From: Bacteroidota bacterium
GTDB taxonomy: Bacteria; Bacteroidota; Bacteroidia; Chitinophagales; Chitinophagaceae
Direction of reading: 5' to 3'
Assembly (NCBI GenBank): GCA_029560415.1
Contig: JAKQKY010000118.1
Coordinates: forward strand, 1-35,793
Length of the DNA: 35,793 nt
Shown here: piece by piece, positions 1 to 35,793 of the stretch
Layout of the letters: the number at the start of each line of letters is the position of its first letter
Position numbering within the stretch: the stretch's first letter is position 1
Notes under the pieces: generated by a model
The model's database searches: none
The model's input: the letters and a program-made list of their open reading frames with translations, nothing else
What the model was told of the DNA's origin: nothing
Program-made: the position numbers and the translations under genes

Positions 1-282
1 GTTTTCAAAACTAAAGTCACCATTGTCCTTTGTAAGCATTCCTCTCAGGATCGAATCTTTTTCCATTGGCTGTGAGCTGTCCGCAGGCAAAACCAGCAAT
101 TGTACCGAAGCAGCTGTTAAACCCTTTCCGGTGCGGCTATCGAGTATCTTGCCATATATCCTGCTGATATTGGTTTTGATCGATGGCATGTCAACAGCTC
201 CAACAGGAGGCTCCATCTCTGTTTGTGCCTGCAAAGCGATCAAAGGAAACTGCATTAAAACTATAATATAGAGTATTTTCAT
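1..282 (-). CDS. Outer-membrane receptor-like protein, N-terminal part (runs off the window)
   Basis: The frame is open from the ATG at 282 to the window edge (94 codons) and the 3' end is missing. The product starts with a signal peptide of about 20 residues ending in LQAQ. From about residue 37 comes the start of a carboxypeptidase-regulatory-like beta-sandwich (motif ISRIYGKILDSRTGKGLTAA), which in Bacteroidota usually sits in front of a TonB-dependent outer-membrane barrel or an 'outer membrane beta-barrel family' protein. The barrel itself lies outside the window, so receptor identity is inference from the N-terminal architecture. A consensus promoter lies 45-52 bases upstream. Confidence 0.75.
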   Translation of the reverse strand, partial: MKILYIIVLMQFPLIALQAQTEMEPPVGAVDMPSIKTNISRIYGKILDSRTGKGLTAASVQLLVLPADSSQPMEKDSILRGMLTKDNGDFSFEN

Positions 283-304
283 AAAGTACCTTTAGCTGCA
301 GAAA

Positions 305-334
305 TTGCAGTTATTGAATAGAACTGCAAAGCTA
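305..334 (-). promoter_or_regulatory. Promoter -7 box overlapping an 8-bp inverted repeat
   Basis: On the minus strand TAGCTTTG (327-334) matches the Bacteroidota -7 consensus TAnnTTTG; no good -33 TTTG is visible. A perfect inverted repeat, TTGCAGTT (305-312) and AACTGCAA (322-329), overlaps the -7 box and spans the expected transcription start, an operator-like position for control of the receptor-like gene. Function is inferred. Confidence 0.45.
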
Positions 335-441
335 CTCCATAAGAGTGGCGATGCGACGAAATCAACTACAGCCTGTACAATAATAGAACCACTTGTAAAG
401 TAATGTACCTGCAGCCCGTTACTATGGTCCAGAGATTTTGT

Positions 442-960
442 TTAGGAAGACTGACTTTGTAGGTTTTTGTCTTTACTGGCACTTAGCAACAGGAAAATAG
501 CTCCGGCTGTAATGCATACATCGGCAAAATTGAAAATGCCGGTACGCAGATCGCCGATACCAATATTCATAAAGTCGGTAACATGCCGGTCGAAAACAAT
601 CCGGTCATAGATATTTCCCAATCCGCCCGCCACCATCAGGTTAAACGAAACCAGCTTTGCATTGCTCATCTCTCCTGAATGTTTGATAGCATATCCTGCC
701 ATCAATAAAATGATAGCAAGTGGCAACATACCCAGCAGCCAAAAACTGGCAGCTTGTGGCAGGCTGTCACCCATGCTGAGTGCAGCGCCCGTATTTTCGG
801 CATATTGAAAGCGTACTGTATCGTTTAAATAGGTAAGCGGTGCTTTATCTTTTAAATGTTCCTTTGCCAGTTCTTTACTTGCCCTGTCCCAACTGATAAG
901 TGTAAGAGAACTTATACAGAACAATAAAATTTTCATTCCTCTTTTCATATTGCAAATCAT
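442..960 (-). CDS. lspA: Signal peptidase II (prolipoprotein signal peptidase)
   Basis: This inner-membrane aspartyl protease removes signal peptides from diacylglyceryl-modified prolipoproteins. The 172-residue product has the usual family length and four hydrophobic segments. Family motifs are visible: WDRASKELAK near residue 24, NTGAALS (56-62), GGLGNIYDR (112-120), VTDF and FNFAD. The catalytic aspartates are expected at D129 (VTDF) and D147 (FNFAD). Methionines at positions 1, 5 and 9 could each be the start; the hydrophobic helix begins right after position 9, so the first ATG is uncertain by a few codons. A terminator after pdxJ separates it from the upstream gene, so it probably has its own promoter, though none is clear. 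It may serve the lipoproteins of this genome, such as the one at 34383. Confidence 0.9.
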   Translation of the reverse strand: MICNMKRGMKILLFCISSLTLISWDRASKELAKEHLKDKAPLTYLNDTVRFQYAENTGAALSMGDSLPQAASFWLLGMLPLAIILLMAGYAIKHSGEMSNAKLVSFNLMVAGGLGNIYDRIVFDRHVTDFMNIGIGDLRTGIFNFADVCITAGAIFLLLSASKDKNLQSQSS

Positions 961-1051
961 TTATTGAAACGCTGATAAAACCGATGAAACGTATCGAACA
1001 AAAAAAATCCGCACGGCTCCGTTCTAGCCGCCCGATCCGTGTTTCTATCCA
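961..1051 (-). terminator. Intrinsic terminator for pdxJ (hairpin 1014-1030, U-run 1000-1007)
   Basis: On the minus strand, the stem CGGCT/AGCCG (1014-1018 with 1026-1030, loop of 7) is followed a few bases later by a run of eight T (complement of A at 1000-1007). The stem extends past a wobble pair and a mismatch. It sits between the pdxJ stop and lspA and so should end the pdxJ transcript. The rest of this gap shows nothing else. Confidence 0.55.
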
Positions 1052-1768
1052 TTACTTCAATTGCCTTTTATACAACTGCACCGTGTTTTCCAATCCATAA
1101 TACAAAGCATCACAGATCAACGCATGCCCGATAGATACTTCCAGTAAACCGGGTACTTCCTCTGCAAAATATTTCAGGTTGTGCAGGTCAAGATCATGCC
1201 CTGCATTGATGCCCAGTTTGAGTTCGGTCGCCTTATGAGCAGCGGCGGTATACACCTGTACCGCATCCCTGTTTCCGGCGGCATATTCCCGGGCATATTC
1301 TTCTGTGTATAATTCAATACGGTCTGTTCCCGTAGCTGCGGCACCTTCCACCATTTCAATCAAGGGATCTACAAAAATGGAAGTACGTATACCTGCATTT
1401 TTAAATACCGCAATCATCCTGATCAGGTAATCTTTATGTTCCACCGTATTCCAGCCATGGTTACTGGTAATCTGACCCAATGCATCCGGCACCAGGGTTA
1501 CCTGCGCCGGTTTTGTTTCCAGCACCAGTTGTACAAATTTTTCTTCTGTGCAGTTGCCTTCAATGTTCAGTTCTGTTGTTATCACTTTTTTTAAATCCGG
1601 CACATCACGGTAACGGATATGTCTTTCATCCGGTCTTGGATGCACCGTGATGCCATCAGCACCAAAGCGTTCAATATCCAGTGCTGTTTTTACCAGGTCA
1701 GGGTTGTTACCTCCGCGGCTGTTGCGTAAAGTGGCAATTTTGTTGATGTTTACCGATAATGTTGTCAT
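1052..1768 (-). CDS. pdxJ: Pyridoxine 5'-phosphate synthase
   Basis: PdxJ condenses 1-deoxy-D-xylulose 5-phosphate with 3-amino-2-oxopropyl phosphate to pyridoxine 5'-phosphate, the last step of the DXP-dependent vitamin B6 pathway in the cytosol. The 238-residue product has the family's length and matches it throughout: the opening [17 protein letters not shown], then [16 protein letters not shown] with H43, R45 and H50, E70 in NIEGN, and the late [10 protein letters not shown] with H191, all family active-site positions. The ATG is fixed by the conserved start of the family. The start codon lies only 4 bases after a perfect -7 box, so the message may be leaderless. A hairpin with a U-run follows the stop. 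Confidence 0.96.
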
Positions 1769-1772
1769 GTGG

Positions 1773-1780
1773 CAAAGGTA
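1773..1780 (-). promoter_or_regulatory. Promoter -7 box of pdxJ, very close to the start codon
   Basis: On the minus strand TACCTTTG is a perfect TAnnTTTG match and is followed by CCAC and then the pdxJ ATG. With transcription usually starting a few bases after this box, the 5' untranslated region would be near zero. No clear -33 element is visible 19-21 bases upstream. Confidence 0.55.
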
Positions 1781-1847
1781 AACCGCTCCGCATCTAAAGG
1801 GGGACTTTAGAGCATTTAATTTTGTAAAGCCGCTGATTAGCCGGGGT

Positions 1848-1878
1848 AAAAAAAATGCTTCATGTACTTGAAGCGTTT
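1848..1878 (-). terminator. Intrinsic terminator of deoD
   Basis: On the minus strand the stem GCTTCA/TGAAGC (1857-1862 with 1869-1874, loop of 6) is followed by A and eight T (complement of A at 1848-1855). It begins about 30 bases past the deoD stop. The remaining gap up to pdxJ shows only the pdxJ promoter. Confidence 0.65.
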
Positions 1879-1904
1879 TCCGGGGTCATTTTATAACAGT
1901 ATGT

Positions 1905-2615
1905 TCAGACAATTTTGACAGCACTTTCCAATGCCAGTTCCATCATGGGCAGCAGGGCTTTTTCCCGCTGGTCGGCGCTGATGAATTCGTGTGTGGGAAT
2001 AATGTCACTTACGGTGAGCAGGGTGGCAGCGTTCTTTCCCAGGTGTTTGGCATTGGCAAACAAAGAAAAAGCTTCCATCTCTACCGCATTGCAATGGTGT
2101 TCTTTGGCTACTTCGGGAGTGCCGGGGGCTGCACGGTAAAAGATATCGCTGCTGTGTATGTTTTCATTTTTTATAGTCAGTCCTTTTTCAACCGCCGTTT
2201 GTTTAATGATATCAAAAGCATTTCCCTGGTGGGGGATGGCTGAGCCTTCAATACCCCAGGCGTATTTGGCAAACGTGCTTTCGCTGGCTGCCACATCCAC
2301 ATTGATCAGGTCAAATAATTTAAGGTCGGTAGAATATGCGCCGCAGGTGCCAATACGCATGATGCAGTCTACACTATATTCCGTATACAACTCATAACTA
2401 TAAATGCCGATTGATGGGCAACCCATACCGCTGGCACCAACAGTCACTTCTTTTCCTTTATACGTTCCGGTGAAATAATAAATATTCCGGGTGCTGCTCA
2501 CGAGTTTTACATACTTCAAAAAATTGTCCGCCACGTATTTGGCCCTCAATGGATCTCCGGGCAACAAAACTACTTTAGCAATTTCTCCCGGCTTGGCGCT
2601 GATGTGTACACTCAT
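1905..2615 (-). CDS. deoD: Purine nucleoside phosphorylase, DeoD type
   Basis: This enzyme splits purine (deoxy)nucleosides with phosphate into free base and (deoxy)ribose 1-phosphate for salvage, as a cytosolic hexamer. The 236 residues align end to end with the high-molecular-mass DeoD family. The known E. coli active-site positions are at the same numbers: H4, G20 and R24 in LLPGDPLRAK, R43, R87, D204 in TVSDI and R217 in DQREKAL. The AVEMEAF nucleoside-binding segment is at 177-183. The start is set by the conserved H4. A hairpin terminator follows the gene. It has no functional partner next to it; pdxJ downstream has its own promoter. Confidence 0.96.
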   Translation of the reverse strand: MSVHISAKPGEIAKVVLLPGDPLRAKYVADNFLKYVKLVSSTRNIYYFTGTYKGKEVTVGASGMGCPSIGIYSYELYTEYSVDCIMRIGTCGAYSTDLKLFDLINVDVAASESTFAKYAWGIEGSAIPHQGNAFDIIKQTAVEKGLTIKNENIHSSDIFYRAAPGTPEVAKEHHCNAVEMEAFSLFANAKHLGKNAATLLTVSDIIPTHEFISADQREKALLPMMELALESAVKIV

Positions 2616-2919
2616 AAAACTTCTTTTTAGGGCGGCTAAGATATGGGATTTGTTGTAAGCATTTTAAGTTTTGCTAAGCTTTTGCTGGTTTAAGTTGTTA
2701 CTTTTTGCTTGCCTCCCGATATACATCGGAATAACCAAAAAGGGCCCCGAATCCCGATTTCGGGATGGTACCCTGATGTAACACTGTGTTACTGTAAACT
2801 CAAATTCAGTTCCCTGAATACGAAGAGTATGAAATTTTAAAACACTTTTAATAGCACAACACGTAATAAATTTAATCAATCAATAAAATGTCTCAAGTAT
2901 AAAATTTGATCAGGAATTT
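2616..2919. repeat. 304-bp intergenic gap with a cluster of short palindromes
   Basis: No gene is evident. Three palindromes lie close together: CCGAT-ATAC-ATCGG (2716-2729), ATCCCGA-TT-TCGGGAT (2751-2766) and GTAACAC-T-GTGTTAC (2778-2792). The first two share the CCGAT/ATCGG core and look like REP-type intergenic elements common in Bacteroidota. None is followed by a T-run, so they do not look like terminators. A 71-residue open frame across the area has no credible protein features. Confidence 0.5.
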
Positions 2920-3372
2920 TTATTTCTTGTCCGTTTTTGGATATTCCCTCCAGGTATAACTTTTATGAACGATCTTCCAGGAACCTTCATATTTCAGTAA
3001 TAGAAAATAATCGGTAAATATGCGCCAATTGGGAATGACGATCTCGGCCTTGGCAATGGCAGCATCTTTTTCATAATCGATGGAAATGATCCGGCCGATC
3101 CTGTTTGTTTTTTCTCCTTTCTTCACATTCGCAATATATTCGGCCCCGGAACGTATCCTTAAACTGTCTTTATCTGTAACGGTGAATAAGTTAAAAGATG
3201 GATGAAAAACTTTTTTTAATCGTTCAGGATCTCCATTTGCCGTGCCTTCAATATAGCTCATTAGGGTTTCGGTTATTAAACTGATCTCTGAGCGGCTGTT
3301 ATCAGTTTGTGCTTTCGAATGAAATGATCCGGCCAGGAGTAAACCTGTTATTAATAAGTGAATTGTTTTCAT
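2920..3372 (-). CDS. Secreted NTF2-like (SnoaL / lumazine-binding-like) protein
   Basis: The product is 150 residues with a signal peptide of about 22 residues (MKTIHLLITGLLLAGSFHSK-AQ) and one compact alpha+beta domain. The domain pattern is that of the NTF2-like superfamily: a first helix (ITETLMSYIEGTANGDPERL), a strand 'HPSFNLFTV', a central stretch IISIDYEKDAAIAKAEIVI and a last strand pair FLLLKYEGSWKIVHKSYTW. Bacteroidota proteins of this shape are usually named 'nuclear transport factor 2 family' or 'putative lumazine-binding'. Ligand and activity are unknown. It stands alone, with about 105 bases before the upstream oxidoreductase gene. Two further NTF2-like proteins lie at 19.0-19.9 kb. 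Confidence 0.75.
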   Translation of the reverse strand: MKTIHLLITGLLLAGSFHSKAQTDNSRSEISLITETLMSYIEGTANGDPERLKKVFHPSFNLFTVTDKDSLRIRSGAEYIANVKKGEKTNRIGRIISIDYEKDAAIAKAEIVIPNWRIFTDYFLLLKYEGSWKIVHKSYTWREYPKTDKK

Positions 3373-3478
3373 GCAGTGAATGATTGATTTTCAAAATAAA
3401 AATACACGAAGCCTTCTTCTTAAAGATGTGAAATTATTTTGTAAAATCAAAAATATTTCCATTTATCTTACCTGGGAT

Positions 3479-4489
3479 TTAGAATGAGTCGATAATCATC
3501 TTCTTACTGATCATCATGCCAGCACTGGTTCCCATAGCAACAGCATTGGCAACAGTTCGCATTTTGGCTGCATTGTCCCCGACAGCAAAAATTCCTTTGA
3601 TATTAGTTTCGTAAAATTGGTCAATGCCGATATAGCCTTCTTCTGTTAAACCGCATCCCATTTGTTGAGGAATTTTACAATGTTGTTCAAATGGCCCTGG
3701 CGCATAGAGGGCATTGAGCGTGGCGCTGGTACCATCTTTGAAAATAATTTCCCGGAGATGTCCTTCGTTGTGCACAAGGCGTTGAATTTCCTTTTCTTCA
3801 ATATTCACTTCATGCTTTTGAAGTTTCTCTCTTTGAATTGATGTGAAACCTGCTTTACCGTTGCTGTACAAAGTGAGATCTTTTGTCCAGTTTGAAATAA
3901 GCCTGGTGAATTCGAAACCGGTATCGCCATTTCCAAGGATGCCGGTTTTCTGATGCCTGACTTCATATCCATGACAATAGGGGCAATGAATCACAGAGAT
4001 GCCCCAACATTCCGGAAGTCCATCAATGGCTGGCAATAGATCTTTGATGCCTGTTGCAAAAATTATTTTCTTTGTCTCAAAGATTTCACCGGTGGCCACT
4101 TTAATTTGAAAACCAGTTTCTGTTTTATTTCCTTCAATGGCTGTGCCTGTGAAAAACTTCACCGTATCATACCTGCTCACTTGCAGGCTGGCAATGGCCG
4201 CAATTTCTGCAGGCTTTTTACCATCGTTGGTTAGAAAATTATGCGAATGAGGAGTTTGACGGTTGCAGGGTTTCCCATTATCTATGATCAATACGTTCTT
4301 CATCGCTCTTCCAAGTGCCATTGCCGCTGCTAGTCCGGCATAGCTGCCACCTACGATTATTACATCAAACGTTTTGTTGCTGGTCATTATGTTATTTTTT
4401 GAAAATTGCTTTAGGGAAGACGGCATGATCATCATTATAGCTGCCTGGCTGCTAAACCTGATAAAATCCCGCCTGGGTATAGGCTGCAT
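3479..4489 (-). CDS. FAD/NAD(P)-dependent CxxC oxidoreductase (thioredoxin reductase / dithiol oxidase-like) with a Tat-like leader
   Basis: The core is a low-molecular-weight thioredoxin-reductase fold: FAD site IIVGGSYAGLAAA (44-56), redox motif HCPYCHGYE with C169 and C172, NAD(P) site GNGDTG (186-191) and C-terminal FAD motif GIFAVGDNA. The CPYCHGYE form is typical of TrxR-like proteins related to the dithiol oxidases GliT and DepH rather than of true TrxR (CATC). The N-terminus reads PRRDFIRFSSQAA, a twin-arginine-like leader. An internal ATG (codon 35) just before the FAD fold would give a cytosolic form. The long start is favoured because it lies only 3 bases after the stop of the upstream gene, an arrangement that suggests translational coupling. 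Substrate is unknown. Confidence 0.85.
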   Translation of the reverse strand: MQPIPRRDFIRFSSQAAIMMIMPSSLKQFSKNNIMTSNKTFDVIIVGGSYAGLAAAMALGRAMKNVLIIDNGKPCNRQTPHSHNFLTNDGKKPAEIAAIASLQVSRYDTVKFFTGTAIEGNKTETGFQIKVATGEIFETKKIIFATGIKDLLPAIDGLPECWGISVIHCPYCHGYEVRHQKTGILGNGDTGFEFTRLISNWTKDLTLYSNGKAGFTSIQREKLQKHEVNIEEKEIQRLVHNEGHLREIIFKDGTSATLNALYAPGPFEQHCKIPQQMGCGLTEEGYIGIDQFYETNIKGIFAVGDNAAKMRTVANAVAMGTSAGMMISKKMIIDSF

Positions 4490-4492
4490 AGG

Positions 4493-4726
4493 TTACCTGC
4501 TATTGGATTTATTATTTTTAGTTTGGATCCTGTTCATGATAACCTCTACCAGGGGCATGCCTGCAAAAGTTACCCACGGCACCAACGAAACCGTTAACAG
4601 GAATGTTCGTTGGTATAAAGGCAATGCCGATAAAGGTTCACCAAACAAGTAAAGAAACAAGGTGATTGATGGATAAATGACCACCCAGATCTTCAGGGTT
4701 GCCATCCATTTCATTTTTGTGTTCAT
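4493..4726 (-). CDS. Small two-helix membrane protein
   Basis: A 77-residue product with two hydrophobic segments (about 9-29 and 40-62) joined by a short loop containing FGEPLSALPLYQR, and a basic C-terminus (RIQTKNNKSNSR). It resembles small Bacteroidota proteins of unknown function with the same YPSITLFLYLFGEPL pattern; I know no function. It is the first gene of a pair: its stop is 3 bases from the start of the CxxC oxidoreductase, so the two are probably co-translated. A perfect -7 box lies 37-44 bases upstream of its ATG. A role as membrane partner of the oxidoreductase is possible but is inference from spacing only. Confidence 0.7.
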   Translation of the reverse strand: MNTKMKWMATLKIWVVIYPSITLFLYLFGEPLSALPLYQRTFLLTVSLVPWVTFAGMPLVEVIMNRIQTKNNKSNSR

Positions 4727-4762
4727 ACAAATCGTTTTTTAAAATGTAGATATTGATGAATA

Positions 4763-4770
4763 CAAAAGTA
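4763..4770 (-). promoter_or_regulatory. Promoter -7 box of the membrane protein / oxidoreductase pair
   Basis: TACTTTTG on the minus strand is a perfect TAnnTTTG match, giving a leader of about 30 bases. No TTG is seen at the ideal -33 distance. Confidence 0.5.
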
Positions 4771-4873
4771 ATTACGGTATTGGTGTTTGCGGTAGGACAA
4801 ATGCCCAGTTATACAGGATTTCTAATTAGAATCGGGAATGTCTTTTTTAGAATAAACGGATAACCTGGGATAA

Positions 4874-5428
4874 CTAACTCTTACGCATATTCCATTCCCT
4901 TTTCAGCATTGCATACTGATATTCACTTCCCCATTTGCCTTTGAAAAATACATTTTCAATAAAATGTCCTTCCTGCCGGAAACCAATGCTTTTTAAAAGA
5001 TTGATGGAAGCCAGGTTTTCTGCATCAACAATTTCCGACACCCGGTGAATATTCTTTTGATCAAATAAAAATGTTAGAATACCAAGCATGGCTTCTTTTG
5101 CATATCCCTTTTTTTGTTCCAGGTGAGAGATCGTGATGCCAATCTCTGCGATCCTGGTATCGTATTGATCCAGTTTGATGGCACAATCACCCACGAGCTT
5201 ACCGTACTCTTTGTTTTCAATGGCGTATTGTACCCATTCACCGGCTTTACCAAATTGCTTTGCTGCATTATCCCTGATAAAATTTCCTGCTTCTTCCAGG
5301 GTCATTACATCAAAGCCCTGGTACCTGGTTACTTCAGGGTTTGAGCGGTATACATGAAAATCGGCCTGGTCGTTTAATGTAAGATGGCGGATGATCAGCC
5401 TGTCGGTTTCTATATTCAAAAGTTCCAT
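4874..5428 (-). CDS. GNAT family N-acetyltransferase (RimJ/RimL type)
   Basis: A 184-residue acetyltransferase of the Acetyltransf_3 type. It opens with the family-typical ETDRLIIRHLTLNDQADF, has the beta-strand IAEIGITISHLEQKKGYAKEA whose QKKGYA loop is the acetyl-CoA pyrophosphate-binding motif (Q/RxxGxA), and then ENLASINLLKSIGFRQEG, the usual 'N..S..l.eklGF' region. It acts in the cytosol on an amino group that cannot be predicted, possibly a protein N-terminus or a small amine. It follows the esterase gene on the same strand with a gap of about 105 bases. A second GNAT lies at 13275. Confidence 0.88.
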   Translation of the reverse strand: MELLNIETDRLIIRHLTLNDQADFHVYRSNPEVTRYQGFDVMTLEEAGNFIRDNAAKQFGKAGEWVQYAIENKEYGKLVGDCAIKLDQYDTRIAEIGITISHLEQKKGYAKEAMLGILTFLFDQKNIHRVSEIVDAENLASINLLKSIGFRQEGHFIENVFFKGKWGSEYQYAMLKREWNMRKS

Positions 5429-5533
5429 GGTTTAAAAATTGATTCTTTATCTTTTAATGGAAGCTATTTTGTCAAATGTTAATATACTCAAATTCTGCAG
5501 ATTTTGCAATCAGGTAATTAGCAATTTGCCGGC

Positions 5534-6745
5534 TTATTTATTATCCATTAACAATGCTTCAAGCTTTTGTTTTGTTTCGGGAATTAATTTAAGGGACAAA
5601 GTTTTTTTGAAACTCTCAATAGCTTTTATTTTTTCCCCTTTCGCCAGGTACAGGTCTCCCATTCCATCATAACAATTAGCCGATTCGGGGTAGTTTGTAA
5701 TATTCAGTTTAAACAATGCTTCTGCTTTAATAAATTGTTTTTGTCTCAACATATAATAAGCAAGACCATTTACCAGGCTTTCAGCTGGTTTAACGGGATA
5801 GCCAATTTGCTCAGAAACATTATTATAGTGCGTTACCAATAAAGAGTCCATTTTAAAATTTGGGTTGTCTAATTCACTATTATATATTTTAAGTTTATAA
5901 TAGTCAAAAATAAAACGGAGGGCATCATACTCACCAATTAACCTGACGGAACTGTGGTCGTCATTTTCATAATATGCGTGCCTGAAACGCAATTGGTTTG
6001 TTTTGTTTTTGGAAATATCTTTAATGAAATCAAGATTGCTTCGGATAAGTTCAGTACCCTCGGTAGTATCTTTTTGAACTTTTAGAGTATCCATTCCTTT
6101 TTCCATCCGGTTTGCCAAAGCTATAAACAAGGTCTTCCCTTTGTAATTTCTATTTGATAAAACCGTCTTGGCTTCTTTTACAATCTGCTGATCGTTCCAC
6201 CATAAAGCACCATCCAGAGAAATATAGGCATTGAATAGATCCGGATGATTTATCAAGGTGTTCACAACAGTGAGGCCGCCAACCGAGTGTCCAATGAAGA
6301 TCTTAAAAGAAGCTGTTGGATAATTTGATTCGATGAATGGCATCAATTCATTTTCCACGTACAGCATGAATTTTTCTCCATTGCCGGTGATACCAGGCAT
6401 TTCCTTATCTGTACCAAATGTAAGATCCTTCATGCGGGCTGGATGCAAGATCCCAACTACGATCATAGGCGGACAAAGCCCTGCGTTGCTCATGAATTCG
6501 GTCATACTAACCATGTCATTAAAATTTGCATCCCCGTCTAATAAATATATTACCGGGTAACGCCCCTTCCCGGTATTTCCGGTACCTCCATTGCTGGTTG
6601 GAATATGGATCCAGGCTGTACGCTGTTCACCTAATATTTTTGATGCTAAACTCTTTTCAAATCCGGTTATAAACGGATTGTTTTCCTGTGCTTTGGCACA
6701 AAAGGAGAAAAGTAACATGGCGAAAAAATAAAAAAATGTTTTCAT
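5534..6745 (-). CDS. Secreted alpha/beta-hydrolase esterase with C-terminal TPR repeats
   Basis: The start is placed at the ATG at 6745 because it begins a clear signal peptide (MKTFFYFFAMLLFSFCAKAQ); an upstream in-frame ATG at 6826 would add 27 polar residues in front of it. The mature protein has a putative-esterase (Esterase D/Fes-like) domain: YPVIYLLDGD near 63-72, nucleophile elbow GHSVGG (152-157, S154), and a histidine in YENDDHSSVR. The C-terminal ~80 residues form about two TPR units (LAYYMLRQKQFIKAEALF and DGMGDLYLAKGEKIKAIESF). Such enzymes hydrolyse esters in the periplasm, for example siderophore or acyl esters; the substrate here is unknown. Length after processing is about 383 residues. 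Confidence 0.85.
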   Translation of the reverse strand: MKTFFYFFAMLLFSFCAKAQENNPFITGFEKSLASKILGEQRTAWIHIPTSNGGTGNTGKGRYPVIYLLDGDANFNDMVSMTEFMSNAGLCPPMIVVGILHPARMKDLTFGTDKEMPGITGNGEKFMLYVENELMPFIESNYPTASFKIFIGHSVGGLTVVNTLINHPDLFNAYISLDGALWWNDQQIVKEAKTVLSNRNYKGKTLFIALANRMEKGMDTLKVQKDTTEGTELIRSNLDFIKDISKNKTNQLRFRHAYYENDDHSSVRLIGEYDALRFIFDYYKLKIYNSELDNPNFKMDSLLVTHYNNVSEQIGYPVKPAESLVNGLAYYMLRQKQFIKAEALFKLNITNYPESANCYDGMGDLYLAKGEKIKAIESFKKTLSLKLIPETKQKLEALLMDNK

Positions 6746-6888
6746 AGCGTATTTGAAGAAAGATTTCGCATGTTGCCTGGCGGCTTGGATCGGCACAGCT
6801 GCATTAATGTTTGATCTTCTTTTCATATGCCTGGTTTTTATTTTTAAAATGGTAGTTTCTTTTTACTTATGAGGTCTATTAACAGCGA

Positions 6889-7071
6889 TCAGGCCAGGTG
6901 CCTGCTTTGTATCCTGGTTTTACTGCTACGCTGAATATTCCAAAGATCAATTACGGTAAATTTCTTTGAAGGAATAAAATTGGTGGCAACCGTTTCTTTT
7001 ACTGTTGAAGCTAGTTTAATTAACTGGTCTTTGCTCATTTTGGCGAAGTTTACATTTGTTTGTTCTTTCAT
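6889..7071 (-). CDS. Small conserved-looking peptide with a C-terminal DLWNIQR motif
   Basis: A 60-residue, basic, non-membrane product. The N-terminal half is a predicted amphipathic helix (SKDQLIKLASTVKETVATNF); the C-terminal half reads KKFTVIDLWNIQRSSKTRIQ. I recall similar short Bacteroidota proteins with an LWNIQR-like motif and an Arg-rich tail, but know no function. Support for a real gene: an ATG start, a perfect -7 box 32-39 bases upstream and no larger gene on the other strand. It precedes the esterase on the same strand by about 140 bases. It could be a leader peptide, a ribosomally made precursor or an unknown small protein. Confidence 0.5.
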   Translation of the reverse strand: MKEQTNVNFAKMSKDQLIKLASTVKETVATNFIPSKKFTVIDLWNIQRSSKTRIQSRHLA

Positions 7072-7102
7072 GATGCGTTTATTTAATTTATTTAATGATC
7101 AG

Positions 7103-7110
7103 CAAAATTA
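7103..7110 (-). promoter_or_regulatory. Promoter -7 box of the small peptide gene
   Basis: TAATTTTG on the minus strand matches TAnnTTTG exactly and lies about 32 bases before the ATG at 7071. A -33 element is not clear. Confidence 0.45.
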
Positions 7111-7191
7111 TTTATTGCATGATACAGCCGATAGGACAATCAGATAGTTGAATTGGATTCTGCTGAAGTTTTAGAAATTGCTCACATGTTG

Positions 7192-7911
7192 TTATTTGCC
7201 GGATATGATTTCAGTAGGCCTGAATCCTTTTACAACAAGGTACATACCCAATGAAAATTCCCATATAGCAATAGGAATGGCAAATAATCCTGTTGATGGC
7301 TCACGCTGACCGACATATCCGAATAAAACAGCGAGATCACCAGCTATTAACAATGCTGCACCTGCAAACCCTATAATGGGTAGTATCCGGGGCACCAGAC
7401 GAGACCGGTAAAGCAGGTATCCAAGTAGGATGCCGTTGATTGCGGGTATGAAACTTTGTCCTACCAGGAATATCCGGTCATACATGGCCACCAATGCCTG
7501 GCCAGTGACTATTGCATTAGATCCGGCTCCTGCCTGGTGCAAGGTTGCCGCAGATAAAAGAAATGCAACTCCAACAAAAATGGTACCCGCTTCCAGTATC
7601 CTGGTACCCACAAACCCAAGTGCAACGGCTTCCTGTTGTTTTTTAAGAACCGGGTATAAAGCAACGCCAGTACCAATGCAGGCAAGGGCCACGATGATCT
7701 CGAGGATCACCCCTGTGAAGAGCGACGTATCTGTGCCATTACTTAGCATGTAGTTAGTATCATGAACCGGAGCATACAATGCCAGGGTAGGGATCGAAAC
7801 AAAACTGAGCAGGTAAAAAAATCCAGCTGCCAGGGATGATTTGCGCATAGCACTCATTGAGATGCTTGCAATCTTATCCGCGGAGATTGCCGGTTGGCTA
7901 ATAGTTTGCAT
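7192..7911 (-). CDS. DUF4386 family membrane protein
   Basis: A 239-residue integral membrane protein with about six hydrophobic segments (near 28-46, 64-86, 105-125, 150-168, 176-198 and 208-228). The arrangement and motifs match DUF4386, an uncharacterised family common in Bacteroidota and Bacillota: AAGFFYLLSFVSIPTLALY, an Asn/Asp-containing loop, then GQALVAMYDRIFLVGQSFIPAINGILLGYLLYRSRLVPR split over the fourth and fifth helices. Function is unknown. It lies 72 bases downstream of the outer-membrane barrel gene on the same strand, so it may be co-transcribed with it under the LytTR-type control described at 8767. Confidence 0.8.
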   Translation of the reverse strand: MQTISQPAISADKIASISMSAMRKSSLAAGFFYLLSFVSIPTLALYAPVHDTNYMLSNGTDTSLFTGVILEIIVALACIGTGVALYPVLKKQQEAVALGFVGTRILEAGTIFVGVAFLLSAATLHQAGAGSNAIVTGQALVAMYDRIFLVGQSFIPAINGILLGYLLYRSRLVPRILPIIGFAGAALLIAGDLAVLFGYVGQREPSTGLFAIPIAIWEFSLGMYLVVKGFRPTEIISGK

Positions 7912-7983
7912 AAATTATTTTAACGGTGATCGGTAAACGAAATGTTTGTGTTGAATGAGTGATCCTGTAAAAGGAACATCATA

Positions 7984-8679
7984 TTACTTTCTTCCAAGTG
8001 GATTTCTTTTCCATGGTTTTGAAAAATGTGCACTGATCATCAGGCCCCTGTTATAAATTTCCTTGTCATACGATAGATTCGTTAATCCATGCACATAACG
8101 GATGTCCAATGCGATACGTTTTTCTTTGAAGGGGAACTCAAATCCTCCACCAACCTGGATGCCAGCTTCCCATCTTCTAAAACCTTCAGCATTATTGGCA
8201 AATGAAAGTTTGCTCGATAGATCATTGATTTCCCTTTTGCCACTAAGATTGTAGGCAATGGAAGGACCAGCATTGAAGTAAAATTTGCCGGCATGAAAAC
8301 GAGCCAGTACCGGTAATTCCAGCGTATTAAAATGAAGAGAAGATTCGGTGGTTGTTAATGGATTGTTGGCTTTCAATTTGCCACCTTTGCGCACAAAGTA
8401 AAATTCTGATACAAGGGAAAATGATGGAGTAATACCTGCCTGGAAAGATGCACCGGCTTGTATCCCTTTTGAAGATTTTTTGAAATCCGACAAGGCACTG
8501 TTGGATTCGCCGTAATAAATGTTTGTGCTGGTTACATTCACTATAAGGTCGAAATAAGTTTTGGTCGTCTTTTTTTCCTTTTTGACGGGCACGTTTGCGT
8601 TTACATTGGATTGACCAATGCAGGCAGATGATAGGAAGATCATGGCCAATAGGATGGTAGTTTGTACTGTTTGTTTCAT
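7984..8679 (-). CDS. Outer-membrane beta-barrel protein (PorT-like family)
   Basis: The start is placed at the ATG at 8679, which begins a signal peptide (MKQTVQTTILLAMIFLSSA-C-IGQS); the in-frame ATG at 8739 lies upstream of a perfect promoter. The mature part alternates polar and hydrophobic residues as in small outer-membrane barrels: GIQAGASFQAGITPSFSLVS, ELPVLARFHAGKFYFNAGPS (typical of the family), WEAGIQVGGGFEFPF and ALDIRYVHGLTNL. It ends in basic residues rather than an aromatic, so the barrel assignment rests on these strands. A consensus promoter and a paired 12-bp direct repeat lie upstream, between this gene and the LytTR regulator, which suggests it is a target of that system. 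Confidence 0.8.
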   Translation of the reverse strand: MKQTVQTTILLAMIFLSSACIGQSNVNANVPVKKEKKTTKTYFDLIVNVTSTNIYYGESNSALSDFKKSSKGIQAGASFQAGITPSFSLVSEFYFVRKGGKLKANNPLTTTESSLHFNTLELPVLARFHAGKFYFNAGPSIAYNLSGKREINDLSSKLSFANNAEGFRRWEAGIQVGGGFEFPFKEKRIALDIRYVHGLTNLSYDKEIYNRGLMISAHFSKPWKRNPLGRK

Positions 8680-8708
8680 GATAGTTTTGTTTAATTGTTT
8701 ATCTGGAA

Positions 8709-8739
8709 CAAAAGTATATAACTGAGGGTGGGCCTGCAA
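8709..8739 (-). promoter_or_regulatory. Promoter of the outer-membrane barrel gene
   Basis: On the minus strand TTG (8737-8739), 20 bases and TACTTTTG (8709-8716) match the Bacteroidota pattern TTTG-N19-21-TAnnTTTG. It gives a leader of about 20-25 bases to the ATG at 8679 and shows that the longer 8739 start is not used. Confidence 0.75.
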
Positions 8740-8766
8740 TTCAGCTATGCGAAGTGGGTGGGATTG

Positions 8767-8799
8767 TCTGCCAAATGAGAATTTTGATCTGCCAAATGA
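8767..8799 (-). promoter_or_regulatory. Probable LytTR operator A: two 12-bp direct repeats, 21-bp period
   Basis: On the minus strand the 12-mer TCATTTGGCAGA occurs twice without mismatch (8788-8799 and 8767-8778), 9 bases apart, so start-to-start is 21 bp, two helical turns. LytTR regulators typically bind two direct repeats spaced by about two turns. The site ends 27 bases upstream of the -33 box of the barrel gene, an activator position, and begins 8 bases past the regulator's stop codon. The same motif pair is found upstream of the kinase gene. Confidence 0.72.
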
Positions 8800-8806
8800 A
8801 TGCTGA

Positions 8807-9502
8807 TTATGCCTTGTTGTTAATGATCTGCAGGAAAGCTTCTTTGTAAGTTTCTGAAACGGGGATCAATTGATCGCCGATCTTTATCCTGCTGCGTTCG
8901 ATGGAATCAATCTTTTGAATGGCCACCATGTACGATTTATGTACCCGGCATACAAGGTGAGCCGGGAGCATTTGTTCCAGTTCTGTAAAGCCCTGCAAGG
9001 TCATTATCTTTTTAGTGGTCGTATGAATACGCAGGTAATCTCTCATGCCTTCGATGTATAGGATATCCTGAATCATGATTTTTTCGAGTCTATTTTCTGT
9101 TTTCACGAAAATATAATCCACGGGTTTATCAACAGCACGTTGACTCAGGTTTTCCTGTGCCTTATTCACTGCCTGTAAAAAGCGATTGAAGGTAAAAGGT
9201 TTTAACAGGTAGTCTGTGATCCTAAGTTCATAACCTTTTAAGGCATATTCCTGGTAGGCGGTTGTAATGATCACCTGGCTGTTGATATTGGTTGTTTCCA
9301 ATAATTCTATACCCGATAATTCATCCATGTTAATGTCGAGGAATAGCAGGTCAACTTTATGATTGTTGAGATAAGCCAGGCCTGTTAGTGCATTGTCGAA
9401 TGTACCGCTCAATTGAAGGAAGGGAACTTTGTTTACAAAGTCCTTTGTTTTTTCTAAGGCCAGTGGCTCATCTTCAATGATGATGCAGGTAAGTTTATCC
9501 AT
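8807..9502 (-). CDS. LytTR-family response regulator
   Basis: Cytosolic DNA-binding regulator of 231 residues. The receiver domain (1-120) has the acidic pair E10-D11 (IIIEDEPLA), phospho-acceptor D56 (LLFLDINM), T81 (IITTAY) and K101 (YLLKPF). The C-terminal LytTR domain (about 135-231) shows the typical RLEKIMIQDILYIEGMRDYL and the late VCRVHKSYMVAIQKIDSIER. It overlaps the end of the sensor kinase gene by 8 bases and is co-transcribed with it. The likely binding sites are the paired repeats at 8767-8799 and 10617-10649, which would make the operon autoregulated with the adjacent outer-membrane barrel gene as a target. Confidence 0.95.
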   Translation of the reverse strand: MDKLTCIIIEDEPLALEKTKDFVNKVPFLQLSGTFDNALTGLAYLNNHKVDLLFLDINMDELSGIELLETTNINSQVIITTAYQEYALKGYELRITDYLLKPFTFNRFLQAVNKAQENLSQRAVDKPVDYIFVKTENRLEKIMIQDILYIEGMRDYLRIHTTTKKIMTLQGFTELEQMLPAHLVCRVHKSYMVAIQKIDSIERSRIKIGDQLIPVSETYKEAFLQIINNKA

Positions 9503-10562
9503 GGGGAATCGTTAATTGTATGCTGTATAGATCGGCTGTTCTGTTAACTTCCAGCCTGTGTTTGCCGGCATAGATCAGGTTTAGCCGTTTTTCGATAAGT
9601 TCATTGCCCAACCCGCCAACCGTTTGATGAACTTTTAGTTTTGAATCAAATTTATTTTCACATATCAATTCCACCGTGTCATCCTTGATGAAGATATGAA
9701 CAGAAATAGCATGTTCAATCTTCTTATTATTGGCATGCTTGAAGGCATTTTCAATAAAAGGAATAAACACCATGGGGGCAATGGTTTTGTTCCCGATATT
9801 TCCATTTATGGTAAGATGCACATAATTTTCGTTAGCCGTTCGTATTTTTTGCAGGGCAATGTACTTCTCAATGTATTCAATTTCTTTAGACAGAGAGATA
9901 TTATCCGCCTTTGTTTCATACAAGATAAACCGCATGATATCTGATAGTTTATTCAAATAATCTGATGCAGCTACTACATCTTTTAGAATCAGGGCATCGA
10001 TATTGTTGATTGTATTGAATAACAGGTGCGGATCCAGCTGGAGTTTCACCAGTGCCATTTCCATTTCATGATTTTTCTCTTTCAGGCTCTCCTTCAGTTT
10101 GATTTCATTGAACCAGGTGATGAATCCATTGATCACTAATGCTACAATACCACAAATGACGCCGATAAATGTCATCACTATGATGACCGTTACAGCGGTT
10201 GAACGACCGTTCCTACCTCCTTTGTCCATATCAGCTACGCTACCCGATTCAATAAAATAACGGAGCAGAATATACGCCAATATGGCTGCAACCATGGAGA
10301 TCAGTATTCCAACAGCCAGGGAAAGAACATATCTTTTTTGTTGTAAATATTTGGGAAACACGACGAAATAGTACATAAAATAGGAGATGACTGAAGGTAT
10401 AAACGCAAAGAGGAACAAAGTTTTCACTGCGTTCATGATCCGGGCATCCTGGTTTGTTGCATGTGTAATTGTTCTGTAATAAACGGCAAGAATAATGGCT
10501 GCTAATATCACGTAGCACAGCCAAAATCCTATATGTAACAAAACCACAAAAGATTTCTTCAT
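9495..10562 (-). CDS. LytS/YehU-type membrane sensor histidine kinase
   Basis: A 355-residue HPK7-type kinase. The N-terminal half has four hydrophobic segments (about 8-28, 46-68, 78-101, 123-148) and a loop rich in Gly/Asp between the last two. It then runs through a short coiled coil into the His_kinase domain: LVKLQLDPHLLFNTINNIDAL, split here as LQLDPHLLFN with H179 and then TINNIDAL, followed by the N box PFIENAFKHANN (N272) and G box VGGLGNELIEKRL (315-327). The usual form is 'aQinPHFLFN'; here LDPHLLFN is a mild variant. The signal sensed is unknown, as no extracellular domain is present. A direct-repeat pair like that at 8767 lies 55-87 bases upstream. Confidence 0.94.
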   Translation of the reverse strand: MKKSFVVLLHIGFWLCYVILAAIILAVYYRTITHATNQDARIMNAVKTLFLFAFIPSVISYFMYYFVVFPKYLQQKRYVLSLAVGILISMVAAILAYILLRYFIESGSVADMDKGGRNGRSTAVTVIIVMTFIGVICGIVALVINGFITWFNEIKLKESLKEKNHEMEMALVKLQLDPHLLFNTINNIDALILKDVVAASDYLNKLSDIMRFILYETKADNISLSKEIEYIEKYIALQKIRTANENYVHLTINGNIGNKTIAPMVFIPFIENAFKHANNKKIEHAISVHIFIKDDTVELICENKFDSKLKVHQTVGGLGNELIEKRLNLIYAGKHRLEVNRTADLYSIQLTIPHG

Positions 10563-10616
10563 GATTTAAAATTACCAACTAAAAGTAGATAGTTGTGAAG
10601 TTCATTCAGCAAGCAT

Positions 10617-10649
10617 TCTGCAAACTGGCCTTATTGGTCTGCCAATTAG
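10617..10649 (-). promoter_or_regulatory. Probable LytTR operator B: two 12-bp direct repeats, 21-bp period
   Basis: On the minus strand CTAATTGGCAGA (10638-10649) and CCAGTTTGCAGA (10617-10628) repeat with the same 21-bp period and 9-bp spacer as site A. All four half-sites fit YYANTTKGCAGA. A weak promoter (TTG at 10610-10612, 22 bases, TACTTTTA at 10580-10587) lies just downstream. The rest of the 199-bp gap before the SDR gene shows nothing recognisable. Confidence 0.66.
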
Positions 10650-10761
10650 CTATAATTGATTGTAAACAGAAGAATGAAGTGGCAGGTTGACTGCATCAAA
10701 AAACCATCGCAGGCCAGAATCGATCATGGCCTGCGGTTGGAATGGTTTTCAAGGAAATATT

Positions 10762-11358
10762 TCAATAAGGTTTTATAACCTGCCCAGTATTAGCGCCAAA
10801 TACGCTTTTGCGAAATCCAAATTCCAGTTGTTGCATGGTTACCGGAATATCACCGGGGAAATAAGGAAAATATTGCGGGGAATTTTCAATGACAGTAGGA
10901 CTAACGGCATTGATACGGATACCATTTTCCAATTCAATGGCAGCGGCTCTTACAAAGCCCTCCACCGCTCCATTGGCGGCCGATGCATTGGCGAAATTCT
11001 TTTGGGGATCATGCGATAAAGCGCCGGTGATCAATGTAAAGGAACCTTTAGGGTTGATGTAATGCTGGCCGATCAAAACCAGGTTGATCTGTCCCATCAT
11101 TTTTCCTTCCACACCCTGCCTGAATTCCTTATCGGTCAGTTTTTTCCAGGGACCCACATAGGTAGGACCTGCCGTGGAAATAAGGGCATCAAAACTTCCC
11201 ACTTTTTTAAACATCGCTTCAATCGATTCGGGAGAAGTAATGTCTACAGATATGTCACAACCTTGCTTAGCGGCGGTGATCACTTCATGGTCTTTTGTAA
11301 AGGCGGATGCCAGGTATTTTCCCATCGTACCCGATGCGCCAACAATAATAATTTTCAT
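10762..11358 (-). CDS. Atypical short-chain dehydrogenase/reductase lacking the catalytic Tyr and Lys
   Basis: A 198-residue Rossmann protein. It begins with the cofactor loop IIIVGASGTMGKYLA (G7-x3-G10-x2-G13) and keeps STAGP (61-65) in place of NNAG, and NAVSP near 155-160. At the catalytic YxxxK position it reads A125-SAA-N129 (context NASAANGAVEGF), so both the Tyr and the Lys are absent. This agrees with the Lin1944-like SDR subgroup, in which the usual active-site residues are missing and the function is undetermined. It may bind NAD(P)(H) without classical dehydrogenase activity. An AraC-type regulator gene sits 85 bases upstream on the same strand, and a perfect 10-bp inverted repeat covers the SDR promoter. 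Confidence 0.85.
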   Translation of the reverse strand: MKIIIVGASGTMGKYLASAFTKDHEVITAAKQGCDISVDITSPESIEAMFKKVGSFDALISTAGPTYVGPWKKLTDKEFRQGVEGKMMGQINLVLIGQHYINPKGSFTLITGALSHDPQKNFANASAANGAVEGFVRAAAIELENGIRINAVSPTVIENSPQYFPYFPGDIPVTMQQLEFGFRKSVFGANTGQVIKPY

Positions 11359-11394
11359 TTGTGTAATGTTTAAAAGATTGATTACACAAAAGTA
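11358..11394 (-). promoter_or_regulatory. SDR promoter with a 10-bp perfect inverted repeat (operator)
   Basis: TACTTTTG on the minus strand (11387-11394) matches the -7 consensus. A perfect inverted repeat, TTTGTGTAAT (11358-11367) and ATTACACAAA (11381-11390) with a 13-bp spacer, covers the -7 box, the start of transcription and the first base of the gene. Its position is that of a repressor operator. The AraC-type protein upstream, or another regulator, could bind it. Confidence 0.55.
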
Positions 11395-11443
11395 TTTCTG
11401 AGAAAGGCTGGTACAGCAGGACGAATAAGTACTTGTACAGGAC

Positions 11444-12307
11444 TTATGTAAAATGTTGCCTGAAAGCTTCAGGAGATTGGCCTATGTGTTTTTTAAAGAA
11501 CCGGATAAAGTACGAATAGTCTTCATAGCCAAGCTGGTCTGCTATTTCTTTCACCTGGTTGTTGGTGGCCAGCAGGTATCGTTTAGCCTCCAGTATGATT
11601 TGTTCGTTGATCAGGTCGGATGCTGTTTTTCCAATGGATGATTTTGTGATCTCATTTAACTGGTAAGGGGAGAGGTTCATCAAAATGCAGTATTGAGAAA
11701 CTTGTTTGTGAGTGGCGATGTGTTTTTCAACCAACGCCTGGAATTCTTCATAGCGTTCCTGCGTGTAGGGGTTAGCGGTAGTTTTTACCGTTTTAGGATT
11801 GGGGCTTTCCCGCACAAATTCAATAAAGAAAATATCGAGACTTGCCCTGATGATATCCTGGTAACCATCTTCACGATAGTTATATTCCTGTAACATCGTC
11901 GTTAATATATTCATCAATTTGTTGAACCGGGTTACCTGAAGCTTACAATAGTTTTTATTGCTTGCCTTTCTTAGCCGCTGACCTGCCAAATGTTCCCTTG
12001 GATGATAAAAGCCCGTGTTGAATTCTACCAGGAAACCAGTGCTCCCGGATTTCAATTCAAGTTGATGTACCTGGCCGGGGCGTAAAAAGAAAATGGTATG
12101 ATCCGTTACTTTATAAGAAGTGAAGTCAATGTCATGATGTCCATTTCCTTTTTGAATGGCCAATATAAAATAGAAATCGTGCCGGTGAAGGTCATGGACC
12201 AGGTCCTTGCCTGCAAGAATATCTTCCACACTCCGTATTTTAAATCTTTCGGAAGAAGGCAGTTCATGATGACTTGTGTTGATCTGCCTGACTGGAATTT
12301 TCTTCAT
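11444..12307 (-). CDS. AraC-family transcriptional regulator
   Basis: A 287-residue regulator with an N-terminal cupin-like sensing domain (about 25-160: HDLHRHDFYFILAIQKGNGHH, split over the first strands, and FFLRPGQVHQL) and a C-terminal AraC DNA-binding domain of about 95 residues. That domain has two helix-turn-helix units: MNLSPYQLNEITKSSIGKTA and VKEIADQLGYEDYSYFIRFF, ending KKHIGQSPEAFRQHF, the family signature. It acts as a ligand-responsive activator or repressor; the inducer is unknown. It lies immediately upstream of the atypical SDR gene in the same direction, so the SDR is its most likely target. A perfect -7 box lies 15-22 bases upstream of the ATG. Confidence 0.92.
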   Translation of the reverse strand: MKKIPVRQINTSHHELPSSERFKIRSVEDILAGKDLVHDLHRHDFYFILAIQKGNGHHDIDFTSYKVTDHTIFFLRPGQVHQLELKSGSTGFLVEFNTGFYHPREHLAGQRLRKASNKNYCKLQVTRFNKLMNILTTMLQEYNYREDGYQDIIRASLDIFFIEFVRESPNPKTVKTTANPYTQERYEEFQALVEKHIATHKQVSQYCILMNLSPYQLNEITKSSIGKTASDLINEQIILEAKRYLLATNNQVKEIADQLGYEDYSYFIRFFKKHIGQSPEAFRQHFT

Positions 12308-12321
12308 ATTTTATTTAATTA

Positions 12322-12329
12322 CAAAGTTA
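12322..12329 (-). promoter_or_regulatory. Promoter -7 box of the AraC-type gene
   Basis: TAACTTTG on the minus strand matches TAnnTTTG exactly and leaves a leader of roughly 10 bases. No TTG at the ideal -33 distance. Confidence 0.5.
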
Positions 12330-12451
12330 TTCTCATTACTAAAAAAACGGCTTTAGCAACTTTGAAGTTAATAACTAAAAACCAGATTACATACGCCGGA
12401 AGTTGACCTGGGGTGCAGTAAAAGCAGGGTGGGAGGGCCGCCAAACAGCCA

Positions 12452-12928
12452 TTAAAATATCATTTCAATATTCCCTGTTGTCACTTTAAATGTAACGGAT
12501 ACATGTAACGTAAAGCTTACTTTTTTACCATCGCCCGTTTCGGCGGGAATCCAATCTGGACTTTTTTTGATGCAACGGATAAACTCAGCTTCCATTCCGT
12601 ATCCAACATTAGAAATAGCACCTGTTTCCCGAAGCTTGCCATCACTGTTTACAATGATGCGAACGAGTAGCGGGTAGCTGCCGGCGACTGGTTTATTCGA
12701 AAAAATTAGTGCTAAGTTTATATTATTTCGAAGAAAGTCGTGCCATGCTTTTTTTCCACCGGGGAATTCGGGTTTCCTTTGCACATCCGATAGATGAACT
12801 TCAACATCGTTAAATAGGCTGTCCCTGCTGACTGCCGTTTGAATGGGATCATTTTTTTGTGAAAATGAATCATTCGTGAAAACGGATAAGCAGATAAAAA
12901 TGATGACGATAGATGTAAAGTGTAACAT
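12452..12928 (-). CDS. Secreted TonB C-terminal-domain-like protein
   Basis: A 158-residue product with an N-terminal hydrophobic signal (MLHFTSIVIIFICLSVFTNDSFSQ). It contains VQRKPEFPGGKKAWHDFLRNN, split as the linker KPEFPGG and the following helix, then YPLLVRIIVNSDGKLRETGAI and FIRCIKKSPDWIPAETGDGKKV, then a last strand pair. This is the pattern of the TonB C-terminal domain as found in Bacteroidota proteins of the 'energy transducer TonB' type (PxFPGG-helix, V.f.I..dG.i, W.Pa...G..V). It has no long proline-rich spacer or anchor helix beyond the signal, so it is probably a periplasmic TonB-C-only protein rather than a complete transducer. The upstream gap is filled with repeats. Confidence 0.8.
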   Translation of the reverse strand: MLHFTSIVIIFICLSVFTNDSFSQKNDPIQTAVSRDSLFNDVEVHLSDVQRKPEFPGGKKAWHDFLRNNINLALIFSNKPVAGSYPLLVRIIVNSDGKLRETGAISNVGYGMEAEFIRCIKKSPDWIPAETGDGKKVSFTLHVSVTFKVTTGNIEMIF

Positions 12929-13274
12929 TTTTTTTTGGGTTGGATGAGGGGTAGAAGATGCAAGATAATGGATGTTGGATACTGGATACTGGATACTGGA
13001 TACTGGATACTGGAAATATGATCAGGATACAAGATAAAGGATATATGATAACTTATACTTCGATGCAGTTATTTTGTTGATATTGCTGATGTCAAAGATA
13101 ATAGCTCATTGGTATAAAACCAGAAACGAAGCAACGAGAAACCAGAAACAAGAAACGAACTTTGATACACTGATGACGCGTATTTCACGGATATGCCTAA
13201 TAGTACAAAACCAGAAACGAAACAACGAGAAACCAGAAACAAGAAACCGGAATAACAGAATCCGGAATTACTTT
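12929..13274. repeat. Repeat locus R1: GGATACT heptads and a duplicated ~91-bp GAAAC-rich unit
   Basis: This 346-bp gap has no credible gene. It holds five tandem copies of GGATACT (12977-13011), imperfect extensions of the same word on both sides, and a 41-bp segment rich in GAAAC (13116-13156) that recurs at 13207-13247, a period of 91 bp. Between the copies are CACGGAT-type words. Open frames across the gap simply translate the repeats. Related sequence occurs at 16.7, 28.9 and 30.2 kb. Confidence 0.8.
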
Positions 13275-13778
13275 TCATAAATTTAAACGCCAATGATACA
13301 ATTCTTCTGATTCCCCGGATTTGATAAACATACATTTTTCAAGCACGCGGAAAGAGGCAGTATTGGTTTTATCAGTAGAAGCAATGATGGCTTTAACCCC
13401 GGGTTGCTTCCTGGCCCAGTCAATCATTCCATTTACGATCTCAGTCATATAGCCCTGCTGTTGAAATGAAGGATAGATGCCGTAGCCAATTTCAATTTCT
13501 CCCGTTGCATTGGGTTCGCCAACGATACAAAGATCGCCCACCATGGTATTTTCCGTTTTAGAAATGGCCGTCCAAAGTGTGGAGTATAAATAGTTCTTTG
13601 TTTTGTCTGCTACATTGGGAAGAATGGTTTGCTCCAGCGCTTCTTTTAGTTCAGCAGAAATGATCCTCGACGAAGGTTTAAGATTCAGTTCGGCTTCGAG
13701 TGATTGATCATCTTTTGTATATTTCACCAGCTGTTCATAAGTAAGCGGTTTCAGGATAAGTCTTTTTGTTTCCAGCAC
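13275..13778 (-). CDS. GNAT family N-acetyltransferase
   Basis: A 167-residue acetyltransferase of the Acetyltransf_3 (RimJ/RimL-like) type. It opens with LETKRLILKPLTYEQL, has IEIGYGIYPSFQQQGYMTEI with the acetyl-CoA-binding QQQGYM loop, then TNTASFRVLEKCMFIKSGE, the usual C-terminal helix and strand. The start codon is GTG at 13778; it is chosen because the family opens 'mLeTeRLiL.p' exactly there and no ATG is nearby upstream. The C-terminus runs into repeat locus R1. The acceptor substrate is unknown. Confidence 0.87.
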   Translation of the reverse strand: MLETKRLILKPLTYEQLVKYTKDDQSLEAELNLKPSSRIISAELKEALEQTILPNVADKTKNYLYSTLWTAISKTENTMVGDLCIVGEPNATGEIEIGYGIYPSFQQQGYMTEIVNGMIDWARKQPGVKAIIASTDKTNTASFRVLEKCMFIKSGESEELYHWRLNL

Positions 13779-13864
13779 GATTTAAATTTTTTGTAATGAT
13801 TGATTGATTGAAAATATTGGGTTTGAATGTACGTATTGTGATCTCATCTAACTACTCAAAGTTC

Positions 13865-15733
13865 TCACATAGCTCTTCCAACGGGGTATAGCAAATAGCG
13901 TTCATCATAATATTTTGTTTTACTGTAAAACCAGGTCAGGATGGCAAATGGATCATTGGCAAATTTTGCGTCTTTCGCTTTCTTTTCTTCAAATTCTTTT
14001 TGCAGGGCGGGCGAATCTTCCAGCATTTTCTTTGCCATCGGCTGTATTACATAGGCTTCCATATATTCTGTACGTTGAAAAACGGCATTGAAAAATCCCC
14101 AACTGAAATAGGAATCTTTGGACGATGGTTCAAGCAACAGCATTGCCAGGTCGCCTAATGGCTGATCGGTTGAGATAAAAACTGAACCCGCCGGAAACAG
14201 CTGAGTATGCATTTCCGCCGTAGTAGTTGCATTTACCTGCATGCGGCCTTCAAAAGGTTTCGCTTCTCCATTTTCATTTCCAAATTGATATTCATTGATG
14301 CGATACATAGAAACCTTTTCTTCACGGGGCTGTGCAATGGTAGTCATCTGGATGCCGTGTAATGCAAGCCTGTTAATAACTTCCTCGCATGCAGCCGGTA
14401 CCCAATAGCCTTTAGGTCTTTTAACGAATTGAAAGGCTTCTGTTGACAGGTAATTGGCAATGTTCATCGAAACAGGCTTTCCCTGCCATTCAACATAACC
14501 TGAATGGGTAACCGAAGATTGCTGTAAGGCAGAAGCAATGCCAAGGAACCGGATGCTATCCGGGGCAGGAGCCAGGTTGTTTTGTTCACTTGTTTTGCTG
14601 TCGATGCTGATACGGTTTTTCATTTGAGGAACCTTCCATTCCATGGGAAGACTGTCGGCCCTGAAAGATTTATCCATATCCGTTAGTTTCCGAATGGTTT
14701 TACCCTGGATCGCCAAAAATTGCAGCGTGGATTCAAGCAAAACATAGGTGCCCAACACCCTTTGTTTATAAGGTTTTAAGGAGTGATTTTCTACCAGGAT
14801 AGAAGGCATATGCCGAAGATCACCATAACTATCCGAAAATCTCGGACCGCCGGTGACGATGATATTGCCTTCCGAAAAATCCCGTTCATTGAAAGCATTT
14901 AACAATGGACCTGGGATATGTCCTTTGTCCTGTAGTGATTTGTCTACAAAAGGCTTGAACTGATTCTCCAGCCAATCGCCGATGTTTACAGAGTAGCCCT
15001 GTTTGCCGAGCCCGCCAAAAGTAATGTCGTACTGGTAATCGGCGCCATCGGTTACATGAATATCCATGTACAGGCTGGGATTGTATTCATTGATCACATT
15101 GATAACTGAACGTATTTCCCTCGTATCCAATTTGGCATAATCGCGGTTGAGGTTCAGGTTTTGGGCATTGGTTCGCCAGCCCATGTTTTGCGGACCGCGT
15201 TGATTTGGGCGATTATATGGTGAAGAACGTTCATGACCATCGGCATTCAGGATGGGAATGAAAAGAAAGTTCACTTTATCAATAAGTGATTTTTTGTTGC
15301 CCATTGCAATATCCCTTAACAACATCATGCCGGCATCTTTACCATCAATTTCGCCGGAGTGAATTCCTGCCTGCGCCAGGAAAAGAGGCTTGCCCGATTT
15401 TTGTAGTGATACTGCCGTTTTAATTTTTTCTGTTGAAGCGATGATCATGTAGATCGTACGCCCCTCAACGGTTTTGCCGATCGAAACCATTTTTAATAAA
15501 GGAGAAGCGGACGTTAGTTTTTTAAACCAGTCCATGGTTTCAGCATATCCCGGGGTTGAATTAAAATTGGTTTTTTCAGCAGTGGTTATCCATGGATCTG
15601 ATGCTTTTGCAATGAGGGATTCGCTTTTGCCATGCCAGTCAATTACCGGAGGCAAAATAGATTGAGCTTTGCTGAAAGAAACCGCTAATAACAGGAACGC
15701 ATATAAGCAGAAACGGGAAGAATTCTTTTTCAT
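13865..15733 (-). CDS. Secreted M14-family zinc metallocarboxypeptidase
   Basis: The ATG at 15733 is chosen because it begins a signal peptide (MKKNSSRFCLYAFLLLAVSF-SKAQ); a further ATG at 15769 would only add 12 residues. The zinc ligands of the M14 family are visible: H125 and E128 in QAGIHSGEIDG, and H226 in DIHVTDG. Substrate-binding N196-R197 lie in NLNRDYAKLD, and E315 in SILVENHSLK is the probable catalytic glutamate. The catalytic domain covers about 55-350; the remaining 270 residues are a C-terminal extension common in Bacteroidota M14 proteins and unassigned. With 622 residues it would act in the periplasm or outside the cell on peptide C-termini or cell-wall peptides. Confidence 0.9.
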   Translation of the reverse strand: MKKNSSRFCLYAFLLLAVSFSKAQSILPPVIDWHGKSESLIAKASDPWITTAEKTNFNSTPGYAETMDWFKKLTSASPLLKMVSIGKTVEGRTIYMIIASTEKIKTAVSLQKSGKPLFLAQAGIHSGEIDGKDAGMMLLRDIAMGNKKSLIDKVNFLFIPILNADGHERSSPYNRPNQRGPQNMGWRTNAQNLNLNRDYAKLDTREIRSVINVINEYNPSLYMDIHVTDGADYQYDITFGGLGKQGYSVNIGDWLENQFKPFVDKSLQDKGHIPGPLLNAFNERDFSEGNIIVTGGPRFSDSYGDLRHMPSILVENHSLKPYKQRVLGTYVLLESTLQFLAIQGKTIRKLTDMDKSFRADSLPMEWKVPQMKNRISIDSKTSEQNNLAPAPDSIRFLGIASALQQSSVTHSGYVEWQGKPVSMNIANYLSTEAFQFVKRPKGYWVPAACEEVINRLALHGIQMTTIAQPREEKVSMYRINEYQFGNENGEAKPFEGRMQVNATTTAEMHTQLFPAGSVFISTDQPLGDLAMLLLEPSSKDSYFSWGFFNAVFQRTEYMEAYVIQPMAKKMLEDSPALQKEFEEKKAKDAKFANDPFAILTWFYSKTKYYDERYLLYPVGRAM

Positions 15734-15890
15734 TATTGCAGTCTTTGTATGGAACCGGGAAGATAACAACTAAATGCTATATAATATCTAGACTGCTTCA
15801 CATGCCAATCTGCTGCATTCAGATTTTGCTGATAAAAATAGCATGTCGGTTGCTCCTGGTTAGCCGGGAATATTTTTCCTTTTTAGAAAC

Positions 15891-16178
15891 TTACTTTTTT
15901 AGGCTATACTTTTCAGGTTTAGCATTTGTCCGAACTATTGTACCCCTGGCCTCCAGGTCTAGCTTTACGGTTTCACCATACCATTGTACACCTCCCTCAA
16001 AACTATCTTTTACAGACTGGTACAAAGCTTCCATTAGTTCGGTATGAGTGAGTTCTTTTTTGGAAAGAATTGCAAGCAATTGCTTTTTGATTGTTTCGTA
16101 CTTTTTCAATGAAATTTTCTTATTGGTTTTACCTGGCTGGGGGTGAAGAGTTTGAATTTGTTCTTCTTTTATTTTCAT
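15891..16178 (-). CDS. DUF6958-like small protein
   Basis: The 95-residue product begins at the ATG at 16178, 11 bases after the stop of the cupin gene; an in-frame ATG at 16211 would overlap that gene. It has KIKEEQIQTLHPQPGKTNKK, a helical middle (KYETIKKQLLAILSKKELTHTELMEAL), then FEGGVQWYGETVKLDLEARG and a last strand KPEKYSL. This pattern, a winged-helix-like fold without recognised catalytic residues, is that of the family I know as DUF6958. Function is unknown; a DNA-binding or regulatory role is conceivable from the helix-turn-helix-like middle. It is probably co-transcribed with the cupin gene. Confidence 0.68.
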   Translation of the reverse strand: MKIKEEQIQTLHPQPGKTNKKISLKKYETIKKQLLAILSKKELTHTELMEALYQSVKDSFEGGVQWYGETVKLDLEARGTIVRTNAKPEKYSLKK

Positions 16179-16189
16179 ATGATCGATGA

Positions 16190-16636
16190 TTATTTGTATG
16201 TAATTGTCCATGGCCCCATCGCATTGATCTGTATCGTAGCCCCTTCGGGGCCCACCATCACATAATGTTCCACATGGGCTGCATTCACATAAAAGCTGCC
16301 GGCGTTAAATGCTTTTAAACCTGGTGGTGTTCGCTCACTGAAACCAACGGAGATCGTCCCTTCCAAAACGGTTACTACTTCATCCTTTTCATGAAAATGT
16401 CTTTTCAGGAATTGGTTTGGTGGCAATTTAAGGCGTATCGCAAATGGACCTTCTTTTTTTATGTCACCGTATAACAAACAGAATGATGTTCCTTTTGGTA
16501 AGGTAGATAGAGTGTCAATCCATTTCATCTCCGTCGGAGTAAACTGGATACAGCCTGCAGGTAATGAAAATGATTGAGCAATTGAATGAGCGTAAAAGAG
16601 CATTAATGCGAATGAGAAAAGCAGTTTATATTTCAT
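16190..16636 (-). CDS. Secreted cupin-domain protein
   Basis: The start is placed at the ATG at 16636, where a signal peptide begins (MKYKLLFSFALMLFYAHSIA-Q). The frame is open for another 63 codons upstream, but that part is translated repeat DNA (locus R2). The mature ~127 residues form one cupin: LKLPPNQFLKRHFHEKDEVV gives metal ligands H-x-H with a following E, then VLEGTISVGF (first cupin motif end), and GSFYVNAAHVEHYVM with the second-motif histidines. Cupins of this sort bind a metal and may act as dioxygenases, isomerases or small-molecule sensors; the substrate is unknown. DUF6958 follows 11 bases downstream. Confidence 0.82.
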   Translation of the reverse strand: MKYKLLFSFALMLFYAHSIAQSFSLPAGCIQFTPTEMKWIDTLSTLPKGTSFCLLYGDIKKEGPFAIRLKLPPNQFLKRHFHEKDEVVTVLEGTISVGFSERTPPGLKAFNAGSFYVNAAHVEHYVMVGPEGATIQINAMGPWTITYK

Positions 16637-16972
16637 GTGTTTGAATTTAAACCATGGATGAATGGAAAACAAGATATAAAAAATGAATGGTAGAACAAAG
16701 GGATGAAAACAGGATACAGGATATAGGGATTTTGAAACACGGATGACACAGATATCGCGGATGATACGGATAAATGCTATTAGAACAAACGAGAAACCAG
16801 AGACGAGAAACAGATATAGATTCACGGATGAAACGGATCACGCGGATAACAAGGATAAATGTTATTAGAACAAACGAGAAACGAACAAACAAGAAACCAG
16901 AGACGAGAAACGGATATTGATACACGGATTTTACAGATAATCCCAATTAGTACACAACGAGAAACGGTTTAA
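16637..16972. repeat. Repeat locus R2: 85-bp CACGGAT/GAAAC composite unit
   Basis: This 336-bp gap holds no gene. Words recur with an 85-bp period: CACGGATGA at 16738 and 16823, GGATAAATG at 16768 and 16853, TATTAGAACAAACGAGAAAC at 16778 and 16863. A third CACGGAT at 16923 comes 100 bp after the second because of a ~15-bp GAAAC-type insertion. Within the unit are smaller repeats of (a/g)CGGAT and GAGAAAC. An open frame through it (peptide pattern VIRVIRFIRE) extends the cupin frame artificially. Confidence 0.8.
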
Positions 16973-17416
16973 TTATCTCAAATAAATACTCCTGCTCGGA
17001 ATTTTTACGACTTCTTTGTTTTCATCATAGGCTTCAATCTCATCCACGAAAACTTTATCACCTGGCCTGGATTTCTGTAGCATTTTATGGGTTTGCTCAC
17101 TGTACTTAGTGCCAACATTCATACTGGTTTCATATATCCCATTAGGCATGAGTAAAGTAATTCTGTATTGCTTGATGACATACATCTTGTGGTTAACGTA
17201 GTCAACGATTTCGGGATCGTTGAAAAACACTTCAAGGGCTGGTATAATGGTTTGTCCGAATCCCAAATGGAATACTGGGCTTGCACAATTTGATTTCTTA
17301 GTGGTATCCTGGAAAGATACTCTTGAAACAATACTTGATAACTCGTTAAACGGTAAAGCTGCGTTGCTTGTAAAAAAAATGAAACCGATAAGGATAGAAC
17401 TAAATAAGTATTTCAT
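16973..17416 (-). CDS. Secreted protein with a GldM C-terminal-like domain
   Basis: The ATG at 17416 opens a signal peptide (MKYLFSSILIGFIFFTSNAA); an ATG 7 codons upstream is also possible. The mature protein has about 125 residues. Its final part, MLQKSRPGDKVFVDEIEAY followed by DENKEVVKIPSRSIYLR, resembles the C-terminal strand pair of GldM-like and related Bacteroidota domains ('kaKpGdrv.idnIka...g..r.ip...f.i'). Full GldM is over 500 residues with a membrane anchor, so this is a stand-alone small domain rather than a type IX secretion component. Function is unknown. Its stop codon adjoins repeat locus R2. Confidence 0.6.
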   Translation of the reverse strand: MKYLFSSILIGFIFFTSNAALPFNELSSIVSRVSFQDTTKKSNCASPVFHLGFGQTIIPALEVFFNDPEIVDYVNHKMYVIKQYRITLLMPNGIYETSMNVGTKYSEQTHKMLQKSRPGDKVFVDEIEAYDENKEVVKIPSRSIYLR

Positions 17417-17459
17417 TTGAATCATTTTAAGGTACAAATAGTATTATTATTGTTGTCTG

Positions 17460-17549
17460 TTATTCTTCATGCAGCAGCATCCAAGAGGTTCCGAACCGGA
17501 AAGCTTTTTCGCAATGCCCGGGATAATTGAGATAGATATCGAGTTTCAT
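17460..17549 (-). pseudogene. Remnant of a PhnB-like VOC (glyoxalase-fold) gene with a large internal deletion
   Basis: A 29-codon frame between the amidohydrolase stop and the GldM-like gene. Its first 18 residues, MKLDIYLNYPGHCEKAFR, are the family-typical start of PhnB-like VOC proteins (which continue FYE..lGG). The last 11, FGTSWMLLHEE, fit the typical C-terminal end of the same family (rFGv.Wm). About 100-120 middle residues are missing and the frame is kept. It looks like an in-frame internal deletion, possibly between two 'RF' codon pairs. Alternative: a chance short frame, though matching both ends of one family makes that unlikely. Confidence 0.62.
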
Positions 17550-17555
17550 AATGAC

Positions 17556-19001
17556 TTAATTAAAACCAACTTTTCCTTTAACAGAATCAAATAATTTTTT
17601 TGAATGATAGCCAACGCCATTTTTAAAAACATATAGGATCTTATGCAGGTCAGTGATGTTTTTGGATGGATCCCCATCGATGATAATCAAGTCGGCCGAT
17701 TTACCTGCATCAATGGTGCCGGTTAGTTGATCAATGCCCAATGCAATGGATCCATTTTGGGTAGCGATCTTAATGGCTTCCAAAGCTGTGAATCCTCCCG
17801 CCTCTACCAATAATTCTATTGCCCGCCAGGTGCCATATCCTGCAAGTATGCCGCCATTTCCAGTTGGGTCAGTCCCCACCGTTAGTAAGCCACCCATATC
17901 ATAAAACATCTTTTCCATGCGGGCCGTTTTTGCAAATGCCTGGTCCATGTCTGTTGGAGCTTTCGCCGACTTGGCAATAACAAGTCTTTTTAAATAATAA
18001 TCCCTCGTGTCAGGCGACATTGAGTTGATGGCATCTTCATTTGGGTGTGGTTGGGTAGTGGTTGAACCTTCAAATACAGCTAAGGATGAAGTAATGCCCA
18101 CTTTTTTGTCTATCAAAAATTGAATGAATTGCTTTACACTGTCACTTTGAATGTCAAGTTTCGACAAAGATTTTATGGTCATGCCAGTAGCAGGACGTTC
18201 ATTTTCTTTTTTACCTTCAGCAAAATCGGAACTGGCTAAAAAACCATGTTCCAGGTTATCTATTCCAAGGGTAGCAGCTTCGCGGTAGGTAACGGCATCA
18301 AGATGAGCGGTGAGCTTTAATTTTCTTTTATGCGCAGCGTCTATGGCTGCTTTCAACGTAGGCTTATCTATACCAATATATGCTTTGAAAGACCGGAATC
18401 CCTGGTCAGCCCAATAATTTACAAATGCGGCAGCTTCTTCGGGTGTATTGTTTTCCTTCATTTGTGCAAAGCCAGCAATCTTCCCTTCAATATATGGGGC
18501 CGTGAGTTCTATAGAAGGGCCGGGTGTCAATCCAAGATCGATGTCTTTTTTTATACGGATATCGGAATAAGGTTCAATGCTGCCACAGGTTCTGATATTT
18601 GTTGCACCTGCAGCTAAATACAATCGGGGGAAACTAAAAGGCAATTGCCTTAAGTGAAGATAACGGGGTGTAATGGAGTGTGCAGAGATATACATGTGTT
18701 CATGCAGCATCACCAGGCCGGGCATGATCGCTTTACCATGCAGGTCAACAATGTTTGCTCCTTTGGGAAGGATAGCAGCAGCATCATCGCCTACCCAGTT
18801 TATTTTTCCCTGGCGGATGATGAGGGTCTGCTTTGGTTTGGCCGCATGTCCTTTACCGTCAATTAAGAGAGCGTTTGTAAATACTGTGATGGAATCATTG
18901 AATTCTATATACTTTTTAGTTTCATCACTGAATTTAATTTGTGCAAAGGACGATGAAGAAATAATAATTGCAAAGATGAAGGCCCGTGTAATTTTATACA
19001 T
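17556..19001 (-). CDS. Secreted amidohydrolase (imidazolonepropionase / prolidase-like family)
   Basis: The ATG at 19001 begins a signal peptide (MYKITRAFIFAIIISSSSFA-Q); an earlier ATG at 19064 would overlap the upstream gene. The 481-residue product is a metal-dependent TIM-barrel hydrolase: H100 and H102 in MLHEHMY, K206 in SFKAYIG (possible carbamylated lysine), H233 in LTAHLD, H252 in NLEHGF and D378 in TVGTDPTGNGG. The family includes periplasmic Xaa-Pro or cyclic-amide hydrolases; which bond is cut here cannot be told. Two NTF2-like genes lie directly upstream with gaps of 10 and 36 bases, so all three form an operon. Confidence 0.9.
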   Translation of the reverse strand: MYKITRAFIFAIIISSSSFAQIKFSDETKKYIEFNDSITVFTNALLIDGKGHAAKPKQTLIIRQGKINWVGDDAAAILPKGANIVDLHGKAIMPGLVMLHEHMYISAHSITPRYLHLRQLPFSFPRLYLAAGATNIRTCGSIEPYSDIRIKKDIDLGLTPGPSIELTAPYIEGKIAGFAQMKENNTPEEAAAFVNYWADQGFRSFKAYIGIDKPTLKAAIDAAHKRKLKLTAHLDAVTYREAATLGIDNLEHGFLASSDFAEGKKENERPATGMTIKSLSKLDIQSDSVKQFIQFLIDKKVGITSSLAVFEGSTTTQPHPNEDAINSMSPDTRDYYLKRLVIAKSAKAPTDMDQAFAKTARMEKMFYDMGGLLTVGTDPTGNGGILAGYGTWRAIELLVEAGGFTALEAIKIATQNGSIALGIDQLTGTIDAGKSADLIIIDGDPSKNITDLHKILYVFKNGVGYHSKKLFDSVKGKVGFN

Positions 19002-19011
19002 GTATTTCTTT

Positions 19012-19461
19012 TTAAGTTCTTTTGATAAGGGTTGAATGCAATACGTTAATTCTCCATTTTTCATTTACTTTCTGTAGTACTACCGTTTCTAACCAATAAA
19101 CATTTGACTGTTTGCCATTTCTGATTATGTCTGAATGAAGATGATAGGTTGCCCAGGCGGTATGCCCATCAACAGTTGTGCTGACAAATTCAAAAGTGTT
19201 GCTCCGCTTGAAATCAGTAGCTGTATTAAGCGTAATTGCTTTGAGGATTAGGGTATCCGCATTCCATATACTACCGTTTTCGAATAAGGTTATGTCTTGT
19301 GTACAGCTATTTTTCAGGCTTACCGAATCCCTGTTTGATAAGGCTTCAAAAAGGTTAATTACTATTTGTTGTACGGCCTGCTGATCTTTAGTCCAGGAAG
19401 TTTGCGCCTGTATCAAAGCAGAAAATAGGAGGAATAAGAACAGGAGCGAAGTTTTTTTCAA
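19012..19461 (-). CDS. Secreted NTF2-like (DUF4440/SnoaL-type) protein
   Basis: A 149-residue protein with a signal peptide (MKKTSLLFLFLLFSALIQA-Q). The rest has the NTF2-like order: helix QQAVQQIVINLFEALSNRDSV, strand DITLFENGS, strand NTFEFVSTTVDGHTAWATYH and the closing NEKWRINVLHSTLIKR, where 'W.I..lhst' is the typical last strand of the DUF4440/SnoaL-like family. No catalytic residues can be claimed. It lies 10 bases upstream of the amidohydrolase start and 36 bases downstream of another NTF2-like gene. Confidence 0.78.
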   Translation of the reverse strand: MKKTSLLFLFLLFSALIQAQTSWTKDQQAVQQIVINLFEALSNRDSVSLKNSCTQDITLFENGSIWNADTLILKAITLNTATDFKRSNTFEFVSTTVDGHTAWATYHLHSDIIRNGKQSNVYWLETVVLQKVNEKWRINVLHSTLIKRT

Positions 19462-19497
19462 TGTTGAGGGTTTAATAAGCTATTGTGTGGAATTGAA

Positions 19498-19860
19498 TTA
19501 ATTATTATTTACCAACTCAATATCCATGGTTTTTATTAAGTCATGCTCAAAAGAATAGACATGTTTCACTTTACCATCAAACATTACCTGTCCAGCCAAA
19601 TCTTTTACATGTTGATGAACCTCCACTTCAAGGTTTCCATTTGGTCTTTCTGTAAATCCTGTTGGTTCAACATGGGGATTGATCTCTTTCCATTGTCTTG
19701 TCCAGTATGCTTTTATTTCATCATGACCGCTGATATAGCCGCCTTCCCAGGCTTTTGACCATTGCACATCAGGTTGCATGGTGGAAAGGGCTTTGTCAAT
19801 GTCTCTTTCATTGAAGGAGGCATAGGCTTTCTTAATCAGGGCTTCTAATGTTGTCGGCAT
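19498..19860 (-). CDS. Cytosolic NTF2-like (SnoaL-like) protein
   Basis: A 120-residue protein without a signal peptide. It starts with the helix TTLEALIKKAYASFNERDID and continues ALSTMQPDVQWSKAWEGGYI, GHDEIKAYWTRQWKEINPHV and a final beta sheet EVEVHQHVKDLAGQVMFDGK. The 'yy..fN..D...l......dv.w.......' and 'G.dei..yw..qw' patterns are those of SnoaL-like ketosteroid-isomerase-fold proteins. It is the first gene of the three-gene cluster with a secreted NTF2-like protein and an amidohydrolase. Ligand is unknown. Confidence 0.8.
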   Translation of the reverse strand: MPTTLEALIKKAYASFNERDIDKALSTMQPDVQWSKAWEGGYISGHDEIKAYWTRQWKEINPHVEPTGFTERPNGNLEVEVHQHVKDLAGQVMFDGKVKHVYSFEHDLIKTMDIELVNNN

Positions 19861-20084
19861 AAATATATTTTTTGATGTTTGAATCCTAAGTTTACGGAGT
19901 TAAAAGTATTCACTTGCTGTCGGATGATTGTTTTGTTATTCTTTCACAATAATATATTAAAGAAACGAAATATTATGATAACGACCAAGCTGTTTCATCC
20001 AAGGAAATGGGTGGTATAAACTGGCATGATACTGGTCTTATTGATTAACGATTCACAACATTATACAATTAAAAAAAACAGATT

Positions 20085-20630
20085 ATGGCCACAAAAACAA
20101 AGACTGCAGGCAAGGCAAAAGTTCCCGCCAAGAAAGGTGCTGCAAAGCAATTGGAAGATCTATTTGAAGACGGTTTGAAAGATATTTATTGGGCAGAAAA
20201 GGCACTCACCAAAGCATTGCCCAAGATGGGTAAGAATGCCAGTTCACCTGAACTGAAAAAAGCCATTGCCGACCACCTTACACAAACTGTAGAACATGTT
20301 ACACGTTTGGAAAAATGTTTTGCAGCGATAGGTAAAAAGGCAGTTGCAAAAAAATGTGATGCTATGGCAGGGTTATTAAAAGAAGGAGAGGGGATATTAG
20401 AAGAAACAGAACCGGGTTCAGTAAGAGATGCGGGTATCATTGCTGCCTCACAAAAAGTAGAGCACTATGAAATAGCTACCTACGGTACCCTGGCTGCATT
20501 TGCTAAAGTACTGAATCAAAAATCCGCATTAGCGCTTTTATTAAAAACACTTGCGGAAGAAAAGAAATGCGATGAACTGTTGACGTCGATTGCAGATACG
20601 GCATTGAATACGGAAGCGATTAAGAACTGA
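20085..20630 (+). CDS. DUF892 (YciE/YciF) ferritin-like protein with a Lys-rich N-terminal tail
   Basis: A 181-residue cytosolic protein. Residues 23-180 match the DUF892 family of di-iron four-helix ferritin-like proteins: LEDLFEDGLKDIYWAEKALT, then a helix with DHLTQTVEHVTRLEKCF, KKCDAMAGLLKEGEGIL and SQKVEHYEIATYGTL, each carrying the helix Glu/His positions expected to bind iron. The family is stress-related (osmotic and general stress); its exact activity is not settled. The first ~21 residues are dominated by Lys and Ala (TKTKTAGKAKVPAKKGAAK), a tail like those of Dps or histone H1-type proteins, not a usual part of the family. No TAnnTTTG promoter is visible in the 224-bp gap upstream, so another sigma factor may be used. 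Confidence 0.9.
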   Translation: MATKTKTAGKAKVPAKKGAAKQLEDLFEDGLKDIYWAEKALTKALPKMGKNASSPELKKAIADHLTQTVEHVTRLEKCFAAIGKKAVAKKCDAMAGLLKEGEGILEETEPGSVRDAGIIAASQKVEHYEIATYGTLAAFAKVLNQKSALALLLKTLAEEKKCDELLTSIADTALNTEAIKN

Positions 20631-20662
20631 GTAGTTTAGGGAAGGTTTATTAATTGAATAGG

Positions 20663-20695
20663 GAGGTTGTCTTGGTAAGGCGACCTCTTTATTAT
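20663..20695 (+). terminator. Intrinsic terminator of the DUF892 gene
   Basis: A stem of GAGGTTGTC with GGCGACCTC (20663-20671 and 20679-20687, with G-U pairs) is followed by TTTATTATT. It starts about 30 bases past the stop codon. The opposing gene ends at 20784, so it lies between convergent genes. Confidence 0.65.
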
Positions 20696-20783
20696 TGGAT
20701 CATATTCGGGTTCAAACAGGGAGTCAAAGAAAATTGCTTTGATACTACATGCAATTAATGGAAACACATATTGAATTCAATTT

Positions 20784-21632
20784 CTAATATTTCACCTTTG
20801 CTGAAATCAGGAATGTCCAATTTCCAGTCATGCTCACCCATTTCCTTCGATAATCTAATTGCCAGGCTTCAAGCATGTCTGAATTGGATTTCCTGTTTTT
20901 AAAAAATAAAAATGGACTGTACTGCGAAAGCCGGAATTTCTGACCATTGCTTTTCACTTTGACCTTACTTTCATTAGATGGAATGTACAACCACTCAATG
21001 CCTACAAAAAAATCTTTACCCGGAATAATGATATGATATTTTTCCAGGTTTACCTGTACATGTCTTTTCCCTGATCGTACTTCAATGATCGTATCTGCCA
21101 GTTCGTTGGATGGTTTACCGGTTACAGGATCCATATCATATACCCTGATCCTGAAGATTGAATTATCTCCTTCCTTGCAAATGTATAGTTCGCTTAATAA
21201 AGAATTTGCAATGGGTGACTGAAGATGCTGGGCTACCTGGGTGATTGAGCCTGATGAAGTATAACTGTTAAAGCCGCAATTTGCATAATCATTGAGTGTA
21301 TAGGAAGAAGAAAAACTACTTTTTAAAACAATATCGCTTAACTGAATTTTCTTTTCCGCAATTTCGAATTGGAATTTTGTTGGAAGATTATCTGCAGGGA
21401 ATTTTGTTGTCTCGTATCCTGCACTTGATATAATGATTGTATCAGTACTATTCTTTCGTATTGTTAATCTAAAGGTTCCATCCTCGTTGGCATTTGTTCC
21501 CCTATTTTCATTGATAAGACCTACAGTAGCATAGGGTATTCCTTGTTTTGTTGTTTTATTAATTATGGTGCCTTCAATAAAAGTTTGACAATTTATTGCC
21601 AATGGAAACAACAGTAGCAGGAGAATTTTCAT
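20784..21632 (-). CDS. Secreted protein with an N-terminal carboxypeptidase-regulatory-like domain
   Basis: The 282-residue product has a short signal peptide (MKILLLLLFPLAINCQ; the Cys could also be lipidated). Residues 17-100 form a CarboxypepD_reg-like domain: TFIEGTIINKTTKQGIPYAT, then NEDGTFRLTI and IIISSAGYETTKF, with the usual 'G.v.d..t..plp.A.V', 'dG.f.l' and 'GY....' marks. The remaining ~180 residues are a beta-rich region with FRIRVYDMDPVTGKPSNEL and GKDFFVGIEWLYIPSNE, seen in other Bacteroidota proteins carrying this domain, with no named function. No outer-membrane barrel follows. It is single, with about 150 bases of featureless sequence upstream. Confidence 0.8.
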   Translation of the reverse strand: MKILLLLLFPLAINCQTFIEGTIINKTTKQGIPYATVGLINENRGTNANEDGTFRLTIRKNSTDTIIISSAGYETTKFPADNLPTKFQFEIAEKKIQLSDIVLKSSFSSSYTLNDYANCGFNSYTSSGSITQVAQHLQSPIANSLLSELYICKEGDNSIFRIRVYDMDPVTGKPSNELADTIIEVRSGKRHVQVNLEKYHIIIPGKDFFVGIEWLYIPSNESKVKVKSNGQKFRLSQYSPFLFFKNRKSNSDMLEAWQLDYRRKWVSMTGNWTFLISAKVKY

Positions 21633-21783
21633 TTCAAATGAAATTTACAGCATAATACCTATAAAATGTACAATAAAGAATTCAAATGTGTTGAAGTTAT
21701 TTTTGATTGAGTCTTTACCGTCATACATTGAACCGGGATAATGATAGGGCTTAACGGTAAATGTGTATCTATCAAAAAAATGT

Positions 21784-22296
21784 TTACAATACACCGGGAA
21801 GAAGTTTTTTCGCCCTGCTTCTGAAAGCCGCTGTTTGACGGGGTAACTGATCTGTCACAAGCAATTTGATTTCGGGTAATATCTCGGGATAAAGTTTAGC
21901 GAGATTAGCCAGTACCGTTAGGGCAAATGCTTTGATGGCTACCGCTTCAGTTGCACTAGCCAGCCACTGAAAACAGAGATCCATCAACGGGCCCTGGTAT
22001 GGTTCGGGAATGTCGAGATTTTCCATCAGCTTTAAGCCATTCCTCTTAACCGCATCATGCACCCCGGGTTCCTGTAGTTTTTGGATAAATGAGTTCCAGT
22101 GCTTTTTAATGAATGCAGGATGTGCGATCACGCAGTAAGAAACAGGCCAGGCAGCCCGCTGCACCACCCGGTACTCATCGTGCAAAAACAGGCGAAATAG
22201 TTCGTCAAACCTTGCTTGTGAAGAGCCTACCCAATCAACAATATGATTGCATTGTGCTTTACTGTGTTCGGCGAGTATGGTTTCTCGTAAGTTCAT
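21784..22296 (-). CDS. HEAT-repeat-like helical protein
   Basis: A 170-residue all-helical soluble protein without signal peptide. Several helix pairs of HEAT-like spacing are visible: ARFDELFRLFLHDEYRVVQR, AWPVSYCVIAHPAFIKKHWN, DAVKRNGLKLMENLDIPEPY, and AIKAFALTVLANLAKLYPEI with ELKLLV-type helices after it. The pattern AVAIKAFALTVLANLAKLYP is typical of adaptor-like repeat proteins. Function is unknown; such proteins mostly mediate protein contacts. It is single, ending beside a featureless 150-bp gap and beginning beside repeat locus R5. Confidence 0.68.
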   Translation of the reverse strand: MNLRETILAEHSKAQCNHIVDWVGSSQARFDELFRLFLHDEYRVVQRAAWPVSYCVIAHPAFIKKHWNSFIQKLQEPGVHDAVKRNGLKLMENLDIPEPYQGPLMDLCFQWLASATEAVAIKAFALTVLANLAKLYPEILPEIKLLVTDQLPRQTAAFRSRAKKLLPGVL

Positions 22297-22360
22297 AGAT
22301 AAAGTGATTGTTTTCTTGTTCTACAACTTCCTTGTTTATAATTCCTTGTTCGATATTCAG

Positions 22361-22466
22361 TAACCACAGAGTTTGTGGAGTTTAGTCACAGAGTTACACA
22401 GAGTGCTATAGCTCATAATATTTACTGTGAAACTCTGTGAAATAACTCTGTGTCCTCCGTGGTTAA
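22361..22466. repeat. Repeat locus R5: long imperfect inverted repeat of CACAGAG words
   Basis: The left arm (about 22361-22406) begins TAACCACAGAG and carries further CACAGAG copies; the right arm (about 22421-22466) is its imperfect reverse complement, ending CTCCGTGGTTA. Pairing of about 40 bases per arm would give a long RNA hairpin. It fills the space between the GH2 stop and the HEAT-like gene start. The word pattern (ACCACGGAGGACACAGAG) is one often seen in intergenic DNA of diverse bacteria. Confidence 0.75.
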
Positions 22467-22481
22467 AGTAAACATTTTCAT

Positions 22482-24521
22482 TTAAGGGAAGTCTGCTTTT
22501 TCTGACTTCAACACATCATACAAACTCATTGCACGGATTTTTTTAAACCACGTAGTTTTGATCTGTTGCTTTCCAATTGAAAGTCGTTTAGGCTTTCCGG
22601 CCTTCAACGAAAAATAATTATCTGAAAAATATTCATTTCCCTTTCCCGCATTTACGAAAACAAATTCAGCATCCACATCACTTTGCATCTCAAATGAATG
22701 ATCGTCTATTATTTTGTACGTGAAACTTGGTTTGTTTAATACCCTCTGCTTCGGTGCAACGGGATCAGCAAAGGGCTTTATATCATCCCGGTAAGCTTCT
22801 TTCACCGCATACCATCCAGCCTTAGGTTTCTTATCATAGTTGAGAATACTCCAGCTGCAAACCGGCCAGCAATCATTCAACTGCCAGAGCAGGGTACCCA
22901 TGTTAAACGGTTCTTTACTCCTGTGTACCGCAATGCTGTTGCTAAGCACGTAATACTGAAGACACTGACTGAGGTAGGAATAATCGTATAGGCTTAACCG
23001 TTGCAACCTGGCTGAATCTATGAAATACCGTTGCAGGTAATGATTCAGCTTTTGAAATCCCTGGTTGGCTTTCTGGTGCGAGATTATTGCTGCTGATTGT
23101 AGTTGCCTTTCAGATGGGTTTGTAAAACTTTCAATCTGTTCCCGGCCCGGCATGGCCTGCATGCCGTATTCACTTACAAATCGTCCTGTTTTTGTATGAA
23201 ACTGTTCCCAGTCTTCCAAGCCCCACCAAAGCCCCCAGTAATGACTATCGCCTTCGCGGAAACTTTCCTTGTGTCCCCAGCCATGCAGGGGTGAGGAGGG
23301 GATGTAAGGCTTTCCCGGATCAACTTCGGCTATCCATTGAGGTAATGAGTCTTTAAATAGTTTCGTATAGTCATGCCAGATTTTTATCGAATCATTTCCA
23401 TGCAGGTTGTATTGCTTTTGCCATCCCCAGTTATGCCATGCCTCATCTATTTCGTTGTTGCCACACCAAAGTACAATGCAGGGATGATGACGCAGCCGCT
23501 TCACCTGGTATTTTATTTCTTCCTTTACATTGCTGAAAAAATTCTCATCGCCGGGATACATGCCACCGGCAAACATAAGGTCCTGCCAAACCATTATGCC
23601 CATTTCATCACATAGATCATAAAAGGCATCATCCTCATAAATACCACCGCCCCATACCCGGAGCATATTCATATTGGCATCCCTGGCCATCTGCAATAGT
23701 TTACGGTAATCATCGCGGGTGGGTCGGGCTGGAAAGGCATCGGCTGGTATCCAATTCGCACCTTTTATATAAATGGGCTTGCCATCTTTTTCAAAAAAGA
23801 AACTTATACCGTCTTTGTCAGGCTGCTGTACAAGTGTTATATTATTCTTCTTTTTTACATAAAGATCGTCTTTGATTTCCTGAAGGCTGTCTGTCTCGCT
23901 TTGCTCATCATAGGCATCTATCCAAACTTTTTTCCAGACACCACAACTAATGAATGTTGGCCCCCAATCCCACCCAAACTGGTATTGCGCCTTTCTTACA
24001 TACACACGATTGTTATCCGGCAGGTATAACGGTAAGGCCTGTACGGCCAGGCTATCGGTAACTTTTTTGGCCGGATGAAAACGGATGAGCAATGTATTGT
24101 TGTTTCGATTCAGATGAGGTTTAATATTAACCTTCCATTGCCTGAACATATTATCAGCTTTCAATAACAGCCGATCGTTCAGGTATACGTCGGCGTAAGT
24201 ATCCAACCCGTCGAAAACGAGGTCGATCTTTTTCCTGGAAAAATTTACTGCATCTATTAAAAATTCATTCCGGTATTCCCAACCGACAGTATCGATCCAT
24301 CGTAAAGTAGATTCGTTCGTACTAAAAAACGGGTCGGGAATGATGTTGTGGGCCAGCAGATCGGTATGAATGCTGCCCGGAACAGTTGCGCTTAACCAGT
24401 TGTTGGTTCCGGCTTGTCGCCATTGCCAACCTTCTTTCAAAATTGATGATGCCTGTTGTGCATTACTTAAAAAGGAAATCAACAGGAATCGGAAAACGAA
24501 CAGGAAACGTCTGAAACTCAT
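22482..24521 (-). CDS. Glycoside hydrolase family 2, beta-mannosidase-like, lacking the middle Ig domain
   Basis: A 679-residue secreted protein (signal MSFRRFLFVFRFLLISFLSNAQ over 22 residues) of the GH2 beta-mannosidase type, which removes terminal beta-1,4-mannose. The N-terminal sugar-binding domain spans about 25-205 (GWEYRNEFLI, FDGLDTYADVYLND, QFGWDWGP). The TIM barrel runs from about 225 to 555: KGANWIPADAFPAR, NMLRVWGGGIYEDDAFYDLC, acid/base E357 in WCGNNE and nucleophile E451 in RFVSEYG. Between them, where the family has an Ig-like domain of roughly 90-100 residues, only about 25 residues remain (DAYDEQSETDSLQEIKDD). The total is well short of the usual 800-870. It ends an operon and its start overlaps the cutC stop (ATGA). 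Confidence 0.9.
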   Translation of the reverse strand: MSFRRFLFVFRFLLISFLSNAQQASSILKEGWQWRQAGTNNWLSATVPGSIHTDLLAHNIIPDPFFSTNESTLRWIDTVGWEYRNEFLIDAVNFSRKKIDLVFDGLDTYADVYLNDRLLLKADNMFRQWKVNIKPHLNRNNNTLLIRFHPAKKVTDSLAVQALPLYLPDNNRVYVRKAQYQFGWDWGPTFISCGVWKKVWIDAYDEQSETDSLQEIKDDLYVKKKNNITLVQQPDKDGISFFFEKDGKPIYIKGANWIPADAFPARPTRDDYRKLLQMARDANMNMLRVWGGGIYEDDAFYDLCDEMGIMVWQDLMFAGGMYPGDENFFSNVKEEIKYQVKRLRHHPCIVLWCGNNEIDEAWHNWGWQKQYNLHGNDSIKIWHDYTKLFKDSLPQWIAEVDPGKPYIPSSPLHGWGHKESFREGDSHYWGLWWGLEDWEQFHTKTGRFVSEYGMQAMPGREQIESFTNPSERQLQSAAIISHQKANQGFQKLNHYLQRYFIDSARLQRLSLYDYSYLSQCLQYYVLSNSIAVHRSKEPFNMGTLLWQLNDCWPVCSWSILNYDKKPKAGWYAVKEAYRDDIKPFADPVAPKQRVLNKPSFTYKIIDDHSFEMQSDVDAEFVFVNAGKGNEYFSDNYFSLKAGKPKRLSIGKQQIKTTWFKKIRAMSLYDVLKSEKADFP

Positions 24522-25246
24522 GGGCAGTTTTTTAAGGCGTTTATCATGGCAACGATCTCGGATTCATCGGCCGAAATAGAAAATAGCTGCTCATTCATAA
24601 ACTGATTTTTATATTCCATTTTGCCAGGAATGGATATACGAGCCGAACTATGAAATTCAACCGCACCCGTAGCAGTTACCAGTGATGCAATATTGTTTGA
24701 TCGTATACCACTTCCGGGCATGATACAAATACGTTCATTGGCTTGTGCGATCAACTCTTTGATCATGGCGGCACCATCCGAAGCCTGGGGGCGCAGGCCA
24801 CTGGTAAGAATTCTTTCACAACCGGTTTTTATTACATCTTCCAAAGCCTGCACTGGGTCTGCCACACGGTCGAACGCTCGATGAAAGGTAACGCCCATGG
24901 GATAAGCGATGGATACAAGCCTGCTGCAACGATCTGTGTCAACGCTGCCATCTGCCATTAGCATGCCAATGACCACACCATCGCAACCTGCTTTTTTACA
25001 TTGAATGATATCGGTTTTCATACACTCAAATTCTTCTTCAGTATACAGGAAATCACCTCCACGTGGCCGGATGATCGGGTATAGTTCGATGCTGCATTTT
25101 TTCCTGGCCTGTTGAATAAATCCAGCCGATGGGGTAGTGCCGCCTTCACCGGGATTGTCGCATAATTCAATACGATGCGCACCGCTGGCTTCTATTACAG
25201 CACAGCTTTCTATGTTAAATGCAATGACTTCTAATTTGAATGACAT
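24518..25246 (-). CDS. cutC: CutC family protein
   Basis: The ATG at 25246 fits the family start (MSFKLEVIAFNIESC); an ATG at 25273 would add nine hydrophobic residues. The 242-residue product is a TIM-barrel CutC: HRIELCDNPGEGGTTPSAGF, IIRPRGGDFLYTEEEFECM, GCDGVVIGML, VTFHRAFDRVADP and ILTSGLRPQASDG, all conserved in the family. CutC was named for copper homeostasis in E. coli, but this role is disputed and bacterial CutC may be an enzyme. Here it lies between a glycosylasparaginase-like and a mannosidase-like gene, overlapping the latter by 4 bases, which suggests a role in sugar or glycoprotein breakdown rather than copper. Confidence 0.93.
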   Translation of the reverse strand: MSFKLEVIAFNIESCAVIEASGAHRIELCDNPGEGGTTPSAGFIQQARKKCSIELYPIIRPRGGDFLYTEEEFECMKTDIIQCKKAGCDGVVIGMLMADGSVDTDRCSRLVSIAYPMGVTFHRAFDRVADPVQALEDVIKTGCERILTSGLRPQASDGAAMIKELIAQANERICIMPGSGIRSNNIASLVTATGAVEFHSSARISIPGKMEYKNQFMNEQLFSISADESEIVAMINALKNCP

Positions 25247-25301
25247 GAAAAGGAAATCAAAAATGATAAACAATAAATAATAAACAATAAATCATTCATC
25301 C

Positions 25302-26318
25302 TCAAACTTCCACCAGGTATTTCGAATCAAATACCTTATTCACCTGGTCTGTTTTCACACTATACACAAAACCTTTCTGTATCGCGTATGCGCCGTATTG
25401 TCCTTTTTTGTTTACGGCAATAAATCCTACTTGTAGTTCCCTTGCTTTTGCCGGATCTCTCTTCACGATACGCTCTACCGCTTTTTTACAGGCCAGCTCA
25501 GGGCTATATCCCTGACGCATGAATTCCACTACCAGGTGGGTTCCGCAGATGCGGATCACTTCTTCACCTACACCACTGCTGGTGGCAGCACCTGCTTCAT
25601 TATCTACAAACAACCCAGCCCCGATGATCGGCGAGTCGCCGACACGGCCATGAAGTTTAAAGGCCATGCCGCTGGTTGTTACAGCTCCGGAAAGATCGCC
25701 TTTGGTATCGAGGGCGATCAATCCCATGGTGTCGTGGTTTGCACTACCGTCTTCAAAAAAAGCAGGAGCAAAAGGGCCATTCCCTTTTTTATTTTCGATA
25801 TTGATGATGGGTTTGTATTGACTCGTTTTCAGCCAGTCACGATAGGCATGGTCGGCGCTTTCCGATAAAGTGGCCGGCTCTTTTGTAAAGCCATTTTCCA
25901 GCGCAAACTGTTGTGCACCTGCACCGGCCAGCAAAACATGTGGAGTGCTTTCCATGATCTTACGGGCCACCGATACAGGGTGTTTGATCTGCTCCAGCGC
26001 TGCAACCGCCCCGCAGTTCGATTTTTCGTCCATGATACAGGCATCAAGGGTTACAATGCCATCACGGTCGGGATAACCGCCGAGTCCTACACAACAATTC
26101 AATTCATTTTCTATATGCCGGGCGCCTGTCTCCACTGCGTCTATGGCTTTGCCGTTAGTAGACAAAACCTTCCAGGCTTCAGCATTCACCTGCATACCGC
26201 TTTCCCAGGTTGAGATCACGATGGGTTTATTAGAAAGTGGAGAAGGATTGCGGAATGATAATCCTGCTAGTCCCAGGCTGCTGAGCTGCAGAAACTTCTT
26301 GCGGTTCATTGCGTTCAT
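25302..26318 (-). CDS. Glycosylasparaginase-like Ntn hydrolase (isoaspartyl peptidase/L-asparaginase family)
   Basis: A 338-residue Ntn hydrolase which self-cleaves before a threonine: H195-D196-T197 in ANHDTMGLIALD, with T197 as the new N-terminal nucleophile. The alpha-subunit signature EVETGARHIE-like (AVETGARHIENELN) and the beta-subunit motifs TSGMAFKLHGRVGDSPIIGA, split around R228-x2-D, and GEEVIR are those of N4-(beta-GlcNAc)-L-asparaginase. That enzyme splits the GlcNAc-Asn bond of glycoproteins. The N-terminus RKKFLQLSSLGLAGLSF resembles a signal with a Tat-like RK pair, so export to the periplasm is likely. Its ATG overlaps the stop of the small gene upstream (ATGA), and cutC follows after 55 bases. 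Confidence 0.9.
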   Translation of the reverse strand: MNAMNRKKFLQLSSLGLAGLSFRNPSPLSNKPIVISTWESGMQVNAEAWKVLSTNGKAIDAVETGARHIENELNCCVGLGGYPDRDGIVTLDACIMDEKSNCGAVAALEQIKHPVSVARKIMESTPHVLLAGAGAQQFALENGFTKEPATLSESADHAYRDWLKTSQYKPIINIENKKGNGPFAPAFFEDGSANHDTMGLIALDTKGDLSGAVTTSGMAFKLHGRVGDSPIIGAGLFVDNEAGAATSSGVGEEVIRICGTHLVVEFMRQGYSPELACKKAVERIVKRDPAKARELQVGFIAVNKKGQYGAYAIQKGFVYSVKTDQVNKVFDSKYLVEV

Positions 26319-26620
26319 TGATGGATGGTTAGTTTTCGAAGCATATCGGCTGAAATATTATCGGAATACATGCCATAAGCACTGGTGATCACTCCTTTCA
26401 AATCTCCATCTTTCGAAGTTACCGCATACACCACATCTTCATCAGAAGGGTTGCTGTCGCCTTCAAAACGATATACTTCGGTGATTTCAAATTGTTCGGG
26501 ATTGAGGCAGTACTTGTTCTCACTGCAAATAATTTGGTCGAAAGCCAGGTTGAAATCAATGGTAAAGCCTCTTTTTTTGAGCCCGTTCACCGCGTCGACT
26601 ACGGTATCGTAATGGTTCAT
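26315..26620 (-). CDS. Small conserved protein (often labelled 'phosphoribosylpyrophosphate synthetase')
   Basis: The 101-residue product starts at the ATG at 26620 (MNHYDTVVDAVNGLKKRGFT); the frame is open upstream but without protein-like content. It continues NLAFDQIICSENKYCLNPEQ, then FEITEVYRFEGDSNPSDEDV and VYAVTSKDGDLKGVITSAYG, a small alpha+beta fold. This is a Bacteroidota family that databases often name phosphoribosylpyrophosphate synthetase; at about 100 residues without the PRPP motif it cannot be that enzyme, and no function is known. It heads the operon with the glycosylasparaginase-like, CutC and GH2 genes, overlapping the next by 4 bases. Confidence 0.82.
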   Translation of the reverse strand: MNHYDTVVDAVNGLKKRGFTIDFNLAFDQIICSENKYCLNPEQFEITEVYRFEGDSNPSDEDVVYAVTSKDGDLKGVITSAYGMYSDNISADMLRKLTIHQ

Positions 26621-26665
26621 GGGGGTTATTTTTTTTAAAGTTAATGATCTTTCATGCCCGTTGAG

Positions 26666-26812
26666 CAAAATTATGAGCCTCTTATTTAAGCGGAGTGATA
26701 CCAGTATATTCCAAAAATGATCAGGGTAAAGTGGTTTCGGAATTGAACAAATCGCCTTCAGTGAAGGGGCTAGTGGGTTAAAAACAAATAGATTGTGTAC
26801 ATTGCAAAGATA
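26666..26812 (-). promoter_or_regulatory. Two candidate -7 boxes for the glycoprotein-breakdown operon
   Basis: On the minus strand TAATTTTG (26666-26673) and TATCTTTG (26805-26812) both match TAnnTTTG exactly. The nearer one gives a leader of about 40 bases to the ATG at 26620, the farther one about 175. Neither has a clear -33 TTTG. This gap of 271 bp also has to hold the rnr promoter on the other strand, for which no good match is seen. Confidence 0.4.
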
Positions 26813-26891
26813 ATGGCGGGTAAAATCAGCCATATTCATTAAATCTGGTATACTATTATAAAAACCAATGACCGTTCAGAATATATAAATT

Positions 26892-28877
26892 ATGAGTAAA
26901 CCGAAGAACAGCTCTCCTAAAAAATCTTCCCAGGTACAGGTATTAAAAGGCAAACTGGATATTAGCCGTAGTGGTATGGGCTATGTGATCGTAGAAGGAC
27001 AGGATAAAGACATCATGGTAAGGCCAAATGATTTTGGTAAAGCCTTTCATGGAGATATTGTGCGGGTGCAGGTGGCAAAGGATGCCGGTTCCCGTCGGGC
27101 CGAAGGAAAGGTCATTGATGTGGCCGAACGTAAACAATCCGAATTCATCGGCAATGTGCAGGTGAATAAGAATATAGCTTTTTTCATCGCCAGCGGCGAA
27201 AAGCCCGTTCCCGATTTTTTTATCCCGGTAGAAAAATTAATGGGTGCGGTAGATGGCGACAGGGTAGTTGCAAAACTCGTGAAATGGGATAAGAATGATA
27301 AAAAACCGCAAGGTGAAGTGATTTCACTCATCAAAGCATCCGACGAAGCCGATATGGCCATGAAGGAAGTATTGATCGATGCAGGTTTTCCGTTGTCATT
27401 TGAACCTGAAGTATTGCTGGAAGCTGAGAAATTATCAGGTAAGATCAGTCGCGAAGAAACCAGCAAACGTAAAGATTGCCGCGACATTCTCACATTCACG
27501 ATCGATCCGGTGGATGCGAAGGATTTTGATGATGCCATCTCAATACGAAACCTCGACAATGGCAATTATGAGATTGGTGTTCACATTGCCGATGTCAGTC
27601 ATTTTGTTACACCAAACAGCATCCTCGATAAATCGGCTTATGCAAGAGCCACGAGTGTGTACCTGCCTGACAGGGTGAACCCGATGCTACCCGAAAGAAT
27701 ATCGAATGAACTCTGTTCGCTTCGACCTAACGAGGACAAGTATACGTTTTCCGTAATTTTCCAGATAACTAACCGGGCCGAGATCAAACATAAATGGATC
27801 GGCCGCACCATCATTCATAGCAATCACCGGTTTACTTACGAAGAAGTGCAGCAAACGATCGAACAAAAGGACGGGCTGCATTACAAGCCTATTTTATTAT
27901 TGAATACATTGGCGCAGGAATTCCGCAAAGAGCGTTTCAAAAACGGTGCCATCAACTTTTCTTCACAGGAAGTGAAGTTCCAGCTCGATGAAACCGGCAA
28001 ACCAATTGGCGTTGTGATCAAGGAAAGTAAAGAGGCCCACAAACTCGTGGAAGAATTTATGTTGCTGGCCAACCGCACTGTTGCTGAATACATTTCAAAG
28101 ATCAAGATCAACAAAGAACCGATACCCTTTCCGTACCGCATACATGCTACACCTGATGATGAGAAACTAAAGCCGTTTGCTGCTTTCGCCAAAAAATTCG
28201 GATATACGTTCGACATTCATGATGAAAAGCAGGTAGCAGCTTCCTTTAATAAATTACTGACCGATGTGCAGGGAAAACCAGAACAGCATGTGCTGGAACA
28301 ACTGGGCATCCGCACAATGGCCAAGGCTGTGTACACTTCTACCAATATCGGACATTACGGGTTAGGATTTGAAAACTACTGCCATTTTACCTCGCCGATA
28401 CGACGTTATCCTGATGTGATCGTACACCGGGTATTGCAACAATGCCTGGAGAAGAACCTGTCGATTGACAAGAAGATGGAAGAGAAATGTAAGCATTGCA
28501 GTGATAAGGAAAGAGCCGCCATGGAAGCCGAAAGGGCTGGTAATAAATACAAGCAGGTAGAATTCATGAAACAATTCCTCGGCGAAGAATTTGATGGCAT
28601 CATCAGTGGCGTTTCTGCGTTTGGATTTTGGGTAGAAACGGTTGCGCATAAGTGCGAAGGTCTGGTGAGTGTAAAAGACCTGAATGAATTTGATGATTTC
28701 AGGCTCGATGAAGCGGATTATGCGCTGGTAGGGGTTCGTACAGCCCGTAAGTTTCGGATGGGTGATAAGATCCGCATTAAATTAGTAGCTGCCAACTTAA
28801 CCAAACGCCAACTCGATTATGAGTGGGTAATGGAAGGGATGAAAGCGGGTGGAGGGAAGAAGAAGGGGAAGAAGTGA
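26892..28877 (+). CDS. rnr: Ribonuclease R
   Basis: A 661-residue 3'-5' exoribonuclease of the RNB family that degrades structured RNA, rRNA fragments and mRNA decay products. Domain order: basic N-terminus with cold-shock-like OB domains (about 15-145), the RNB catalytic domain (about 195-540) with DPVDAKDFDDAIS holding D205, D211, D213 and D214, then HFTSPIRRYPDVIVHRVLQ near the channel exit, and an S1 domain (about 570-650) ending in a Lys-rich tail (GGGKKKGKK). Length is shorter than E. coli RNase R (over 800) but normal for Bacteroidota. It is followed by repeat locus R3 and no clear terminator. Confidence 0.96.
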   Translation: MSKPKNSSPKKSSQVQVLKGKLDISRSGMGYVIVEGQDKDIMVRPNDFGKAFHGDIVRVQVAKDAGSRRAEGKVIDVAERKQSEFIGNVQVNKNIAFFIASGEKPVPDFFIPVEKLMGAVDGDRVVAKLVKWDKNDKKPQGEVISLIKASDEADMAMKEVLIDAGFPLSFEPEVLLEAEKLSGKISREETSKRKDCRDILTFTIDPVDAKDFDDAISIRNLDNGNYEIGVHIADVSHFVTPNSILDKSAYARATSVYLPDRVNPMLPERISNELCSLRPNEDKYTFSVIFQITNRAEIKHKWIGRTIIHSNHRFTYEEVQQTIEQKDGLHYKPILLLNTLAQEFRKERFKNGAINFSSQEVKFQLDETGKPIGVVIKESKEAHKLVEEFMLLANRTVAEYISKIKINKEPIPFPYRIHATPDDEKLKPFAAFAKKFGYTFDIHDEKQVAASFNKLLTDVQGKPEQHVLEQLGIRTMAKAVYTSTNIGHYGLGFENYCHFTSPIRRYPDVIVHRVLQQCLEKNLSIDKKMEEKCKHCSDKERAAMEAERAGNKYKQVEFMKQFLGEEFDGIISGVSAFGFWVETVAHKCEGLVSVKDLNEFDDFRLDEADYALVGVRTARKFRMGDKIRIKLVAANLTKRQLDYEWVMEGMKAGGGKKKGKK

Positions 28878-29100
28878 TGGGGATGGGAGAGGCAGGATGC
28901 TGGATACTAGATACTGGATACTGGATAGGAGATGCAGGATACAGGATGTTGGATACTAGATACTAGATACTGGATACTGGATAGGAGATGCAGGATGCTG
29001 GAAGAAACAAACAATAAATAACAAACACTAAACACCAAACAACAAACCCTAATCAACAAACCCTAATCAACAAACAACCTTACCAAAAAGGATTTTATAC
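28878..29100. repeat. Repeat locus R3: GGATACT/AGATACT heptads in a ~49-56-bp unit, then AACAAAC-rich DNA
   Basis: After the rnr stop, the words GATGCTGGATACTAGATACT recur: units begin at 28896, 28945 and 28994. The second is one heptad longer (56 against 49 bp), as expected from slippage of the 7-bp word. Each unit ends GGATAGGAGATGCAGGAT. From about 29005 the sequence changes to low-complexity AACAAAC DNA with a perfect 14-bp tandem copy (AACAAACCCTAATC at 29041 and 29055). No TAnnTTTG promoter for the next gene is seen. Confidence 0.8.
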
Positions 29101-30084
29101 ATGCAGAGTTTTACTACGCTCTCAGCGCTTTTTGAAAAGCAATTCAATAAAAGGCATTTTCCCGAACAGCCTGTTAACTTATACGATGCATCCTCTTATA
29201 TACTAAGCATTGGTGGCAAAAGGGTGAGGCCGGTGATGGTATTGATGGGCAATGAATTATATAACGACATTGATCCTGATGCATATGAAGTGGCCAGTGC
29301 AATTGAACTCTTTCATAATTTCAGCCTGATACACGATGATATAATGGATAAAGCACCTATCCGACGGGGTAAGCCTACGGTACATGCTGCTTACGGTGAC
29401 GCCACAGCGCTGTTGGCCGGTGATGTGATGCTGGTAGTGGCTTATGATTATATCAACCGAATTAAGGCGACCCATATACAAAAGATCATTACCTTATTTA
29501 ATAAAACTGCCCGTGAAGTGTGTGAAGGACAGCAAATGGATATGGACTTTGAAAAAAAGGACACAGTTCATTTTGATGAATACCTGCACATGATCACCCT
29601 AAAAACTTCGGTATTACTGGCGGCCAGCCTGCAGATGGGTGGTATCCTGGGAGGTGCCGGGCTTGGCAATCAACAACACATGTATTCCTTCGGTAAAAAC
29701 CTCGGCATAGCATTCCAGGTGCAGGACGACTACCTGGATGCATTCGGCGATCCGGAAAAATTTGGCAAACAGCCAGGTGGTGATATCCTTGCAAATAAAA
29801 AAACATTTCTCCTTATTCATGCATTGGATGTTGCTTCTGAAACACAAAAAAAGGAACTGCACCGGTTATTGAAAATGGAAACTACCGATGAACAATCTCA
29901 ATTATCAAAAGTGAACCAGGTGCTGGATATTTTCCGCGATTGCAAAGTAGATGAATGGGCTGCCGAACTGAAAGATAAATATTATCGCCTTGCCCTGAAA
30001 AACCTGGATGATATTGCAGTACTCAGCAGCCGCAAAACAGAACTGGAGAAACTGGCGGGTTATTTATTGCAAAGAGATCATTAA
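29101..30084 (+). CDS. Trans-polyprenyl diphosphate synthase
   Basis: A 327-residue isoprenoid chain elongase that adds isopentenyl diphosphate to an allylic diphosphate. It has GGKRVRPVMVLMGNEL (38-53), the first aspartate motif D79-D-I-M-D83 (SLIHDDIMDKAPIRRGKPTV, split), and the second motif D209-D-Y-L-D213 in FQVQDDYLDAFGD, with K-T at TLKTS between. The product could be a geranylgeranyl or longer octaprenyl chain for menaquinone; chain length cannot be set from sequence by eye. Repeats lie on both sides (R3 before, R4/R6 after), so it may depend on read-through from rnr or on an unseen promoter. Confidence 0.93.
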   Translation: MQSFTTLSALFEKQFNKRHFPEQPVNLYDASSYILSIGGKRVRPVMVLMGNELYNDIDPDAYEVASAIELFHNFSLIHDDIMDKAPIRRGKPTVHAAYGDATALLAGDVMLVVAYDYINRIKATHIQKIITLFNKTAREVCEGQQMDMDFEKKDTVHFDEYLHMITLKTSVLLAASLQMGGILGGAGLGNQQHMYSFGKNLGIAFQVQDDYLDAFGDPEKFGKQPGGDILANKKTFLLIHALDVASETQKKELHRLLKMETTDEQSQLSKVNQVLDIFRDCKVDEWAAELKDKYYRLALKNLDDIAVLSSRKTELEKLAGYLLQRDH

Positions 30085-30325
30085 TAGATAACTGTTTCTC
30101 GTTCAAATCAGTTTCACGCAAAGCAACAAAGAATGCAAAGAACGCTAAGTTTAGAATAGAAGTTTCTTAGAACAAATCCAGTATCCCATCTTCAGTATCA
30201 AGTATCCAGTATCCAGTATCAATCCGTGTCATCCGCGTCATCAGTATAATCCGCGTTCCATCTGCAACAATTTTTTCCCCGTAACCGAATATTTCACTAT
30301 TTTCCTTTTTTAAACCAAAACAACC
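30085..30325. repeat. Repeat loci R6 and R4: GCAAAGAA words, then inverted-orientation GGATACT and CACGGAT words
   Basis: At 30112-30150 the gap holds TTCACGCAAAG, AACAAAGAATGCAAAG and AACGCTAAG, a degenerate (C)AAAGAA(N)GC repeat. From about 30180 the minus strand carries GGATACT-type heptads (plus strand CAGTATC, AGTATCC) and then GACGCGGATGACACGGAT (30223-30240 region). This is the R1-R3 family in the opposite orientation. TGTTTCTCGTT near 30093 is the complement of the ACGAGAAAC word of R1 and R2. No gene is seen. Confidence 0.75.
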
Positions 30326-32080
30326 ATGAGTAGTTCATTATTCAGGAGAAAGAACATTGCCAATATAATGGCCGAAGGCAGCGACGATCCGCATGGAGGA
30401 GGGGGACATAGCCTGAAAAGAGTACTAACGGTGAAGGATCTCACTTTTTTTGGTATTGCTGCCATCCTGGGAGCTGGTAGCTTCAGTAGCCTGGGGTATG
30501 CAGTATTTCATGGCGGCCCGGGCGTGGTGATCCTCTTTGTGATCACTGCCATCGCTTGTGGGTTTACGGCACTTTGTTATTCAGAATTTGCCAGCAGGAT
30601 ACCCGTTGCCGGTAGTGCCTATACGTATGCGTATGCCAGTTTCGGGGAATTATTTGCATGGATTATCGGATGGGCGCTCATCATGGAATATTCGATTGGT
30701 AATATATATGTAGCCTACAGCTGGAGTGATTATTTTACATCGCTGCTCGAAAAACTGCATGTCCACATTCCCGCCTATTTATCTACCAGTTATATGGAGG
30801 CTAAGCACGCGGTTGAAGGCGGAAGCAGCAACGCCGAAGAACTCGCAGCCTGGAACAATGCCCCGATCGTTGGCGGCATCCGAATGATCCTCGACCTTCC
30901 TGCACTCGTGATAAATTTCCTCATCACTTACCTTGTATACCGTGGCATAAAAGAAAGTCGCAATTTCAGCAATGTAATGGTGATCTTAAAGATGGCCGTA
31001 GTAGCACTGATCATCCTGGTGGGTGGTTACCTGGTATTCGCAAACGGATTGACCGCTAACTGGATGCCGGCCAATGACGAAGGCGTGAAATCCTTTATGC
31101 CCAACGGTTTCAGCGGGGTGATGATGGCCGTGGCCAGTGTATTCTTCGCCTACATTGGTTTTGATGCAGTAAGTGTATTGGCAGAAGAAAGCAAGAACCC
31201 TCAACGTGACCTGCCGAAAGGGATGATGCTTTCGCTGGTAATCTGTACCGTTATATACATCCTGCTAACCCTGGTACTTACAGGTGCTGTTAACTACCGG
31301 AATTTTGAAGGAGTGGGTGATCCGCTGGCATTCATATTTGAAAAACAGAATCTCAATGTGGGTTGGATGCAGTTATTCGTTGCCGTGATAGCTGTGGTAG
31401 CCATGACCAGTGTGTTGCTCGTGTTCCAGATGGGACAGCCACGTATGTGGATGAGCATGAGCCGCGATGGCCTGATGCCACCCGTGTTTCAAAAGATCCA
31501 TCCTAAATATAAAACACCTTCTTTTGCTACGATCGTAACAGGGCTGGTTGTAGGAGTTCCCATCCTGTTTACCGATAAAACCTTTGTACTCGATTTTACA
31601 AGCATCGCCACTTTATTTGCCTTTGTGCTGGTTTGTGGTGGGGTATTGCTGATACCTGCGAAGGAAAAATTACATGGTCGTTTTCACCTGCCATATATCA
31701 ACGGGCAGTTCATTTTTCCCCTGATCGTGATTGGTTCGATGGTGATCGCCTATATGCTGTCGAAGAATTATTTCACCGATATGTTCAATTTCGATTTCAG
31801 TGGAAACCCGGATTATGTGTCGGGTAAAAAGACCTTTATGGATGTGGCCACACCCAATATTTCCCTGATCATTTTCTGGATTTGTGCGCTGTTACTGGCC
31901 ATGGCATCTTTTGTAAAAAAATATTCGCTCATACCACTGATGGGGGTTATTACCTGTATGTACCTGCTTACCGGCATGACAAAAAGCAACTGGCTATGGT
32001 TCATTGGTTGGCTGCTGCTGGGTATTATGATCTATTTTTTATATGGGTATAGGAAAAGCAAACTGGCAACAGCTGCTTAA
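30326..32080 (+). CDS. APC-superfamily amino acid permease (cationic amino acid transporter-like)
   Basis: A 584-residue inner-membrane transporter with about 12-14 hydrophobic segments. Its first helix carries the APC substrate motif FGIAAILGAGSFSSLGYAVF (GxG in a broken helix), followed by FTALCYSEFASRIPVAGSAY and AYASFGELFAWIIGWALIME, typical of the CAT family. Further marks are VFFAYIGFDAVSVLAEESKN with PQRDLPKGM and the QPRMWMSMSRDGLMP loop. A loop of ~45 residues around 150-195 lies outside the membrane. It probably imports or exchanges amino acids; the specificity is not visible. A strong terminator follows, which also holds the next gene's promoter. Confidence 0.92.
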   Translation: MSSSLFRRKNIANIMAEGSDDPHGGGGHSLKRVLTVKDLTFFGIAAILGAGSFSSLGYAVFHGGPGVVILFVITAIACGFTALCYSEFASRIPVAGSAYTYAYASFGELFAWIIGWALIMEYSIGNIYVAYSWSDYFTSLLEKLHVHIPAYLSTSYMEAKHAVEGGSSNAEELAAWNNAPIVGGIRMILDLPALVINFLITYLVYRGIKESRNFSNVMVILKMAVVALIILVGGYLVFANGLTANWMPANDEGVKSFMPNGFSGVMMAVASVFFAYIGFDAVSVLAEESKNPQRDLPKGMMLSLVICTVIYILLTLVLTGAVNYRNFEGVGDPLAFIFEKQNLNVGWMQLFVAVIAVVAMTSVLLVFQMGQPRMWMSMSRDGLMPPVFQKIHPKYKTPSFATIVTGLVVGVPILFTDKTFVLDFTSIATLFAFVLVCGGVLLIPAKEKLHGRFHLPYINGQFIFPLIVIGSMVIAYMLSKNYFTDMFNFDFSGNPDYVSGKKTFMDVATPNISLIIFWICALLLAMASFVKKYSLIPLMGVITCMYLLTGMTKSNWLWFIGWLLLGIMIYFLYGYRKSKLATAA

Positions 32081-32093
32081 TAAAATGAATGCA

Positions 32094-32123
32094 TTGAACA
32101 ACGGCACGGGTTTTCTAACTTTG
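32094..32123 (+). promoter_or_regulatory. Promoter of the DUF2027-Smr gene, inside the upstream terminator
   Basis: TTG (32094-32096), 19 bases and TAACTTTG (32116-32123) match TTTG-N19-21-TAnnTTTG. The -7 box lies in the loop and the first bases of the right arm of the terminator hairpin. Transcription would start near 32128-32132, in the right arm, with a leader of about 20-24 bases before the ATG at 32152. Confidence 0.68.
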
Positions 32124-32138
32124 TGCCGTTGTTTTTTT
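32097..32138 (+). terminator. Strong intrinsic terminator of the permease gene
   Basis: An 11-bp perfect stem, AACAACGGCAC (32097-32107) with GTGCCGTTGTT (32123-32133), loop of 15 bases, followed directly by T residues up to 32138. It ends 14 bases before the next start codon, so the hairpin region must also carry the next promoter. Confidence 0.85.
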
Positions 32139-32151
32139 AATAAGAACCATT

Positions 32152-33162
32152 ATGAAATACGAGATTGGGGATAAGATCATTGTTTTGCATTCGGATGAAG
32201 AAGGAAAGGTAATCGACATCATCAACGATAAAATGGTGATGATTGAAGTGAGGGGCGTGAAGTTCCCGGCTTATATGGACCAGATCGATTTTCCCTATTA
32301 TAAAATGTTTACGCAGAAGAAGATCGTAGAGAAGAAAAAGATCCATGTTGATAATGTGCAGAAAGAAAAGGCGGTGAAAAAGCAAAAGATATCTGATGGT
32401 GTATGGCTGAATTTCATCCCGGTATTCGACAAGGATGTATTTGATGATGATATCGTGGAAAAGTTGAAAGTGTACCTGGTCAATCACAACGAAGAAGTTT
32501 ACCAGTTTCATTATAACCTGTTCTTTGCCGGTGAAAGTCATTTTGATCTGAAGAATACGATCCGCGGACTAAGCGATTTTTATTTACATGATATCAAGTT
32601 CGACGACCTAAGTGAAAGTCCACGTTTTGATGTAGAGTTTTCCCTGGAAACAGAACACAAAAAGAAAGCGCCATATTTTGAAACATCATTGAAATTGAAG
32701 GGCAAGCAGGTCTTTAAAAAAATAGAAGAATTGCAGTTGAAGAATGAGCCGTCTTTTTCTTACATACTATTTACCGATTATCCCGACCGGGTAGAAGAAG
32801 AAAAGGTTGATCTCAGTAAGCTGGGCCATGCAGGTTTCAGGGTATATGATGCCGGAAAGGCAAGAGAGCACCTGGCACCTGCCCGAACGGTTGTAGATCT
32901 TCACATTGATAAGCTCACCCACGACTGGCGGAACATGTCGAGTTTCGATATAATGACCCTGCAACTCAGTGCCTTTGAAAAATTTTACGAGTTGGCTGTT
33001 TCTCACCAGCAGCCGGAGCTAACTGTGATCCATGGGGTAGGTGAAGGCGCTTTGCGGGATGAGATCCATGAAAGGCTGCGACACAAAGATGAGGTGAAAT
33101 CATTTGTGAACCAGTATCATGCTTCGTATGGCTATGGAGCTACGGAGATATATTTTAAATAA
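32152..33162 (+). CDS. DUF2027 and Smr-domain protein
   Basis: A 336-residue cytosolic protein. The N-terminal ~60 residues (KYEIGDKIIVLHSDEEGKVI) form a small barrel like the KOW/SH3-type part of DUF2027; a Lys-rich linker (55-82) follows, then a beta-rich DUF2027 domain (83-215, ISDGVWLNFIPVFDKDVFDD). The C-terminal Smr domain (about 245-336) has D249-L-H251 in VVDLHIDKL and H294-G-V-G-E-G in VIHGVGEGALRDEI. Smr domains, known from MutS2, are nucleases that cut DNA or stalled mRNA. Here no MutS core is present. A role in RNA or ribosome quality control is possible by analogy, not shown. Confidence 0.92.
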   Translation: MKYEIGDKIIVLHSDEEGKVIDIINDKMVMIEVRGVKFPAYMDQIDFPYYKMFTQKKIVEKKKIHVDNVQKEKAVKKQKISDGVWLNFIPVFDKDVFDDDIVEKLKVYLVNHNEEVYQFHYNLFFAGESHFDLKNTIRGLSDFYLHDIKFDDLSESPRFDVEFSLETEHKKKAPYFETSLKLKGKQVFKKIEELQLKNEPSFSYILFTDYPDRVEEEKVDLSKLGHAGFRVYDAGKAREHLAPARTVVDLHIDKLTHDWRNMSSFDIMTLQLSAFEKFYELAVSHQQPELTVIHGVGEGALRDEIHERLRHKDEVKSFVNQYHASYGYGATEIYFK

Positions 33163-33190
33163 ATCAGGTATACGATACCGGTAGTAGCTA

Positions 33191-34153
33191 TTATTTTAAC
33201 CTGCGTTTTTTTATCATGCCACCCTTCATGTCTTTTACACTGCTCATGACCACGAAGGCATTGGGATCTATTTTTTCGATCTCCACTTGAAGTTTGCTCA
33301 CTTCCAGCCTGGTGACAATGGTATAGAGAATTTTCATATCGTATAGTTTTTCACCACTTCTGCCAAATCCGCGTTCACCATTATAAACCGTGATGCCTCG
33401 ACCGAGTTTAGTGATAATCATGTGACGAATTTTCTCGGATTTGAGTGAGATGATGGTAACGGCCGTATATTCCTCGATACCTTCAATGATGAAATCAACT
33501 GTTTTGGATGCTGATAAATAAGTGAGCATAGCGTATAAAGCTGTTTCAATGGAGAGGAGGGAAGCTGCCGTTGCAAAGATGACGACATTCACCAGCATGA
33601 TCACATCACCGATGGTAAGGCTCGATTTTTTACTAAGGGCAATGGCCAATACTTCCGTTCCATCCAATACAGCGCCGCTTCTAACGGCCATGCCTATACC
33701 CGTACCAAGGAAAAATCCTCCGAATACGGCTACCAGTAATTTATCATTCGTGATCTGGGGATACGGCATAAAGGCTACGCAGAGTGCCAGGCCTACAATG
33801 GCCAATGTTGTTTTGATGGCAAACTGACGGCCAATGATATTATATCCTAAAATGATAAATGGAATGTTGATGAGGATCAGTAAGAGCGACAAGTTAAACC
33901 CGGTGAGTTCAGCAATGAGAAGGGAGATACCCGTTGCGCCACCATCTAAAAAATTGTTGGGTAACAGGAAGCCTTTCAGGCCAAATCCGGCAGATAAAAC
34001 ACCAACGCTAAGCATGAACAGGTCGATGATGAATTTCTTCATTTCTATCCTGAATTCAACCACCTGGCGGGCGTTGCCATAACTATTCATGTCCGCATCT
34101 TTATAGCGGTAATTAAAGATCGCTTTAAATATATTGATCCGATGTTTCTTCAT
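33191..34153 (-). CDS. YitT family membrane protein with DUF2179
   Basis: A 320-residue inner-membrane protein. After a basic N-terminus (MKKHRINIFKAIFNYRYKDA) it has five to six hydrophobic segments between about 40 and 225 with the YitT motifs GFGLKGFLLPNNFLDGGATG and GGFFLGTGIGMAVRSGAVLD, then GTEVLAIAL. The C-terminal ~85 residues are a DUF2179 domain (YTAVTIISLKSEKIRHMIIT, GRGITVYNGERGFG, ILYTIVTRLEVSKL, IDPNAFVVMSSV). The family is widespread and uncharacterised, perhaps a transporter. It converges with the Smr gene across a 28-bp gap and is divergent to the lipoprotein gene. Confidence 0.92.
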   Translation of the reverse strand: MKKHRINIFKAIFNYRYKDADMNSYGNARQVVEFRIEMKKFIIDLFMLSVGVLSAGFGLKGFLLPNNFLDGGATGISLLIAELTGFNLSLLLILINIPFIILGYNIIGRQFAIKTTLAIVGLALCVAFMPYPQITNDKLLVAVFGGFFLGTGIGMAVRSGAVLDGTEVLAIALSKKSSLTIGDVIMLVNVVIFATAASLLSIETALYAMLTYLSASKTVDFIIEGIEEYTAVTIISLKSEKIRHMIITKLGRGITVYNGERGFGRSGEKLYDMKILYTIVTRLEVSKLQVEIEKIDPNAFVVMSSVKDMKGGMIKKRRLK

Positions 34154-34306
34154 CTCTTTAAAAATACGGTTTTAATTGTTTGAAAACACAACAGAATGTC
34201 ATTAGTTTCACCTTGCCTGTACATTAACTCGTCATAAGCCATTTTTTTCTTGATCCAACCAGCAATAGAACAACTATCGAAGCTTTAAATGATCCTCACG
34301 CATACA

Positions 34307-34355
34307 AATACCCGCCATTGGGTATTGATTCAGCCTCGCATATTTTATTCCTTTG
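34307..34355 (+). promoter_or_regulatory. Lipoprotein promoter with an AATACCC/GGGTATT inverted repeat over the -33 box
   Basis: TTG (34325-34327), 20 bases and TTCCTTTG (34348-34355, one mismatch to TAnnTTTG) fit a Bacteroidota promoter about 28 bases before the ATG. A perfect 7-bp inverted repeat, AATACCC (34307-34313) and GGGTATT (34320-34326), overlaps the -33 box, a likely operator. The rest of this 229-bp divergent gap shows nothing clear. Confidence 0.5.
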
Positions 34356-34382
34356 CTGTACTTATTAACCTAAAAAAAGTAT

Positions 34383-34946
34383 ATGAAAAAAGGAACCATC
34401 TTCTTAACTGCTTTTGCAGCATTTACACTGATGCTGGGTGGCTGCAAGAAAAGCAGTGACACGCCGGCCAACAACAATCCAAGTGCTTCAAACCTGGATG
34501 CTGGTAAAGCCATCGTTAAATTCACCAGCAATCCCGGATTTGGCGGTGCCACTACCTTTAACATCAGCAACACCACCACCACGCCTACGACGGCAACAAC
34601 ATTGTCTAGTTCTTCTTTGCGCAATGTATCCATCAGCGCTACCGATGTAAACCTGAGCGGAACAGCCCGTATTGCCCAGTTCCTCATCATCCTGCCAGTT
34701 GATGCAAGTACCAGCGGAGGTAACCTTACCGCTGATTTTTCTCTACCTAACGGGGCTACTATTTTACCAACGTTAGCGCTTACCAGCTCACCTTCCGGTG
34801 CTCAGTATGCATCTGAGAGCGGTACTCTTACCATCACTAAATTAACTGCTACAGAAATTGAAGGCACATTTAGCTGTACCGTGAAAGAAGTAACGGGAAC
34901 GGCTACCTTATCCATTACCGAAGGAAGTTTTGCAGGTAAATTTTAA
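34383..34946 (+). CDS. Predicted lipoprotein with a beta-rich domain
   Basis: A 187-residue protein with a lipoprotein signal, lipobox LGGC with C21, followed by KKSSDTPANNN, an unstructured linker. After processing by signal peptidase II it would sit in the inner or outer membrane; the KKSSD after the Cys does not clearly match the acidic export signal known for surface lipoproteins. Residues 40-187 are rich in Thr, Ser and Ala with alternating strands (KAIVKFTSNPGFGG, NVSISATDVNLSG, ARIAQFLIILPVDA, GTLTITKLTATEIEGTFSCT). This looks like a beta-sandwich of the kind found in small Bacteroidota lipoproteins. Function is unknown. Confidence 0.82.
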   Translation: MKKGTIFLTAFAAFTLMLGGCKKSSDTPANNNPSASNLDAGKAIVKFTSNPGFGGATTFNISNTTTTPTTATTLSSSSLRNVSISATDVNLSGTARIAQFLIILPVDASTSGGNLTADFSLPNGATILPTLALTSSPSGAQYASESGTLTITKLTATEIEGTFSCTVKEVTGTATLSITEGSFAGKF

Positions 34947-34970
34947 ATGCGATTATCAAAATCATTATAA

Positions 34971-35002
34971 AAAAAACTCCAATCATAGTATTGGAGTTTT
35001 TT
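34971..35002. terminator. Bidirectional intrinsic terminator between convergent genes
   Basis: AAAAAACTCCAAT (34971-34983) pairs perfectly with ATTGGAGTTTTTT (34990-35002), with a 6-base loop. The T-run on each strand follows the stem, so it can end both the lipoprotein transcript (+) and the VOC gene transcript (-). Confidence 0.88.
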
Positions 35003-35008
35003 GTGAAA

Positions 35009-35509
35009 TCACTGATCTTTTATTTCACTTAACAGGCTGATCATATCGAGCTGTTTCGTGTACATGTGCAATGATCCATCTTCATTTTTAGGCCATTGAT
35101 CTTCAGGCTTATCCCAATATAATTCAACCCCGTTCTGGTCGGGATCTTCAAGGTACAAAGCTTCGGAAACACCGTGATCGGCAAATCCTGTGAAAGGATA
35201 ACCTGTGCCGGATAATCGCTGGTAAATGATGGCAAGATCTTTCCGGGTTGGATATAGAATGGCAGTATGAAACAGGCCGGTTGTATTACCTGCCGGTACA
35301 GGCCCATTCTTACTATACCAGGTATTTAAACCGATATGATGATGATATCCGCCTGCAGAAATAAAAACGGCGTCTGTGCCATACCGTGTTGTGATCTGAA
35401 AGCCCAATAAGCCACAATAAAAATCGATTGAACGTTGTAGGTCGGCTACTTTCAGGTGTACATGACCAATATGGGTTTTGTCGGGAATTTGGTAATTTGA
35501 ATCCATCAT
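35009..35509 (-). CDS. VOC-family protein (catechol-2,3-dioxygenase-like)
   Basis: A 166-residue two-module VOC protein. The first module has HIGHVHLKVADLQRSIDFYC with metal-ligand candidate H16, the second GLFHTAILYPTRKDLAIIYQ with H81 and the late NGVELYWD with E129. The intervening GYHHHIGLNTW and the tail KPEDQWPKNEDGS are typical of CatE-like extradiol dioxygenases and related ring-opening enzymes. The three-residue H-H-E set fits binding of Fe(II) or Mn(II). The actual substrate is unknown; the fold also serves glyoxalase and resistance functions. It lies 25 bases past the antiporter stop, so the two may be co-transcribed. Confidence 0.85.
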   Translation of the reverse strand: MMDSNYQIPDKTHIGHVHLKVADLQRSIDFYCGLLGFQITTRYGTDAVFISAGGYHHHIGLNTWYSKNGPVPAGNTTGLFHTAILYPTRKDLAIIYQRLSGTGYPFTGFADHGVSEALYLEDPDQNGVELYWDKPEDQWPKNEDGSLHMYTKQLDMISLLSEIKDQ

Positions 35510-35534
35510 TTCTTCATTAAAAGTTTGTACAATA

Positions 35535-35793
35535 TCAGTGATGTGCTAAGATCGTTTCTTCAATAGGATCTTCCTCTTTTGTTTTTTTTGTGAACATCAA
35601 TCCAAGCATCATGATGAAAGCTGTAATGATGATCACCTGTATGATCAGCGACCTGTTAACCAGTGCAATACTTTGTTCGGTTGAAATTCCCAGGAATAGA
35701 AGGATGGTGATCAATCCCCTTGGTGCAATGAACAACAAGGGTGTTAATGGCAGTCGTACGAGCAAGAGTACAATGCTCCTTATAACAATGATG
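35535..35793 (-). CDS. Cation/proton antiporter, C-terminal end (5' part outside the window)
   Basis: The frame is open from the window edge to the stop at 35535 (85 residues seen). It carries LFIAPRGLITILLFLGI, a signature of the CPA-type Na+/H+ or K+/H+ antiporters (core helix with Pro-Arg-Gly), then another hydrophobic helix (IIQVIIITAFIMMLGLMF) and a short acidic and His-ended tail (KKTKEEDPIEETILAHH). The start codon is not in the window. The VOC gene follows closely. Confidence 0.75.
   Translation of the reverse strand, partial: IIVIRSIVLLLVRLPLTPLLFIAPRGLITILLFLGISTEQSIALVNRSLIIQVIIITAFIMMLGLMFTKKTKEEDPIEETILAHH

Follow-up and report, generated by a model that had tools for sequence, protein, structure and literature searches.

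The locus examined here raises the question of whether the short direct repeats that flank a LytS-like/LytTR gene pair are the operator of the regulator encoded between them and, if so, which genes that regulator would control and in which sense. The window, that is, the whole stretch of 35,793 nucleotides that was analysed, carries on its minus strand genes for a LytS-like histidine kinase (355 aa, 9495..10562, PF06580), a LytTR response regulator (231 aa, 8807..9502, PF00072 and PF04397), an outer-membrane beta-barrel protein (231 aa, 7984..8679, PF13568), which is the predicted direct target, and a DUF4386 membrane protein (7192..7911, PF14329), which is predicted to be reached by read-through from the barrel promoter. 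The kinase gene adjoins and overlaps that of the receiver-LytTR regulator, in the manner of a LytS/LytTR two-component system.

Direct reading of the sequence confirmed the two repeat pairs reported in the preliminary description, both of which lie on the minus strand at the coordinates given there, with an N9 spacer and a period of exactly 21 bp. Site A, behind the regulator gene, has TCATTTGGCAGA at 8788..8799 (distal half-site, kept in 8 same-genus loci) and again at 8767..8778 (middle half-site, N9 from the distal copy), while site B (10649-10617), a pair upstream of lytS, has CTAATTGGCAGA at 10638..10649 (distal) and, N9 from it, CCAGTTTGCAGA at 10617..10628 (proximal), both kept in same-genus loci; all four of these half-sites fit YYANTTKGCAGA, as had been stated. 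The description of site A as a pair proved incomplete: its two half-sites are real, but a 2-mismatch pair that includes the middle copy (8746-8778) reveals a third half-site 21 bp nearer the barrel gene, CCACTTCGCATA at 8746..8757 (proximal), which is in the same 21-bp register as the other two and is kept in relatives, all 53 aligned triples having GCATA at this position. Site A thus forms a triple array spanning 8799-8746, with 7 bases between it and the stop codon of the regulator gene (8807). The distance of 27 bp from the site A pair to the barrel promoter (8766-8740) was given correctly, and the third half-site falls within that gap. When up to three mismatches are allowed, the pair pattern matches three times in the window (two matches with 0 mismatches and one with 2), where shuffled sequences lead one to expect 0.02, and five times in the whole genome (4,485,272 bases in 515 contigs). 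Three of these five are the window's own; the fourth (C12:3698-3730, 2 mismatches) lies upstream of another LytS-LytTR operon and the fifth is at C165:1613-1645 (3 mismatches).

The regulator is widespread, and conservation beyond the genus was assessed in the best 80 of 157 regulator relatives, which are 69-88% identical to the window's regulator and come from Ferruginibacter, Mucilaginibacter, Spirosoma, Flavobacterium, Aquimarina, Saprospiraceae and others. As a search motif the strict 12-mer consensus was too narrow, its outer letters being unconserved, and a motif pair of this kind was present in just 1 of these 80 loci; it was replaced by the core TTKGCAKA-N13-TTKGCAKA, which occurs exactly in 34 of the 80. 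Across 892,564 bases (the 80 loci plus 13 kb of the window) there are 48 exact core pairs at a spacing of 21 and at most one at any other spacing between 12 and 40, and this period lies in the range of LytTR-type operators (about 20-24 bp). Lack of conservation of the motif pair upstream of orthologous lytS or barrel genes would have refuted the preliminary description, but sites proved to be conserved: 67 of the best 80 of 157 loci have a core-pair site, with at most one mismatch, ahead of lytS, behind lytR or in both places; the linkage to a LytTR-domain gene that is expected of such an operator is seen in these loci as it is in the window (PF04397 in 8807-9502).

Considered by side, and with the window included, 72 lytS-side and 79 lytR-side regions could be scored, 9 and 2 others being left out of the tallies owing to a contig end or an incomplete kinase. 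A pair with at most one mismatch stands within the 400 bases before lytS in 50 of the 72 and in the stretch behind lytR in 45 of the 79. Other spacings from 10 to 45 yield at most 3 of 72 before lytS and at most 1 of 79 after lytR, with the exception of 42, the double period (42 of 79), and 41 (6 of 79). Among the 70 loci testable on both sides, the site is on both in 27, before lytS alone in 21, after lytR alone in 14 and on neither in 8, seven of these eight having a 2-mismatch version. The eighth, L169, has no site even at three mismatches, and the same is true of L167. In total, 13 of the 80 loci have no site at up to one mismatch within the stretches covered, in some cases owing only to a contig end, and 22 of the 72 lytS-upstream stretches have none at this threshold. 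In six loci the barrel orthologue is separated from lytR by another gene; in two of these it has a site of its own (at most one mismatch), and in the other four it has none at that threshold.

Within the genus, the regulator is present at an identity of at least 84% in 8 of 93 genomes, the window's own included, and in the same eight genomes the barrel orthologue lies beside it; a barrel match of any kind at E 1e-20 is found in nine of the 93, the ninth (G074) being a 46% paralogue located elsewhere. The triple before the barrel gene and the pair before lytS are kept in 8 of 8 loci, with single substitutions in some half-sites and with differing spacers. Unlinked barrel paralogues (L111-L113) were considered as further targets and rejected, as in all three the 220 bases before the match hold no array, only weak pairs inside reading frames being found. 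A different promoter-like stretch, CCAATTCAACT ... GTCCTATCG ... AAATAATTTTG, precedes a 60-codon ORF in the window (7100-7165, minus strand), and the same stretch precedes a relative's unlinked barrel paralogue (L111, upstream of about 3130).

A search for exact core pairs across the genus returned 47, distributed over 31 of the 93 genomes, against 7 for a reversed-pattern control. Thirty genus loci, containing 32 exact pairs, were examined: 13 of these pairs are intergenic and 19 lie within ORFs, two of the latter being LytTR promoters inside over-long ORFs (L089, L090). Twelve of the 13 intergenic pairs stand at LytTR operons of the site-bearing regulator branches, and the remaining one is upstream of a GFO/IDH/MocA oxidoreductase gene (L100; L131 is the same place). 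The share of in-ORF matches, together with the 85 own-genome core-pair matches at up to two mismatches (control 19), most of which are without explanation, would be in keeping with chance repeats or coding-bias words devoid of function. We find this scarcely credible as an account of the arrays, given that a spacing of 21 alone is enriched (48 versus at most 1) and that place, orientation and promoter distance are conserved. Seven own-genome matches with one mismatch (L225-L228 and L230-L232) were checked as further sites and rejected, all of them lying inside ORFs. One of these, L226 (G000:C54), has a degenerate three-repeat match at 612-661, inside the terminal part of a GH31-type gene and 60 bp ahead of the next gene, with no LytTR gene known beside it; as both genes encode glycosidases, this match was left as a probable coding coincidence.

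The distribution of the sites follows that of the regulators. A tree was built of 60 LytTR regulators of the genus and order, each of which was scored for a site (up to one mismatch) in a stretch reaching from 3.3 kb upstream of the regulator gene to about 0.6 kb downstream of it; the site label changes 8 times on this tree compared with 17.6 times for shuffled labels, and 0 of 500 shuffles gave a value as low. Sites accompany 14 of 18 regulators in the window's branch and its sister, and 6 of 10 in a second branch, which is weakly supported (80/79), although five of its six site-bearing rows group together in a separate starred branch. Thirty-one of the other 32 regulators in the tree are without a site, and that of L136 lies inside an ORF, 2 kb away. 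As for the four site-less regulators of the first group, the contigs of L039 and L043 end short of where the site would be expected, L114 has a 2-mismatch pair and L115 has none. All 23 regulators of the three groups have R154 and K189, which are found in 5 and 18, respectively, of 31 others, five intermediate rows and L136 being left out of these counts. The profile of the regulator's LytTR domain matches the AgrA structure 3bs1 (E 0.0005) and aligns K189 with an Asn of AgrA. This Asn, N201, contacts DNA.

Each branch has its own type of operon. In the sister branch the gene order is ABC ATPase-permease-lytS-lytR, with the site before the ATPase gene (L041, L042, L044, L116), and the window's own genome has a copy of this operon on C272 (L042, array at 1332-1361). 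In the second branch lytS-lytR and a DUF5694 gene diverge from each other, and often there is an array for either direction (L046, L055, L117, L119), and here too the genome has a copy, on C12 (L055, 3649-3730). The genome, in which the regulator has five matches at E 1e-40 or better, itself included, carries three LytTR operons with the same core and the same spacing, and a paralogous regulator with the same half-site (C12, C272) might be the main or an additional binder in a cross-talking network; in most loci examined, however, the arrays flank this regulator's own genes, and we judge a role of this kind for a paralogue to be rather improbable.

AraC-type proteins also use direct repeats about 21 bp apart, and the window encodes an AraC-family protein (11444-12307) about 0.9 kb from the lytS-upstream array, from which it might be supposed that this or some other regulator binds the repeats. 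A relative of the AraC-family gene is present in the flanks examined of only 8 of the best 80 of 157 loci, however, and 60 of the 67 site-bearing loci are without one, while the sites follow three operon types that share only a LytTR pair. The AraC-family protein was accordingly rejected as the binder for want of conserved linkage, and binding by a regulator of another family appears very improbable.

A motif-free comparison of 38 diverse lytS-upstream regions, the window and site-bearing loci included, placed offset 21 as a clear outlier among offsets 12-44 (mean best 9-mer match 6.74 versus 5.6-6.1), which suggests that the 21-bp period is general among LytTR operons and that the half-site differs by clade. 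The lytS-upstream regions of L074, L073 and L066 have 21-bp repeats with other half-sites, e.g. CCATTTCGTC in L074.

The position of the arrays relative to the promoters bears on the sense of regulation. Promoter elements were assigned by eye against the -33/-7 promoter consensus of Bacteroidota. On the minus strand, the barrel gene has a predicted -33 element (TTG) at 8737..8739, 6 bases past the end of site A, and a predicted -7 element, TACTTTTG, at 8709..8716; for lytS the predicted -33 element (TTG) is at 10610..10612, 4 bases past the end of site B, and the predicted -7 element, TACTTTTA, at 10580..10587 is weaker, stands 22 bp from the TTG and has a weak consensus among 55 relatives. 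Both arrays hence end a few bases upstream of a predicted -33, the position expected of a LytTR-type operator. Promoters of the Bacteroidota type have been printed for Bacteroides in PMC6193735 (accessible part), which also describes regulators that activate their own genes through repeats 4-11 bp upstream of -35.

Triple arrays (up to three mismatches, with either G or T accepted at the G/T position of each half-site) are found after lytR in 53 of 79 regions and before lytS in 7 of 72, while other spacings from 15 to 30 gave none in any region. Among the 53 aligned triples, the G/T position reads G in all 53 middle half-sites and in 52 of the distal ones, and T in all 53 proximal ones. Counted from the start of the proximal half-site, AATT follows at 14 bases in 44 of the triples and a -7 pattern at 37 bases in 31, which are the offsets of the window's own -33 and -7 elements. 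Each half-site thus occupies a set position in a promoter layout that is itself fixed.

Triple operators have been described for the LytTR proteins RcoM1 and CoxC, the latter of which binds a triple direct repeat and acts as a repressor (PMC11347149, accessible part). The arrays of the window might likewise bind a LytTR regulator and serve as a repressor operator, and the -7 element of the barrel promoter, which is near consensus, has no obvious need of an activator. The CoxC repeats, however, overlap -35, whereas the arrays here end 4-6 bases upstream of the predicted -33, and most LytTR regulators bind upstream of -35 and activate, according to the accessible part of the same paper (PMC11347149). 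We therefore consider repression unlikely, and the operator of this LytTR clade probably acts in activation.

The genes behind the triple arrays are variable. Triples with up to four mismatches number 58; a barrel orthologue lies no more than 700 bases from lytR in 31 of these and is absent from that distance in the other 27. Linked sites are elsewhere followed by TonB-type receptors (L187, L171; partly matching proteins in L153, L179 and L182), a DUF2306 gene (L199, L206), a C1-type peptidase (L185), PF00144 proteins (L221; below the cut-off in L170) or a DoxX-like protein (L189), and in L211 a DUF4386 relative is directly behind a site; 8 of the 20 proteins behind linked sites that were scanned with Pfam had no match. 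An alignment of five Flavobacteriaceae genes behind lytR was dropped, as it mixed two unrelated families. It is conceivable, though we would rate it slightly below an even chance, that this Bacteroidota LytTR lineage constitutes a phylum-wide plug-in switch whose operator code is fixed at two half-sites before its own operon and three before the effector gene behind lytR; effectors (barrel, TonB-type receptor, DUF2306, peptidase, DUF4386) would be freely exchanged while the triple array and its distance from the promoter persist, and the number of half-sites would set the effector response against autoregulation. A PF00756 esterase gene, located downstream of the DUF4386 gene in the window (5534-6826), is found in the relative G066 upstream of lytS with an array of its own (L108/L146). 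The window's esterase gene was rejected as a target, having no site (best match 6 mismatches); of eight esterase relatives in the loci, two have a 1-mismatch and one a 2-mismatch site, and the esterase would thus be a target in some genomes at most.

Operons of the LRS type combine a LytTR regulator with a membrane inhibitor instead of a histidine kinase and receiver domain; the window's regulator, with its receiver domain and kinase partner, stands apart from that type. Nevertheless, the LRS operons HdrRM and BrsRM of Streptococcus mutans resemble it in having a 12-bp spacer, a period of 21, repeats 4-11 bases upstream of -35 and positive autoregulation with linked targets, while they differ in their half-site (such as ACCACTTAT), in the membrane-inhibitor partner and in having pairs rather than triples, as far as the accessible part of PMC6193735 goes. 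The LRS-like operons of Bacteroides, from the same phylum, share the LytTR-domain regulator and direct repeats 11 bp upstream of a Bacteroidota-type promoter, but have half-sites TCCGGTATTCA / ACCGGAAATCA in 11-bp repeats with an 11-bp spacer and a period of 22, and a transmembrane LytTR protein with an NfeD/DUF2154 partner (PMC6193735, same part). RcoM1 and CoxC are alike in the three LytTR-bound direct repeats about two helical turns apart and unlike in their half-sites (TTCNNGCA / TTNNNGCN), in their origin from Proteobacteria and in being one-component CO sensors (PMC11347149, accessible part). In the gamma-proteobacterial YpdB and BtsR systems a LytS-type kinase and a LytTR regulator act through two direct repeats (GGCATTTCAT for YpdB) on a membrane protein gene, but the half-site differs, there are two repeats, and the accessible parts of PMC4847170 and PMC5552118 report no triple array. 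AgrA of Staphylococcus aureus likewise has a LytTR domain (3bs1) and two direct repeats upstream of promoters, with a different half-site, phylum and, in quorum sensing, context (PMC4227749, accessible part).

The layout is, in consequence, that already known for LytTR operators: according to the accessible part of PMC4847170, LytTR proteins bind paired repeats, each of 9-11 nt and 11-13 nt apart, for which there is no common consensus, and this agrees with the statement that LytTR regulators bind direct repeats about two turns apart. The suggestion that the site is undescribed for the family would hold for the half-site, its clade and the double/triple rule, none of which was found in the literature searched (seen in part and omitting most subscription-journal papers), but not for this general layout.

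From these comparisons of sequence we regard the repeats, with considerable confidence, as the likely operator of the LytTR regulator encoded between the arrays, through which it would activate its own operon and the barrel gene together with DUF4386. The control of its own operon and of the barrel gene, as originally put forward, is sustained in that the sites are conserved with the regulator across the Bacteroidota and follow its tree, while site A had to be redefined as a triple and the 12-mer consensus had been overfitted. The regulator, probably phosphorylated by the adjacent kinase, would bind with one subunit per half-site along one face of the DNA (21 bp being two helical turns), perhaps cooperatively, and, positioned just upstream of -33 at both promoters, would recruit RNA polymerase. 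Two subunits at its own lytS-lytR operon would bring about activation and positive feedback, and three on the longer array would activate the barrel gene, with DUF4386 read through behind it.

LytTR regulators are numerous in these bacteria, and the definition of a half-site, a spacing and a promoter distance makes linked targets predictable from sequence. The occurrence of arrays with two and with three half-sites offers a natural test of how the number of half-sites tunes a promoter, and the exchange of effectors, with the array itself constant, suggests how envelope genes may come under the control of a signalling system.
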